A stretch of 62,669 nucleotides of DNA from Gemmatimonadota bacterium (lineage in GTDB: Bacteria; Gemmatimonadota; Gemmatimonadetes; Gemmatimonadales; GWC2-71-9): contig SHZT01000015.1 of the NCBI GenBank assembly GCA_009692185.1, positions 1 through 62,669 of the forward strand. Direction: 5' to 3'. The notes beneath the pieces were generated by a model that was not told the origin of the DNA, did not search any database, and saw only the letters and a program-made list of their open reading frames with translations. Each line of letters opens with the position of its first letter. Positions within the stretch are counted from its first letter, which is position 1. Positions 1 to 62,669 of the stretch are shown in pieces. A program made the position numbers and the translations under genes.

Positions 1-420
1 GCCCGTCTCCCATTGTTCCGCTAACAGGTCCCACACGAATCCCAACGTGTCGAGCTTCGCACGCCGTTCGGGGGAGAGCGTGCCCTTGCTGGCCGCCGTG
101 CGTTGCTTGCCGACCCACTGGCCCAACCGGTATCCGTCCTCTTTGTGTAAGCCGGGAACCAGACAATCGCTTTTACGAGCGTGATACGCCTCCAAGTGCG
201 CATAGCCCGTCTCCCATTGTTCCGCCAACGGGTCCCACACGAATCCCAACGTGTCGAGCTTCGCACGCCGTTCGGGGGAGAGGGTGCCCGCAGTTGCCGC
301 TTTCCGCTGATGGCTGACCCACTGGCCCAACCGGAATCCGTCCTCTTTGTGTAAGGCGGGAACCCGACAATCGTCTTTACGAGCGTGATACGCCTCCAAG
401 TGCGCATAGCCCGTCTCCCA
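1..420 (-). repeat. 204-bp tandem repeat coding for helicase-associated domains
   Basis: Two complete units (1-204 and 205-408) and the start of a third (409-420). By my hand alignment the two units differ at about 20 of 204 positions, roughly 90% identity at DNA level. The unit length is 68 codons, so the array stays in frame within the helicase gene. Differences cluster in one 35-base stretch of each unit, around positions 85-121 and 289-325. The array continues past the left edge, so copy number is unknown. Confidence 0.9.
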
Positions 421-2388
421 ACTCGACGTTGTCCGTTCAAGGATGCGGAGTGTCAGCGCCTGCGCGAACGCCGTACTGACCCGCGTCGGAACCCGCAGGA
501 TGATCTTCGACGGCAGCCGTGCCCCGGCCTGCCCCCTTTTCAGCGCGACGTCTCGACGCAGGGCGTCGAGTTCCTCGCCGAGGACCTCATCGTGCGCCCG
601 CAGGGCTTCGACCACGCGCCAGGTGTAGGCATAGGCTGACCCTTCCAACTCAGACGTCGCCTCCCCGGCATCGTCAGGGATCACCAGCGGCAGAACGATG
701 GTGCTATCCCCGGACTTGTCGTCCGACTTGCGGAGCGCCCGCCCCACGGCCTGCACGATGTCCGTTTCGCTGGACTTGGGATCGACAAAGACGATGCCGT
801 CCAGAGCGGGCACGTCCACGCCCTCCGACAGGCACCGCGCATTGGTGACGAGGCCGGACTCTCCCCCGGTTCCTTCCTGTAGTCGGCGTAAGACCTTCCG
901 ACGTCGGTGGACGGGGTCCTCACCGCTCAACGTCTCCGTCCAGACCGAGCCTGTCGGACGTTTGGTCTGGGGTAGCCACTTGGTAACGCGGAGAAACCGA
1001 TCTGCGAACACCTTGGCGAGCTTCACGCGGCTGTGAAACGAGATGGTGCGCCGCATCCCGAACTCCCGCATCGTGCGCGCCAGCGCGACGTGGGTGGCCA
1101 ACTCCGATGCCTCAGCCACATCCTGGTCGTCGTGCGTGACATAGGCTCGTTGCGCGATTTGGTCCGCCACCTCGCCGGGGGTCACGCCGATGATGACCAC
1201 CCGATAGTCGGAGAGCAGGTCCAGTTCGATGGCTGCGCGGAAGGACAGGCGATGGAAGACCGGCCCGTACTGCGTGGCGTCATCCATCGAGATGACTTCA
1301 ACAGCGTCGTCGTCAGCATCGGGCACTCGTCGGGCTTTGTAGATGCGTGGCGTGGCGGTCAAGAACAATCGACGGTCCGCCCCGATCTGGGCATCGTCGA
1401 GCGGGCGGTGAAAGTCCGTCCCTGACAGTCCGGTGGTCCGGTGCGCCTCATCGGCCACCAGCAAGTCAAACCGGAACGGGTTCCCGCGCAGGGCCTCCGC
1501 GATCACCACCGACGACTGGTACGTCGCAAACACCACCACCGCTCCCGCGTTCTCCTCGAGCGTCTGTCGCAGTCGTGCGGCGTCCGTGGTGGGGGGAACC
1601 GCCAAGTCGAGGGAAGCGGCCCCCTCGCCCTCGCTGTCTGGGCCGCCGATGGTTTGGTCGGAGCAGACCACGATGGCCGTGTAGGGCGAACTTCTTTGGG
1701 CCTGCCACGCACGGAGGGTCTGGTCAACCAGGCCAAGCGACGGGCAAAACACGATGGCCCGCTGAGACCCCAGCGCCTCCTTGGTCCACAACGCGGTGAG
1801 CGTTTTGCCCGTCCCGCAGGCGTGGATGACCTGGCCCCGCGCACTACTCCGAAAGCCCTCGACGGTCGCCGCTATCGCCTCGCTTTGGTGCGGGCGTGGG
1901 GTGAGTCGGGGAACGGTGATAGTTGGCTTTGTCAGGTCTGCCAACCCCACATCGTCCGGGAGGCCGAGGTCCCGGAGTCGTTCGCGGTCGATGATGATCG
2001 CTTGTTTGCCGCAGCGTTGCAGTTGGTGTCGGGCGCGTTGGCCCACGGACTGGGCGGTGGTCATGAGGACCAAGCACGCGATTTCAGGCTGCGCGGCAGC
2101 CGCCCCAACGAAGGTGCTGATGTCGGCCCACGTCACGTCGTGATCGGGGGCATGAGCTTTGGCCTGGATGGCCCAGAGACGCCCCGTTCGCTCTTGGGCG
2201 ATCAGGTCGATCCCAATATCCGGCCCCCACCGATATCGTTCGTGGTAATGCTTCCACGCCCACACCTGAACAAGGTCGTCCCGATAGACCGCCGACTGGC
2301 GCAGGATCCAGGGCACGACCTGAAACTCGAAAGCATCACCTCGTGGCTTTGGGGCGAGGGAATCCAGGTCCTGGAGGAGGCGTCGCAT
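1..2388 (-). CDS. Mrr-like nuclease / SF2 helicase with tandem helicase-associated (HA) domains, partial
   Basis: The gene runs off the left edge, so the C-terminus is missing; 796 codons are visible. The ATG is preceded in frame by a TAG four codons upstream. Residues ~1-150 look like a PD-(D/E)XK nuclease of Mrr type: GIDLIAQE (D61), then AIQAKAH (QxK, K77). Residues ~160-560 are a superfamily 2 helicase: TPRPHQ, Walker A ACGTGKT (~190), DEAH box (~313), TATP (~344) and motif VI QAVGRALR (~546). From ~657 onward there are repeated HA domains with the WETGYAHLEAYHARK signature. Inference: a DNA-translocating restriction or defence enzyme, similar in plan to the nuclease-helicase part of single-chain (type ISP) restriction enzymes, but with HA repeats where a methyltransferase would be. 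No methyltransferase is visible. It lies just inside an island boundary at a tRNA gene. Confidence 0.85.
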   Translation of the reverse strand, partial: MRRLLQDLDSLAPKPRGDAFEFQVVPWILRQSAVYRDDLVQVWAWKHYHERYRWGPDIGIDLIAQERTGRLWAIQAKAHAPDHDVTWADISTFVGAAAAQPEIACLVLMTTAQSVGQRARHQLQRCGKQAIIIDRERLRDLGLPDDVGLADLTKPTITVPRLTPRPHQSEAIAATVEGFRSSARGQVIHACGTGKTLTALWTKEALGSQRAIVFCPSLGLVDQTLRAWQAQRSSPYTAIVVCSDQTIGGPDSEGEGAASLDLAVPPTTDAARLRQTLEENAGAVVVFATYQSSVVIAEALRGNPFRFDLLVADEAHRTTGLSGTDFHRPLDDAQIGADRRLFLTATPRIYKARRVPDADDDAVEVISMDDATQYGPVFHRLSFRAAIELDLLSDYRVVIIGVTPGEVADQIAQRAYVTHDDQDVAEASELATHVALARTMREFGMRRTISFHSRVKLAKVFADRFLRVTKWLPQTKRPTGSVWTETLSGEDPVHRRRKVLRRLQEGTGGESGLVTNARCLSEGVDVPALDGIVFVDPKSSETDIVQAVGRALRKSDDKSGDSTIVLPLVIPDDAGEATSELEGSAYAYTWRVVEALRAHDEVLGEELDALRRDVALKRGQAGARLPSKIILRVPTRVSTAFAQALTLRILERTTSSWETGYAHLEAYHARKDDCRVPALHKEDGFRLGQWVSHQRKAATAGTLSPERRAKLDTLGFVWDPLAEQWETGYAHLEAYHARKSDCLVPGLHKEDGYRLGQWVGKQRTAASKGTLSPERRAKLDTLGFVWDLLAEQWETG

Positions 2389-2529
2389 CGTGGGTTGCTA
2401 GCCTTCCCCCCTAGACCAAGCAGCGCCAAGAAACGTGCGGACGGTAGACAGCGAGACCACCCGAATTGGCAATTCTCGCTCCTGGACGGCGGGCCGAAAC
2501 CTGTCGTGCCCTTTTTGTGCCTCTTTCTG

Positions 2530-2601
2530 CGGCTAGCCTCGGCTAACGGGCAGGCTTGAGGCGGCTACGAAGAAACGCTAAGTGCGCTACAGCGGCTAAC
2601 G
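2530..2601 (+). repeat. Four short direct repeats CGGCTA(A/C/G)C next to the attachment site
   Basis: CGGCTA begins at 2530, 2540, 2562 and 2593; the copies at 2540 and 2593 share CGGCTAACG. The last copy is also one arm of a hairpin with TAGCCG (2602-2607), and a second perfect 8-bp hairpin (2604-2611 with 2618-2625) ends next to the tRNA fragment. The rest of 2389-2629 carries no gene I can support. Spaced direct repeats beside a tRNA-derived att site resemble arm-type sites for a tyrosine integrase or excisionase; this role is inference. Confidence 0.45.
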
Positions 2602-2630
2602 TAGCCGAAACGGCCTAGTTTCGGCCAGTC

Positions 2631-2685
2631 TTGGAAAGCGTGTGAGCGGGAAACCGTTCCGTGGGTTCGAATCCCACTCTGTCCG
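2631..2685 (+). other. Attachment site: displaced 3' half of tRNA-Ser(GGA)
   Basis: From the anticodon loop to the discriminator this is a good serine tRNA: loop TTGGAAA with anticodon GGA (2633-2635), 3' anticodon strand GCGTG, long variable arm GAGCGG-GAAA-CCGTTC, T arm GTGGG-TTCGAAT-CCCAC, acceptor strand TCTGTCC and discriminator G; CCA is not encoded. The 5' half is absent: bases before the loop (CAGTC) do not pair fully with GCGTG, and no GGACAGA acceptor strand lies upstream. This is what is left at the far end of an element that integrated at a tRNA gene and regenerated it at the other end, here beyond the left edge. The next base begins the convergent leuD-like stop codon. Confidence 0.8.
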
Positions 2686-3189
2686 TCAGAACCCACCGCG
2701 GGCCTTCACGTACGGGACGAGTCCCCCGGCCTCGAGAATCTCGAGCATCACACCAGGCAATGGCGTGCCGGTGACCGTCCTCCCCCTGGTCTCGTCCCGC
2801 ACCTGTATCGCGCCGTCTGCCATGGCGATCGTCACCCGGTCCCCTTCCCCGATCGCCTCCGTGTCGCATTCGACCGGCACCAGCCCGTTGTTCACCGCGT
2901 TCCGGTAAAACGTTCGGGAGAAGCTGCGCGCGACCACGGCCTTGATCCCGGCCGCAAGAATCACCGTGACCGCAATCTCCATGGCCGAGCCACAGCCGAA
3001 GTTCCGGCCGGCCACAATCACGTCGCCGGGTTGGACGGAGGCGGCGAAACCGGGATCCACCGTTTCCAGCAGGTATTGCTTCAGGACCGATTCGTCGAGG
3101 GTGTCGCGCTTCCGGGCCGACGTGATGATGTAATCACTGTTGACGTCGTCGCCCAGCCGCCGCGCTCGGCCGGACAGGTCAATGCGCAT
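2686..3189 (-). CDS. leuD: Aconitase-family hydro-lyase small subunit (3-isopropylmalate dehydratase type)
   Basis: 167 aa, the usual length for a LeuD swivel-domain subunit. The GRNFGCGSAMEIA motif (~62-74) matches the substrate loop of the family (GxNFGCGSSREHA in classic LeuD), with an altered SAMEIA tail. It works as a heterodimer with the large subunit encoded just upstream; the two genes overlap by 11 nt. Context is unusual for leucine synthesis: no leuA or leuB is near, and the run contains an aminotransferase, an RraA-fold aldolase and a dicarboxylate carrier. The enzyme could therefore isomerise or hydrate another branched hydroxy-diacid, such as citramalate, 2,3-dimethylmalate or homocitrate. 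The family is clear; the substrate is not. Confidence 0.85.
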   Translation of the reverse strand: MRIDLSGRARRLGDDVNSDYIITSARKRDTLDESVLKQYLLETVDPGFAASVQPGDVIVAGRNFGCGSAMEIAVTVILAAGIKAVVARSFSRTFYRNAVNNGLVPVECDTEAIGEGDRVTIAMADGAIQVRDETRGRTVTGTPLPGVMLEILEAGGLVPYVKARGGF

Positions 3190-4405
3190 TGTCAGGCCCC
3201 AACGTGCGCGGGTCCGTAATGGAGCCCGTGACCGCCGCGGCCGCGCACGCGGCCGCTGACGCCAGGTAAATCGACGCGCTCGAGCGCCCCATGCGTGCCT
3301 TGAAGTTCCGGTTCGCCGTGGACATCACCGTTGCGCCGTCGTCGGGAATAACACCACTGGTACCGCAGCAGGCGCCGCAGCCGGGCGGGGTCACCACGGC
3401 GCCCAGCGCCGACAGACGGGCAAGCGAGCCGTCCCGCTCGAGCGTCCGTTGGACCTCACGGGACGCCGGCGTCACCACCAGCTGCACACCCGGTTTGACG
3501 CCGGCGCCGGCCCGCTCGAGAACACCGAGGGCCGCGTGGATGTCCGACACCCGACCCCCGGTACACGTTCCGATGAACACCATGTGCACCGGCTGGCCGC
3601 TGGCCTCGGCGATATCCGAGACGTGGTCTGGTGCGTGCGGCCGCGCCACCTTGGGCGCGATGCTCGCGAGGTCCAGCGCCACCTCACGGGCGAAGCGGGT
3701 ATCGCGATCGGACGTCACCGCGCCCGGGAAAATGCTCGCCTTCGCGCCCATCTCGACGCCCATGCTGCAGATCACCAGGCGGTCCTCCAGGGAAAGCCCC
3801 GCGACCGCCGGGCCGTCGAACTCGAGCGCCTGGTACGAGGCACCCTCGGCCCCCATGAGGCCGACCAGGTGCAGCGCGATGTCCTTGGCACTTACCGACT
3901 CCTGCCACGCGCCGGTCAACGTGACCTTGATCGTCTCGGGCACCCTGAGCCACACCTGCCCGGTGATCATCGCCCCCGCCAGGTCCGATGACCCGACGCC
4001 CGTCGCGAAGGCATTCAGCGCGCCGCATGTGACCGTGTGACTGTCCGCGCCAATGACGAGGTCCCCCGAAGACACCAGCCCCCGCTCCACCGCGACCTGG
4101 TGACTGATCCCGTCCCCCACCTCGAGCACCGTGACACCAAACCGTTGGCCGAATGCGCGGATCCGCTCGTGGAACGCCCGGGTCGCTGGAATGGATGGCG
4201 GCGAATAGTGATCGAGGGCAAACATGACACGGGTCGGGTCGAACACCCGGTCGCCGCCCATGCGCTCGAAGTAGTCAATCGTCATGGGACCGGAGGCGTC
4301 GGTGCCGAGCACCCGATCGACGCGACACACCACCACATCCCCCGCCCGCGCATCCCGGCCTGCCTTGGCCGAAAGGATCTTCTCGCTGACCGTCCTACCG
4401 ACCAT
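3179..4405 (-). CDS. leuC: Aconitase-family hydro-lyase large subunit (3-isopropylmalate dehydratase type)
   Basis: 408 aa from the ATG giving MVGRTVSEKILS; the open frame extends 31 codons further upstream, but only through the palindromic repeat and the end of the permease gene. Iron-sulfur ligands are present: C280 in GTCTGG, and C342 and C345 in GCGACC. GADSHT (~118) and the GPMTIDYFE stretch (~38) are family motifs. With the small subunit it makes a [4Fe-4S] dehydratase/isomerase acting on 2-hydroxy di- or tricarboxylic acids. The start overlaps the permease 3' end by 11 nt, so these genes are probably cotranscribed. Assignment to leucine synthesis is only by family; the neighbours point to carboxylate catabolism. 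Confidence 0.85.
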   Translation of the reverse strand: MVGRTVSEKILSAKAGRDARAGDVVVCRVDRVLGTDASGPMTIDYFERMGGDRVFDPTRVMFALDHYSPPSIPATRAFHERIRAFGQRFGVTVLEVGDGISHQVAVERGLVSSGDLVIGADSHTVTCGALNAFATGVGSSDLAGAMITGQVWLRVPETIKVTLTGAWQESVSAKDIALHLVGLMGAEGASYQALEFDGPAVAGLSLEDRLVICSMGVEMGAKASIFPGAVTSDRDTRFAREVALDLASIAPKVARPHAPDHVSDIAEASGQPVHMVFIGTCTGGRVSDIHAALGVLERAGAGVKPGVQLVVTPASREVQRTLERDGSLARLSALGAVVTPPGCGACCGTSGVIPDDGATVMSTANRNFKARMGRSSASIYLASAAACAAAAVTGSITDPRTLGPDNAH

Positions 4406-5708
4406 GACGTTCCCCCTCTCCCGTATGGGAGAGGGGGTCAGGGGGTGAGGAACGCGTGGCGGAGAGAAGGCCCGGTCGGGAGATAACAACGGAGCCAATC
4501 AGGTTGCCAATGGTATTCACCGTCGTGCGGAACATGTCGAGCGGACGATCCACGCCGGCCACGAGCGCGATGCCGGCTGCCGCCTGTGGACCGAGGCCAA
4601 TCGCGTTGAGGACGATCAGCGTGGTCACCAGGGAACTCCCCGGTACGCCCGCCCCGGCAAACGCCGCCAGCGTCGAGGTGAGAACAATCACCACGATCGC
4701 GCCGGCGCCCAGCGGAAACCCGTACAGGTGCGCGAGGAATACGGCAGTCACGGCCTTGTACACGGCCGAGCCGTTCTTGTTGATCGTGGCCCCGGACGGC
4801 AACACGAATCCGGCCACGGACACCGGCACGTTGAGGCGCGTCGTCGCCGCCGCCATGCTCACCGGAAGCGTGGCGCTGGAGGACGACGTTGAGAACGCGA
4901 GGAGCAAGGCGTCGGACACACCGCGGAAAAACCGGACGGGCGAGTACCCGGCGCCGAGCCGGAGCACCGGAACGAGAACCACGGCCACGTGCACCGCGAG
5001 CGCCAGGACGACGACCCCGCAAAACGCCAGCAGGTCTGCCAGGAGGTCGAGGCCGAACCGCGCGACCGTCGCCGCGACGAGAACCAGGACCGCCGCAGGG
5101 GCCAGCCACATCAGCCACTGGATGAGGACCATCGCCGCGTCGTTGATGCCTTCGAAGAAGGCCAGCACCGGCCGGCGGCGATCGACCGGAATCGCCGTCA
5201 GCGCGGCGGCGAACAACACCACCGCCACGATGAGCGGCATCAGCTCCCCTCGCGCCGCGGCGCCGAACGGATTCGTCGGCACCATGTCCGTCAGCGTCCG
5301 GACGAGGCCGGGCACCCGCGGCGCGGCGGCCATGGCCTCCGCCCCCCGCTCACCGATGGCGCCCAGCGTAGCGCGTGTTTCGGAGGCCACGCCGAGCCCC
5401 ACGCCCGCCCCCAGCGCGACCCCGGCTCCGATAACGGCCGCGAGGAGAGTGGTGCCCACGAAGTAGGCCAGCGTAAGCCCGCCGATCCTCCCGACGCGGC
5501 GGACGTCCCCCAGCGAAGCGATGCCGACGATAAGGCTCGCCACCACCAGGGGAATGACAATCATCGTAATGAGGCTGATGAACGCGGTGCCCAGCGGCTC
5601 GAGCGCGATGAGCGCCAGATCGAGGCCCGTCGTACCGGAGGTTTTCGAGAGCGCACCCAGCGCCACGCCCGCCGCGAGGCCGGCGAGGATCCGGCTGTGG
5701 AGCTTCAT
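4395..5708 (-). CDS. Dicarboxylate/amino acid:cation symporter (DAACS, GltP/DctA type)
   Basis: 437 aa with many hydrophobic segments. It carries the family hallmarks: the serine-rich re-entrant loop (STSSSSATLPVSM) and the following PSGATINKNG motif, the counterpart of NMDGT. Proteins of this family import C4-dicarboxylates or acidic amino acids with sodium or protons across the inner membrane. The last ~15 codons (SSPPDPLSHTGEGE) come from a palindromic repeat and probably replace the original tail. It lies between the aminotransferase gene (3-nt gap) and the leuCD-like pair, so it likely supplies their substrate. A second, diverged copy of this family heads the catabolic operon at 51233. 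Confidence 0.9.
   Translation of the reverse strand: MKLHSRILAGLAAGVALGALSKTSGTTGLDLALIALEPLGTAFISLITMIVIPLVVASLIVGIASLGDVRRVGRIGGLTLAYFVGTTLLAAVIGAGVALGAGVGLGVASETRATLGAIGERGAEAMAAAPRVPGLVRTLTDMVPTNPFGAAARGELMPLIVAVVLFAAALTAIPVDRRRPVLAFFEGINDAAMVLIQWLMWLAPAAVLVLVAATVARFGLDLLADLLAFCGVVVLALAVHVAVVLVPVLRLGAGYSPVRFFRGVSDALLLAFSTSSSSATLPVSMAAATTRLNVPVSVAGFVLPSGATINKNGSAVYKAVTAVFLAHLYGFPLGAGAIVVIVLTSTLAAFAGAGVPGSSLVTTLIVLNAIGLGPQAAAGIALVAGVDRPLDMFRTTVNTIGNLIGSVVISRPGLLSATRSSPPDPLSHTGEGERHGR
4412..4450. repeat. Dispersed palindromic repeat, copy A
   Basis: CCCCTCTCCC-GTAT-GGGAGAGGGG, a perfect 10-bp inverted repeat with a 4-nt loop, followed by GTCA and GGGGGTGAGG. The same architecture (arms, loop size, GGGGGTGAGG tail) recurs inside a TPP-enzyme gene at 52979. 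Here it forms the last codons of the permease gene and lies just upstream of the leuC ATG on the minus strand, where it could fold in the mRNA. Confidence 0.75.
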
Positions 5709-5711
5709 GGC

Positions 5712-6812
5712 CTAGTCGGCCAGCACTTCCTTCAACGCATCCATGGTCCGGTCCACGTCGGCCATGCGAATGTCGCCCATGTGGCCGATCCGGAACCCAT
5801 TCGCCTCAAGACGTCCCAACCCGCCCGCCGCCTGGATACCCCGGGCCCTGAGCCCGTCCCGCACCGCCTTGGGGCTGACGCCGTTCGGCAACGCGAACGC
5901 CGTCACGGTGGGCGAGAGACGCTTGAGATCCGGACACTGGAGCATGATCCCCAGCGCGGCGGCGCGACTGCGCGCGCGCTCCGCGAGCGCCTCGTGCCGC
6001 TTGAACACGTTCTGGAGTCCCTCTTCCTGGATCATGACGAGCGCCTCGGCCACCTGCATGAACAGATGGACCGGCGACGTGCGATGGGCACCCAGGTCAC
6101 CCCGCGCGATACTTTCCTTGAAGTCCATCAGGTTCCAGTAGTTCTTCGGCAACTTCGCGGTTTCCATGGCCTTCCAGGCGCCCTCGCTCAGCGCGACGAA
6201 CGCAAGACCGGGGCTCGACATGAGGCATTTCTGCGACCCGGTGACCGCGCAGTCCACGCCCCAGGCATCCATTTCAAAGGGCGCTCCGCCCAGGCTCGAA
6301 ATCGCGTCCACCAGGACGAGCGCCCCGTGCTTCCGGGCAACCGCGGCCACACCCTGAATGTCGTTCAGCACGCCGGTCGCCGTGTCGGACTGGGTGATCG
6401 CCACCGCCCGCACATTGGGGTTCTTCGAAAGCACCTGCTCAACCTCCGCCGGGTCCGCACTCTGCATCCAGTCGGTACACACCCGGTGCAGGCCGAGCCC
6501 GTAGGACGTCGCCAGTTCGGCCCACATCTCGCCGAACCGTCCGTTGCACGACACGACGATCTCGTCGCCCGGCGAGAGCAGATTCGTGATGCCCGCCTCC
6601 ATGCCGCCCCTGCCCGTGGCATAGACCGGCAGCACGGTGCGAGATGTTCCGAAGAGTGGCTTCATCTGTTCCAGCACCGCCGCGTGGATCTGGGAAAACT
6701 CCGGCGTCCGGTGGTGAATCATCGGGACCGCGCCGGCGGCCAGGACGCGGTCGGGGACCCGGGTCGGGCCCGGCGTCATCAGCAGCGGCGCATCAGCGGA
6801 TCGGGAGGCCAT
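5712..6812 (-). CDS. Class V aminotransferase, alanine/serine-glyoxylate type
   Basis: 366 aa, full length for the family. It opens with the typical LLMTPGPTRVP and carries LVDAISS with D169 (contacts the PLP ring) and TGSQKCL with K195 as the predicted Schiff-base lysine. Family members move an amino group between alanine, serine or a related amino acid and a 2-oxoacid, often glyoxylate. The start overlaps the RraA-family stop (TGATG), so translation is coupled. Beside an aldolase that acts on 4-hydroxy-2-oxo acids, a plausible job is to make or use a 2-oxo diacid. The exact donor cannot be read from sequence. Confidence 0.85.
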   Translation of the reverse strand: MASRSADAPLLMTPGPTRVPDRVLAAGAVPMIHHRTPEFSQIHAAVLEQMKPLFGTSRTVLPVYATGRGGMEAGITNLLSPGDEIVVSCNGRFGEMWAELATSYGLGLHRVCTDWMQSADPAEVEQVLSKNPNVRAVAITQSDTATGVLNDIQGVAAVARKHGALVLVDAISSLGGAPFEMDAWGVDCAVTGSQKCLMSSPGLAFVALSEGAWKAMETAKLPKNYWNLMDFKESIARGDLGAHRTSPVHLFMQVAEALVMIQEEGLQNVFKRHEALAERARSRAAALGIMLQCPDLKRLSPTVTAFALPNGVSPKAVRDGLRARGIQAAGGLGRLEANGFRIGHMGDIRMADVDRTMDALKEVLAD

Positions 6813-7492
6813 CAGGAAATCACGCCCTTCTTTCGCAGGGTGTCGTCAATCTCGGGTTTGGTGAACTCGCCGGCCTTGATCTCGGCGACTCGGCGGCGTT
6901 CACGATCCATCAGTTCGTCCACCAGCTTGAGCACTTCCAGCACGTCGGCCCGGGGCACGACCACCACGCCATCGGCGTCACCCACGACCATGTCGCCCGA
7001 CGCCACGACCGTGCCGCCGCACGCCACCGGGATGTTGATCTCGCCGGGGCCGTCCTTGTCGCACGCCCCCGGGCTCACCGCGCGGCTGAAGACCGGGAAA
7101 CCCAGCGCTCGCAACTCCTCGACATCTCGTACGGCGCCGTCTACCACGATCCCGCCGAGTTGCTTCGCGACGGCGGTGTGACACATCAGGCCGCCGAACA
7201 CCGCGCTCGTCAGGCTGCCGCAGGTATTGACCACGATCACGTCGCCTGGGACGGCCACATCGAGCACCTTGTGCACCATCAGGTTGTCGCCCGGCCGGCA
7301 ACGGACCGTGACTGCGGGCCCCCGCAGGGATCGCCCGGTGCGCGACTGGATCCCGGGGTCCATGAAATTGAACCGCCCCATGGCATCGGCCAGGTTCGAC
7401 GCCGCCAGTTTCGCGAAACGCTGGAGTATCGCGGCATCCAGCCTGCTGGGTGACGGCAAGACGCGGAATCCCGGTTTCCCCGTGTGTGTCAT
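6812..7492 (-). CDS. RraA-fold aldolase/decarboxylase (HMG/CHA aldolase family)
   Basis: 226 aa. The stretch VVDGAVRD holds R122 and D123, matching the arginine and aspartate that 4-hydroxy-4-methyl-2-oxoglutarate / 4-carboxy-4-hydroxy-2-oxoadipate aldolases use for catalysis and metal binding. This favours an enzyme over the RNase E regulator RraA. Such enzymes split 4-hydroxy-2-oxo acids to pyruvate and often decarboxylate oxaloacetate. It is the first gene of the run RraA-aminotransferase-symporter-leuC-leuD. A hydrolase or unknown role of the wider RraA superfamily cannot be excluded. Confidence 0.82.
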   Translation of the reverse strand: MTHTGKPGFRVLPSPSRLDAAILQRFAKLAASNLADAMGRFNFMDPGIQSRTGRSLRGPAVTVRCRPGDNLMVHKVLDVAVPGDVIVVNTCGSLTSAVFGGLMCHTAVAKQLGGIVVDGAVRDVEELRALGFPVFSRAVSPGACDKDGPGEINIPVACGGTVVASGDMVVGDADGVVVVPRADVLEVLKLVDELMDRERRRVAEIKAGEFTKPEIDDTLRKKGVIS

Positions 7493-7526
7493 GCGGTTAT
7501 CAGAATGACTGAACTGCGGCCTTGCG

Positions 7527-8021
<495 letters not shown>

Positions 8022-8076
8022 CTACATTGGCTCGTCCGCCGGAGTGCCCGTCGGCTCACTTTTTCCCGGAGAACCC

Positions 8077-8760
8077 TTGAGAATCCTTACCCTCTGCGCG
8101 GTGTGCGCGGTGCTCGCGGCGTGCGGTGGTCAGGGCAGCAATGCCCGGCTGGCTTCACTGGAAGACAGCGTCAGCTACGTGATTGGCTACCAGGTCGGCG
8201 ACAACCTGAAACGCCAGGGCGCGCCATTCCAGCCCGGGGCGATTCTGCGCGGCCTCCAGGAAGGGTTCGCCGGCACGCCCCCTGCCCTGAGCGACTCGCA
8301 GGCGCGCGCCGCCATGATGGGCTACCAAGAGAAGACGGTGGAAGCGACCCGCAAGAAGGACTCTGCGTCCGCGGGCAGCAACGTCGCCGAGGCGGAGAAG
8401 TTCTTCGCGGACAATGCCAAGAAGCCCGGCGTCCAGACGACGACGAGCGGGTTGCAGTACCAGGTCGCGGCCGAAGGCAAGGGCCCGAAGCCTAAGGCGA
8501 CCAGCACCGTGAAGGTCCATTACAAGGGCACACTGCTGAGCGGCGTGCCGTTCGACAGTTCATACGGGCGGGACCCGGTGGAGTTTGCGCTGAACGAGGT
8601 GATTCCGGGATGGACCGAGGCGGTCGGCCTCATGAACGCCGGCGCCAAGTACCACTTCTGGATCCCCGCGGGGCTGGCCTACGGGCCGGCCGGACGCCCG
8701 CCGGTCATCGGGCCCAACGCGGCGCTGATGTTCGAGATCGAGTTGATTTCGTTCAAGTAA
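8077..8760 (+). CDS. FKBP-type peptidyl-prolyl isomerase lipoprotein
   Basis: 227 aa from a TTG start at 8077 with GGAGA 5 bases upstream; the open frame begins much earlier, but only opposite tadA. The first residues form a lipoprotein signal with lipobox LAAC (cysteine at ~17). Residues ~25-105 resemble the FKBP N-terminal dimerisation domain (SVSYVIGYQVGDNLK), and ~120-226 are the FKBP catalytic domain (VKVHYKGTL, FDSSYGRDPVEF, GLAYGP). It is probably a periplasmic, membrane-anchored folding catalyst like FkpA or Mip. Confidence 0.88.
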   Translation: MRILTLCAVCAVLAACGGQGSNARLASLEDSVSYVIGYQVGDNLKRQGAPFQPGAILRGLQEGFAGTPPALSDSQARAAMMGYQEKTVEATRKKDSASAGSNVAEAEKFFADNAKKPGVQTTTSGLQYQVAAEGKGPKPKATSTVKVHYKGTLLSGVPFDSSYGRDPVEFALNEVIPGWTEAVGLMNAGAKYHFWIPAGLAYGPAGRPPVIGPNAALMFEIELISFK

Positions 8761-8764
8761 GGCG

Positions 8765-8793
8765 TTGAATCAGACAACGGCCCCCTTTAAATT
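8765..8793 (+). promoter_or_regulatory. Candidate sigma-70 promoter for the small gene at 8882
   Basis: TTGAAT (8765-8770), 17-nt spacer, TAAATT (8788-8793). It sits just after the FKBP stop and about 90 bases upstream of the small ORF, in a stretch visibly richer in A and T than the flanks. Prediction by eye only. Confidence 0.45.
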
Positions 8794-8881
8794 CTGGTCG
8801 GCGTTCGCACGAAGTCGCCTTTAACGAGGGACCGCCAGTGAGCCTCTCCACGCGGGGCGATCAACTTGAGGGGGTTGAAAG

Positions 8882-9007
8882 ATGTCGTTCAAGAAGGCAC
8901 TCGTAGTGGTTGGATTAGCCCTGGTGCTCACGGGCGGTGGCAAGAACGCCGGAACGGATCCGGATCTGCCCGACGCAAATCGGAAGCCCTCGGCGGCGAC
9001 GCGGTAG
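8882..9007 (+). CDS. Small secreted or membrane protein, 41 aa, unknown
   Basis: Not recognised. The 41-aa product starts MSFKKALVVVGLALVLTGGG: a lysine pair followed by a hydrophobic core, like a signal peptide, then a short polar tail rich in N, D, P and K. A GAGGGGG ribosome site lies 7 bases upstream. The core ends LTGGG where a lipobox would read LTGCG; one base change (TGC to GGC) would explain the loss of the lipid-attachment cysteine. A candidate promoter lies upstream and a strong terminator hairpin begins 20 bases after the stop, so it looks like a self-contained transcription unit. A small RNA is an alternative reading. Confidence 0.5.
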   Translation: MSFKKALVVVGLALVLTGGGKNAGTDPDLPDANRKPSAATR

Positions 9008-9025
9008 TCAACCACGGGATATCGG

Positions 9026-11671
<2,646 letters not shown>

Positions 11672-11732
11672 GTCAGCTCCAGAAGCAATCGGTGTGCCCT
11701 GCCCAAGGTGCCTAATTCGCCTTGATTGCGCC

Positions 11733-11773
11733 AAAACGACAAACGCGCCGAGCCTCGGTAGAGACTCGGCGCG
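11733..11773 (-). terminator. Rho-independent terminator of the FlgD-like gene
   Basis: On the minus strand CGCGCCGAG, a 12-nt loop and CTCGGCGCG (11744-11773) form a perfect 9-bp stem, followed by TTTGTCGTTTT (11733-11743). It lies 25 bases after the stop of the secreted FlgD-like gene and separates it from clpB. Confidence 0.8.
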
Positions 11774-11798
11774 CCATCGTGACGGAATGAAGGTGGGC

Positions 11799-12245
11799 TT
11801 ACTTCGCGACCGTCATTTTCTTGGAAAACGTCTGGGATCTCGCCTTGCCGTCCTCCAGCCACTGGATGGACAGCTGATACACGTAGACTCCTGACGCGGC
11901 CTCCCTGTCGGTCTGCTGGTACTTCCCATCCCAGTACGCGGTGAAATTCCCGCTGCCATTCCACGCCAACGCGAGCCCTTCGAGCTTCTCGCCAGACCCC
12001 TGGAGGATCGGCACCGCGACGAGCTGCGCAAGCACATTATAGATACGGATGCCCACCACCGGCTTCTGGCCGCTGGCAAACAGGTCCGCATCCAACCGGA
12101 ACGGAATAAACGTTTCCGGATTGAAGGGGTTGGGATAGTTCCTGCAGAGTGCCACTTTGTCGGAAGGCGAGCAACTTTGCGCTCGCGCCCGGCTAGGCGC
12201 CAACAGGATGAGCCCGAGCACCAACACCCAGGCTGATAACCTCAT
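11799..12245 (-). CDS. Secreted stand-alone FlgD Ig-like (YPNPFNP) domain protein
   Basis: 148 aa. Residues 1-22 form a signal peptide ending ARAQS. The rest is essentially one FlgD-like immunoglobulin-fold module: it opens with [14 protein letters not shown] (~36-49) and ends with [11 protein letters not shown]...KKMTVAK. In FCB-group and related bacteria this module is usually the last ~90 residues of large secreted proteins and resembles sorting tails. Here there is no passenger; the signal peptide is followed almost directly by the module. It has its own candidate promoter and terminator, so it is not an obvious gene fragment. Function unknown. Confidence 0.75.
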
Positions 12246-12327
12246 TTTTCAACTCCGGGCTGACGGAAAGGGGCCTAAAGCGACTCCTAATTTGTGGTTC
12301 TTGTTGACGTTCACTCACTGCTGACGG

Positions 12328-12356
12328 AAGGTAGGACCGGCCGACATGAGCGTCAA
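12328..12356 (-). promoter_or_regulatory. Candidate promoter for the FlgD-like gene
   Basis: On the minus strand TTGACG (12351-12356), 17-nt spacer, TACCTT (12328-12333), about 80 bases upstream of the ATG. The -35 box overlaps the last codons of selB. Prediction by eye only. Confidence 0.4.
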
Positions 12357-14266
12357 GCTGTCTCAACCGCTCCCGTATCGTTCAAGTAGCGAACACCTGC
12401 CGCTGTCACCCGCCGGCCGTCTCCCACCCTGACCGTCCAGCCACGCCCGTCGAGCCAGTCGAGGAACGGGATGAGGTACTTCCTTGTAAGTCCAAGACTA
12501 TCACGTAGTTGCGCTGGTGTACTTCCACCTGAATGTTGCATCTCGCCAAGCGCTTTCCGTACCAGCTCCGTGAGCAATTCCTGATGATAATATCGATCGG
12601 GACCCACCCGGATCGCCGTGCCCTGCCTCACAAGGAATTCGACCACCCGGCGGACTTGGCCTGGGCCAGCCATCGGTTCGAGGTCGGCCAGGGTGCGGCC
12701 CTCGAATCCGGCGGCGAGGAGGGCCTCGAGCACCTTCCGGCTGACGGTCTCCTGGGCCGAATCGAGGGCGGCCCGGTGGTTGGCAAGGCGGGCCACTGCT
12801 CCATCGTGGACCACCATTCCCTGGCTCGACAGGTGATTCAGGACATGATCCGCGATCCCTTCGGTACCATCCAGCTGTCGCAGGAGTTCCAGCGGCATTC
12901 CCGGCTCGAGTGGATGGACCGCGTGATAGCGCGTGAGCGCACTCAGGATCGCGGCGCTGCCATTGGCAATTGCCGCCGCACTGACCAACTGCGCTCCCAC
13001 CCGCACCACGGTTCCCGCGCTCAGGAGGCCGCCGAGTAGTTGCGCCACGTCGCCGGCCGGGACGCCGGCTCGGACGGCGAAGTCTGTCGCGGCCATGCCG
13101 CGCGTGCCGCAGAGGTCTACCATCGCGAGGGCACGCTGGCCCGGATCGGGCCCCTCTTTCCGGGGGTCGCTCACCGGCCGGCGAGGCCTCGGCCCGGGCC
13201 ACGGATCCACCACAAGGCCGCCCCCGATGGTCGTCACCGGCGAGTACGATCGAATGATCGCCCGGTCGCCCCAGCGTGCCACGACGGGCTCGTCCAGCCT
13301 GACCCTGACGAGCCCGGTGTCGCCGGGCTGGATGTCATCCGTGGCGGGGGTCACGCGCGCCATGATCTCGGCGGTCCCCAGGTGGAAACGAATGCGTGAG
13401 CGCTGGGTCAGGGGACGGGGCGCCGAGGGGAGCAGCGTGACCCGGACATCCAGGCTGGTGGTCTCCCGCCACGACGCGTCGGCAACGACGACACTCCCCC
13501 GTTCTGCGGCGCTACGCTCGAGCCCGGTCAGAGCGAGTGCCGCCCGGCGGCCCGGTTCGGCGCGCTCACGCCGGTCACCGTGGACTTCGACGCTCCGCAC
13601 CCGGGCCGTGGCGCCCCCCGGAAGGACCGTCACCTCGTCCCCGACCGAAACGGTTCCGCTCCATGCGGTACCGGTGACGACGGTCCCGGCCCCAGGCAGA
13701 CTGAACACCCGGTCTACGGGAAGGCGGAAGAGGTCCGTGACCGACCGTGCGACCGCACGAGCGGCGGCCCGGCCGAGCGCCGCCCGGAGATCATCCAGAC
13801 CCTGCCCCGTCACGGCCGAAACCGGCACGGGCTGGTCCCACTCCACGCCTGTTTCCGATACCCGCGCGGACACGTCGCCCCGCACGAGGTCCAGCCAGTC
13901 GGCCTCGGCAAGGTCACACTTGGTGAGTGCGATAACCCCGGCTCGAACGCCAAGCAGGTCGAGGATCGCCAGGTGCTCGATGGTCTGCGGCATGACGCCT
14001 TCGTCGGCGGCGATGACCAGGAGGGCCACGTCCACCCCGGTGGCGCCGGCCACCATGTTCCGCACGAAGTCCTCGTGCCCTGGGACATCCACGACGCTGG
14101 CCCCGGTCCCGTCCGGCAGGGTCAGCGAGGCGAACCCGATGTCGATGGTGATGCCGCGTGCCTTTTCCTCCGGAAAGCGGTCGGTGTCGGTACCGGTGAG
14201 CGCCTTGACCAGGGCGGTCTTGCCGTGGTCCACGTGCCCGGCCGTGCCAATGACGACGTGCTTCAC
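12353..14266 (-). CDS. selB: Selenocysteine-specific translation elongation factor
   Basis: 637 aa from a GTG start that overlaps the recO stop by 4 nt (GTGA). The G domain has GHVDHGKT (~9), DVPGHEDF (~57) and TKCD; domains 2-3 carry the FHLGTAEIMARV and GDRAIIRSYSP stretches typical of SelB; the last ~250 residues form the winged-helix repeats that bind the SECIS hairpin. SelB delivers Sec-tRNA to in-frame UGA codons, so the organism should also have selA, selC and selD, none of which is in this window. It is the last gene of the cobalamin-riboswitch run. Confidence 0.92.
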   Translation of the reverse strand: MKHVVIGTAGHVDHGKTALVKALTGTDTDRFPEEKARGITIDIGFASLTLPDGTGASVVDVPGHEDFVRNMVAGATGVDVALLVIAADEGVMPQTIEHLAILDLLGVRAGVIALTKCDLAEADWLDLVRGDVSARVSETGVEWDQPVPVSAVTGQGLDDLRAALGRAAARAVARSVTDLFRLPVDRVFSLPGAGTVVTGTAWSGTVSVGDEVTVLPGGATARVRSVEVHGDRRERAEPGRRAALALTGLERSAAERGSVVVADASWRETTSLDVRVTLLPSAPRPLTQRSRIRFHLGTAEIMARVTPATDDIQPGDTGLVRVRLDEPVVARWGDRAIIRSYSPVTTIGGGLVVDPWPGPRPRRPVSDPRKEGPDPGQRALAMVDLCGTRGMAATDFAVRAGVPAGDVAQLLGGLLSAGTVVRVGAQLVSAAAIANGSAAILSALTRYHAVHPLEPGMPLELLRQLDGTEGIADHVLNHLSSQGMVVHDGAVARLANHRAALDSAQETVSRKVLEALLAAGFEGRTLADLEPMAGPGQVRRVVEFLVRQGTAIRVGPDRYYHQELLTELVRKALGEMQHSGGSTPAQLRDSLGLTRKYLIPFLDWLDGRGWTVRVGDGRRVTAAGVRYLNDTGAVETA

Positions 14267-15006
14267 GGCCCGTCTTCCCAGAACTCGAGTGCCTTGAGGG
14301 CGCGCTCCTCCGAGGCGTGCCGGCGCACGAACCGCGCAAGCAGGCGCCGGTGGGCCGCGAGTTGTTTGGCCGAGAGGTCGACGTCGGGATGGCCCACCAC
14401 GAGCCGCTCGAGGGCGGCGCGATCGGGCGCCGTCAGCTTGGAGACTTCGCTCCCCGCCGCGCAGGCCGAACAAAGGAATCCGCCATCCACCACGGAAAAC
14501 CGCGCCGCGCCGGCGGGAAGCGAGCGGCCGTCCCGGGCACAGGTCTCGAGGGAAGGCGCGAACCCCAGCGTCGAAACCATTTGCCACAGCGCTGCCAGCG
14601 CGAGGGGACCGGTATCCGCCGGTGGCGTGATGACGAGCCGGTCGAGGGATTGCTCAAGCAGCTCAAAAATCTCGGGGTGCCGTTCCGCCGGTGAGAGGCG
14701 AAGCACGAGTTCAGACAAGGCGGCCGCGGCGGCGTACCGGCCGACGTCGGCCGCCAGCTCGGTGCGCTGGGCCGTCAGGTCAAAACCGGCCAGCGTCTGG
14801 AGGTCGCGGGTCTGCTTGATGTAGAGATGGGCCGTCCCCTGGGAGAGAGACTGGAGCCGGCCGCCGAACCGGCTCTTGGGACGGGACGCGCCCTTCGCTA
14901 TGGCGCTCTGGACGCCAAAGTCGCGAGTGGCGAGGCGCACGATCTTCGACGTGTCGCCGTACTTGAACGTTTGAAGAACAATCGCCGGCGTGGAGACAGG
15001 GGCCAT
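14263..15006 (-). CDS. recO: DNA repair protein RecO
   Basis: 247 aa with the usual plan: N-terminal OB-fold (VLQTFKYGDTSKIVRLAT), a helical body and a zinc-binding region with CARDG (~193) and FLCSACAAG (~215). RecO loads RecA onto SSB-coated DNA with RecR. It lies 12 bases after btuB and overlaps selB by 4 nt, so it is translated from the same transcript. Confidence 0.88.
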   Translation of the reverse strand: MAPVSTPAIVLQTFKYGDTSKIVRLATRDFGVQSAIAKGASRPKSRFGGRLQSLSQGTAHLYIKQTRDLQTLAGFDLTAQRTELAADVGRYAAAAALSELVLRLSPAERHPEIFELLEQSLDRLVITPPADTGPLALAALWQMVSTLGFAPSLETCARDGRSLPAGAARFSVVDGGFLCSACAAGSEVSKLTAPDRAALERLVVGHPDVDLSAKQLAAHRRLLARFVRRHASEERALKALEFWEDGP

Positions 15007-15018
15007 AACAACAAGATA

Positions 15019-16956
15019 TCAGAACGCCACACGGCCTCCCACGAGGACCGCCCGCCCGGGGGCGGGATAGTTCAGTATCTCGGCGTACGCCCGGTCCAGC
15101 GCATTCTCGACCCGCAGATTGACGGTGACCCGCGGCTCGGCGGCGCGAACCACCAGTTCGCCCGCGACATCGACCACGGCATAGGCCGGCAACGTCACCC
15201 GGGGGGCCGGGAACAAGGCAAAGTTCCGGTCGGCCCGCTTGCCCACATAGCGGGTGGACACGCTCGCGGACCCGCGCCGCCCGCCCAGGTTCGCCGTCAC
15301 GGCGACGGAATGCATGGGACGCCGCAGCAAGGCGCTGTCCCGCACGAACGTCGCGTCAAACCCGGTGTCGTACCCGGTGTTTGTCGCCCAGGTGTGCAGG
15401 TACGTGTACGCCGCGTGGAAGTCCACGCCGTGCGGCAGGGTCACGCCGGCCGTCGTCTCGACCCCGTCGGCGTTTGCCGCGGCGATGTTCTCATAGTTGG
15501 GCGCGACGCCGACGGGCGTGGGGTTGTACTGAATCATGTCCCGAAATCGCTGGGAGAAGACGGTCACCGTCGCCGCGACCCGGCCGTGAAGCGTCTGCTC
15601 AAGCCCCGCGTCCCAGCTGAACGATCGCTCGGGCTTGAGGTTAGGGTTCCCGCCGTTTGGCGTGCTGGAGCTCTCGACAAACGTGGCTTCCTTGAACCCG
15701 GTCCCGACGGTGCCGCGCACCTTCGTGCCGACCGCCGGCCGGAAGCTCGCTCCCGCGCGGTACGTCGCATGCTGGCCGAACTTGTCGTTGTCGTCCATGC
15801 GGGCCCCCAACGTTACCGACAGGCGCGAGACCGGCTCGAGCAAGGCCTGCACGTACGCCGCCCAGTTTGACCGGCCCGAGCGACTCGACGAGCTGTACAA
15901 CCCGAACTGGCTCTTCGATTCGCTCAAGGCCTCGAACGACTGCGTTTCCACCTTCGCGCCGACGGTGACGATTCCCGGTTTGCCGAGCTGAATGTTGATG
16001 CGGCCATCTACGCTGCGCCGCCGGCCATGAGTCAGGCTGCTGGAGGCGTAGAACCCCAGCGTATCGGCGGGCGTGTCTGGCTGGTCATCGGCGCCATCGT
16101 CGGTCTCATGCGAGGCGAGGAGCACCCGCACCTCGACGCGGTTTGACACTCGTCGGCCCGCGTCCACCCCGACGGCGGTACCGTCCCCGAAGGTGAACTG
16201 GTTGTGGTCCTCGAGCTTCCCCGTGAAATCAGTCGGAAAGTGAAACGAGTTGTCCGTATACCGAAGGGTGAGCGTGGCGTCACTCCGCGCGTCGGCATGC
16301 ACGCGGACGCGGCTGCTCGCGACCAGGTTGCGGTGCTGGTTGTTGTACAGGTAGCTCCCGTCGGTGTTGAAGCGGGATACGCTGAACGTATAGTCGAGGT
16401 ATTCACCACTGCCCTGCATGGCGGCTGCGAGCTTGAGCGTGTGGTACGTGCCGCCCGCCACGCCGCCCTCGATCGCATCGGCGCCGCGCCCGGTGCGGGT
16501 AAAGATCTGGACGACGCCGGCCACGGCATCGGACCCGTAGAGAACCGACGCCGGCCCCGCCACGATCTCGATGCGTTCGATGTTGTCGCTCGACAGGCTC
16601 GCGAAGTTGAACGCCCCACCCGGCCCGTTGACCGGCACGCCATCCACGAGAACGTGCACATAGTCGCTCTCTCCACCCCGCAGAAAGAGCGATGTGGCCG
16701 CCCCGAACGACCCGCTCCGCGCGACGGCGGCGCCTGGTACGGACCGGAGGGCGTCGGCGACCGTCGTGATCCCCTGTGCCCGCAGCTGGGCCCCCGAGAT
16801 CACCGTGACGCTGGATGCGACGTTGACCGCCGGCATGGGAAGCCGGGTGGCCGTGACCACCATCTCCGCGAGCCGCGCGGTGTCGCGAGGAGCATCCTGG
16901 GCAGCGACTTGCATCGGTGGCATCGACAGCGACACGACCAACGCGAACTTCAACAT
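15019..16956 (-). CDS. btuB: TonB-dependent outer-membrane receptor, BtuB-like (cobalamin)
   Basis: 645 aa. Signal peptide to ~19, then a TonB-box/plug region (MVVTATRLPMP, VPGAAVARSGSFG, SLFLRGGESDYVHVLVDGVP) and a ~500-residue beta-barrel that ends in an outer-membrane type AF terminus. The size and plug motifs match vitamin B12 receptors. The assignment is supported by its place in a run headed by a cobalamin riboswitch and including btuF, btuC and btuD. It starts 46 bases after btuD, with no room for a second riboswitch. Confidence 0.88.
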   Translation of the reverse strand: MLKFALVVSLSMPPMQVAAQDAPRDTARLAEMVVTATRLPMPAVNVASSVTVISGAQLRAQGITTVADALRSVPGAAVARSGSFGAATSLFLRGGESDYVHVLVDGVPVNGPGGAFNFASLSSDNIERIEIVAGPASVLYGSDAVAGVVQIFTRTGRGADAIEGGVAGGTYHTLKLAAAMQGSGEYLDYTFSVSRFNTDGSYLYNNQHRNLVASSRVRVHADARSDATLTLRYTDNSFHFPTDFTGKLEDHNQFTFGDGTAVGVDAGRRVSNRVEVRVLLASHETDDGADDQPDTPADTLGFYASSSLTHGRRRSVDGRINIQLGKPGIVTVGAKVETQSFEALSESKSQFGLYSSSSRSGRSNWAAYVQALLEPVSRLSVTLGARMDDNDKFGQHATYRAGASFRPAVGTKVRGTVGTGFKEATFVESSSTPNGGNPNLKPERSFSWDAGLEQTLHGRVAATVTVFSQRFRDMIQYNPTPVGVAPNYENIAAANADGVETTAGVTLPHGVDFHAAYTYLHTWATNTGYDTGFDATFVRDSALLRRPMHSVAVTANLGGRRGSASVSTRYVGKRADRNFALFPAPRVTLPAYAVVDVAGELVVRAAEPRVTVNLRVENALDRAYAEILNYPAPGRAVLVGGRVAF

Positions 16957-17002
16957 TCCATCGATCTCCTCACAGAAGTATACGTCCAGCTCGTTCCTTC
17001 GT

Positions 17003-17806
17003 TCACCGGTTCCCTCGCTCCACGTTCTTCAGCGGCACCATTTGGGGCGCGCCCGCCCATTGCGTCATAGTGACCGGCCACTGGAACACGCGCTCCATGA
17101 CCTGCTGGGTCAGGGCCTCGCTTGGCCGTCCCGAGGAAACCACCCGGCCCCGGTCCAGCACGACGATCCGGTCCGCGTAGCGCGCGGCGAGATTCACATG
17201 GTGGGTGACCAGCAGCACGCCCAGGCCTTCCCGTGTCGTCAACTCCGCCAGCAACTCGAACGTTTCCATTTCGTGCCGCAGGTCGAGATTCGCGGTGGCC
17301 TCGTCCAGTGCCAGCGCCCGGGGTTCCTGCGCCAGCGCGCGGGCGATGCGGACCCGCTGCCACTCACCGCCCGACAGCGTCGCCACCCAGCGGTCCACCA
17401 GTCCCGCCACGTCGGCCCGCGCGAGCGCACTGTCCACCGCCCTCCGGTCGGCGGGACCAGGAGACGCGAACGGCGACAGATGGGGATACCGGCCGAGCGC
17501 GACAGCTTGTCCCGCGCGCAGCGGAAAGGCGGGCTCCTCCCGCTGGACCACCACGCCCACCAGCCGGGCGAGGGATCGCCGGTCCCACTGGCTTGCCTCA
17601 CGGTCCTGGATGGTCACCGTACCGCGGTCGGGCGTGAGGACGCCGAGCAGCAGCCGGAGGAGCGTCGTCTTGCCGCTGCCATTCGGCCCGAGGACGGCGA
17701 CGAGCTCGCCGGCCTTGAGGTCGAAATCCACGCCTTCCACGGCGTTCGTCGCGGCTCCGGGGTACCGGAACGTGAGGCCGCGCGCGGCGAGAATCAGCGA
17801 GTCCAT
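17003..17806 (-). CDS. btuD: ABC transporter ATPase for cobalamin (BtuD/FecE type)
   Basis: 267 aa. Walker A GPNGSGKTT (~39), signature LSGGEWQRVRIA (~143), Walker B LALDEATANLD (~163) and the H-loop THH (~200) are all present. It energises the BtuC channel from the cytoplasm. The first 13 bases overlap the end of btuC. By sequence alone it could serve iron-siderophore import, but the riboswitch and the receptor point to B12. Confidence 0.88.
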   Translation of the reverse strand: MDSLILAARGLTFRYPGAATNAVEGVDFDLKAGELVAVLGPNGSGKTTLLRLLLGVLTPDRGTVTIQDREASQWDRRSLARLVGVVVQREEPAFPLRAGQAVALGRYPHLSPFASPGPADRRAVDSALARADVAGLVDRWVATLSGGEWQRVRIARALAQEPRALALDEATANLDLRHEMETFELLAELTTREGLGVLLVTHHVNLAARYADRIVVLDRGRVVSSGRPSEALTQQVMERVFQWPVTMTQWAGAPQMVPLKNVERGNR

Positions 17807-18765
17807 CGCCTCACCAGGACCGTGAACACCGGCACACCCACCAGCGCCGTCACCACGCCCACTGGCAACTCGACCGGCGCAAACGCCATTCGCGCTACGG
17901 CATCGGCAACAACCAGGAGCGAACCGCCGGCAAGGAATGCCGCCGGAAGCAGGACCAGGTGGAGATGGCCCAACCGCATCCGCACGGCGTGCGGCACCAC
18001 GAGGCCAACGAATCCGATGATCCCTGACACGGCGACGGCCGCCGCCGTCAGCATGGACGCCACGAGGTAGAGGGTTCGGCGGACGCGCTCGGTGTCGGCG
18101 CCCAGGAACCGTGCGGGCTCATCCCCGAGCGACAGGAGGTCGAGCGACCGGCTGGCGGCGTACAGCATTCCCAATGGCAGGACCGCGTACGCAGCGAAGA
18201 CGGCGAGACTCTGCCACGACGCGTTGCCGAATCCGCCCATCAGCCAGAGCATCGCGTTCCGGAGTTCCGGCGCGGGAGACACCGACAACACGGCGCCCAT
18301 GATGGACGCGGTGAACGCACCCACCACAACGCCGGCCAGCAGGAGAATGCGCCCGTCAACCGCCGACCCGGCCACGATCGCCAGCCGGTAGACCATCGCC
18401 ACGGCGATGACGGCGCCGATGAATGCCGACGCCGGCAACGCCCACGCTCCACCCAGGTGGAACGCAATCGCGAGCACGGCCCCGAGGCCCGCGCCCCCGG
18501 AAATGCCGAGCAGGAACGGATCCGCCAGCGGGTTCCGCACCACGGCCTGGAGCGATGCGCCGGCGGCGGCGAGGCTGCCGCCCACGAGGAACGCCAGGAG
18601 CGCGCGCGGCAGGCGGAGGTCCCGGACGATCGCGACGGCCGATGGGTCGCCGCGTCCGGTCAGGGCGCGGAGTGCCTCACCAGTGCCGATGCCGGACGGA
18701 CCGACCGCCACGCCGAGCACCAGCGCGGCGACCGCCACGGTTCCAAGCACCAGCCAGTTCTTCAC
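17794..18765 (-). CDS. btuC: FecCD-family ABC permease for cobalamin
   Basis: 323 aa from a GTG start (MKNWLVLGT...) that overlaps the btuF stop by 4 nt; the longer open frame upstream lies within btuF. About ten hydrophobic segments, with family motifs GGSLAAAGASLQAVVRNPLA (~72) and FVGLVVPHAVR (~235). It forms the inner-membrane dimer of the B12 importer. Confidence 0.9.
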   Translation of the reverse strand: MKNWLVLGTVAVAALVLGVAVGPSGIGTGEALRALTGRGDPSAVAIVRDLRLPRALLAFLVGGSLAAAGASLQAVVRNPLADPFLLGISGGAGLGAVLAIAFHLGGAWALPASAFIGAVIAVAMVYRLAIVAGSAVDGRILLLAGVVVGAFTASIMGAVLSVSPAPELRNAMLWLMGGFGNASWQSLAVFAAYAVLPLGMLYAASRSLDLLSLGDEPARFLGADTERVRRTLYLVASMLTAAAVAVSGIIGFVGLVVPHAVRMRLGHLHLVLLPAAFLAGGSLLVVADAVARMAFAPVELPVGVVTALVGVPVFTVLVRRWTR

Positions 18766-19643
18766 CGGCTGCCCTTCTCCTTCAGTTCCGCGGCGAGAGC
18801 GCGAACCGCGTCCGTCGCGCGAAGCGAAGGGCGCTCGAACTCGCTTCCATGCATGAAGGCGAACCGGCGCTCCCGCACCGCCGGCACCGCCCGCCACTCG
18901 GGCTTGGACCACCAGGCAGGCAACGCCGGTCCGCCGTGGACCAGCATGAGGTCCGGCTTCCGCGCCGCGATCGTTTCGATGTTAACCGTGGCGGACGGCT
19001 GGGGCAGGTCGGCGAAGGCATTCCGTCCGCCGGCCAGCTCGACAATCTCGCTCATGAAACTGCCCGCCCCGATCACCATCGGCGGGTTGTCCCACACAAC
19101 CATCGTCACTCCCGGACCACCGGCCACCCGGGCCGCGCGCAGGGCGGTCAGGGAGGAATCGAACCGCGTCGCGATCGAGTCCGCGCGGGCGCTGTCGCCG
19201 AGGAGGACGCCGAGAAGACGCGCCGAACGGCTCACGTCGGCGAGCTTGTCCATCGGGACGTTGATGGCGGCGATGCCGAGCCTGGCCAGTTGCTCCACGG
19301 CCGGCCCGTTGGCGGCTGTCGCATACATCACGACGAGGTCCGGCTTCTGCGCGGCAACGGCCTCGATGTTCGGGTTGAGCCCGTCTCCCACGCTGGGCAC
19401 GGTTGAAACTTCCGCCGGGTAGTCGCACCAACGCGTGCGCCCCACGACGCGCGGGCCCGCGCCGAGGGCGAACAGGAGTTCGGTCGTGGCGGGCGCGAGG
19501 GACACGATGCGCTGGGCGGGTCGTTCGAGGGTTACGCGGCGCCCCAGCGCATCCACGACGGACAAGGGGCCTGATCGATCCGGAGGTAAGCAGGACACAC
19601 CGGCACCGGCCAGCAGTCCCAACAGCAGGGCCTGAAAACGCAA
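18762..19643 (-). CDS. btuF: Cobalamin-binding periplasmic lipoprotein
   Basis: 293 aa from a TTG start with GGAG 8 bases upstream. It begins with a lipoprotein signal (GAGVSC, cysteine ~18) and then shows the class III binding-protein fold: VVDALGRRVTLERPAQRIVSLAPATTELLFALG, and WCDYP (~72), a tryptophan-containing stretch seen in BtuF. It hands B12 to BtuC2D2. It is the first gene behind the cobalamin riboswitch, and its ribosome site lies in the riboswitch hairpin. Confidence 0.88.
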   Translation of the reverse strand: MRFQALLLGLLAGAGVSCLPPDRSGPLSVVDALGRRVTLERPAQRIVSLAPATTELLFALGAGPRVVGRTRWCDYPAEVSTVPSVGDGLNPNIEAVAAQKPDLVVMYATAANGPAVEQLARLGIAAINVPMDKLADVSRSARLLGVLLGDSARADSIATRFDSSLTALRAARVAGGPGVTMVVWDNPPMVIGAGSFMSEIVELAGGRNAFADLPQPSATVNIETIAARKPDLMLVHGGPALPAWWSKPEWRAVPAVRERRFAFMHGSEFERPSLRATDAVRALAAELKEKGSR

Positions 19644-19645
19644 AC

Positions 19646-19850
19646 GCGCTCACTCCATGTCCGGCCGGGAAAGGGAGGTGAGCGCGACGGAAAGATCACG
19701 CTGACCCACCATCCCTCCCGCGAGGGACTACACAGGTGGAACGAACGTGATCGTCTCCTGGCTTCGGGCTGGAACTACCCGTTACAGTGGCGGGGCCGCG
19801 CCGGAGTTACACCGGCTTCCGTACTCGCGTTCGTTTGATCGCTACGAACG
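19646..19850 (-). promoter_or_regulatory. Cobalamin (B12) riboswitch
   Basis: On the minus strand the conserved core reads AAGCCGGTGTAACTCCGGC, then GCGGCCCCGCCACTGTAA and AAGCCAGGAGAC, in the order and spacing of the B12-box aptamer. The 3' part has a stem between 19674-19685 and 19646-19656 (GCGCTCACCTCC with GGAGTGAGCGC, one bulge) that covers the GGAG ribosome site of btuF. This suggests control of translation start when B12 is bound. The same stem is followed by TTTGCGTTTT, so an effect on termination is also possible. It starts just after the stop of the preceding gene. Confidence 0.92.
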
Positions 19851-19854
19851 CAAC

Positions 19855-20928
19855 CTATGAATCCTGTTCCCGGTTCGCAAGTGCGCGCGCCAGGTCGGCT
19901 ATCAGGCGCTCGCGTTCCGCGTTGACGCCCGAGCGGTCCATGATGGCCACGCGCGCCGCGAGAATCTCCAGCTCGCTCGCGCCCCCACGGGCCCGCTCGG
20001 CCCGCCGCCAGCGCCACGCCCCGGCACCCAGGCCCGCCGCGCTCAAGACGACGATGAGCCACCACAGGTCCGCCGGCTGCACCGGTCCCCTGGGAAACCG
20101 CGCGACCACCGAGTCCACGCCCCCGATGTTGGCACCTTCGAGTCTCAGGTACCGCACATTTTCAAACGTCATGACGCCCTGGGGGCTGACCGCGCCGTGT
20201 ACGACGGCTGCGCCAGTGTCCGCGAGCATCAAGGTGAACTCTCCTACCGGCTCGTCGAGCGGCACCATGAGGCGTCGGGTGGCTGGGAGCACGTAGGACA
20301 CAACGACCTGACGGTCGCCCGGCGGGAGCGGCGACTCGAACGTGATGGAATCACCATGGACTCCGGTGACCATCGAGCCGTTGTCCCCTTCGGCGGGCGG
20401 CACGACGATATCCGTGGCCCCGGCGGCCAGCCGGGCGCCCCAGACGACCACCCCGGCGGGCGAGACCCGGGTCCGGTCGCCGGCGTTCCGCAGAACCAGC
20501 AGCTCCAGCACGGCGCGCGAGCCGTCGTGGTCTGCATCGCGCACCAGGACGTGCCGCTGGGCCAGCGATATTGGCACGCTACTCGACGTATCGCGCACCG
20601 TGAGCGGGGCGATCCGCCCGGCCAGCCCACGAAACACCGCGGCGTCGCTCACGTTGACCAGCCCGTGGTGACGAACCGTGACTGCGAGGCCTCCCACGGT
20701 GTCCCCTGCCGGCCGCACGAACCGGTACGCCCCCGCCCCGTCCGTCGCGATGGAGTCCACGGGGCCCGCTTCCAACGCGCCGAAGCGGTGCAGCACGACC
20801 AGCGCGCCCGCGACAGGAGACGACCGCCCGCCCCGCTCGCGGACCACGGTGCCCGAAACGCGAACGCCCTGGGCGTCCGCGGCAGCCGGAACGCACAGGG
20901 CGATCACCAAGACCAGGCCTCGGTTCAC
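19855..20928 (-). CDS. Secreted protein with carboxypeptidase-regulatory-like domain and C-terminal membrane anchor
   Basis: 357 aa from a GTG start one base into the previous stop codon (TAGTG). Signal peptide (~1-19, ending ADAQ), then a beta-sandwich resembling carboxypeptidase regulatory-like domains (VSGTVVRERGG...VAGALVVLHRF...TDGAGAYRFVRP), a second beta-rich part, one transmembrane segment (~285-307, LWWLIVVLSAAGLGAGAW), then a basic-acidic cytoplasmic helix. It is the last gene of the long minus-strand run. Function unknown; it may be an envelope surface protein. Confidence 0.65.
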   Translation of the reverse strand: MNRGLVLVIALCVPAAADAQGVRVSGTVVRERGGRSSPVAGALVVLHRFGALEAGPVDSIATDGAGAYRFVRPAGDTVGGLAVTVRHHGLVNVSDAAVFRGLAGRIAPLTVRDTSSSVPISLAQRHVLVRDADHDGSRAVLELLVLRNAGDRTRVSPAGVVVWGARLAAGATDIVVPPAEGDNGSMVTGVHGDSITFESPLPPGDRQVVVSYVLPATRRLMVPLDEPVGEFTLMLADTGAAVVHGAVSPQGVMTFENVRYLRLEGANIGGVDSVVARFPRGPVQPADLWWLIVVLSAAGLGAGAWRWRRAERARGGASELEILAARVAIMDRSGVNAERERLIADLARALANREQDS

Positions 20929-21425
20929 TACGGCGTGAACTTGCCGAAGTCTTCCGGGTCGAGATTCTGCAGGTAGTTCTTGAGCTGATCGGCGTCGAGC
21001 GCGCCGGGTTCCTTCATGGGCTCCGCCGTGTCCACCGAACTGAGCTCCAGCAGGTCTTCCTGGGTGAAGATCGGGGCGTTCAGCCGGAGCGCAATGGCGA
21101 TACTGTCTGACGGGCGGGCGTCAATGTGAATCACCTGGTCTTCACCGCGGTGCACGTGCAACTCGGCGTAGTAGGTGTTCTCCTTGACCTGGGTGATGAT
21201 GACCCGGTGGAGCCGGGCGCCCAGGCCAACGATGATCTGCTTCACGAGGTCGTGGGTGAGCGGCCGGGCGAACTTCACGCCGGCCAGCTCCATGGCGATG
21301 GCACTCGCCTCCGCCGGCCCGATCAAGATTGGCAATACCCGGTCGCCCTCCTTCTCCTGAAGGATCACGACCGGCGTGTTATTGGTCCGGTCGAGGCCCA
21401 GGTGCGCGACCTTCACTTCGATCAT
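20928..21425 (-). CDS. Bifunctional nuclease family (DUF151) protein
   Basis: 165 aa, typical length. The N-terminal MIEVKVAHLGLD...VVILQEKEGDRVLPILIGPAEA and AIAMELAGVKFARPLTHDL match the DUF151/BFN family. Family members from plants and Thermotoga are linked to RNase/DNase activity, but the bacterial role is not settled. It lies 11 bases after ahcY and overlaps the next gene, so it shares the transcript. Confidence 0.85.
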   Translation of the reverse strand: MIEVKVAHLGLDRTNNTPVVILQEKEGDRVLPILIGPAEASAIAMELAGVKFARPLTHDLVKQIIVGLGARLHRVIITQVKENTYYAELHVHRGEDQVIHIDARPSDSIAIALRLNAPIFTQEDLLELSSVDTAEPMKEPGALDADQLKNYLQNLDPEDFGKFTP

Positions 21426-21436
21426 AGGTCCTTGCG

Positions 21437-24027
<2,591 letters not shown>

Positions 24028-24030
24028 GGT

Positions 24031-25842
24031 TTAGGGCCGGAAAGTAGTAGAGCGCCGAGCCTTGGGCAACCGACCGGCTTCGAGGAACCGAAGGTTCACG
24101 TGCTCTGACAACGCCGCTTCCATGATGCGCGTGATGTCCCCGGTCGTTTCGGCGGCGAGCGCCGCTTCGGCGGCACGCCGGGCGTGGACGACGTCCACTT
24201 GCCGAATGAGCCAGCGCACCAGCGGCAGGGCCGGCGGCGATACCGAGAGCGCGCGATAACCCAGCCCCAGCAGGAGGAAGGCCGCGAGCGGATCCGACGC
24301 CATTTCCCCGCAGACCGACACATCGCGCCCCGCACCCTGCCCCGCGTCGCACACCCACTTGAGCATACGCACGACCGCCGGGTGGAACGGACTGAACCGG
24401 CCCGCGAGCCGGGCGTTCCCCCGGTCCACCGCCAACGTGTATTGCGTGAGGTCGTTACTGCCGACCGACAGGAAATCCACGCGGCGCGCGAGCTCGACCG
24501 CCAGCACGGCCGCCGCCGGCGTTTCCACCATGACCCCGATGGGCATTTCCTTGGCCGAGGGAACGCCCGCACGATCCAGCTCCCGCACGCTCTCCGCAAT
24601 GAGCTCGCGGGTCTGCTCGATCTCGTCCAGCTGGGTAACCAGCGGGATCATGAGCTGGATATTCCCGTGGAGCCTCGCCCTCAAGGCCGCGCGAATCTGG
24701 GCCCGAAACATGTCCGGCTGATCGAGGCACACCCGGATCGCGCGCCAGCCGAGCATCGGGTTGCCCTCGTGCGTGGAACGGAAGACCGCCGGGAACTTGT
24801 CGCCGCCCAGGTCGAACGAGCGGACCAGCACCGGGTGTCCATGGAATCGCCGGGCCACCCGCTCGAAATAGCGGGCTTGTTCGTCTTCCGAGGGCATTTC
24901 GGTGCGGCCCACCAGCAGGAACTCCGTTCGCAAGAGGCCGATTCCCTCGGCACCATGCTGGGCGGTCACGTCCAGCTCTTCGGGAAGGTCCAGGTTTCCG
25001 CGCAGCGCGATCGTGACGCCATCGAGGGTCGTGGCCGGCTGGCCGACTACCTTCTCCAGCTGTTTCTCGAGCGCGCGGCGGCGGCGCTCGTGGGCCCGCG
25101 CGTCACGGACTTCCGCCGGTGACGGGTCGACGAGCACGGTGCCCCGGCTACCGTCCAGCACGACGTCGGCCCCGGTCTCGAGCCGGGCTAGCCCACCCAC
25201 GAGACCCATGACGCAGGGAATACGGAGACTGCGGGCCAGGATCGCCGCGTGGGACGTACGAGTCCCCTCCTCCGAGGCGAACCCGGCGACCTTCTCGCCT
25301 TCGAACTGCACGGTAAGCCCCGGCGTCAGTTCCCGGGTGAACACGATGGCCGGCTTGCCGTCCGCACTGCCCGCGCGGAACAGGACATCGAGCGGCAGGC
25401 CCAGCAGGCGGCGCAGCATCCAGATCTGCAGTCCGGAAAGGTCGGCGACGCGGTCGCGAACAACCTTGCTGGTGCTCCGGGACCATTGGGCCCGCACCTC
25501 GAGCGCCTTGAACTCATAGGCGCGCTCGGCAGAGAGCTGGTTGTCTCGAATCAGGCGCTCGACCGCGGCGAGGACCTCTTTGTCCTCGAGCATCAGCAGT
25601 TGGGCGTCGAAGATCTTCGCTTCCTCCTTGCCGGCGCGCTCCTCCGTCCGGCGCCGCAGCTGCTCAAGGTGCTTTCTCACCGCGGCCACTGCTTCGCGAA
25701 GGCGCGCGACCTCGTCGCCCACTTTCGCGGCCGGCACGACCCGGAGCGGAACGTCGGGCAGCTCGAACTGCACGACGATCGCCTGCCCTACCGCGATGCC
25801 GGGCGACACGCCGACTCCGGACAGCAGGCGGTCGTCGCTCAT
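24031..25842 (-). CDS. ptsI: PTS enzyme I (PEP-protein phosphotransferase)
   Basis: 603 aa, slightly longer than the usual ~575. The active histidine H198 is in EEGTRTSHAAILARS; the C-terminal PEP-binding barrel has LLRTEFLL, DLGGDKFP and FLSVGSNDLTQY. It takes phosphate from PEP and passes it to HPr. The start overlaps the HPr stop by 4 nt. With HPr, EIIA-D and HPr kinase upstream, all general and sugar-specific PTS parts are in one transcript. Confidence 0.95.
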   Translation of the reverse strand: MSDDRLLSGVGVSPGIAVGQAIVVQFELPDVPLRVVPAAKVGDEVARLREAVAAVRKHLEQLRRRTEERAGKEEAKIFDAQLLMLEDKEVLAAVERLIRDNQLSAERAYEFKALEVRAQWSRSTSKVVRDRVADLSGLQIWMLRRLLGLPLDVLFRAGSADGKPAIVFTRELTPGLTVQFEGEKVAGFASEEGTRTSHAAILARSLRIPCVMGLVGGLARLETGADVVLDGSRGTVLVDPSPAEVRDARAHERRRRALEKQLEKVVGQPATTLDGVTIALRGNLDLPEELDVTAQHGAEGIGLLRTEFLLVGRTEMPSEDEQARYFERVARRFHGHPVLVRSFDLGGDKFPAVFRSTHEGNPMLGWRAIRVCLDQPDMFRAQIRAALRARLHGNIQLMIPLVTQLDEIEQTRELIAESVRELDRAGVPSAKEMPIGVMVETPAAAVLAVELARRVDFLSVGSNDLTQYTLAVDRGNARLAGRFSPFHPAVVRMLKWVCDAGQGAGRDVSVCGEMASDPLAAFLLLGLGYRALSVSPPALPLVRWLIRQVDVVHARRAAEAALAAETTGDITRIMEAALSEHVNLRFLEAGRLPKARRSTTFRP

Positions 25843-26111
25843 GTCTCGCTGAACCCGCGGTTCACCAGGTCGGCCAGGGACTGGGCCGCCGCCTCGGCGT
25901 CATCGCCTTCGGCACGGATGCTCAGCTCGCAGCCACACTCCGCGGCGAGTGTCATGACGCCCATGATGCTCTTGCCGTTCACGCGCATCGCGTCGCGCCC
26001 AAGCGAGACCTCGGACTGGAAATGGCTCGCCAGCTTCACGAACTCCGCCGACGGGCGGGCGTGAAGCCCCAGCTCGTTCACCACGCGGACCATACGCTCG
26101 GCTACTGCCAT
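25839..26111 (-). CDS. ptsH: PTS phosphocarrier protein HPr
   Basis: 90 aa. NELGLHARPSAEF contains the phosphoryl histidine (H17), and NGKSIMGVM carries the serine (S48) that HPr kinase modifies in Firmicutes-type systems. An ATG six codons further in would give a more standard N-terminus; the first is preferred because GTGGGG lies upstream. The start overlaps the EIID stop by 10 nt. Having both the histidine and the serine site, with hprK nearby, suggests two kinds of control. Confidence 0.92.
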   Translation of the reverse strand: MAVAERMVRVVNELGLHARPSAEFVKLASHFQSEVSLGRDAMRVNGKSIMGVMTLAAECGCELSIRAEGDDAEAAAQSLADLVNRGFSET

Positions 26112-26842
26112 AGCCACCCCACGATCAGCGCCAGGCCGGCGGCGGAAAGACCAAACCGGAGTCCGCTCAATGTCGGCAACACCCATTTCCCCAGCGCCAC
26201 CCCGAGGACCGCGACGGCCAGCACCCCGCCACGGGCCGGCCACGTCAACCCGTCCGTCAACCACGACCCCATGATCGGGAGCGCGAACCCCACCGATGCC
26301 AGGGAGAACGGCACGGCGATCCGGAGCGCGGTCTGGAGCCAGGGCTCGCCGAGCGCACGCGAGACCAGCATCCCGTTCTCCCACCCGGCCCGGAGCGCCC
26401 AGCCTCGCACCATGAAGTGCACGGCGTTGTAGAGGACCAAGAACACGGCGGGGCCCAGTGCCCACGGCATGGTCGCCGCCAGCGCCAGTCCCAATCCCGA
26501 TGTGGTCGGCAGGACGCCCGCCCAGAACAACCGGTCGCCGACCGACCCCAGCGGGGCCGGCAGCGTGGAGCGGAGCCGTTCGACCTGGCTTGCCGGCACG
26601 CCATCGTGCTCCGCCCGCGCGATGGCCCCCACCGCGAGGCCCGCGAAATACGGGTGGGCATTGAAGAAACTCGCCGCCCGGCGCATGGCGTCGCGGTAGC
26701 GCTCCCCTTCCGGGCCTCCGGGCAGATCGCGGAGGAGCGGCTCGCTCGCCCACGCCGCGCCGATACCCTGGAGCCGCTCGAAATTCCACGCGCCCTGCAC
26801 CGCAAACAGGCGAAGCCACGCCCGCACCATTCCCGATTTCAT
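26102..26842 (-). CDS. PTS mannose-family EIID component
   Basis: 246 aa from an ATG overlapping the EIIC stop (ATGA); the open frame upstream of it is a shadow. Landmarks: WNFERLQGIGAAW near the start, FFNAHPYFAGLAVGAIARAE (~68), and hydrophobic helices in the second half. EIID and EIIC together form the sugar channel in the inner membrane. It is somewhat shorter than the ~280 aa of E. coli ManZ. Confidence 0.88.
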   Translation of the reverse strand: MKSGMVRAWLRLFAVQGAWNFERLQGIGAAWASEPLLRDLPGGPEGERYRDAMRRAASFFNAHPYFAGLAVGAIARAEHDGVPASQVERLRSTLPAPLGSVGDRLFWAGVLPTTSGLGLALAATMPWALGPAVFLVLYNAVHFMVRGWALRAGWENGMLVSRALGEPWLQTALRIAVPFSLASVGFALPIMGSWLTDGLTWPARGGVLAVAVLGVALGKWVLPTLSGLRFGLSAAGLALIVGWLWQ

Positions 26843-27510
26843 CGGAACAGGATCACCGCGATGCCGCCGGCCAGGCCAAGGCCCAGCCATCGGATCGCCC
26901 GACCGTATCCGGACAGGCGGAGCGCCCCGGAGCCCGCGGACGCGAGCGCCGCGCCGATCACCACGGCATCCAGCATGAACGCGCCGCGCTCGCCCAGCGG
27001 CGGCGAGGAGCGAGCCGCCCACGCGACCACCAGGCCGAACGCCATGAGCCCGAGCGAGCGCAGCGCGTCCTGGCCGAGTCCGATCCGCTGGATCTCGACG
27101 ACCGCGGCGATATCGCCCTGGTCGAGGCGCGGAACCCTGCGGCGTACCGCCTCGGTGTTGAACCAGCGCATCAGGTGAATGGTGAAGTCACCGACGAACG
27201 CCACCAGCATGCCAACGGCGACACCCAGGCCGACGCCGTGCAGTCCCTCGGTACCGGCGATCAATGCGACACCGGCCACCGCGGCCGGTCCGTAGTCCGG
27301 GTAACGCGTCGCGCCTACGGGCATGACTTCCAAGGCGAACATCTCGAGAACCGCGCCCACGGCCAGGCCGCCCGCCGGGTCGCCGACGATCCAGCCCGCC
27401 ACGGTTCCCGCCACCAGCGGCCGCGCGATCATGACCTGGGGAAAGCTGGCGAGGTCCACGCCGACGAGCGTTCCCCACACGAGGAGCCACGCGATGTCCA
27501 CGCCGTTCAC
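26839..27510 (-). CDS. PTS mannose/sorbose-family EIIC component
   Basis: 223 aa with about six hydrophobic segments. Family features: LVWGTLVGVDLASFPQVMIARPLVAGTV at the start, DPAGGLAVGAVLEMFALEVMPVGATRYPDYGPA (~44). It forms the substrate channel with EIID. E. coli ManY is about 265 aa, so this is a short form. The starts and stops of EIIB, EIIC and EIID overlap by 4 nt each. Confidence 0.88.
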   Translation of the reverse strand: MNGVDIAWLLVWGTLVGVDLASFPQVMIARPLVAGTVAGWIVGDPAGGLAVGAVLEMFALEVMPVGATRYPDYGPAAVAGVALIAGTEGLHGVGLGVAVGMLVAFVGDFTIHLMRWFNTEAVRRRVPRLDQGDIAAVVEIQRIGLGQDALRSLGLMAFGLVVAWAARSSPPLGERGAFMLDAVVIGAALASAGSGALRLSGYGRAIRWLGLGLAGGIAVILFR

Positions 27511-27977
27511 GTGAACTCTCCCAGCGGGACCGGTCTGGCCGTGGGAACATCCTGGGCACTCACGTCTACACCGCGGGCCACGAGGCTGACGAGGCGGCTG
27601 GCCTCGTCATCCGACAGGTACACATATGGCAGGCGCTTGCTCCGGTGGGGCTGCTGATGAATGCCGCCGATGTTCACCCGGCGGATATCCGACCCCTCGA
27701 CCAGTTGGGCAAGTGTGTCTACGTCACCGGTCACGACGATCGTGCGGAGCGGGGACGCCAGCCACCCCGGGGCCGCGGCGATGGCCTCCGGCACGGACGC
27801 AAACCGGAGCTCCACTTCGGCCGGTATCCCCATGCGGTAGAGGTCCTGCTCCCACTCGCTTGCGCGCACGCGGTCATCCACGAGGACGACCAGCTGGACA
27901 TCCAGGGCCCTGCCCCAACCCACGACCACCTGGCCGTGCACCAGGCGGTCGTCGAGCCGAACCAGCGAGAGCGTCAC
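27507..27977 (-). CDS. PTS mannose/sorbose-family EIIB component
   Basis: 156 aa. LVRLDDRLVHGQVVVGWGR contains the phosphorylated histidine (H14) in the usual DDRLVHGQ setting. It receives phosphate from EIIA and passes it to the sugar. EIIA and EIIB are separate genes here, not fused as in E. coli ManX. Confidence 0.92.
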   Translation of the reverse strand: MTLSLVRLDDRLVHGQVVVGWGRALDVQLVVLVDDRVRASEWEQDLYRMGIPAEVELRFASVPEAIAAAPGWLASPLRTIVVTGDVDTLAQLVEGSDIRRVNIGGIHQQPHRSKRLPYVYLSDDEASRLVSLVARGVDVSAQDVPTARPVPLGEFT

Positions 27978-28354
27978 GCAGGCAGGGACCGGACCGCCCG
28001 CACGCCGTGCTCCGCCGCCCGTCGGGCGGCGTCGGCCGGCGCGAGGTGCCGCTGGTACACGAAGTCGAGCAGCATTGCGAGGTTGACGCCCGCGACGACC
28101 GCGACTTGTTCGCCCGTCCGCAGGTGACGCATAGCCGCCTGGAGGCAGCTGCCCCCGGGCAGGTCCACGAACACCACCGCGTCCGAACCCCCAATGGCCG
28201 CGTCGAGCCGCTTGCCCAGTTGCCCGCCGTCGCAGCCATCGTTGCTCACCGGCACCAGGCCGCCCGACTCGCCCGTTATCTGCTTCACAGCATCCACCAT
28301 GGCCTGCGCCAGCGCGGCATGGGACAGCACGATTCCCTTCAGCGGCTCACTCAT
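27974..28354 (-). CDS. PTS mannose-family EIIA component
   Basis: 126 aa. IVLSHAALAQAMVDAV places the predicted phosphorylated histidine at H12; VFVDLPGGSCLQAA (~61) matches the DLxGGSP region of EIIA-man. It moves phosphate from HPr to EIIB. It overlaps hprK (8 nt) and EIIB (4 nt). In some Gram-negative bacteria EIIA-man homologues are only regulators, but the presence of EIIB, C and D here argues for transport. Confidence 0.9.
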   Translation of the reverse strand: MSEPLKGIVLSHAALAQAMVDAVKQITGESGGLVPVSNDGCDGGQLGKRLDAAIGGSDAVVFVDLPGGSCLQAAMRHLRTGEQVAVVAGVNLAMLLDFVYQRHLAPADAARRAAEHGVRAVRSLPA

Positions 28355-29312
28355 AGTCTTCCGACAGGTACTCCCGGAGTTCCTTCTGTTCCGCCATGCG
28401 GCGAATCAGGCGCTCGTTCAGCACGTGCGCCGAGTCCACTCCGCTGTACCGCAACAGGTGGTTCATGGCCACGACTTCGGAAATGACCGTGATGTTCTTT
28501 CCCGGATTCAGCGGCACCATCACGTGCGGCAGGTCCACGCCCAGGATGCTCGTAGTTCTTTCGTCCAGGCCGGTGCGCTCCGCGTCACGCTTGTCCCACT
28601 CGCCGAGCTCGACCACGACCTCGATGCGCTTCTGGTGCCGCACGGCGCGGATCCCGAACAGCGCGGAAATATCCACCAGCCCCACGCCGCGGATCTCCAT
28701 GTACCGGCGGGTCAGGTCATTGGCCTTGCCAATCAAGACGTCCTGCCCGCGTTTCGTAATATGGACGACATCATCGGCCACGAGCCGGTGACCCCGCTCC
28801 ACCAGGTCGAGCACGCATTCGCTTTTGCCGATGCCGGACTTGCCGATGAACAACAGGCCGACGCCGTATACGTCTGCGAGTGATCCGTGGACCGTTTCCG
28901 CGGCGGCGAACGCCTCCGAGAGCCACGGCACGATCCGCCGGTAGAACTCCGCCGTCTTGAGCTTGGTGCGGACCACCGGGATCTTTCGATGCTTCGCGAT
29001 CCGGAGCAGCTGGCTCGGGACCTTCTGCGCCTTGGTCACGAAGACGCACGGCAGGTCGTAGGACAGGAACTTCTCGAGCGACTCCTTGCGTTCGTCCGCC
29101 GAGAGGGAGTCGAGGTAGGAAATCTCCGTTTCGCCCAGCGCGTGCAGGCGCTTGCTGGCGAACCGGGCGGTGTAACCCGCCAGGACGAGACCCGGGCTCG
29201 ACACTTCGGGCACCGTGATGACCCGGTCGAGGCCCTCCTCGCCGGTAAGCATCTCGAGCTGGAGAGACTCCTCGTTCTGCGAAAACAGTTCGCGAACCGT
29301 GAGCTTGCTCAG
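28347..29312 (-). CDS. hprK: HPr kinase/phosphorylase
   Basis: 321 aa. Walker A is GKSGIGKS (~155), followed by LVADDVV, and the family signature runs ELGEWDKRDAERTGLDE and VPLNPGKNITVISEVVA near the C-terminus. It phosphorylates HPr on serine or removes that phosphate. The start is inferred as CTG at 29312: the frame has no ATG/GTG/TTG close by, the CTG overlaps the upstream TGA as CTGA (like the ATGA and GTGA junctions of this run), and GGAG lies 6 bases upstream. The product would begin (M)SKLTVRELF, as usual for HprK. Confidence 0.9.
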   Translation of the reverse strand: MSKLTVRELFSQNEESLQLEMLTGEEGLDRVITVPEVSSPGLVLAGYTARFASKRLHALGETEISYLDSLSADERKESLEKFLSYDLPCVFVTKAQKVPSQLLRIAKHRKIPVVRTKLKTAEFYRRIVPWLSEAFAAAETVHGSLADVYGVGLLFIGKSGIGKSECVLDLVERGHRLVADDVVHITKRGQDVLIGKANDLTRRYMEIRGVGLVDISALFGIRAVRHQKRIEVVVELGEWDKRDAERTGLDERTTSILGVDLPHVMVPLNPGKNITVISEVVAMNHLLRYSGVDSAHVLNERLIRRMAEQKELREYLSEDYE

Positions 29313-30427
29313 GTAGCACTCCGGGTCAGGGTTTCCTGGATATGCCGTTCCGTCTCCGTGGCGGCGCGCTCCCACGAGAGGCCTTCCGCAAACCGGCGGC
29401 CCGCCCGCCCCAGGCGCTCGATCTCGGCCGGATCATCCATCAGGCGTACCAGCACAGCCGCCAGCGCGGCGGCATCCCCATGCGGCACCAGGTAGCCGGT
29501 CTCGCCGTGCACGACCGAATCGCTGAGCCCCGGTGCGTCTGCCGCGATCGCGGGCGTCCCGCAGGCGGACGCCTCGATGTTGGCGATGCCCCACCCTTCC
29601 TTGGCTGACGGGAACAGGTGGGCCCAGGCGCGGCGCAACAGGTCACGCTTTTCGGTTTCGCTCACGAACCCCAGGAACTGCACGACGTCCGACAGGCCGA
29701 GCGTCCACACGAGGGCCTCGAGGCGGGGCCGGTCATCACCGCCACCGGCAATCTGGAGCCGCACATTCCGGCCCTGGGCCCGGATCGCCGCGACCGCCCG
29801 AATCGCGGTTTCTATTCCTTTATAACGCTTGAGCCGCCCTACGTACAAGAACGTTGGGTCCGCGGACCGGCGCACCGCCGGATCGGGATGATACCACCTG
29901 GAGTCAATGCCGGGATGAATGACGCGCACCGCGTCGGGACGCACGCCGCGACGCACCAGGTCATCCCGCGTGCTCTCGCTGATCGCATGGAAGGCGGCCC
30001 GGCGGTAGACGAGGGGAAGCGCCCGCTCGGAGAGCCACACCAACCCCGCGACGGGCAGGGATGCCTGCTGGAACGCGGTGGCGCCGAACAGGTGCGGCAC
30101 GATCACGTAGACTGGAAGACGCGTGAGGGTCGGCAGGTACAGCGGGAGCTTGTTGATGTCTTCGACGACCAGGTCGTAAGACCCGCCGCGGAGGAGTTCG
30201 CGCACCGCGGACCGCCCGTGCAGTGCGAACGAATATCGTCCCGCGAACCGGCGGACATCGATGCCGTCGATCTCCGCTTTCGGGGCCGCGCCGGGCCAGC
30301 CCGAGGCGACGACGGTCACCTTGGCGCCGGCGGCAACTAGCCGGCCGAAGATCTCGAAGAAGTGAATCTCGGCGCCACCGGCGTCGGGGTTTTCCCGGTC
30401 CAGCCAGTTGACCGCGAGGAGCCTCAC
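29309..30427 (-). CDS. Glycosyltransferase family 4
   Basis: 372 aa from a GTG overlapping the nusB stop. GT-B fold: the N-terminal half has NWLDRENPDAGGAE (GxGG-like acceptor loop), the C-terminal half has FLYVGRLKRYKGIE (~202) and the nucleotide-sugar-binding PSAKEGWGIANIEASACGTP (~277, EX7E motif). It adds a sugar from a nucleotide-sugar donor, probably for a lipid- or surface-linked glycan. Donor and acceptor are unknown. Its place between nusB and hprK looks like operon packing. Confidence 0.85.
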   Translation of the reverse strand: MRLLAVNWLDRENPDAGGAEIHFFEIFGRLVAAGAKVTVVASGWPGAAPKAEIDGIDVRRFAGRYSFALHGRSAVRELLRGGSYDLVVEDINKLPLYLPTLTRLPVYVIVPHLFGATAFQQASLPVAGLVWLSERALPLVYRRAAFHAISESTRDDLVRRGVRPDAVRVIHPGIDSRWYHPDPAVRRSADPTFLYVGRLKRYKGIETAIRAVAAIRAQGRNVRLQIAGGGDDRPRLEALVWTLGLSDVVQFLGFVSETEKRDLLRRAWAHLFPSAKEGWGIANIEASACGTPAIAADAPGLSDSVVHGETGYLVPHGDAAALAAVLVRLMDDPAEIERLGRAGRRFAEGLSWERAATETERHIQETLTRSAT

Positions 30428-30834
30428 AGCCGGCCGAGTCGCCGGGCCAATCCGTCGAGCACACCGTTGACGAAACCGGGCGCCTTGGGGCCGGCGAACC
30501 AATGCGCCAGCTTCACCGCTTCATCGATGGCTACCGGCGCCGGCAGATCCAGGTTCAGCAGCTCGTGCAAGCCGAGCCGGAGAATATTCCGTTCGACCAC
30601 GCCGATGCGCTCGAATCTCCAATTGTTGGCGGCGTCGGCGATGTCCTGGTCGAGCTCCCCGACGTCCTTCGCGACGGCCGTGGCCAGGGCGGAGGCCTGT
30701 GCCCGCTGGCGTATTCCCAAGCCGTCGGCCGGCATGCGGCGGGCCACAACGGCCATGTCGGGCCGTCCCTTGAGATCCCAGGCATAGAGCATCTGGAGCG
30801 CGCGAGCCCGCGCCCGGGTCTCAGCGCGCTGCAC
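30424..30834 (-). CDS. nusB: Transcription antitermination factor NusB
   Basis: 136 aa, usual size and all helical. Typical features are ARARALQMLYAWDLKG at the start and RNILRLGLHELLN...APVAIDEAVKLAHWF in the second half. It works with NusE on boxA in rRNA operons. It follows ribH with a 14-nt overlap, a classic gene pair. Confidence 0.93.
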   Translation of the reverse strand: MQRAETRARARALQMLYAWDLKGRPDMAVVARRMPADGLGIRQRAQASALATAVAKDVGELDQDIADAANNWRFERIGVVERNILRLGLHELLNLDLPAPVAIDEAVKLAHWFAGPKAPGFVNGVLDGLARRLGRL

Positions 30835-31282
30835 GGCGGGCGAACCCCTTGATGGCCTCGAGCGTGTCGATTGCCGCGGCCGCGGCCTCGCTCCCCTTGT
30901 TGCCCGCGTCTCCGCCCGCGCGAGCCAGCGCTTGGTCCATCGTGTCGCAGGTCAGGAGACCAAATCCAACCGGGATCGAATGGCGGAGCGCCGTGTCTCC
31001 CAGTCCGCGCGTGGCTTCGGCGCAGATGTATTCGAAGTGCGGGGTGTCGCCGCGGATCACGGCGCCGAGGGCCACCGCGATCGCATAGCGGCGCGTGGCG
31101 AGCCCGGCGTGCACGGCCAGGGGAAGCTCGAACGCTCCCGGAACCCAGACTGCGTCGTGGTCAAACCCGGCCGTGTCTAGACGCTCCCGCGCACCGTCGA
31201 GAAGGCGGCGGGTCACGGCTTCGTTGAATCGGGAAACGACAACGAGGGCCCGCGGACGGCGAGAGCGGGAGGGGCGTGCCAT
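30821..31282 (-). CDS. ribH: 6,7-dimethyl-8-ribityllumazine synthase
   Basis: 153 aa. VVVSRFNEAVTRRLLDGA, VPGAFELPLA and GAVIRGDTPHFEYI are the family blocks, with the catalytic histidine (H82) in the last. It joins the ribityl-pyrimidine and dihydroxybutanone phosphate to lumazine. It sits 5 bases after ribBA. Confidence 0.95.
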   Translation of the reverse strand: MARPSRSRRPRALVVVSRFNEAVTRRLLDGARERLDTAGFDHDAVWVPGAFELPLAVHAGLATRRYAIAVALGAVIRGDTPHFEYICAEATRGLGDTALRHSIPVGFGLLTCDTMDQALARAGGDAGNKGSEAAAAAIDTLEAIKGFARRAAR

Positions 31283-31287
31283 GGGTG

Positions 31288-32493
31288 TCAGTCGGCCAGC
31301 AGGTGGCCCAGCTTGTCCCGCTTCACCTGGAGGTACGCGCGGTTCTCCGCGGTTCCCGGCGGCACGATCGCGACCCGCCCGGCGAGCTCGAGCCCATAGC
31401 CTTCGAGCCCGATCAGCTTCCGCGGGTTGTTGGTAAGCACCCGGATCGAGCGGAGCCCCAGGTCGATCAGGATCTGCGCGCCGATTCCATAGTTCCGGAG
31501 ATCCGGCGCGAAGCCCAGGCGCGCGTTCGCCTCGACCGTGTCGTCACCGGCATCCTGCAGCTCATAGGCCTTGAGCTTGTTCAGGAGGCCGATGCCCCGC
31601 CCTTCCTGGTCGAGGTAGACCACCACGCCGGTTCCCGCCTCCGCGATGATGCGCATGGCGTTGTCGAGCTGGGCGCCGCAGTCACAGCGGGTCGAGTGAA
31701 AAACGTCCCCGGTGAGGCACCGCGAATGCATCCGCACCAGCACCCCCGGTTTGCCGGACACCTCGCCGCACACCAGCGCCACGTGCTCCCGGTCGTCCAC
31801 GTCGTTCCGGTAGCCAATGATCCGGAACGCGCCGTGCGGCGTGGGGAGCCGCGCCTCGGCCACCCGGTGCACGAGCCGCTCGGTTTGCAAGCGGTAGGCA
31901 ACGAGCTGGGCCACGGTGATGAATGTGATGCCGTGCTTCTTCGCGAATGCCTCGAGCCCGGCCCGGCGCATGAGCGTGCCGTCCTCGGCCAGGATTTCGC
32001 AAATGACGCCCGCCGGGTACTGCCCCGCCAGCCGGGCGAGGTCCACGCTGGCCTCGGTCTGGCCGACGCGCTGGAGCACGCCTCCCGGCCGTGCGCGCAG
32101 CGGGAACACGTGCCCGGGGCGCCGCAAGTCAGCCGGAACCGTCGCGGGATCAATGGCCACCTGGATCGTCTTCGCCCGGTCCGCGGCCGAGATGCCGGTC
32201 GTCACGCCGAACCGCTTGGCCGCGTCCACGCTCACGGTGAACGCCGTCTCGTGCGCCTCGGTGTTCTCATCGGTCATCTGCGAAAGGCCGAGCGCGTTGC
32301 AGCGCTCGGGCGTCAACGTCAGGCAGATCAACCCGCGGCCGTGAGTAGCCATGAAGTTGATCATCTCGGCGTTGACGAGCTCCGCCGCCGCGACCAGGTC
32401 GCCTTCGTTCTCGCGATCCTCGTCGTCAGCGACAATGGCGAACTTACCCGCCTTGATGTCCGCGATTGCCTGCTTGACCGTTCCGAAGCTCAT
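31288..32493 (-). CDS. ribBA: Bifunctional DHBP synthase / GTP cyclohydrolase II
   Basis: 401 aa in two domains. Residues ~1-200 are 3,4-dihydroxy-2-butanone-4-phosphate synthase (DDEDRENEGDL, THGRGLICL). Residues ~205-400 are GTP cyclohydrolase II, with zinc cysteines in SRCLTGDVFHSTRCDCGAQ and YLDQEGRGIGL. It makes both precursors of riboflavin. It overlaps ribE by 4 nt. Confidence 0.96.
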   Translation of the reverse strand: MSFGTVKQAIADIKAGKFAIVADDEDRENEGDLVAAAELVNAEMINFMATHGRGLICLTLTPERCNALGLSQMTDENTEAHETAFTVSVDAAKRFGVTTGISAADRAKTIQVAIDPATVPADLRRPGHVFPLRARPGGVLQRVGQTEASVDLARLAGQYPAGVICEILAEDGTLMRRAGLEAFAKKHGITFITVAQLVAYRLQTERLVHRVAEARLPTPHGAFRIIGYRNDVDDREHVALVCGEVSGKPGVLVRMHSRCLTGDVFHSTRCDCGAQLDNAMRIIAEAGTGVVVYLDQEGRGIGLLNKLKAYELQDAGDDTVEANARLGFAPDLRNYGIGAQILIDLGLRSIRVLTNNPRKLIGLEGYGLELAGRVAIVPPGTAENRAYLQVKRDKLGHLLAD

Positions 32494-33095
32494 GTGCGCC
32501 TTGTTCTCGTTCGTTTGGTCATCAGTGCTTTCACGTGCTTGCCGATCACGTCCGCTTCCACGTGCACCTTGTCGCCGGACTTGAGGCCGCCGAGCGTCGT
32601 ATGATCCAGCGTGTATGGTATTAATGATATCTGAACTACGCCGGGTTTCGGTAACGCGTTCACGGTAAGGGAGACACCCTGCACGGTGATGGACCCATGC
32701 AGGACTGCCGTCTCGCTCACTTCCGCCGGAACCCGCAAGTCCAGCACCCGCGCGTCTTTGGACCCTTTCACCGCCGTCACCGTTGCCACCCCGTCCACGT
32801 GCCCCTGGACGATGTGTCCACCGAGGCGGTCGCCGGCTTTGAGCGCGCGCTCAAGGTTCACGGGGTCGCCGGCCTTGAGGTCGCCGAACAGGGTGCGTTT
32901 CTGCGTCGTAGCGACCGCCTGTACCCGAAACCGCCCGCCTCCTGCTTCGACGACAGTCAGACACGCGCCGTTCACGGAAACGCTCTCGCCATCCTTGAGG
33001 TCGCCGTAGGGGGCGGAAATGGTCAACTCGATATTTCCGCCACGCCGCGCCGCCGCCTTCACCCGCCCGACCGCATCCACTATGCCGGTAAACAC
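32490..33095 (-). CDS. ribE: Riboflavin synthase alpha chain
   Basis: 201 aa made of two lumazine-binding repeats, starting MFTGIVDAVGRV, with SVSVNGACLTV in the first and the related ITVQGVSLTVN in the second. It disproportionates two lumazines to riboflavin. The start lies 16 nt inside the end of ribD. Confidence 0.94.
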   Translation of the reverse strand: MFTGIVDAVGRVKAAARRGGNIELTISAPYGDLKDGESVSVNGACLTVVEAGGGRFRVQAVATTQKRTLFGDLKAGDPVNLERALKAGDRLGGHIVQGHVDGVATVTAVKGSKDARVLDLRVPAEVSETAVLHGSITVQGVSLTVNALPKPGVVQISLIPYTLDHTTLGGLKSGDKVHVEADVIGKHVKALMTKRTRTRRT

Positions 33096-34171
33096 AGTTC
33101 CCTGTCCACCACAAGCAGTGTGTCCCGGCCCATCGTCTGCCGGTCCGTGACCGCCCAGTGCCCGGCGTCCGCCAGCAGGGTCGGAGAACGATCACCGAAT
33201 GCCCGCGTGCCCGACCCGAGGAAAATGGGCGCCTGTATCCAGTAGATACGATCGATGAGGTCGTCCTGCATCAGGGCGGTGATCAGGTTCCCGCCTCCTT
33301 CGACCAGCAGCGACCGGATGCCCTTTGTTCGCAAGGCCACCAGGGCGTCCTCCCGGCCCGCGGCCGGGAGAATCTCGACGCCGCTCCCGGCAAGCGCTGC
33401 ATCCGTCTGGGCGTGCGATGCGGGGTCGGTGAACACGACGGTCGGAACCTCTCGAGCGGTCTTCACCAAGTGCAGGTCCTTCTTGAGGCCGCCCCGGGTG
33501 AACACCACCCGCGTCGGCGTCACGCGCGGCGGCACCGCGCCGCGCACTGTAAGCTGAGGGTCATCGGTCTCGGCCGTCTTTCGGCCGACGGAAATGCCGT
33601 CGAAGCCGGCGCGCAGCCAGTGCACGAAGTCCCGCGACTCAACGCCGGAGACCCACTTGGCCCGTCCCGACGCATCCGCAAGGAACCCGTCGAGCGACGT
33701 CGCGACTTTCGCAGCGACAAACGGCCGGTCGGGACGCCGGACGCTCCAGAGAAATGGAGCATTGAGTGCCGCAGCCTCCTCTGCCAGGACCCCCACCTCC
33801 ACGTCGAGGCCTGCCTTCCGCAAGTGCTCCAGGCCACCGTTCGCGTCTGGACTGGGATCCCGCATGCCCACGACGACGCGCTTCACCCCGGCACTGACGA
33901 GTGCCGACGCACAGGGTGGCGTTTTCCCCTGGTGCGCGCATGGCTCCAGGTTGACGACGCACGTCGCACCGGTCGCATCCCGGGCGACCGCCAAGGCGGC
34001 GATTTCCGCGTGTTGCTCGCCGTATCGCGCATGGAACCCCTCGCCGATGACGCTGCCGTTCCTGAGCAGAACGGCGCCCACGAGCGGGTTCGGGGCAACG
34101 CGGCCCCAGCCGCCCATGGCCAACTTGATGGCCCGGCGCATGGCCTCCGACTCGGAGAGGCGGTCGGTCAT
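33080..34171 (-). CDS. ribD: Bifunctional riboflavin deaminase/reductase
   Basis: 363 aa from the ATG (MTDRLSESEAMRRA) that overlaps the purM stop by 4 nt; a longer frame starts 15 codons earlier inside purM. Residues ~1-145: zinc deaminase with HAEIAAL and PCAHQGKTPPC. Residues ~150-360: reductase domain (KVATSLDG, LLVEGGGNL). It does steps 2 and 3 of riboflavin synthesis. No FMN riboswitch precedes the rib genes, which are internal to the long run. Confidence 0.94.
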   Translation of the reverse strand: MTDRLSESEAMRRAIKLAMGGWGRVAPNPLVGAVLLRNGSVIGEGFHARYGEQHAEIAALAVARDATGATCVVNLEPCAHQGKTPPCASALVSAGVKRVVVGMRDPSPDANGGLEHLRKAGLDVEVGVLAEEAAALNAPFLWSVRRPDRPFVAAKVATSLDGFLADASGRAKWVSGVESRDFVHWLRAGFDGISVGRKTAETDDPQLTVRGAVPPRVTPTRVVFTRGGLKKDLHLVKTAREVPTVVFTDPASHAQTDAALAGSGVEILPAAGREDALVALRTKGIRSLLVEGGGNLITALMQDDLIDRIYWIQAPIFLGSGTRAFGDRSPTLLADAGHWAVTDRQTMGRDTLLVVDRELCLPA

Positions 34172-35205
34172 CGAATCAGCACCCCGTCTCCATGCACGAC
34201 CTCGCCGATCACCCACGTTTTCACGCGCGCATCGTCGGCGGCCTTTCGCACCACCGCCACTTCTTCCGGCGGGGTGAGCGCGATCATCCCCACACCCATG
34301 TTGAACACGCGTTCCATTTCGTCTTGGCTCACATTGCCCGCCTCTCCCAGCCAGCGGAACAGCGCCGGCGCGAGCCAGGTTCCCCGCTCGACCACGGCGC
34401 GGCAGCCCTTTGGAAGCGAGCGTGACAGGTTGCCGGGAATACCGCCCCCGGTGATGTGCGCCAGCGCGTGCACGCGGGACAACACCGGCGTGAGCGCCTT
34501 CCAGTAGCTGCGGTGCACGAGCAGCAGCGCGTCGCCGACCGTGGCGCCCACCCCGGGAATCTGGCTGCCGATGTCCAGGCGCTGCTCCTCGAACACGATC
34601 TTCCGCGCGAGCGAATAACCGTTGGTGTGCAGGCCGTTCGACTCGTAGCCGATCAGCGTGTCACCGGCCCGCACCCGGTCCCCATGCATGGCCTCCGCCT
34701 CCGCCACAACGCCGACGATCGTGCCGGCCAGGTCGTAGTGCCCCGCGGGGTAGAGGTCCGGCATCTGGGCAGTCTCGCCACCGGCCAGCGTCATGTCGTG
34801 GGCACGGCACCCGCGGGCCACGCCCTCGACTACCGCAACCGCCGTATCCGACGTGAGCTCGGCGCACGCGATGTAGTCCAGGAAGGCGATCGGCCGCGCG
34901 CCATGAACGAGAATGTCATTCACGCAGTGATTGACGAGATCCTCGCCAACGGTGTCGTGCCGGCCCGCACGCACCGCCACGAGCACCTTGGTCCCCACTC
35001 CGTCGGTGGAAAGGACGAGGTTCGGCTTCTCGATTCCCGGCGGCAGCGAAAGCATGCCGCCGAACGCGCCGATATGCCCGCGCGTGAGCGGGGTCCGCGT
35101 GGACGCCACGGCCACGGCGATCCGGGCCTTGGCCCGCTCGGCGGCGTCGAGATCGACGCCCGCCGCGCGGTAGCGCTCAGCGGCCGGCTTTGGGCGGGTG
35201 GTCAA
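34168..35205 (-). CDS. purM: Phosphoribosylformylglycinamidine cyclo-ligase
   Basis: 345 aa if the TTG at 35205 is the start (MTTRPKPAAERYRAAGVDLD), the usual PurM length; this puts the first 29 bases within the pfkB-type gene. The longer open frame upstream is a shadow of that gene. Blocks: LSTDGVGTKV, DLVNHCVNDILVHGARP, LAGGETAQMPD and HITGGGIPGN. It closes the imidazole ring in purine synthesis. Confidence 0.92.
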   Translation of the reverse strand: MTTRPKPAAERYRAAGVDLDAAERAKARIAVAVASTRTPLTRGHIGAFGGMLSLPPGIEKPNLVLSTDGVGTKVLVAVRAGRHDTVGEDLVNHCVNDILVHGARPIAFLDYIACAELTSDTAVAVVEGVARGCRAHDMTLAGGETAQMPDLYPAGHYDLAGTIVGVVAEAEAMHGDRVRAGDTLIGYESNGLHTNGYSLARKIVFEEQRLDIGSQIPGVGATVGDALLLVHRSYWKALTPVLSRVHALAHITGGGIPGNLSRSLPKGCRAVVERGTWLAPALFRWLGEAGNVSQDEMERVFNMGVGMIALTPPEEVAVVRKAADDARVKTWVIGEVVHGDGVLIR

Positions 35206-36121
35206 AGTACTTGGGCTCGGCGTCGAAGTGCACGAGGTCCTGGAAGGCGCGCGCGCGCGCCGTGACGTCGGCGGGACCAATGGCGGTGAGGCGGTTGATC
35301 GAGAAGTCCTCGACCGCAAACGACCCCATCACGGCGCCGAACACCATGGCGCGCTTGAGATTCTGCGGGCTCAGGTCGTCCGAACGGGCGAGGTGGGCCA
35401 TGAAGCCGCCCGCGAACGCGTCGCCCGCGCCGGTGGGGTCGAACACCTTCTCCAGCGGAAACGCCGGGACGTAAAAGATGTGCTCGCCCTCGACCAGCAC
35501 CGCGCCGTAGACGCCCTGCTTGATCACCACCCGCTTGGGACCCCGGGAGAGAATCCAGCGTGCGGCGCGATACACGTTCCAGTCCCCGGACAACTCGCGC
35601 GCCTCGGCGTCGTTGACCATGAGCACGTCAATGTGCCGCAGCAGTTGGAGCAGGACGTCGCGCTTCGAGCTGATCCAGTAGTTCATGGTGTCACAGGCCA
35701 CGAGCTTGGGCTTCCGGATCTGGTCGAGCACGGAGAGCTGGAGCTCGGGGTCGATGTTGCCCAGGAACACCCACTCGGCGTTCCGGTACTTGTCCGGAAT
35801 CTTGGGCTGGAAGTGGGCGAATACGCCGAGCCGGGTTTCCAGCGTTTCGCGACTCTGGAGGTCGTACGAGTACTTGCCCTTCCACCGGAAGCTCTCGCCC
35901 CTGGCCTTCTCTACTCCTTCGATGTCCACGCCGCGCTCGCGCAGTTTCTCGAGCGCCTGCATGGGGTAGTCGTCGCCAACCACGCCCACGAGCTGCACCG
36001 GGTGGAGGAGGCTCGCCGCGGAAGCGAAGAAGACACCCGAGCCGCCGATCGCGTCCGCGGCTTCGCCGAAGGGCGTCTGCACGGTATCCAGCGCCACACT
36101 GCCGACCACGAGAAGACTCAC
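35177..36121 (-). CDS. PfkB-family carbohydrate/nucleoside kinase
   Basis: 314 aa. The C-terminal signature DPTGAGDAFAGGFMAHLA holds the catalytic aspartate and anion hole; the N-terminus (LLVVGSVALDTVQTPFG...GGSGVFFA) has the substrate-binding double glycine. Family members phosphorylate ribose, adenosine, fructose-1-phosphate or similar. It sits between argS and purM, which fits a nucleoside or ribose substrate, but this is only context. Confidence 0.85.
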   Translation of the reverse strand: MSLLVVGSVALDTVQTPFGEAADAIGGSGVFFASAASLLHPVQLVGVVGDDYPMQALEKLRERGVDIEGVEKARGESFRWKGKYSYDLQSRETLETRLGVFAHFQPKIPDKYRNAEWVFLGNIDPELQLSVLDQIRKPKLVACDTMNYWISSKRDVLLQLLRHIDVLMVNDAEARELSGDWNVYRAARWILSRGPKRVVIKQGVYGAVLVEGEHIFYVPAFPLEKVFDPTGAGDAFAGGFMAHLARSDDLSPQNLKRAMVFGAVMGSFAVEDFSINRLTAIGPADVTARARAFQDLVHFDAEPKYFDHPPKAGR

Positions 36122-37767
36122 ATCCGCTCCGGGGCGCTCACGCCCAGCAAGTTGAGCCCGTTCGCCAACACGATCTGGATAGCCCGCGCGAGGAGGAGCC
36201 GCGCGCGTTCCAGCTCCGCACCCACGCCGATCACGCGGTGCCGATGGTACCAGCCGTTCACCAATGTCGCGAGTCCCTGGAGGTACGCCACGACCCGGTG
36301 CGGCTCCAGCGCCTCGGCGGCGCCCGCAATCGCTCCGGGAAACTCCGCCAGGTGCTTGAGCAGCTCGAGTTCGTCCGTCTCCTTGAGCGCGCCCAGGTCC
36401 ACGCCATCCGCCGTGACAGCCTCGGCGGTGGTAACCGCCGAGCGGAAAATGCCCGCCATCCTGGTGTGGGCGTACTGTACGTAATACACCGGGTTTTCGT
36501 CGGACTGCTTCGTGGCCAGGTCAATGTCGAACACGAACTGGGCGTCGCCCTTCCGCATGAGGAAGAAATAGCGCGCAGCGTCCACGCCGGTCTGCTCGAA
36601 CAGGTCCCGCAGCGTCACGAACTCGCCGGACCGCTTGGAGAATTTCACTTCCGCGCCGTCCTTCTCCACCTTGACCAGCTGGGTCAGCTCGGCGTGAAAG
36701 AAGTCGTCCGCCAGGCCCAGGGCGCGCATGGCGGCCGTCATGCGGCCAACGTAGCCGTGATGGTCCGCGCCCCAGACGTCAATGGCCCGGTCGAACCCAC
36801 GGCTGGCCTTGTTCAGGTGATACGCAATGTCCGGCGTGAAGTAGGTGAACGTACCGTCGCTCTTCCGCAGCACCCGGTCCTTGTCGTCGCCGAAATCGGT
36901 GGTCTTGAGCCACAGCGCGCCGTCTTTCTCGAAGGCCAGCCCCTTCGCCGTGAGCCGCTCGAGCGCCTTCTCGATCATCTGCTCCTGATAGACCCGCGAC
37001 TCGTTGAAGAACACGTCGAACCGGACGCCGAAATCGGCGAGGTCCCGGTGCTGTTCCTCCTGCTGGGCCCGGACGCCGATCTCCCTGCAGCGCGTCCGGC
37101 CCTCCTGGACCGGAAGGTCGGCGAACTGCTCCCCTTCCCGCTTCAGAATGTCCCGGGCCAGGTCCAGCACGTACTGGCCGTGGTAGCCTCCCGGCGGAAC
37201 CTCGGCGGTCCGACCCACGGCCTGCTGGATCCGGGCCCAAAGCGATTCGCCGAACTTGTCGATCTGCACGCCCCCGTCGTTCACATAGAACTCGCGGGTC
37301 ACCTGGTGTCCCTGCGATTCCAGCAACCGGGCGATGCCATCGCCCAGTGCGGCACCGCGGCCGTGACCGACGTGAAGTGGCCCGGTGGGATTCGCGGAGA
37401 CGAACTCGACGTTCACCTTCTGGATCCGCTCGGCCTTCCCGTGTCCGTACCGTGCTCCATCGGCCAGAATCCGGGCGAGGACCGCCGAAAGCGTTTCGCC
37501 CGCGAGCCAGAAGTTGATGAACCCGGGTCCGGCGACTTCCACCCGGGTAACCACCGAGTCCTGGACCTTGAGGAGCCCGGCGATCTTGTCCGCTATGTCG
37601 CGCGGCTTCTCGCCGAGCCGCTTGGCGAGCTTCATGGCGATGTTCGACGACAGGTCGCCGTGGTCCTTGTCGCGCGGCCGCTCCAGTTCGATCGCGACAT
37701 CCCCCGCGCCCAGTTCGCCGGCGACGCGGGACAACGCGTCGCGCAGACGCTCGGTCGCGCCGATCAC
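36118..37767 (-). CDS. argS: Arginyl-tRNA synthetase
   Basis: 549 aa. It has the N-terminal Add-1 domain, the class I HIGH site HVGHGRGAALGD (~118), KFSKRSGEFVTL in place of KMSKS (~375), and the DALR anticodon domain at the C-terminus. The last 4 nt overlap the pfkB-type start and the first 4 overlap the zinc-ribbon stop. Confidence 0.96.
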   Translation of the reverse strand: MIGATERLRDALSRVAGELGAGDVAIELERPRDKDHGDLSSNIAMKLAKRLGEKPRDIADKIAGLLKVQDSVVTRVEVAGPGFINFWLAGETLSAVLARILADGARYGHGKAERIQKVNVEFVSANPTGPLHVGHGRGAALGDGIARLLESQGHQVTREFYVNDGGVQIDKFGESLWARIQQAVGRTAEVPPGGYHGQYVLDLARDILKREGEQFADLPVQEGRTRCREIGVRAQQEEQHRDLADFGVRFDVFFNESRVYQEQMIEKALERLTAKGLAFEKDGALWLKTTDFGDDKDRVLRKSDGTFTYFTPDIAYHLNKASRGFDRAIDVWGADHHGYVGRMTAAMRALGLADDFFHAELTQLVKVEKDGAEVKFSKRSGEFVTLRDLFEQTGVDAARYFFLMRKGDAQFVFDIDLATKQSDENPVYYVQYAHTRMAGIFRSAVTTAEAVTADGVDLGALKETDELELLKHLAEFPGAIAGAAEALEPHRVVAYLQGLATLVNGWYHRHRVIGVGAELERARLLLARAIQIVLANGLNLLGVSAPERM

Positions 37768-38117
37768 GAATCGCCCTTCTTGGGTTTGGGCTTGGGCTTT
37801 TCCGACGGCTTGTCGGCCTTCTCCACCTTTGTGGTCTTCTCGGTCTTTTCGGTCTTCTCAGTCTTGTCCGCCTTGTCCGCCTTGTCCGCCTTACTCGCGG
37901 CATCCGTCTTCTCGGACTTGTCCTGACTCTGGCCACTTCTCCCGTAGTCGGTGAGGTAGAAGCCGGATCCCTTGAAGATCACGCCGCCACCACCGGAAAT
38001 CACACGGACCCCCCGCGTGCCGCACTTCGGGCACTTCACGCGGGAGTCATCGTTGATGTTCTGGAGCTTCTCGTACACGCGCCCACACTTGGGGCACTTG
38101 TACTGGTAGGTCGGCAT
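37764..38117 (-). CDS. FmdB-family zinc ribbon protein with Lys-rich tail
   Basis: 117 aa from the ATG giving MPTYQYKCPKCG. Two CxxC pairs (CPKCG at ~8 and ~33) form the zinc ribbon of the FmdB regulatory family; GVIFKGSGFYLTDYG (~54) is typical of the family. The last ~45 residues are a low-complexity Lys/Asp/Glu/Thr tail with repeated KADKADKADK and TEKTEKTEK, coded by tandem 9-base units. It is the first gene of the ~18-kb minus-strand run. Function of the family is not established. Confidence 0.85.
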   Translation of the reverse strand: MPTYQYKCPKCGRVYEKLQNINDDSRVKCPKCGTRGVRVISGGGGVIFKGSGFYLTDYGRSGQSQDKSEKTDAASKADKADKADKTEKTEKTEKTTKVEKADKPSEKPKPKPKKGDS

Positions 38118-38149
38118 GTTTGGAAGCCTGTAACCGTTTGAGCAGGTGC

Positions 38150-38179
38150 AACTTAGCCGGGAGCAGGAAGGATGGTCAA
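38150..38179 (-). promoter_or_regulatory. Candidate promoter of the long minus-strand run
   Basis: On the minus strand TTGACC (38174-38179), 18-nt spacer and TAAGTT (38150-38155), about 33 bases before the zinc-ribbon ATG. This is the only gap of over 100 bases upstream of the run. Prediction by eye only. Confidence 0.35.
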
Positions 38180-38264
38180 GCAGAGCCACGACTTGAGACC
38201 GGCGCAGTCCAACAGGAAGCCGCGGCCGAGGCGAACGCGATGAACGCGGCGAATCCGTAGGAGC

Positions 38265-38486
38265 TCAATCGGTCGGGAACTTCTTTCTCAATTCCGCGAG
38301 TACCTGGAGCTTCACCTCCATCAGCGCGGGCTCTGCTCCACTGCTCCGCACGTTGTCCTCTTCTTCGCCGATGACTCGCTGAAAGACCTGCCCCAGTGTT
38401 TCACCCGGCTGAAAGACGATCTGGTCCGGCTGGAACCGGGCCATGACCCTGTTGAACCACTCGTTGCCACTTCCTTCCGGCGCCAT
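38265..38486 (-). CDS. Small hypothetical protein, 73 aa
   Basis: Not recognised. The 73-aa product (MAPEGSGNEWFNRVMARF...) has no signal peptide or membrane segment, and its second half is a charged helix (GEEEDNVRSS...ALMEVKLQVLAELRKKF). It is in the same orientation as the HTH gene 82 bases upstream and the zinc-ribbon gene downstream. Coding potential is suggested only by the frame and the biased third positions. Confidence 0.45.
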   Translation of the reverse strand: MAPEGSGNEWFNRVMARFQPDQIVFQPGETLGQVFQRVIGEEEDNVRSSGAEPALMEVKLQVLAELRKKFPTD

Positions 38487-38568
38487 GGGTCACTCACCTT
38501 GCGTGGTGGTTCCTCATCAACTCCCGGATGCTAACGAGAGGGGTTGGAGAACCGGGCCGCAAGGGTGC

Positions 38569-38808
38569 TCAGTCGGCCTTCAGGTGCCCGAAGCCGGAGT
38601 CGGGACTCAGCATCTGTTCGTCCAGCCAGCGATCCAGGATGCGTTTCCGGAATCGCCATTCCTTGCCAAGCTTCACCGAGGGAATGCGCTTCTCCTGCGC
38701 CCACTTGTAGATCGTCTGCGGCTGGAGACGCAGGTACACCGCGACTTCCTCGACCGTCAGGATGTCGTGATCGGGCTCCCGGCCCCGCTTGGCGCCGTTG
38801 CCGCTCAC
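38569..38808 (-). CDS. Excisionase-type helix-turn-helix protein
   Basis: 79 aa from a GTG overlapping the upstream stop (GTGA). ILTVEEVAVYLRLQPQTIY and KLGKEWRFRKRILDRWLDEQ match the MerR-like HTH of the excisionase/DNA-binding family (HTH_17). Such small proteins act as transcription factors or excisionases; there is no integrase near, so a regulator is more likely. It is translationally coupled to the membrane protein gene before it. Confidence 0.82.
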   Translation of the reverse strand: MSGNGAKRGREPDHDILTVEEVAVYLRLQPQTIYKWAQEKRIPSVKLGKEWRFRKRILDRWLDEQMLSPDSGFGHLKAD

Positions 38809-39296
38809 GGGCGCCTCGCGCCGCCCGTCGAGTCGCGAGATACCGGGGCGATGAGCCCGCGCAGAACATCCGTCGTATCGGGACGGATCGTACTCGTTGG
38901 CTTGTCGTTTCCCGCCCCGAGTTGCTTCACCGCGTAGACCACCGCCGCGTAAAAATTTCCTTCGTATTTCCCGAACAACTGAAACCCGACCGCGCGGTCG
39001 CCCAGGAACGGGCGCAGGTTCCACGCGAGCTGGACACCTACGAACGCGAACAGGACCGCCCATGCCCGCATCATTGTCAGCGCCTTCCGCGGATATACGC
39101 CCCGTTTCTCGCACACGACGGTCAGGCCGTCGTGCAGGGCGTACATGCCGGAGAACCCCGAAAGCCCGACGATCGTCAGCCCGGCGTAGTTGAGTTTCTT
39201 CGACAGCCCGACGCTGTCCACTACCTCTTCGAAGAACCGTTCCCGGTCGGACAGCAATGACCCCAGGAAATCCTGATAGCCAGACGTGCCACTCAT
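38805..39296 (-). CDS. Membrane protein resembling the C-terminal part of a WH2-annotated family
   Basis: 163 aa from the ATG giving MSGTSGYQDFLG; the open frame upstream covers the next gene out of frame. One clear hydrophobic segment (~84-101, WAVLFAFVGVQLAW) and a weaker one (~44-58). The stretch FVGVQLAWNLRPFLG...FQLFGKYEGNFYAAV recalls larger (~250-aa) multi-pass proteins, annotated as 'actin-binding WH2 domain' in Acidobacteria and Gemmatimonadota, but the central membrane segments are missing here. The similarity is from memory. It may be a reduced member coupled to the HTH protein. Confidence 0.55.
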   Translation of the reverse strand: MSGTSGYQDFLGSLLSDRERFFEEVVDSVGLSKKLNYAGLTIVGLSGFSGMYALHDGLTVVCEKRGVYPRKALTMMRAWAVLFAFVGVQLAWNLRPFLGDRAVGFQLFGKYEGNFYAAVVYAVKQLGAGNDKPTSTIRPDTTDVLRGLIAPVSRDSTGGARRP

Positions 39297-39358
39297 GCGG
39301 CCTCCTTGGTGGCGCCAAGTTAGGCCGCTGATGCCTGAATAGTCACGTTTGTTAATGT

Positions 39359-39859
39359 TTACTGCTGTTTTGTAACCTGCCGCAGGTCGTCCCAAGGCGG
39401 CGTGCCCCCGATCCACTCGCCGTTCACGCGTACCGAATCCACCCGCTGCACCGAGTACGCCCGCAGGCGCCCGAAGTCCCAGGTTGTTTCCAGCTCGAGC
39501 TGCACCGTGGCCGGGTGGACGCTCTCCAGGTACAGATGTAACGAATCCGACAGGACGTGCTCGTAGCTCGCGGGATGATCTACGTAGGTGAATGTGTACG
39601 CCGTGCGTGACGGCAGGCTGGTCGGGTGGTACGGAGCGTAGGTCGCAGAGTAGTGATGGCGCCGGGTGACGCCCGTGAAGAGCTGGATCGGCCCCCAGAA
39701 GAGGAGCGTGAACACACCCAGCGTGGCCCACGCGCGAAATGCGTACCGGCCGTGCTGCCATTCCCCGCTCGAGCGCCGGCGCACCCAGAGGAACACCAGG
39801 TACCCCAGGCCAAGCGCCAGGACGGCTCCCAGGTACCAGAACGGATACAGGCTGAACAT
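39359..39859 (-). CDS. Hypothetical membrane protein, 166 aa
   Basis: Not recognised. Two hydrophobic segments (residues ~5-25 and ~46-62) are followed by a ~100-residue beta-rich domain, presumably outside the cytoplasm (FTYVDHPASYEHVLSDSLHLYLES). It diverges from the DUF4159 gene across 59 bases. Confidence 0.6.
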   Translation of the reverse strand: MFSLYPFWYLGAVLALGLGYLVFLWVRRRSSGEWQHGRYAFRAWATLGVFTLLFWGPIQLFTGVTRRHHYSATYAPYHPTSLPSRTAYTFTYVDHPASYEHVLSDSLHLYLESVHPATVQLELETTWDFGRLRAYSVQRVDSVRVNGEWIGGTPPWDDLRQVTKQQ

Positions 39860-39918
39860 GGCCGCTAACGTGCCGCAGGACTGGCGCGGGGGGAAGTCGT
39901 TGAGCCAAAATCAACCTC

Positions 39919-40647
39919 ATGGGCAGGCTCCGCTCCCTCCTCGTATTGCTCCTTCCGTTGCTCCTCGGCGGCCAGGGACGCGGGCGCGTCATGGTCAACG
40001 ACAATCTCGACTACAACGGCCAGTTCGTCTTCGCGCGCATCCGCTACGGCAACGGATGGGGCTTTGGCGGGTCCACCTGGAGTCATGACTACCCGCGGGC
40101 CGACCGGCACCTGTCAATCATCCTCCGCGACCTGACGACCATCGACGCGACGAAGGACGGCAGCAACGTGTTCGAGCTGACCGACGCCGAGATGTTCCGC
40201 TACCCGATTATCTACGTCTCCGAGCCGGGCTACTGGATCATGTCGGATGCCGACGTGCCGCAGCTGCGGGCGTTCCTGCTCAAGGGCGGATTCATCATCT
40301 TCGACGACTTCGAGGAGGACCACATCCTCAACGTCGAACTCCAGATGACACGCGCCCTTCCCGAGTTCAAGATGACCGAGATTGGCATCGACCACCCGAT
40401 CTTCAATACGTTCTTCCGGATGAAGACCATCGACTTTCCCCATCCCATGATGCCGCGCCTGCGCGCGCGGTACTTCGGGATCTTCGAAGACAACGATCCG
40501 TCGAAACGCATGCTCGCGTTGATCAACCACAACAGCGACATCGCCGAGTATTGGGAATGGTCGGCAGAAGGAATGTTCCCGGTGGACATCACCAGCGACG
40601 CGTACAAGCTGGGAGTCAACTACATCGTCTATGGAATGAGCCACTAA
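39919..40647 (+). CDS. Secreted DUF4159 domain protein
   Basis: 242 aa with a signal peptide (LRSLLVLLLPLLLGGQG). The rest is a DUF4159 domain: FVFARIRYGNGWG, DLTTIDATKDGSNVFELTDAEMF, YPIIYVSEPGYW, LRAFLLKGGFIIFDDF and a C-terminal KLGVNYIVYGMSH. The fold resembles a glutamine-amidotransferase-like Rossmann domain; function unknown. In many genomes it goes with MoxR ATPases and DUF58/VWA proteins, none of which is here. Its stop overlaps the GNAT start (TAATG). Confidence 0.85.
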   Translation: MGRLRSLLVLLLPLLLGGQGRGRVMVNDNLDYNGQFVFARIRYGNGWGFGGSTWSHDYPRADRHLSIILRDLTTIDATKDGSNVFELTDAEMFRYPIIYVSEPGYWIMSDADVPQLRAFLLKGGFIIFDDFEEDHILNVELQMTRALPEFKMTEIGIDHPIFNTFFRMKTIDFPHPMMPRLRARYFGIFEDNDPSKRMLALINHNSDIAEYWEWSAEGMFPVDITSDAYKLGVNYIVYGMSH

Positions 40648-41135
40648 TGGGTGGATCACGCTCCAGTCTCACGCTGACAATCCGGCCGGCAAGCGCCTCC
40701 GACGCCGGGCGCCTGGCCGAACTGCGGTGGGAATTCCGGAGCGGACGGGCACCGCCAGCCGAATCCCGCGAGGCCTTTCTCGCCCGATGCGCCGAGTGGA
40801 TGCACGATCGGCTGACATCGGCGCAGTGGCGCTGCTGGGTGGCCCTGCGGGCCGATGCAATCGTGGGACACGTCTGGGTGCGGCTGATCGAGAAGATCCC
40901 CAACCCTGCGACCGAACCCGAATGGCACGCGTACATCACCAACCTGTACGTGGAGCCCGCCGCGCGGGGCGGCACCGGCGGCGCCCTGATGGACGCCACC
41001 ATCGCGTGGTGCGCGGCGCAGGACATTGACGCCGTTTTCCTCTGGCCCACTAACCAGAGCCGCACACTCTACATGCGGAAGGGATTCAACTCCACGCCGG
41101 ACATCATGGCCCAGCGACGACCCCCGGACGCATGA
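40647..41135 (+). CDS. GNAT-family N-acetyltransferase
   Basis: 162 aa from the ATG in the TAATG junction. LTIRPASASDAGRLAELRWEF opens the GNAT fold; YITNLYVEPAARGGTGGALMDA is motif A, with the acetyl-CoA loop RGGTGG; LYMRKGFNS is motif B. The substrate is unknown. It overlaps the sulfurtransferase start by 4 nt. Confidence 0.85.
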   Translation: MGGSRSSLTLTIRPASASDAGRLAELRWEFRSGRAPPAESREAFLARCAEWMHDRLTSAQWRCWVALRADAIVGHVWVRLIEKIPNPATEPEWHAYITNLYVEPAARGGTGGALMDATIAWCAAQDIDAVFLWPTNQSRTLYMRKGFNSTPDIMAQRRPPDA

Positions 41136-41995
41136 AGGCACACAAGACCCTGATCGGTGCGGCCGAGGTCGCGAAGCACCTTTCGGACCCCGGCTGGGCC
41201 GTATTCGATTGCCGGTTCGCCATACGGGAGACCGCAAGCGGCCGGGCCGGCTACCTGGCGGCCCACATTCCCGGCGCTGCCTATGTCCATCTCGACGATC
41301 AGCTTTCCGGCCCGATCATCAAGGGCAAGACCGGCCGCCATCCTTTGCCCGATCCCCAGGTGATGGCCGAGCGGTTCGGCACCATGGGAATCGACGACCG
41401 GACGCAGGTGGTCGCGTATGACGACACCGGCGGCTCGATGGCCGTTCGCCTCTGGTGGCTCCTCCGCTGGCTCGGCCACGATGCCTGCGCGGTGCTCGAT
41501 GGCGGGTGGAAGGCGTGGCAGGACGCGGCGCTCTCCACGCGCACGGGCGAGGAGCGTCACCCGCCTAGGGCGTTCACGGCGGACATCCGCCCGGAGCTCG
41601 TGGCCGATGCGGCCTTGGTAGACCGCGCGCGCGCGGACGAGGGTTGGCTCGTGGCAGACGCGCGGGCAAGCGACCGGTACCGCGGGGAGAACGAGACGAT
41701 CGACCCCGTGGCTGGACACATTCCCGGCGCGGTCTCGCTTCCCTTTGCGGAGAATCTCGACGCGAACGGCCGGTTCCTCCCCGCGGCGGAGCTGGCGAGG
41801 CGGTTTCGCGCCACCCTGGGCTACGTCCCCGTGTCGCATGTCGTGTTGTATTGCGGATCCGGTGTCACCGCCGCGCACGATGCGTTTGCCATCGCGCATG
41901 CAGGGATGGGCGACGCCAGGGTGTACGCCGGGTCGTGGAGCGAATGGATCCTTGATCCCCGACGGCCGGTGGCCACGGGAGACGGGCGCGGCTAG
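41132..41995 (+). CDS. 3-mercaptopyruvate/thiosulfate sulfurtransferase
   Basis: 287 aa with two rhodanese domains (~8-130 and ~155-280). Only the second is active: C241 starts the loop CGSGVT, which fits mercaptopyruvate sulfurtransferases better than thiosulfate rhodanese (CRKGVT type). The first has D in the matching place (DDTGGSMA). It moves sulfane sulfur to thiols or cyanide. The stop overlaps that of the convergent AlaX-like gene. Confidence 0.9.
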   Translation: MKAHKTLIGAAEVAKHLSDPGWAVFDCRFAIRETASGRAGYLAAHIPGAAYVHLDDQLSGPIIKGKTGRHPLPDPQVMAERFGTMGIDDRTQVVAYDDTGGSMAVRLWWLLRWLGHDACAVLDGGWKAWQDAALSTRTGEERHPPRAFTADIRPELVADAALVDRARADEGWLVADARASDRYRGENETIDPVAGHIPGAVSLPFAENLDANGRFLPAAELARRFRATLGYVPVSHVVLYCGSGVTAAHDAFAIAHAGMGDARVYAGSWSEWILDPRRPVATGDGRG

Positions 41996-43161
41996 GCGGG
42001 AACCCGCTCCCGGGCGAGGTCGAGCGCGGCATCGAGCTTTGAGGCATCCGGCAACCCGCCCTGCGCCATCGCGGCCTGCCCGCCACCCTTCCCGCCGAAC
42101 TGTGCCACAACCTCCTTGAGCAGCGCGCCGGCGTTCACCGCCGACCCGGCCGGACTCGCGAAGACGAGCTGCGCCTTCTCACCGCGCAGGCCCAGTAGCG
42201 CCACCCCGCCCCGGGCCGTGATCTGGTTCGCGAGCGCCTTGAGGTCACTAAGCGTCCGGTCGCTGTAGACGCCGACAACGACACTCCCCTTCGCGACGAG
42301 CTCCGTGGCTTCGAACGCGGCCAGGCGTTCCATCGCGTCCTCGAGTCGCTGGCGGGTTCCCTGTTCCGCTTCACGCAATCGCGACACGGCACCCTCCAGC
42401 TCGTCGGGGCCGACGGTCAGCGCGGTGGAAACGCTGGTCACGAGCGCGTTCTTCGCCCGGAGATCCTTCGCCGCTCGTCCCCCGCACAGGAACTCGACTC
42501 GGGTGTCGCTCCCGCGCTTGTCCGCCCGGCGCAGGTGCAACAGCCCGACGACACCGGTCGAGCGCGGGTGCGTACCCCCGCAAGCCGAATGGTCGAACTC
42601 GGGAACGGACACCACGCGAATCGCGCCATCGACCACGGGCGCTTTCCGAAGGGATAGTTGCGCGAGCTCTTCGGGGGTCACGAACCGGGCGTTGATGGGA
42701 CGGTCCTCCCAGATCACCTGGTTCGCCAGGTCCTCGGCGGCGGCCAGCTGGGCTTCCGACACCGCCGGCGTGGCCAGGTCGATCGTGACGGACGCGGGAC
42801 TCAGGTGAAACGAGACAGTCCGGAAGCCGAACAGTTTCTCGAAGGCGGCGGAGAGCAGGTGCTGGCCGTGGTGCTGCTGCATGTGGTCGAGCCGTCGCGG
42901 CCAGTCCACCGCGCCTTCGACTTCGTGGGCGTCGAGCGGTCGCTCGAGTGTATGCCAGACAACCTGGTCGTCCGACTGCACATCGAGGACCCGAACCCCG
43001 GAGAGCGTGCCATGATCGGAAGGTTGGCCACCACCTTCGGGGTAGAAGGCACTCCGGTCCAGGGCAACGCGGGGCTTACCCTCCCGCGAGTCGCGCCCGA
43101 TGACCCGGGCGCGAAACGCGGCGAGGTAGGGATCGGCAAAGTAGAGACGCTCGGTTTGCAC
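41992..43161 (-). CDS. AlaX-like alanyl-tRNA editing protein with DHHA1 domain
   Basis: 389 aa from a GTG start 7 bases after the kinase stop. It lacks the synthetase core and keeps the editing parts of AlaRS: a beta-barrel domain (~1-85), the HHGQHLLSAAFEKL zinc/editing helix (~98), CGGTH (~200), then a DHHA1 oligomerisation domain (~270-389) with a GGKGGGQAAMAQGG loop. It should hydrolyse Ser- or Gly-tRNA(Ala) in trans. Long AlaX forms of this kind are known. Confidence 0.88.
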   Translation of the reverse strand: MQTERLYFADPYLAAFRARVIGRDSREGKPRVALDRSAFYPEGGGQPSDHGTLSGVRVLDVQSDDQVVWHTLERPLDAHEVEGAVDWPRRLDHMQQHHGQHLLSAAFEKLFGFRTVSFHLSPASVTIDLATPAVSEAQLAAAEDLANQVIWEDRPINARFVTPEELAQLSLRKAPVVDGAIRVVSVPEFDHSACGGTHPRSTGVVGLLHLRRADKRGSDTRVEFLCGGRAAKDLRAKNALVTSVSTALTVGPDELEGAVSRLREAEQGTRQRLEDAMERLAAFEATELVAKGSVVVGVYSDRTLSDLKALANQITARGGVALLGLRGEKAQLVFASPAGSAVNAGALLKEVVAQFGGKGGGQAAMAQGGLPDASKLDAALDLARERVPA

Positions 43162-43168
43162 GGCCTTC

Positions 43169-45097
43169 TCAGGTCGTCTCGGACAGGAGATCGCGTACTT
43201 CCCGCCGGGCCTTGAGCTCTCCTTCGACGGCATCTCCGATGGCTCGCGCCTGTTCTACGGCGGCGGTCAGGTCATCCGCCGAGCCAACGCCCGCCTCGAG
43301 TTTCAGCAGGTCGAGCCGGATGTTTTCCAGCGCCGCCACTGCCGTACCGAGCCGGGCACGTACATCCGCCTTAGCGCCCTCCAGCTCCATGAGCACACCC
43401 CGTTGCCGCTCGGACGACCCTGAGCCCGCCGTGGCGAGTGCGTGGCCCAAGTGCGCCTCGCGGGTGCGCAGCCGCTCAGCCTCGCGCTCCAGCCGGTGGA
43501 TCAGCTCCGGTACCTCACCGAACCGGCGCTTCAAGTCGGTCGGCAGGCGGCCGAAGAGGTCCCCGGCGGCGAGCGCCAGGACCACTTCGGTCCGCTCGGC
43601 GGACGGCGGCTGGTTTTGTGCCTTCGAGCGAAGCCCAATACCCGCAAGGCGGAACAGCCACTTCCCCAACCAGGTACCCAGGAGCCACTCCCCACCCTGG
43701 GAACCGGCATGGGCGCTCGTCAGTCGAACACGCGTGGCGCTGACGAAGCGAAGGGCGAAGCTCGCACCGTAGCAGAGCGCGCCGACGGCAAACGACGCCA
43801 CACCAAAAGCGCGAAGCCAATTCCCCGTGTCCGCCACTCCAGGAATGTTTGGGGCGAGGACTCCCAAGAATCCCAACGCAACCCCGACGTGGCCGATCCG
43901 TTTCCAATCTCCCCGTCTCTTCACCAGGCTCTGCGGGGAGTCCGTGAAGCCCAGCACTTCCGACTCTTCCCGGGTGGCCTTCGCCGCCCGATCCAGGGCG
44001 CGTCGAAGATCGGCGTACCCCAGCCCGGCCCTGATGGCTTCGCGCGCCGCGTTCACGGTGGCGAGTGGTGCAAGCACGACCTGGGCTCCCAGAATGAACG
44101 AGACCAGTAAGACGGTCTGGGGCTGCGTGGCCCAGAGCGCCGAGACAAGGGGAGGAATCACCAGGCCTCCGAGGATCACCATTCCGAACGCCGTATCCAG
44201 CTCGTGGGACACCTTCAGCAAATAGCGGATCTGGGGGGCCGACTCTCCCACCGAGTCAACGGTGCCGACGGCCTCGGCGAGTTCTTCACCCGACGCGAAC
44301 CGAGCCGCTGCGTCCTTGGCGAGGCAGCGCTCGACTGCCTCGGCGAGCCTCGGGGGAATCTCCTTGCGCTGCAAGGCGAGCCGGGGCGGGTCCTCGGTGA
44401 GTATCCGCGCGATGACAGCCGGCAGAGTGGGCCCTTCGAACGGCAACAACGCCGTGAGCGCGTAGTACGCCGTGACACCGAGGGAGAAGAGATCGCTCCG
44501 CCCGTCCTGGTCCTTTCCTGAGAGCGCCTCGGGACTCATGTAGTGCGTCGTACCCATCAGCTCCCCCGCACCGGTCAGCGGACTCGCCTCGGCGAGGCGC
44601 GCGATGCCGAAATCCGTGACCATGGCGCGGCCGCTGTCCTTGTCGAGCAGGATGTTGTCCGGCTTCACATCCCGGTGCACCACGCCGCGACCATGCGCAT
44701 ACGCCAGGGCCCACGCCACCTCCTGGATCACCCGGGTGGCCTGGGCGGTACCGAGGGCGCCGCCCCGCCGCACGCGTTGTCCCAGCGTCTCACCGTCCAC
44801 GAATGCCATGACGAAGTAGACGAGATCGTCGCGCGCTTCGACCAGGTGAATCGGGACGATGTTCGGGTGGGATAGCCGAGCGGCGGTACGCGCCTCGCGC
44901 AGGAAACGCTCTCGCAAGTCGGGCTGCTGCGCCAGCGCCGGCGGGAGCAGTTTGATCGCCACCGGGCGGTCGAGAGCCACGTCGCGGGCGAGAAAGACGA
45001 TGCCCATGCCACCGCGGCCCAATTCTCGCTCGAGCGAGTAGCGGCCTGCGAGGGCCTGTTGCAGAAGGAGGAATTCCGGCGTGGCGGGTGCGGGCAT
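43169..45097 (-). CDS. Ser/Thr protein kinase with C-terminal membrane and coiled-coil region
   Basis: 642 aa. The kinase domain (~20-285) is complete: glycine loop GRGGMGIVFLA, K49, HRDVKPDNILLD, DFGIARL, a T-rich activation loop and SPE. Residues ~300-345 and ~410-455 have hydrophobic segments, here lacking the usual extracellular PASTA or beta-propeller sensor. The last ~120 residues are a charged coiled coil (LIHRLEREAERLRTREAHL). It probably dimerises through the tail and signals at the inner membrane. The input is unknown. Confidence 0.88.
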   Translation of the reverse strand: MPAPATPEFLLLQQALAGRYSLERELGRGGMGIVFLARDVALDRPVAIKLLPPALAQQPDLRERFLREARTAARLSHPNIVPIHLVEARDDLVYFVMAFVDGETLGQRVRRGGALGTAQATRVIQEVAWALAYAHGRGVVHRDVKPDNILLDKDSGRAMVTDFGIARLAEASPLTGAGELMGTTHYMSPEALSGKDQDGRSDLFSLGVTAYYALTALLPFEGPTLPAVIARILTEDPPRLALQRKEIPPRLAEAVERCLAKDAAARFASGEELAEAVGTVDSVGESAPQIRYLLKVSHELDTAFGMVILGGLVIPPLVSALWATQPQTVLLVSFILGAQVVLAPLATVNAAREAIRAGLGYADLRRALDRAAKATREESEVLGFTDSPQSLVKRRGDWKRIGHVGVALGFLGVLAPNIPGVADTGNWLRAFGVASFAVGALCYGASFALRFVSATRVRLTSAHAGSQGGEWLLGTWLGKWLFRLAGIGLRSKAQNQPPSAERTEVVLALAAGDLFGRLPTDLKRRFGEVPELIHRLEREAERLRTREAHLGHALATAGSGSSERQRGVLMELEGAKADVRARLGTAVAALENIRLDLLKLEAGVGSADDLTAAVEQARAIGDAVEGELKARREVRDLLSETT

Positions 45098-45145
45098 GGC
45101 GCTAAGATAGGTCCGGCCTGACCGGGCGGCGAGGCAAAGGGCTCA

Positions 45146-45176
45146 ACGAGAACGGCCCCCGAACGCCGGGGGCCGC
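45146..45176 (-). terminator. Probable terminator after the LVIVD gene
   Basis: On the minus strand CGGCCCCC, a 7-nt loop and GGGGGCCG (45153-45175) make a perfect 8-bp stem, followed by TTCTCGTTG. The T run is weak, so it may act as an mRNA-stabilising hairpin instead. It lies 36 bases after the stop. Confidence 0.6.
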
Positions 45177-45211
45177 TGACACTGCCCGAGATCGTTCGCC
45201 GCGTTCGCCGC

Positions 45212-46555
45212 TCAGGAAACCTTCTGCACCTTCTTCACACCTTCCGGCCCGTTGTCCCAGTCCTGCACACTCGAAATGTTCGGCAGGCCCCACTGGTGGC
45301 CGTTCCAGCCATCGAACCCGTCCATCTTGTAGGCCCAGAACCCGGTGTACCCGCTGGTCACGATGAGGCCGTCGGCGTTCCGGACATCCACGCCCCAGGT
45401 GCTGGCGCCATCAGGAATGTGATATCCCACGGTGTACGGGTTGGTCGGGTCCATCATGTTGAAGATCTGGAGGCCGGTGTTGTAGCCGGAGACGAACACG
45501 TACGGCCAGCGCACTTCGTGGTTGTGCGGCTCGCTCTTCCAGTTGGCGGTCCACGCGCCGATCGGCCGTGACACGAGCTTGGCGTAGTCCTTGCCGTCGG
45601 GCTTGAGGTCGAAAATCCGGAGCGGCGCCGTGGCGTACTCCATTTCGGTGACCGCGTACCGGCCCGTCGGGTCCGGGGTGAACGTGTGGGCGACGTCCAT
45701 ACCCGACGTCCCGAAGACGCGATTGACCAGCTTGGGATTCTTGATGTCGGTGATGTCGAAGACGTAGTACCCGGTGAGGCCCGCGCCGAAGAACAGGTCG
45801 CGCTGGCCGGCCACGTCGTAGTGCACGTAGAAATCGTGATACCCCGGGTATCTCGACGCCGTGGTCGTGATGACGGTGTCGGGCCGCGGAATCCTCCCGA
45901 CCAGTGCGCCGGTCGTATCACCGCCGCCCAGCTTCTCCATGTCGTAGATGTAGGTGTACGGTCCGACGTACGGGAGCGCGGCCATGAGGAGCGCGCGGCC
46001 GTCAGAATGCTTGTACGTGTAGATGCTGTGGAAGCCCGCGGGATACTCCGGCGTGTAGATCCGGGCGGTTTCCTTGATCTTCGATACGTCCGGCAGGCCG
46101 GTCACGTCGAACACGATCGCACCAAGCGAAGCGTCGGGCCCCGTGCGCTGAAACTCGAACGACTGCACGTAGTAGTAGCGGCCCTTGAGCTTCGCATACC
46201 GGCCGTCAAGCGCGCTCCCCTGGTGCAGCTCGGGATTCTCGATGCTCCAGCTGTACAGCACGCTGGCCTTCGCCGGGTCCTTGAGGTTGATGATCTGGTA
46301 GCCGTTCCCATGCGCGGAGAGGTAGGCGTAGGGCCGTGAGAGCTCCTGCTCGATCTCGATGTTCGCCATGCCCGGGAGCGGGATGTGCGACATGATCTTC
46401 ACGTTCGACGAGCCCTGGGCACCCGGGAATTCCGGGCGCATGTCCACCTGGCGGGCGATATCACCGGGGGCACGCCGCGCCTGGGCGCCGAGAACTGTGG
46501 GAAGCACGGCGAGGGCAGCGACCCACGCAACAGTCCGGGACAGAATCCGTTTCAC
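45212..46555 (-). CDS. Secreted LVIVD-repeat beta-propeller protein
   Basis: 447 aa from a GTG (MKRILSRTVAW) with GAGG at 6 bases; an ATG 13 codons earlier would lack a usual signal. Signal peptide to ~23 (LGAQ). The body is made of repeats in which a name-like motif (VFDITDIKNPKLV, IINLKDPAKASVL, IFNMMDPTNPYTV) recurs, as in LVIVD proteins. It predicts a surface or periplasmic propeller. The ligand is unknown. Confidence 0.8.
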   Translation of the reverse strand: MKRILSRTVAWVAALAVLPTVLGAQARRAPGDIARQVDMRPEFPGAQGSSNVKIMSHIPLPGMANIEIEQELSRPYAYLSAHGNGYQIINLKDPAKASVLYSWSIENPELHQGSALDGRYAKLKGRYYYVQSFEFQRTGPDASLGAIVFDVTGLPDVSKIKETARIYTPEYPAGFHSIYTYKHSDGRALLMAALPYVGPYTYIYDMEKLGGGDTTGALVGRIPRPDTVITTTASRYPGYHDFYVHYDVAGQRDLFFGAGLTGYYVFDITDIKNPKLVNRVFGTSGMDVAHTFTPDPTGRYAVTEMEYATAPLRIFDLKPDGKDYAKLVSRPIGAWTANWKSEPHNHEVRWPYVFVSGYNTGLQIFNMMDPTNPYTVGYHIPDGASTWGVDVRNADGLIVTSGYTGFWAYKMDGFDGWNGHQWGLPNISSVQDWDNGPEGVKKVQKVS

Positions 46556-46598
46556 AGAAACCTCGATCGACGAAGGGTTCACAAACCTACGCACCGCA

Positions 46599-47183
46599 TC
46601 AGCGTTTGGCGAAGTATTCGGGCTCGTTGCCCTGTGTCCACTTGATATTGCACCCGATGGACGGCATCTGCTCGTCCACCACTCGGCCCGCTATCACCGC
46701 ATCCAGGGCTTTGCGCAGGTCACCTCCCGTGACCGGCACAGTGGTGCTGGGGCGACTGTCATCCAGCTGGCCGCGGTAGGCGAGCTTCCCCGCCCGGTCG
46801 AACACGAAGAAATCGGGCGTGCAGGCCGCGTGGAAGGCCTTGGCAACCGCCTGGGTCTCGTCGAACAGGAACGGAAACGCCCATTGCTCCTGGGCGACCA
46901 GTTTCTTCATTTCGGGCGGGGCGTCCTGCGGGTACTTCTGCGCGTCATTCGCGTTGATGGCCACTACCCCGAATCCCTTGGGCTGGTAGTCGCTCGCGAC
47001 CCGGCTCAGCTCGGGCATGACGTGCTTCACGAACGGACAATGGTTGCAAATGAACATGACCAGCGTACCGGCGACCCCGCGGACGTCGCGGTCCGTGATC
47101 ACGCGGTCATCAACGGCGTTTGCGAGCGAAAAGGTAGGCATCGCGGTGCCCAGGTCCAGCATGGTGGAAGGAACGGAAACCAT
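46599..47183 (-). CDS. Thioredoxin-fold (AhpC/TSA-like) redox protein
   Basis: 194 aa, no signal peptide. FICNHCPFVKHVMPEL puts C46 and C49 in a CxxC site with a CNHCPF sequence found in a family annotated as thioredoxin-like or alkyl hydroperoxide reductase-like. The rest follows the peroxiredoxin fold (GFGVVAINANDAQKYPQDAPPEM, CTPDFFVFDRAGKLAYRGQLDD). A thiol reductase or peroxidase; the partner is unknown. It precedes the LVIVD gene by 43 bases. Confidence 0.85.
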   Translation of the reverse strand: MVSVPSTMLDLGTAMPTFSLANAVDDRVITDRDVRGVAGTLVMFICNHCPFVKHVMPELSRVASDYQPKGFGVVAINANDAQKYPQDAPPEMKKLVAQEQWAFPFLFDETQAVAKAFHAACTPDFFVFDRAGKLAYRGQLDDSRPSTTVPVTGGDLRKALDAVIAGRVVDEQMPSIGCNIKWTQGNEPEYFAKR

Positions 47184-47249
47184 CGGCTCAGAACTCCCTG
47201 GAGAACTTGATCAGAAGATTCGCACGAAGGGCGGAGGAAGCGAAGCCCC

Positions 47250-48416
47250 CTACGGACCCTGTTTCAATCGATTGTATTTCCGTAGCACTTCGCGCAGGCG
47301 TTCGTGGGGAATCGCCGCCGTTGTCGTGCCGTTGCGGCCGGTCATGGTTTCCGCGGCAATGAGGGCATTCACGATGGCTTCTTCCACCGCCTGGATGGTG
47401 GCAGTGAAGAAGGGGCTCTCCGCGCTGTTCGGCAGCATTTGAATGTTCACCGCGTCGTTGCCGCCCGCGGCCGCGCCGGGGTTCGCGGTAGAAAAAGCGA
47501 TGAAGATGTCGCCGGAACCGTTGGACGCCGTCCCGCCAACCCGCGAGATACCCATCGGCACACGGCGTGCGAGCCGTTTTAGCTGGTGCGGCAGCAATGG
47601 CGCGTCAGTCGCAACCACCACGATGATCGACCCCTCGCGGTCTCCGTCACCGCCACCGGGGGCCGGGGCGGGCGCCCGCGGCGCGGCTTGCGTGTCCGTC
47701 AGTTCCCGTCCCACCGGTACCCCGGCAATGAGCAACTCGCTGCGATTCCCGAAATTCGCCTGCACCAGCACGCCAAGCGTGTAATTCCCGACCTTCCGGG
47801 ACGCGGTGCCGGTTCCGGCCTTGAAGCCGAGCGCGCGCATGCCGGTGCCGCCGCCCACGTTGCCTTCGGGCACTGGCCCGCCTTTGGCGCCGTTCATGGC
47901 CGCGAAGACGTGAGCGCGCTTCACGTGGAACCCCTGCATGTCGTTGAGCCCCGCATCGGACGTCTCGCCCACCACCGGCTGGTGCCAGGAGATGTCCACC
48001 TTGGGAATGGAGTCGTACCACTGGAGCACCGCGTCACGCACCGTGCCGACGCTGTTGGTATTCGTGATCGCGACCGGGCCGCCCAATACCCCGCCCTCTT
48101 CAACCCACGCAGTACCCGTCAGGTCGCCAAACCCGTTTCCGGCAAACCATCCGGCAAACACCGGCTCCCATTTCTTGCCCCTGGGCCACACGATGGTCAC
48201 GCCGGTGCGCGCCGCGTGGGCTCCCGCACCCTCGATGATGGTCGTTTGCCCCACTTCGATGCCGGCGACGTCGGTGATGGCGTTGAGCGCCCCCGGCGAG
48301 CCGTCGAAGGGAATGCCCAAGTCGCGCGCGCGGGGCTTCGCCGCCTGCTGGGCATCGAGTGAAGAGACGGACAGGACGGACAAGGCGGACAGGACGAACG
48401 GGAGTCGGAATCTCAT
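47250..48416 (-). CDS. Secreted P1-family (DmpA/BapA) aminopeptidase
   Basis: 388 aa with a signal peptide (to ~22, SSLDAQ). It matches the Ntn-fold P1 family: DLGIPFDGSPGALNAITDVAGIEVGQTT at the start, GMRALGFKAGTGTASRKVG, and the self-cleavage site GTASNGSGDIFIAFST, where the serine becomes the nucleophile. Family members include D-aminopeptidase DmpA and beta-peptidyl aminopeptidase BapA. Its start overlaps the aminotransferase stop by 4 nt, so the two are coupled. Preference for beta- or D-residues cannot be read from sequence. Confidence 0.87.
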   Translation of the reverse strand: MRFRLPFVLSALSVLSVSSLDAQQAAKPRARDLGIPFDGSPGALNAITDVAGIEVGQTTIIEGAGAHAARTGVTIVWPRGKKWEPVFAGWFAGNGFGDLTGTAWVEEGGVLGGPVAITNTNSVGTVRDAVLQWYDSIPKVDISWHQPVVGETSDAGLNDMQGFHVKRAHVFAAMNGAKGGPVPEGNVGGGTGMRALGFKAGTGTASRKVGNYTLGVLVQANFGNRSELLIAGVPVGRELTDTQAAPRAPAPAPGGGDGDREGSIIVVVATDAPLLPHQLKRLARRVPMGISRVGGTASNGSGDIFIAFSTANPGAAAGGNDAVNIQMLPNSAESPFFTATIQAVEEAIVNALIAAETMTGRNGTTTAAIPHERLREVLRKYNRLKQGP

Positions 48417-49678
48417 GACGGCGATCCTGTGTGAAGAATGGGTTTCGTGTCCGCCAGCGCCACGCGGAACGTGGACACCGTTTCCGCAACCTCATCATCG
48501 CGCATGGCCGTGGACAGGAAGAACGCGCCCTCGGCCCGCATGAACAGCCCGTGGTTGAGCGTGGCGAGGTGAAGCCAGTGCATCCCCGCCCGCTCCGCCA
48601 GGTGAATCCCCACGAGTGACCCCAAGCCGGTCACTCGCGCCAGCACACCCGCCTCGTCGAGCGCCCCCTTGATGCCGCTCCGGAGGCGATCACCCAGCCC
48701 GTTGATGCGCGCGATCTCGGCCGGCGTCAGAAGCCCCAGCGCCGCGATGCCGGCCGCCATGGTCGCCGCGTTGCCGGCGAACGTTCCGGAGTGCTGGGCG
48801 GAATCCGGCCGCGTGGGGTCAAAGCGGTCCATGATGTCCGCCCTGCCGCCGAATGCACCAACCGGCAAACCCCCACCGATGATCTTGCCGAATGTCGTGA
48901 GATCGGGCGTGATGCCGAATATGCTCTGCGCTCCACCCGCAGCCAGTCGAAACGTCACGACCTCATCGCAAATGAGGAGCACGCCCGCCTCGCGCGTCAC
49001 CTCGCGGAGCCCCAGGAGAAAACCCGGCTCGGCCGCATGCATTCCTCGAACGGAGACAGGTTCCACCAGCACGGCGGCCAGCTGGGCGCGTTGCGCCTCA
49101 ATGAGCCGCGATGCCGTTTCGAGGTCGTTGTAGGGGGCGACCAGCGTCTCAGCCACAATGCTCTCCGCCAGTCCCGGGCTCGCCACCACGCTGTCGTATC
49201 CGCCGTGGTAGCTGCCCTCCATTCTCAGTATCCGGTTGCGGCCGGTGAATGCCCGAGCCGCGCGGACGGCGTACATCACCGCCTCGCCGCCGGAGTTCGT
49301 GAACCGAATACGCTCGACCGACGGAACCCGCTCGGCGATCATCCGCGCGAGCACGAGCTGCCGTTGGGTCGGCGTGCCCCAGTCCGTTCCCCGCCCCACC
49401 TGCTCCCGCAGGGCCGCGACCACCGCCGGGTGCGCGTGCCCGTGGATCATGGACCCGTAGTTGTTCAGTTGATCGAGGTACACGTTGCCGTCCGCATCCG
49501 TGACACGGCACCCGCATCCTTCCTCCATATAGGTCGGGTATGGCGCGTAGTGCGTGATGCCGCGGGCCACCCCGCCCGGCAGGAGCCCTGCTGCCTCCCG
49601 GTGGAGCGCGTCCGACCGCCGAGTGCGGGCGCGATAGGCCGCCTCGATGGCGGCCTTGGCGTCAGCGGCGGGCGGCAT
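48413..49678 (-). CDS. Class III aminotransferase, glutamate-1-semialdehyde aminomutase-like
   Basis: 421 aa. It shows the fold-type I hallmarks of the HemL branch: GGEAVMYAVRAARAFTGRNRIL, GSYHGGYD, LICDEVVTFR and FGKIIGGGLPVGAFGG with the PLP lysine. Its position between an acyl-CoA ligase and a peptidase, and no other heme genes, argues against HemL itself. Related enzymes act on beta-amino or omega-amino acids. The start overlaps the ligase stop by 17 nt. Confidence 0.85.
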   Translation of the reverse strand: MPPAADAKAAIEAAYRARTRRSDALHREAAGLLPGGVARGITHYAPYPTYMEEGCGCRVTDADGNVYLDQLNNYGSMIHGHAHPAVVAALREQVGRGTDWGTPTQRQLVLARMIAERVPSVERIRFTNSGGEAVMYAVRAARAFTGRNRILRMEGSYHGGYDSVVASPGLAESIVAETLVAPYNDLETASRLIEAQRAQLAAVLVEPVSVRGMHAAEPGFLLGLREVTREAGVLLICDEVVTFRLAAGGAQSIFGITPDLTTFGKIIGGGLPVGAFGGRADIMDRFDPTRPDSAQHSGTFAGNAATMAAGIAALGLLTPAEIARINGLGDRLRSGIKGALDEAGVLARVTGLGSLVGIHLAERAGMHWLHLATLNHGLFMRAEGAFFLSTAMRDDEVAETVSTFRVALADTKPILHTGSPS

Positions 49679-51173
49679 GGACCATTTCCCGCACCGCGCC
49701 GCGTGCGACCTTGCCCGCCGCGTTTCGTGGGAGGGCCTCCACGAAATGCACGGCCTTGGGCGCCTTGACCGAGTCCAGTTCCCGTTTGACGAATGCGATC
49801 AACTCGGCCTCCGTTGCCGTGATGCCCGCCCGCAGCTGAACCGCGACATGCACTGCCTCGCCCCACTTGGCATCGGCTTCACCGAACACGCAGCACTCGG
49901 CCACCGCGGGGTGCCGCGCCAGCGTGCTCTCGACTTCCGCGGGGTACACCTTGAATCCGCCGGTGTTGATCAGTTCGCGGGTGCGCCCCTTGAGAAAAAG
50001 GTAGCCCCGGTCATCCAGCGTGCCGAGGTCACCGGTACGCAGCCAGCCGTCTACCAGCGTGCGTGAGGTCAGCTCGGGTTGGCCGAGGTAGCCGTTCATC
50101 ACCAGGTCACCGCGGACGGCGATCTCGCCGATTTCGCCGGGCGGCAGATGCCGGCCCTCCGGATCCATGATCGCCACCTGAGTACTGATCGTCGCGCGCC
50201 CGACCGACGCGAGATTCCTTTCGTCCGCGAACTCTTCGGCCCGCATGACGGTCACCACCTGGGGCGCCTCGACCTGGCCGTACGCCGTCTCCAGGACCGG
50301 GCCAAAGACCCGCCGCGCCTCCGCGATCCGTTCGGGCGGCATGGGCGCCGCTGAGTAAATCAGGTGCCGCAACGCGCTGAAGCTACGGTCTCCCACGCCC
50401 GGCCCGGCCAGCAGGTTGTAGATCATGGTGGGCGGCAGGTAGGCCGTCGTCACGCCGCGCTCGAATGCATCGAGCATCAACGGCACGGTGGGATGCTTGA
50501 GAAGAACGAGCCGGCCGCCCGCTCCCAGAATTGGAAGAATGAAGCAGGAAGAGCCATGCGTGAGCGGGGCCACGACGAGGTTCACGTCCCTGGAGGTGAA
50601 TTCGAAGTGATGCCGGATCGTCTTCGCCTGCGCATTGATACAGCGAATGGATTGCAGAACGCCCTTCGGTATGCCGGTGCTCCCGCCGCTCCACTTGATG
50701 ACCTGCACGTCCTCCGGCTCCCGCAGGTCGGGCCGCGCCCGTGCACCAATATGCTTCTCGATCAGCCCCTGCACCGTATCACCGACGGCGGATTTCGATT
50801 CGGTCCACCCGGTCACCAGCCAGGCACCGTTCGCCGTGAACCTGTCCCGGCAATCTTCGTCCGCCACGATGATCGTGGGCCCCGTCGCGGCAATCATCGC
50901 GTCCAGCTCGCGCTTCCCGAGCCGCGGGCTGAGCGGCACCCAGGTCTTTCCGGCGGCGTAGGTCGCCAGGAGCGCGGTCAGGTGTTCCCGGGTATTGAAC
51001 GCGCAAATCCCCACGCGGCTGTTGGGCGTCGGGTCTGCCGCCTGGAATGCGACGGCCAGCGCCTCGACGTCCGACTGGAGCTGCAGGTACGTCACCCGAT
51101 CGCCGCCGCACTCGAGCGCGATGGCTTCGCCGTCGCGATTGCGGCCTTCGAGAAGCATCATGATCGGCAGCAC
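49662..51173 (-). CDS. AMP-dependent acyl-CoA synthetase/ligase
   Basis: 503 aa from a GTG at 51173 with GAAGG 6 bases upstream; an ATG at 51161 is equally possible, and the ORF can be extended to 51230. Adenylate-forming motifs: WSGGSTGIPKG (~175), ETAYGQVEAPQV (~308), WLRTGDLGTLDDRGYLFLKGR (~385) and a C-terminal lysine in PRNAAGKVARG. It activates a carboxylic acid to its CoA ester. It diverges from the symporter gene across ~59 bases, so a shared control region is likely. Confidence 0.88.
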   Translation of the reverse strand: MLPIMMLLEGRNRDGEAIALECGGDRVTYLQLQSDVEALAVAFQAADPTPNSRVGICAFNTREHLTALLATYAAGKTWVPLSPRLGKRELDAMIAATGPTIIVADEDCRDRFTANGAWLVTGWTESKSAVGDTVQGLIEKHIGARARPDLREPEDVQVIKWSGGSTGIPKGVLQSIRCINAQAKTIRHHFEFTSRDVNLVVAPLTHGSSCFILPILGAGGRLVLLKHPTVPLMLDAFERGVTTAYLPPTMIYNLLAGPGVGDRSFSALRHLIYSAAPMPPERIAEARRVFGPVLETAYGQVEAPQVVTVMRAEEFADERNLASVGRATISTQVAIMDPEGRHLPPGEIGEIAVRGDLVMNGYLGQPELTSRTLVDGWLRTGDLGTLDDRGYLFLKGRTRELINTGGFKVYPAEVESTLARHPAVAECCVFGEADAKWGEAVHVAVQLRAGITATEAELIAFVKRELDSVKAPKAVHFVEALPRNAAGKVARGAVREMVHAARR

Positions 51174-51232
51174 GTGTTGCCTTCGCGGGTTATGGACGCT
51201 AAAGTCGCGGGGCCTCGACAGGACTGTCAATC

Positions 51233-52456
51233 GTGAATCGCAATCGGGCCATCGCGCTCGGACTCATCGCCGGGCTGGCATTCGGCCTGATCACCGCCGG
51301 GACGGGCTCCCCCCGGCTGGCCGACATCGTGCGGGCGATCGAGCCGGTCGGCACGGGATTCGTGAATCTCGTCCGGATGGTGGTGGTCCCTATCGTGGCC
51401 TCCACCGTGTTCACCGGCGTCGTTCGGCTGGGCGACCCGCGCCGGCTCGGCCGCGTGGGCGCGGTGACCCTCGGGTTCTTCCTGAGCACCATGGTCATTG
51501 CGATCGTGATCGGCATGGGCGTCATGGCGCTGGCCCTGCCCTTCGCTCACGACGTGGCGGCCCCGGTCGGCGACCAGCCGATCCAGACCCTCCCCGGCAC
51601 GGTGGATTTCATTCTCTCGCTGATTCCCACGAATGTGGTCGCCGTGGCCGCGAGTGGAGCGTTGCTCCCGCTGGTGGTGTTCAGCGTTCTCTTCGGTGCG
51701 GCGGTCGCCACGCTTCCGCCGGAGGCACAGCGGCCCCTCACCAATCTCGCCGACGCGATCACCGAAGCCATGATCCGGGTGGTGCACTGGGTTCTGTGGA
51801 CCGCGCCCGTCGGCGTGTTCGTCCTGGCGGCCTCGGCCACCGCCAAGTCGGGCTGGGAAATGCTCCAGAACCTGGCGGTGTTCGTCATAGCGGTCCTGGT
51901 GGGCCTCACGATCTTCGTGGTGGCGGTGTACCTGCCGGCCGTCCGGTTCCTCGGGCGGATACCGGTGGGCCGGTTCCTGCGGGCGGTGACGGGCCCCGCG
52001 ATGATCGGCGCCTCGGCCACGAGCTCCGCGGCGGCGTTGCCGGCCATGCTGGATGTCGCGGACCGCGAGCTGGGGGTGTCGCCGTCGGTCGCGAGCTTCG
52101 TGATTTCGCTCGGCGCCGCGATCAATCGCTCGGGATCAGGGCTCTTCCAGGGCGCCGCAATCATTTTCCTCGCGTCGCTGTACGACATATCCATTCCCCC
52201 CGCCACGCTCGCCGTCACCGTGTTCAGCACCTTGCTCATCGCGATGACCGTGGCCGGCGTGCCGAGTGCGAGCCTGGTTACGCTGGCGCCCATTCTTGGA
52301 TCGCTGGGGATTCCGACGGCGGGTATGGCGCTGCTGTTCGGCGTGGACCGCATTCCGGACATGGCGCGCACGGCGGTGCACGTCATCGGTCACCTGGGAA
52401 CGGCGGTGGTGGTGGACCGGACCGTAGGCCCGGCGAAGGACGGGCAAAACGGTTAG
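51233..52456 (+). CDS. Dicarboxylate/amino acid:cation symporter (DAACS)
   Basis: 407 aa from a GTG with AGGA about 9 bases upstream. Family motifs: the serine-rich re-entrant loop GASATSSAAALPAM (~260) and SLGAAINRSGSGLFQ (~290), where the usual NMDGT is replaced by INRSG. That change in the substrate loop suggests a ligand other than glutamate or C4-dicarboxylates. It is the first gene of the plus-strand catabolic operon and probably brings in its substrate. Confidence 0.88.
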   Translation: MNRNRAIALGLIAGLAFGLITAGTGSPRLADIVRAIEPVGTGFVNLVRMVVVPIVASTVFTGVVRLGDPRRLGRVGAVTLGFFLSTMVIAIVIGMGVMALALPFAHDVAAPVGDQPIQTLPGTVDFILSLIPTNVVAVAASGALLPLVVFSVLFGAAVATLPPEAQRPLTNLADAITEAMIRVVHWVLWTAPVGVFVLAASATAKSGWEMLQNLAVFVIAVLVGLTIFVVAVYLPAVRFLGRIPVGRFLRAVTGPAMIGASATSSAAALPAMLDVADRELGVSPSVASFVISLGAAINRSGSGLFQGAAIIFLASLYDISIPPATLAVTVFSTLLIAMTVAGVPSASLVTLAPILGSLGIPTAGMALLFGVDRIPDMARTAVHVIGHLGTAVVVDRTVGPAKDGQNG

Positions 52457-52463
52457 CTCGCGC

Positions 52464-54062
52464 ATGCCGACCGTCGCTGACCTCATCATCAGCCGTCTCG
52501 TCGAGGTTGGTGTGAAGACGCTGGTCGGCATGCCTGGCGGGGGCAGCAACCTCGACCTGGTCGAAGCCGCCGGGCGGGCGGGGTTGCCTTTCGTGCTGTC
52601 GCACACCGAGACGGCCGGCGCCCTGATCGCCAGCGCGCAGGCCGAGCTGACCGGCCGCCCGGGCGCGTGCCTGGCGACACTCGGCCCTGGCGTTTCCTCG
52701 CTGGTGAACGGCGCCGCGCACGCGCGCCTCGATCGCGTCCCCCTCATGCTCCTCACCGACAGCATGCCAGCGAGCGGGCGCGATACCTATCAGCATCAGC
52801 GCCTCGATCACGCGGCGCTCCTGGCGCCGGTCACGAAAGCCAGTTTCACCATCGACGCCGATCGCGCCGACGAGATCTTCACGCGCGCCCTGGCATTGGC
52901 CAGCGCGCCGCCGCCGGGCCCCGTGCACGTAGACCTGGCACCGGACGTGTCGCGAAAACACGCGGCGACATTCAATCGCCCCTCTCCCGCAGGGAGAGGG
53001 GACGGGGGTGAGGCCGGGGGTGAGGCACGGAAGTTCCTCGCCGGCGCGCGCTGCCCCCTGGTGATCGCGGGCCTAGGCGCCCGCGACACCTGCGACGCGG
53101 ACGCCGTGCGCACCCTGTGCGAGAACCACGGCATTCCGGCCCTGGTCACCTACAAGGCCAAGGGCGTGATCCCCGACGAGCACCCGCTCTTCGGCGGAGT
53201 CTTCACGCATGGCGCGCTGGAACGGCCGCTGGTCGAGGCCGCCGACGTGATCATCGGCGTCGGGCTGGACCCGATCGAATTCCTGCCCCGCCCCTGGGAC
53301 TACCGCGCACCGTGTGTCGCCTTGAGCCGCTGGCCGCTCGAGCAGAGCCATCTGCCGATCGCCGCCTCCCTCACAGGCGATCTCCCCAACACACTGCGCG
53401 AGATAGACGAGTGGCTGCCGAAAGGCACGGACTGGCGAGCCGACGACATCCTCGCCCACGCCCGCCGGCAACGCACCGCTCTGCATGTCACAGCGACGGG
53501 TGGCTGGGCGCCGTGGCGCGCGGTCGAGGCCGCCGCGCGCGCCGTCGGGCCGGACATGCAGGTGACGGTGGACGCCGGCGCCCACATGTTCCCTATCATG
53601 GCGCTGTGGCCCGCTCGCCGGCCGCGGCAGGTCCTGATCTCCAACGGGCTCTCCACGATGGGCTTTGCGTTGCCGGCGGCCATCGGGGCCGCGCTCACCG
53701 ATCGCACGCGCCGGGTGCTCGCGCTCACCGGTGATGGCGGCCTGCTCATGTGCCTGGCGGAGCTGGGCACCGCGGCCCGCGAGCGCCTGAAGGTGACCGT
53801 CATCGTCTTCAACGATCGATCGCTCTCGCTTATCCGCATCAAGCAGGAGCGGCTGGGCTACCCTGCCGCCGGGATGTCGCTCGATGGGGTAGACTGGCAG
53901 GCCGCGGCGGCGACGTTCGGCGTCCCGGCGTGGCGCGCGCGGAACGACGACGAGATGGCGCGCGGCCTCAAGGACGCTTCCGCCGCCGAGGGACCGGCAC
54001 TCATCGAGGCCGTGATCGATCCCGGGAGCTACCCCGAGACGCTGCGCGCGGTGAGAGGGTGA
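52464..54062 (+). CDS. Thiamine-diphosphate enzyme (acetolactate synthase / benzoylformate decarboxylase-like)
   Basis: 532 aa. N-terminal PYR domain with the TPP-activating glutamate in SHTETAGALIASAQAE (~47-62) and ATLGPGVSSLVNG; central NAD-binding-like domain (~190-320); C-terminal PP domain with LTGDGGLLMCLAEL (~418) and FNDRSLSLI as the GDG-N motif. It decarboxylates or carboligates a 2-oxo acid. Residues ~172-187 (PSPAGRGDGGEAGGEA) are coded by a palindromic repeat inserted in frame in the linker between the first two domains. The substrate is unknown. Confidence 0.85.
   Translation: MPTVADLIISRLVEVGVKTLVGMPGGGSNLDLVEAAGRAGLPFVLSHTETAGALIASAQAELTGRPGACLATLGPGVSSLVNGAAHARLDRVPLMLLTDSMPASGRDTYQHQRLDHAALLAPVTKASFTIDADRADEIFTRALALASAPPPGPVHVDLAPDVSRKHAATFNRPSPAGRGDGGEAGGEARKFLAGARCPLVIAGLGARDTCDADAVRTLCENHGIPALVTYKAKGVIPDEHPLFGGVFTHGALERPLVEAADVIIGVGLDPIEFLPRPWDYRAPCVALSRWPLEQSHLPIAASLTGDLPNTLREIDEWLPKGTDWRADDILAHARRQRTALHVTATGGWAPWRAVEAAARAVGPDMQVTVDAGAHMFPIMALWPARRPRQVLISNGLSTMGFALPAAIGAALTDRTRRVLALTGDGGLLMCLAELGTAARERLKVTVIVFNDRSLSLIRIKQERLGYPAAGMSLDGVDWQAAAATFGVPAWRARNDDEMARGLKDASAAEGPALIEAVIDPGSYPETLRAVRG
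52979..53025. repeat. Dispersed palindromic repeat, copy B, inside a gene
   Basis: CCCCTCTCCC-GCAG-GGGAGAGGGG, then AC and GGGGGTGAGG, plus a second GGGGGTGAGG. Arms and tail are identical to copy A at 4412. The insertion keeps the reading frame of the TPP enzyme and adds a Gly/Pro/Glu-rich linker. Confidence 0.75.
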
Positions 54063-54084
54063 CCAGACGAACAAGGGAGAGTAT

Positions 54085-55239
54085 TTGACCGACGAAATGC
54101 ATGCCCAACTGCGCGGCGCCGTCCGCGAACTCTGTGCCGGGTTCCCCGACGCTTATTGGCGTGATCTCGACTCCCGTCGGGAGTACCCGGACGCATTCGT
54201 CAAAGCCCTGACGAAGGCTGGATACCTCGCGGCGCTCATTCCGGAGGAGTACGGCGGCTCGGGTCTCACCGTGGCTGACGCGTCAGTCATTTTGGAGGAG
54301 ATAAACCGGCAAGGCGGCAACGCCGCGGCGTGTCACGCGCAGATGTACATCATGGGCACGCTGCTCCGCCACGGATCCGCGGATCAGAAACGCGCCTACC
54401 TGCCGAAGATCGCCGCCGGCGAGTTGCGCCTCCAGGCCTTTGGCGTGAGCGAGCCGACGACCGGCAGCGACACCACGCAGCTCCAGACCACGGCCATCCG
54501 CACGGGCGACCGCTACGTGGTCAACGGCCAGAAAATATGGATGTCGCGGGCGGAGCACTCGGACCTCATGCTGCTCATCGCGCGGACCACGCCCGCCGAC
54601 CAGGTGAAGAAGCGCACCGAAGGCCTGTCGGTCCTGCTCGTGGACATGCGGCAGGCGATCGGCCATGGTCTGACCATTCGCCCGATCCGGACGATGATGA
54701 ACCACTCGACCACGGAGGTCTTCTTCAACGATCTCGAGGTGCCGGTGGCGAACCTGATCGGCGAGGAGGGCAAGGGCTTCCGCTACCTGATCGACGGCTT
54801 GAACGCCGAGCGGATTTTGATCGCGGCCGAGTGCGTGGGTGACGGGCGGTGGTTCGTGGAACGCGCGACCAAGTACGCCAACGAGCGCGTCGTGTTCGGC
54901 CGGCCGATCGGCCAGAACCAGGGCATCCAGTTCCCGATCGCCCGCGCGCACGTGGCGGTCGAGGCGGCGGACCTGATGCGCTGGCGCGCGGCGGCGCTGT
55001 TCGACGCCGGGAAGCCGTGCGGGGCCGAGGCCAACATGGCCAAGCTGCTCGCGGCCGACGCGTCGTGGGAGGCCGCCAACATGGCGGTCCAGACGTACGG
55101 TGGCTTCGGCTTCGCCGAGGAGTACGACATCGAACGCAAGTTCCGCGAGACCAAGCTCTACCAGGTGGCCCCGCTCTCGACCAATCTGATTCTCGCCTAC
55201 ATCGGCGAGCACGTCCTGGGCCTGCCGAGATCGTATTAG
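54085..55239 (+). CDS. Acyl-CoA dehydrogenase
   Basis: 384 aa from a TTG with GGGAGA 4 bases upstream (MTDEMHAQLRG); an ATG four codons later is possible. Family blocks: FGVSEPTTGSDTTQLQT (~118), FAD-binding YVVNGQKIWMSRAEHSD, and C-terminal QTYGGFGFAEEYDIERKFRE (~333). It removes two hydrogens from an acyl-CoA alpha-beta bond using FAD and electron-transfer flavoprotein. In this operon it would act after the CoA-transferase or ligase. Confidence 0.9.
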   Translation: MTDEMHAQLRGAVRELCAGFPDAYWRDLDSRREYPDAFVKALTKAGYLAALIPEEYGGSGLTVADASVILEEINRQGGNAAACHAQMYIMGTLLRHGSADQKRAYLPKIAAGELRLQAFGVSEPTTGSDTTQLQTTAIRTGDRYVVNGQKIWMSRAEHSDLMLLIARTTPADQVKKRTEGLSVLLVDMRQAIGHGLTIRPIRTMMNHSTTEVFFNDLEVPVANLIGEEGKGFRYLIDGLNAERILIAAECVGDGRWFVERATKYANERVVFGRPIGQNQGIQFPIARAHVAVEAADLMRWRAAALFDAGKPCGAEANMAKLLAADASWEAANMAVQTYGGFGFAEEYDIERKFRETKLYQVAPLSTNLILAYIGEHVLGLPRSY

Positions 55240-55242
55240 TAA

Positions 55243-56436
55243 ATGAAAGATGAAGAAGGCCTCCCGCTCGCCGGACTGACCGTCGTGGCGATCGAACAGG
55301 CGGTGGCGGCCCCGCTGGCCACGCGGCAACTCGCCGATTGGGGGGCCAGGGTCATCAAGATCGAACGACCGGGCACGGGCGACTTCGCCAGGGCCTACGA
55401 CACGCGGGTGAAGGGGCTGTCGAGCTACTTTGTCTGGCTCAACCGGTCCAAACAGTCGCTGACGCTGGACTTGAAGCGTCCAGAGGGCGCCGAGGTCGCC
55501 CAGCGGCTCGTGGCGGGCGCCGACGTGCTGGTCCACAACCTCGCACCGGGGGCGATGGACCGGCTGGGCTTTGGGACCGCGACGTTGCGGGCCCGGCATC
55601 CGCGCCTCATCATGTGCGCGGTGTCCGGTTACGGGTCCGGCGGGCCTTATCAGGATCGCAAGGCCTATGACCTGCTGGTCCAGAGCGAAGCGGGGCTCCT
55701 GTCGATCACGGGAACGCCGGAGACGCCTTCCAAGGCCGGCATTTCGGTCGCCGACATAGCCGCCGGTATGTACGCGTATTCCGCGATCCTGACGGCGTTG
55801 TTGCGACGAGCGGCGACCGGCGCTGGGGCAGCGCTCGAGGTTTCCATGTTCGACGCGCTGGGCGAGTGGATGAGCCATGCGATGTACGCCACCGCATACG
55901 GAGGATCTCCCCTCCCCCGCAGCGGCGCGCGCCACGCATCCATCGCGCCGTACGGGCCGTTCACGGGCAGCGACGGCAAGACGGTGTACCTGGGCGTCCA
56001 GAACGAGCGCGAGTGGCTGCGGTTCTGCCGTGACGTGCTGGCTCGGCCGGCGCTGGCCGACGACCCGCGGTTCGTGACCAACACCGGGCGCGTCGAGCAT
56101 CGCGACGCGCTGGAGGCCGCGATCGGTGAGGCCTTCGCGACAATGACGGCGGCGGAAATCGTGGCGCGGCTCAACGTGGGCGAAATCGCGCACGCCTGCC
56201 TCAACACCGTCGAGGAGTTTGCCGCGCATCCGCAACTTGCGGCGCGCGGGCGGTGGCGGGAGATCGACTCACCCGCTGGCCCGCTTCGCGCCCTGAGTCC
56301 ACCGGTAGTCATGGACGCCTTGGAGCCGGCCATGGGTCCCGTGCCGGCCCTGGGTGAACACACCGAGACGATTCTCGCCGAGCTCGGCTATGATCACGAG
56401 ACCATCACCGGCTGGCGCGAGAAAGGAGTCATCTAG
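55243..56436 (+). CDS. Family III CoA-transferase (CaiB/BaiF)
   Basis: 397 aa, full length. VAAPLATRQLADWGARVIKIERP at the start, SGYGSGGPYQDRKAYDLLVQSEAG (~128), and the catalytic aspartate D171 in SVADIAAGMY. It moves CoA between carboxylates, such as oxalate, carnitine, mesaconate, itaconate and citramalate. It is 3 bases after the dehydrogenase and just before a MaoC hydratase, the order expected for C5-dicarboxyl-CoA breakdown. Confidence 0.9.
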   Translation: MKDEEGLPLAGLTVVAIEQAVAAPLATRQLADWGARVIKIERPGTGDFARAYDTRVKGLSSYFVWLNRSKQSLTLDLKRPEGAEVAQRLVAGADVLVHNLAPGAMDRLGFGTATLRARHPRLIMCAVSGYGSGGPYQDRKAYDLLVQSEAGLLSITGTPETPSKAGISVADIAAGMYAYSAILTALLRRAATGAGAALEVSMFDALGEWMSHAMYATAYGGSPLPRSGARHASIAPYGPFTGSDGKTVYLGVQNEREWLRFCRDVLARPALADDPRFVTNTGRVEHRDALEAAIGEAFATMTAAEIVARLNVGEIAHACLNTVEEFAAHPQLAARGRWREIDSPAGPLRALSPPVVMDALEPAMGPVPALGEHTETILAELGYDHETITGWREKGVI

Positions 56437-56437
56437 C

Positions 56438-56959
56438 ATGGCGGTCAAACCGGGCTGGACGGGGCGCGTGTTCGAGGATTTTTCTGTCGGTGACGTCTAC
56501 GAGCACCCGCTGGGGCGGACGCTGCTGGACGCCGACAACACCTGGTTCACGCTGCTCACGCAGAACACCAATCCGATTCACTTCGACGACGCGTGGTCGG
56601 CCCAGACCGAGTTCGGGAAGCCGCTGATCAACTCGTGCCTGACCCTGTCACTCGTCACCGGCCAGTCGGTGACTGACTTGTCGCAGAACGTCATGGCCAA
56701 CCTGGGATGGGACGAGGTCACGCTCCCACACCCGGTGTTCGCGGGCGATACGATCTACTCGCGCTCGGAGATTCTGGAGACGCGCGAATCGAAGTCACGC
56801 CCGAACGTCGGGATCGTGAAGGCGAAGACGACGGGATTCAACCAGGACGGCACGGTGGTGATCGAGTTCCTGCGCACCTTCATGGTCTACCGGCGCGGCC
56901 ACGTGCCCGCGATTGCGCGGGTCCGCCCCCAGGCACCCAAGACGGGAAAGCCACGATGA
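56438..56959 (+). CDS. MaoC-family (hot-dog) enoyl-CoA hydratase
   Basis: 173 aa from the ATG one base after the CoA-transferase stop, with AAGGAG upstream. NTNPIHFDDAW (~43-53) carries the hydratase-2 aspartate/histidine pair. FEDFSVGDVYEHPLGRTLLDADN is typical of the mesaconyl-CoA hydratase-like branch. It would add water to an unsaturated acyl-CoA such as itaconyl- or mesaconyl-CoA. The stop overlaps the next start (ATGA). Confidence 0.88.
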   Translation: MAVKPGWTGRVFEDFSVGDVYEHPLGRTLLDADNTWFTLLTQNTNPIHFDDAWSAQTEFGKPLINSCLTLSLVTGQSVTDLSQNVMANLGWDEVTLPHPVFAGDTIYSRSEILETRESKSRPNVGIVKAKTTGFNQDGTVVIEFLRTFMVYRRGHVPAIARVRPQAPKTGKPR

Positions 56960-58410
56960 CCGATATGGCAGTCGAAGGCCTGATTATCGACGGCGCGCGG
57001 ACCGGCGCCTCGGACGGCGGCATCATTGACGTCCACGATCCCTCGACCGGCGAGATGCTGGCCCGCGTGGCACGGGCCACTAAAGCCGACGTGGATCGCG
57101 CGGTGCGGGCGGCCCGGGCCGCGATGGAGTCGAAGGCGTGGGGCGCCATGGCGCCGGCCGAGCGCGGGCGCATCATGTACCGGATGGCCCACGCGATTCG
57201 CGACCGCGCCGAGGAACTCGCCGTGCTCGAGAGCCGCGACAACGGCAAACCCTTGCGGCAGGCGCGAACCGACGTCCAGGTCTCGGCCCGCTACTTCGAG
57301 TTCTTCGCGGGGGTCGCCGACAAGATCATGGGCCACACGATACCCCTGGGCCCCGGCTTCCTCGACTTCACCATCCGGGAACCAATCGGTGTCTCGGCGC
57401 AGATCATCCCGTGGAACTATCCCATTCAAATCGGGAGTCGCGGCGTCGCCCCTGCCCTGGCCGCCGGCTGCGCCGTCGTAATGAAGCCCGCCGAGGACGC
57501 TCCCATGACGGCGCTGAGGCTGGGGGAGATCGCTCTCGCATGCGGCCTCCCACCCGGCGTTCTCAACATCGTGCCCGGAGTCGGTGAAGAGGCCGGCGCG
57601 GCGCTGGCCAGCCACAAGGACATCAACCAGCTCACGTTTACCGGCTCGGTCGAGGTGGGCATCGCCGTCGCGAAGATGGCGGCCGAGAATGTCGTCCCCG
57701 TCGTAATGGAGCTGGGCGGGAAATCACCCAACATCGTCTTCGCAGACGCGGATCTCGACTTGGCGACCCAAGGCGTATCGACCGCGATCTTCCAGAACGC
57801 CGGCCAGACCTGCTCGGCCGGCTCGCGCCTGCTGGTCGAGCGCAAGGCGCACGACGCACTGGTCGAAAAGCTCGTCGCCCGCGCGAAGACGATGAAAATC
57901 GGACCGGGTGTCAGCGACCCGGACATGGGCCCGATCATCTCGAAGAAACAGCTCGAGACCATCGAGCAGTACGTGAAGATCGGCGAGCAGGAAGGAGCGA
58001 AGGTGGTCACCGGCGGCAAGCGGCCCACCGATAGCGGCCTTCGCGGCGGTACCTACTTCCAGCCGACCCTGCTCGCGGGCGTCACGCGGGGCATGCGCGT
58101 CGCGCAGGAAGAAATCTTCGGCCCCGTGCTGGCCATCATCCCGTTCGACGACCTGGAGGAAGCGGCGGCCATCGCCAACGACAGCGTGTACGGGCTGGTA
58201 GCAGGCGTATGGACCCGTGACATCAACAAGGCGCTCACCCTCGCGATGCGCATCAAGAGCGGCCAGGTGTACGTCAACACGTATGGCGCGGGTGGCGGCG
58301 TGGAGCTGCCGTTCGGCGGCTACAAGAAGAGCGGGTACGGCCGCGAGAAGAGTCTCGAATCGCTGGCCACCTACACCCAGATAAAGAATGTCTGCATCAA
58401 GTACGCTTAA
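56956..58410 (+). CDS. NAD(P)-dependent aldehyde dehydrogenase
   Basis: 484 aa from the ATG in the ATGA junction; the longer frame upstream is a shadow of the MaoC gene. Catalytic residues are in place: N153 (PWNYP), E252 (MELGGKSPNI) and C286 (NAGQTCSAGS). It oxidises an aldehyde to an acid (betaine-aldehyde-dehydrogenase type). Followed at once by a two-gene TPP decarboxylase, it could oxidise the aldehyde that enzyme releases. Confidence 0.92.
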   Translation: MTDMAVEGLIIDGARTGASDGGIIDVHDPSTGEMLARVARATKADVDRAVRAARAAMESKAWGAMAPAERGRIMYRMAHAIRDRAEELAVLESRDNGKPLRQARTDVQVSARYFEFFAGVADKIMGHTIPLGPGFLDFTIREPIGVSAQIIPWNYPIQIGSRGVAPALAAGCAVVMKPAEDAPMTALRLGEIALACGLPPGVLNIVPGVGEEAGAALASHKDINQLTFTGSVEVGIAVAKMAAENVVPVVMELGGKSPNIVFADADLDLATQGVSTAIFQNAGQTCSAGSRLLVERKAHDALVEKLVARAKTMKIGPGVSDPDMGPIISKKQLETIEQYVKIGEQEGAKVVTGGKRPTDSGLRGGTYFQPTLLAGVTRGMRVAQEEIFGPVLAIIPFDDLEEAAAIANDSVYGLVAGVWTRDINKALTLAMRIKSGQVYVNTYGAGGGVELPFGGYKKSGYGREKSLESLATYTQIKNVCIKYA

Positions 58411-58924
58411 GGCCACGTGGGCGGGAGAGGTCTGCCGTGGACTCGCCACGCTCAAGATCCGCGACGTGGTCTATGTGCCGGACAATCCTCTCTCGCACGT
58501 CCTGCACGCCCTTGGCGTAGACCATCCGGACATCCGCACGACCATCGCGACCCGCGAAGAGGAAGCCTTCGGCATCGCCGCGGGCCTGTACCTGGGCGGT
58601 ATCCGGCCCGCAGTGATGCTCCAGTCGAGCGGCCTCGGCAACTCGATCAACGCGCTCGCGTCGCTGGACGTCGCCTTCGAGATCCCGGTCCTGATGCTGA
58701 TCACGATGCGCGGCGGGGACGGCGAGTGGAACCCGACGCAGCAGCCCATGGGGCGTGCCGTGCGGCCCATCCTCGACGCGCTCGGCATACCGCACGTGAC
58801 GATCGAGTCGGATGGCGGAGCGGAATCGCTCGTGCGGCATGCCGGCGAGCAGGCCTTCGCCACGCACCGGCCCGGCGCCTGCCTGTTGGCGCGCAAGCTG
58901 TGGTCGCCGAAGGCCGTGTCATGA
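58388..58924 (+). CDS. TPP-dependent decarboxylase PYR-domain subunit (sulfopyruvate/phosphonopyruvate decarboxylase alpha-like)
   Basis: 178 aa; the start lies 23 nt inside the aldehyde dehydrogenase gene. This is only the pyrimidine-binding half of a TPP enzyme: DVVYVPDNPLSHV, then TREEEAFGIAAGLYLGG with the cofactor-activating glutamate (~57-59), and LQSSGLGNSINAL. It needs the beta subunit encoded next. ComD and the N-terminal half of phosphonopyruvate decarboxylase are the nearest relatives by pattern; the substrate is open. Confidence 0.85.
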   Translation: MSASSTLKATWAGEVCRGLATLKIRDVVYVPDNPLSHVLHALGVDHPDIRTTIATREEEAFGIAAGLYLGGIRPAVMLQSSGLGNSINALASLDVAFEIPVLMLITMRGGDGEWNPTQQPMGRAVRPILDALGIPHVTIESDGGAESLVRHAGEQAFATHRPGACLLARKLWSPKAVS

Positions 58925-59490
58925 TGATGACGCGGCTCGAGGCCACCCGCCGCCTGATCGCCCTCCTCACGGACCAGCCGGTCGTCGCCAGCCTCGGCCA
59001 CCCGGCATACGACCTCTTCGAGGCCGGCGATCGGCCGGAGAACTTCTACACCTGGGGCAGCATGGGCCTCGCGTCGTCCATCGGGTTGGGGCTCGCCATG
59101 GCACAACCTGAGCGCCGGGTCGTGGTGCTCGACGGCGATGGATCCCTGCTCATGAACCTGGGCTCGCTCGCCACCATCGCCACGGCCGCTCCGCCCAACC
59201 TCGTGGTCATCGTGTGGGACAACGAGCTGTACGGCACGACCGGCGGCCAGCCCACCGCGACCGCGACGGGCGCTGACCTGGCGCGCGCGGCACAGGCCCT
59301 CGGGATACCGGAGGTCGTGACGGTGCGCGAGGCCAAGACGTTCGACAAGGCGGTCCGCCGCGCCCTCGCGGACCCGGGACCGTGGGTCATCGTGGCCAAG
59401 GTCGGGGAGTCCGGTGTGGCGACCAAGCCGCCCCTGGACAGTCCGATGATCAAGCGCCGGTTCATGGCCGCCATCGGCTCCCCGGAGTGA
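58921..59490 (+). CDS. TPP-dependent decarboxylase PP-domain subunit (ComE-like beta)
   Basis: 189 aa from the ATG overlapping the alpha stop (ATGA). It has the diphosphate-binding motif DGDGSLLMNLGSLATI (~71) ending at N101 (WDNELYGTTGGQ), and WGSMGLASSIGLGLA upstream. With the alpha subunit it forms a complete TPP decarboxylase giving an aldehyde from a 2-oxo acid. Clustering with the aldehyde dehydrogenase fits. Confidence 0.87.
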   Translation: MMMTRLEATRRLIALLTDQPVVASLGHPAYDLFEAGDRPENFYTWGSMGLASSIGLGLAMAQPERRVVVLDGDGSLLMNLGSLATIATAAPPNLVVIVWDNELYGTTGGQPTATATGADLARAAQALGIPEVVTVREAKTFDKAVRRALADPGPWVIVAKVGESGVATKPPLDSPMIKRRFMAAIGSPE

Positions 59491-60302
59491 CGTTCCCCCG
59501 GTCCCTGCTCTTCGTACCCGCGAACCGGGCGGCCATGTTTGCGCACGCATGGGAGTCCGAAGCAGAAGCGATCGTATTTGACCTCGAAGATTCGGTCCCG
59601 GCAGGGCAGAAAGCGGCCGCGCGTGACGCGCTTACCGCACTGCGGCCGCCGGACGGCTGGGCGCGCCCCATCTACGTGCGTCTCAATGCCTGCGGGACGC
59701 CCCACTTCGAGGCCGACGTGCGCGCCGTGGCGCGCGCACCAATAGCCGGAGTAATCCTGCCAAAAGTCGAACACGCGTCTGACATCCAGGCGGCCGACAG
59801 CGCACTCGCCCCGTCGCTGTCGCTCATCCTGCTGGTCGAAACACCTGGTGGCCTCCTGCGTCTGGCCGAGCTGGCCGATTGCGGCGTGCGACGCGTCGCG
59901 GCCCTCGCGTTCGGTGCCGAGGACTATCGCGCCGGCCTGGGCGTGGATGCGCTCGACCCCGCCCTGGGCGACTTCGCGCGCGCGTCCGTGGTCAATGCCG
60001 CGGCCGCCGCGGGCGTGCCGGCCATCGACGCACCCGAGCTCCAGGTCAATGACGCTGATCGCCTCCGCACGACAACCCGGCGGGCGCGGGCGCTCGGCTT
60101 TCGCGCCCGGTTCGCGATCCATCCGTCGCAGGTGCCGGTGATTCATGAGGAGTTCGCGGGCGGTGAGGATCGTGCGTGGGCCCTCCGCGCCGTCGAGGCC
60201 TACGAGCGCGCGGCCGGCCAGGGGCACGGCACCGTGGCGCTGGACGGCCGGATGATCGACGAAGCCACGATGAAGCGAGCCAGGGATATCCTCAGGACGT
60301 GA
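59487..60302 (+). CDS. CitE-like/HpcH aldolase family lyase (citramalyl- or malyl-CoA lyase type)
   Basis: 271 aa from a GTG overlapping the beta stop (GTGA). TIM-barrel blocks: RSLLFVPANRAAMFAHA, AIVFDLEDSVPAGQKAAAR (metal-site acids), YVRLNACGT, LLVETPGGLLRL and FAIHPSQVPVIHEEF. Such lyases cut citramalyl-CoA, malyl-CoA or methylmalyl-CoA to pyruvate or glyoxylate and an acyl-CoA. With the CoA-transferase and MaoC genes it completes the three enzyme types of itaconate degradation. Confidence 0.88.
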   Translation: MTFPRSLLFVPANRAAMFAHAWESEAEAIVFDLEDSVPAGQKAAARDALTALRPPDGWARPIYVRLNACGTPHFEADVRAVARAPIAGVILPKVEHASDIQAADSALAPSLSLILLVETPGGLLRLAELADCGVRRVAALAFGAEDYRAGLGVDALDPALGDFARASVVNAAAAAGVPAIDAPELQVNDADRLRTTTRRARALGFRARFAIHPSQVPVIHEEFAGGEDRAWALRAVEAYERAAGQGHGTVALDGRMIDEATMKRARDILRT

Positions 60303-61651
60303 GCGCCATCGAGCGTTTCGCCGATTTCGTCGCCGGGGCAGAACCGCCGCCCGAGGCGCGCGTCATCGCGGCGAGCGCGTATCTCGATACGATCGGCGTC
60401 ATGCTGGCGGGCGCCCTCGAGCCCGCCGCGCGGGTGGTACAGGAGACCGCGCAATCTGAAGGCGGCGAGCCGCGCTGCCGCATCATCGGCACGCCCCACA
60501 CCACGAGTGCGAGCTGGGCATCACTGGCGAACGGCACGGCGGCACACGCCCTCGACTACGACGACATGTGCTTCGTGTCGCTGGCGCATCCGAGCGCGCC
60601 TTTGGTGGCAGCGGCGCTGGCCGCCGGCGAGCTGGCCCGCGCGCCGGGCCGCGCGCTGCTCGACGCGTGGGTCGTGGGGTTCGAGGTCGAAGCCGTCCTT
60701 GGGGCTGCCATGAACCCGCGCCATTACACCCAAGGCTGGCACTGCACCTCGACGATCGGCACTCTCGGGACGGCGGCCGCCGCGGCTCGACTGCTGGGTC
60801 TGGACCGCGACGCCATCGCACGGTGCTTGGGTCTTGCGGCGTCCGAGGCGTCGGGCGTCAAGGAGAACTTCGGCACCGACGCCAAGCCCCTGCACGCGGG
60901 CCTCGCCGCTCACAACGGCATCGTCGCAGCGCTGCTGGCCAGGAACGGGCTCACCGCTTCCCCCCGCGCCCTCGACGGGCCGCAAGGTTTCCTGGTCGCC
61001 ATGGGGAGCGAGCGGGCGGACCTCGGTGACGCCCTCGACACACTCGGCCGCCGGTGGGAAGTCCTCGAGACGGGCGTCACGATCAAGCTGTATCCATCGT
61101 GCGCGGGCACGCACCCGGCGCTCGACGCGATCCTCGATCTCCAGCGTCAGCACGGCTTTACTGCCGCCGACGTGGAAGCCATAATGATCGGGGTGGACGC
61201 CGTCGCCCCGACCATTCTCATCTACGATCGTCCGGCGACGGGCTTGGAGGCCAAGTTCAGCATGCAATACTGCGCCGCCGCCGCCGTTGTCGTGGGACAC
61301 GTGGGGCTCGACACCTTTGAGCCGGCACTGGTGAACGATCCGCGCATCGCGGGCCTCCTGCCGCGCATCACCATAACGGTGGATGCCACGCTGCGAACTG
61401 ACGCGCCGGCGCTCACGCAGGCGCGGGTGACCATCCGGCTCAAGGATGGCCGCGCGCTGAGCGCATACGCCGATGGCGCCCGCGGCTATCCCTCCCGGCC
61501 GGCGACGGCGGAGGATGTCACCGGAAAGTTCCGGACTTGTGCGCGGCGGGTACTCGATCCGGACCGCACTGAGGCCGCGATCCTCATGTTGCAGTCCCTG
61601 GCTCAACTCGCCGAAACGCGAACCCTCACAGACGCCCTGCGAGGCATGTGA
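60299..61651 (+). CDS. MmgE/PrpD-family protein
   Basis: 450 aa from a GTG overlapping the lyase stop (GTGA). It has the family order: helical N-terminal domain (FADFVAGAEPPPEARVIAASAYLDTIGVMLAG), NGTAAHALDYDDMCFVSLAHPSAP (~77), GWHCTSTIGTLGTAAAAARLLGLD (~140), KLYPSCAGTHPALD (~262) and a C-terminal lid. The family includes 2-methylcitrate dehydratase, cis-aconitate decarboxylase and iminodisuccinate epimerase. In this operon it may make or isomerise the C5-C7 acid used by the others. It is the last gene of the operon. Confidence 0.88.
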   Translation: MSAIERFADFVAGAEPPPEARVIAASAYLDTIGVMLAGALEPAARVVQETAQSEGGEPRCRIIGTPHTTSASWASLANGTAAHALDYDDMCFVSLAHPSAPLVAAALAAGELARAPGRALLDAWVVGFEVEAVLGAAMNPRHYTQGWHCTSTIGTLGTAAAAARLLGLDRDAIARCLGLAASEASGVKENFGTDAKPLHAGLAAHNGIVAALLARNGLTASPRALDGPQGFLVAMGSERADLGDALDTLGRRWEVLETGVTIKLYPSCAGTHPALDAILDLQRQHGFTAADVEAIMIGVDAVAPTILIYDRPATGLEAKFSMQYCAAAAVVVGHVGLDTFEPALVNDPRIAGLLPRITITVDATLRTDAPALTQARVTIRLKDGRALSAYADGARGYPSRPATAEDVTGKFRTCARRVLDPDRTEAAILMLQSLAQLAETRTLTDALRGM

Positions 61652-61674
61652 TCGTTTCGCCACAAACACAGCCC

Positions 61675-61857
61675 TCATAAGCACTTCCAAATGTCGTACA
61701 TCGGGTGATACACGATGCCCTGCCGCTCCAGTGCCCCAAGGCTATTTACATCGCCCGCTGAGAGAAGACTGGCAGGTTGCGCCCGAGGGAGCTCCGTTGC
61801 TCCAACCCGACGCAATTCGGCGATAATGCGGGAGCGGGCACGAGACGTATGAACCAC
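61675..61857 (-). CDS. Doubtful small ORF, 60 aa
   Basis: Not recognised. The 60-aa frame (MVHTSRARSRIIAELRR...) converges on the PrpD gene 24 bases away and ends GIVYHPMYDIWKCL, which looks protein-like. No ribosome site or signal is clear. It may be the tail of a broken gene, as the surrounding region is decayed. Confidence 0.25.
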   Translation of the reverse strand: MVHTSRARSRIIAELRRVGATELPRAQPASLLSAGDVNSLGALERQGIVYHPMYDIWKCL

Positions 61858-62245
61858 ATCGATCGGGGTGGCGAACGGCGAATACCAGTACGTTGTTGTC
61901 GCGGTGGTCGCTGCTGTCTCGGTCGCCTTCCTGTCAGGTGCAACCCCATGTTAGACAGCGCATTCTAATGCCTCCGGCGCTGTACCTACCTAAACGAACG
62001 AGTTCTTCGCGGAGGCGGCGAAGGTGATCATCGAGAGCACTCCAACTCCGTCGCGCCGCGCGCGGACAAGTCCCGCGGATCTGTCCCAATGCCGAAAAGT
62101 GGCGTCATCGCATGATGAATAACACGGCGACGGAAACGCCGATCAGCGCTACGACCACTGACATGGCGAAAAGCACGCGGCGCCGGAACCCGTGGCGCCG
62201 GAGACGCCGCCCGTGATCGTCCCCGCGCCATGACTCGCGCCCACT
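61858..62245. other. Stretch without a supported gene
   Basis: Nothing here reads as a full gene. On the plus strand a 28-codon frame (MANGEYQYVVV..., ending about 61950) has one hydrophobic segment. On the minus strand a frame ending at 62105 closes with a membrane helix (VLFAMSVVVALIGVSVAVLF) after a basic stretch, but has no good start. Both could be small membrane proteins or relics. Gene density drops sharply compared with the rest of the window. Confidence 0.4.
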
Positions 62246-62440
62246 GAAGCCACCCGCCGATGGGTGGCCCTCCTGCAGCAGATCTTCGAAGTCGACCCGC
62301 TCGCGTGTCCCACCTGCCACGGCGCGATGCGGATCGTGGCGTGCATCACGCAGGCCGCGGTGATCGACCAGATCCTGGCGCACCTGCGCTCGCGCGCCGC
62401 CGCCGGGGCGCAGCTTGGGCGCCCTGCTGCTCGGCTTCAT
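62246..62440 (+). pseudogene. IS91-type transposase C-terminal remnant
   Basis: The plus-strand frame reads RRWVALLQQIFEVDPLACP, then CPTCHGAMRIVACITQ and AAVIDQILAHLRSRAA. This is the familiar C-terminal segment of IS91/ISCR-group transposases, with the CPxC zinc-type motif and the VIDxILAHL helix. The Y2 catalytic region and any start are missing and the tail runs into unrelated sequence, so it is a relic. Confidence 0.72.
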
Positions 62441-62499
62441 GAAGACCTCGCCGCAGGCGTCGTGCTGGTTTCTGGCGGGACGCACCTGCTGAGTGCGGC

Positions 62500-62669
62500 T
62501 CAGGGCCCCTGCGCTCCCGAGAACACGATGAGCCAGCGACCGACCTCCGCCTCGACCACCGCCGGATCGCCACCCTGGATACCAAGCGAGACCGGTGATG
62601 ACCAGGTGACGCCGTCAGCGGTGGACGCGTACCAGAGGGGACTGCCGTAGAAGCGCAGCGCCGCACCCA
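62500..62669 (-). CDS. C-terminal end of an Asp-box (BNR/sialidase-like) protein, partial
   Basis: About 55 codons enter from the right edge and stop at 62500-62502. The segment LRFYGSPLWYASTADGVTW is followed by SSPVSLG and GGDPAVVEAEVGRWLIVFSG. STADGVTW fits the Asp-box pattern (SxxDGxTW), and the 'DPAVV..GRWLIVFSG' strand is usual in five- or six-bladed glycosidase-like propellers. Only the last blade is visible, so the enzyme class cannot be named. Confidence 0.6.
   Translation of the reverse strand, partial: GAALRFYGSPLWYASTADGVTWSSPVSLGIQGGDPAVVEAEVGRWLIVFSGAQGP

What the first reader, a model, noticed from the sequence alone, without database searches (positions are those of the whole stretch)
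2631..2685. Displaced tRNA-Ser(GGA) 3' half marks the right end of an integrated element
Seen: from anticodon loop to discriminator the tRNA is perfect, but the 5' half is absent and the anticodon stem is broken exactly at the loop. Known: tyrosine integrases use the anticodon loop to 3' end of tRNA genes as att and leave a displaced 3' copy. Inference: everything left of ~2630 is an island, and an intact tRNA-Ser(GGA) plus integrase lie beyond the left edge.
Basis: partly seen in the sequence, partly recalled or inferred. Interest (0 to 1): 0.7.

Follow-up and report, generated by a model that had tools for sequence, protein, structure and literature searches.

The report
Right attachment site of integrated element
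A stray 3' half of a serine tRNA gene marks where a mobile DNA element inserted into the chromosome of an uncultured bacterium; the matching 5' half was found at the end of another contig of the same genome, so this is a well-documented but ordinary integration scar.

Summary
Confirmed and largely supported. Window 2631-2685 (+) is the 3' half of tRNA-Ser(GGA), 97% identical to the intact gene of a same-genus genome; the 5' half is absent to its left. The missing 5' half lies at the very end of another contig of the same assembly (C30, minus strand), cut off 10 nt into the shared core CTTGGAAAGC. Joining the two flanks gives a perfect tRNA-Ser(GGA); its acceptor pair 7:66 is A-U here but G-C in the relative, a compensatory change split over two contigs. 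The 124 bp left of the core (2506-2629) are homologous (72%, E 3e-11) to the right end of a prophage-like element in another family of the order. That element has an intact tRNA-Ser(GGA) next to a tyrosine integrase at one end and a displaced 3' half at the other. A 16-mer in this stretch also lies beside two related integrases and nowhere else in 288 genomes. So 2506-2685 is an attR, and everything left of 2630, including a restriction-type helicase gene, is element. Its integrase and the restored tRNA are missing from the bin and remain inferred. Known kind of feature; the mild novelty is an apparently undescribed integrase/attP family.

The parts
1..2388 (-). Element cargo: Mrr-type nuclease + ResIII-type helicase + tandem HA domains; 3' end cut off by the contig edge
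   Evidence: Pfam HA 7e-43, Mrr_cat_2 6e-21, ResIII 4e-17; PADLOC type IIG N-terminal part; a second 5' end of the same gene ends contig C29
2506..2521 (+). Putative arm-type integrase site GTGCCCTTTTTGTGCC (two direct copies of GTGCC 11 bp apart)
   Evidence: Exact 16-mer occurs 3 times in 288 genomes of the order: here, beside the G041 integrase and beside the G025 integrase; function inferred
2530..2607 (+). CGGCTA repeats at 2530, 2540, 2562, 2593 and inverted TAGCCG at 2602: putative binding sites in the attP arm
   Evidence: Same spacing in the G041 attR; function inferred
2506..2629 (+). Element side of attR (attP arm)
   Evidence: 72% over 126 bp to the G041 element end, E 3e-11, 57 bits against at most 31 for 200 shuffles
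2630..2639 (+). CTTGGAAAGC, stretch shared with the 5' half on contig C30: minimum extent of the att core (C30 ends there)
2631..2685 (+). Displaced host 3' half of tRNA-Ser(GGA), U32 to G73
   Evidence: 97% to intact G001 gene; completes the C30 5' half into a perfect tRNA
2686..3189 (-). leuD-like gene, first chromosomal gene right of the element; its stop codon abuts the tRNA discriminator
   Evidence: Aconitase_C 9e-16; block 2786-7502 collinear with G001 and G053

Best explanation
2506-2685 is the attR of an integrated mobile element (prophage or genomic island; which of the two cannot be told). A tyrosine integrase recombined the element's circular attP with the host tRNA-Ser(GGA) gene at the anticodon loop. 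The host 5' half, now at the end of contig C30, was joined to a 3' half carried by the element, which restores the tRNA. The host's own 3' half was pushed to the far end of the element and lies at 2631-2685 next to leuD. The repeats at 2506-2521 and 2530-2607 are arm-type binding sites of the integrase and its helpers. Shown: the half tRNA, the matching 5' half, the empty site when the flanks are joined, and a homologous complete element in G041. Inferred: the integrase and restored tRNA in the unassembled gap, the function of the repeats, and the helicase as cargo.
For: 97% match to the intact congener gene. 5' half at C30:1-45 and perfect joined tRNA with a compensatory 7:66 pair relative to G001. 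Homologous element end in G041 bounded by intact tRNA-Ser(GGA) + integrase. 16-mer arm site found only here and beside two related integrases in 288 genomes. 22 of 30 related integrase loci lie beside a tRNA gene. Conserved chromosomal gene order to the right.
Against: The element's integrase, its other end and the restored tRNA were not seen: no relative of the G041 integrase in the bin. leuD is not next to tRNA-Ser(GGA) in G001 or G053, and no terminator separates the half tRNA from leuD, so the right flank may have been trimmed or rearranged.
Confidence: 0.94

Rival explanations
1. Assembly chimera: unrelated DNA was wrongly joined to the leuD side inside the tRNA gene, and no element junction exists in the cell.
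For: Draft metagenome-type assembly; contigs C10 and C30 both end around this locus.
Against: The same junction, arm sequence running into a tRNA-Ser(GGA) 3' half, exists in an independent genome, G041; a chimera would not reproduce it.
Confidence: 0.03
2. Old remnant: a true attR, but the element has since decayed or lost its integrase and the stretch left of 2506 is not mobile any more.
For: Only 2.6 kb of the element is visible; the right flank seems trimmed against leuD; no integrase of this clade in the bin.
Against: The arm sites are well kept and the helicase gene is open over 796 codons. This is a variant of the best explanation rather than a contradiction.
Confidence: 0.3
3. Split tRNA gene: the two halves on C30 and C10 are transcribed apart and joined in trans.
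For: The bin holds the two halves and no intact gene.
Against: The left flank of the 3' half is a conserved attP arm; C30 stops inside the tRNA at a contig edge, so an intact gene there would be cut off; relatives carry whole genes.
Confidence: 0.01

Closest known systems
tRNA-gene genomic islands and prophages with anticodon-loop crossover (Islander database, PMC4383910)
   Same: Displaced 3' tRNA fragment at one end, target split at the anticodon loop, element on the 5' side of the fragment, flanks rejoin into a whole tRNA.
   Different: Restored tRNA and integrase of this element not seen, because the contigs end there.
Prophage-like element at tRNA-Ser(GGA) in G041
   Same: Same target gene, same crossover point, homologous 124-bp arm with the same repeats.
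   Different: Other genes next to attR: no Mrr-helicase-HA gene there. The type of the window's element is unknown.

Membership tests
Tyrosine-integrase element in a tRNA gene | Displaced tRNA 3' fragment starting at an att core | tested here: met
   2631-2685
Tyrosine-integrase element in a tRNA gene | Flanks rejoin into an intact target gene (attB) | tested here: met
   C30 end + window from 2640 gives a perfect tRNA-Ser(GGA)
Tyrosine-integrase element in a tRNA gene | Restored intact tRNA at the other end | tested here: inconclusive
   Only nt 1-41 present; C30 ends inside the gene
Tyrosine-integrase element in a tRNA gene | Tyrosine integrase gene inside the element | tested here: inconclusive
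   Not in the bin (none of the four found is at C30 or C10), but present in the homologous G041 element
Tyrosine-integrase element in a tRNA gene | Arm-type repeats beside the core | tested here: met
   Repeats shared with G041 attR and attL and with G025; binding not tested
Tyrosine-integrase element in a tRNA gene | Excision as a circle | not testable with these tools
   Needs reads or PCR

The most novel reading that the evidence does not exclude
The window, G041 and G025 carry members of an undescribed family of integrative elements in this bacterial order, marked by a divergent tyrosine integrase (no Pfam hit at 1e-3, no match among 50,697 phage records) and a GTGCC-repeat attP arm that is kept while the tRNA target changes (Ser-GGA, Pro-UGG).
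Probability: 0.5. Interest if true: 0.3.

Novelty: new member of a known kind. Interest (0 to 1): 0.17.

Why it matters
It fixes one end of a mobile element in a draft genome of an uncultured bacterium, says which two contigs (C10 and C30) flank it, and explains why a nearly complete bin seems to lack tRNA-Ser(GGA). The conserved arm site is a handle for finding sister elements.

Tried and rejected
The G041 integrase has no relative in the own genome. The left end of C10 overlaps no other contig end. Rfam's hit at 2643-2685 (Plastid-psbl-rps4, minus strand) is below its gathering score and is the antisense of the tRNA half. Integration at a secondary, non-tRNA site was considered and rejected: the sequence right of the core is a host-type tRNA 3' half (97% to the congener), so the target was a true tRNA-Ser(GGA) gene.

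Full report
Observation. Window 2631-2685 (+) is U32 to G73 of a tRNA-Ser(GGA). ARAGORN reports no tRNA in the window. The closest match is the intact gene of the same-genus genome G001, 97% over 2630-2687. The window is the whole of contig C10 (62,669 bases) of a 30-contig, 2.63-Mb assembly rated 99.94% complete, so the left edge of the window is a contig edge.

The other half. The tRNA genes found in the bin include Ser(GCU), Ser(CGA) and Ser(UGA) but no Ser(GGA). A search with the G001 gene found the half in the window and one other strong match: C30:1-45, minus strand, 96% identical to 4 upstream bases plus tRNA nt 1-41. Contig C30 stops there. The two pieces share CTTGGAAAGC (window 2630-2639). 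Joining C30 to the window from 2640 onwards gives an 87-nt tRNA-Ser(GGA) with all stems paired. Base pair 7:66 is A-U in the joined gene and G-C in G001, and the two changed bases lie on different contigs. That is strong evidence that the two halves were one gene.

The left flank. Window 2506-2629 is 72% identical over 126 bp (E 3e-11; 57 bits, best of 200 shuffles 31 bits) to the sequence just left of a displaced tRNA-Ser(GGA) 3' half in G041, a genome of the same order but another family. A stricter 30-base pattern from this stretch matches only these two of 288 genomes of the order. In G041 the arrangement is complete: intact tRNA-Ser(GGA) at C8:81923-82010, an integrase at 82647-84041 (PHROG integrase, 3.7e-29), DnaB-like helicase, terminase small subunit, head protease and tape-measure genes, and the displaced half at about 97796-97858. 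That the integrase is of the tyrosine class rests on PHROGs and on motifs read by eye; Pfam gave nothing at 1e-3.

Arm sites. 2506-2521, GTGCCCTTTTTGTGCC, is found exactly three times in 288 genomes of the order (the reversed control pattern once): in the window, between tRNA-Ser(GGA) and the integrase in G041, and between tRNA-Pro(UGG) and a 54%-identical integrase gene with stop codons in G025. A near copy sits at about the same distance from the core in the G041 attR. CGGCTA occurs four times in 2530-2598 with an inverted copy at 2602; three of these and the inverted copy recur in the G041 attR. Repeats on both arms beside the core are what arm-type integrase sites look like; binding is inferred. 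Of 30 related integrase loci in the order, 22 lie beside a tRNA gene.

Cargo. The gene at 1-2388 joins an Mrr-type nuclease, a ResIII-type helicase and tandem HA domains, resembles the N-terminal part of type IIG restriction enzymes, and has plasmid relatives at under 60% identity. A second 5' end of this gene, 96% identical over 54 residues, ends contig C29, where it follows a tyrosine integrase, a small HTH-like protein and a regulator-like gene beside tRNA-Cys. The gene is thus probably cargo shared by two elements in this genome (inference).

Right flank. 2786-7502 is collinear with blocks in G001 and G053 and is taken as chromosome. In those two genomes leuD is not beside tRNA-Ser(GGA), and here the leuD stop codon abuts the tRNA discriminator with no terminator between, so the native neighbourhood in this lineage is either unusual or was trimmed after integration.

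Place among known things. The Islander database describes this signature: a restored tRNA gene and a displaced fragment that mark the ends of an island, with 3760 3'-fragment cases and a large anticodon-loop crossover class (PMC4383910). Such fragments are expected to be pervasive in prokaryotic genomes (PMC9897764). The finding is a new member of a known kind. The G041 integrase has no match among the phage records searched, so the integrase/attP family may be undescribed; that is the only mildly novel point.

Noticed in passing
Own genome C19:37256-37338, C14:135508-135590, C2:33236-33319: Three long (class II, Leu-like) tRNA genes with non-Leu anticodons GUC (Asp), CGC (Ala) and CAC (Val) by ARAGORN; could be odd tRNAs, pseudogenes or miscalled loops.
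   Followed up: no
Own genome C28:1-244: tRNA-Pro(GGG) at the contig end with a second copy of its 5' 40 bases at 205-244, possibly a trace of an element using the 5' half.
   Followed up: partly
Own genome C29:80127-82978: tRNA-Cys, tyrosine integrase, small HTH-like protein, regulator-like gene and the start of a near-identical copy of the window's helicase gene: probably a second element with the same cargo; the integrase lies on the 5' side of the tRNA.
   Followed up: partly
G041 C8:81.9-112.4 kb (L191, L192): Two elements in tandem at tRNA-Ser(GGA), each with an integrase and a displaced 3' half; G060 C6 shows three 3' copies within 14 kb. The gene is an integration hotspot in the order.
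   Followed up: partly
window 1-420: Tandem 204-bp repeat (91% identical over 216 bp) encoding HA domains; probably why the contig ends at window base 1.
   Followed up: no
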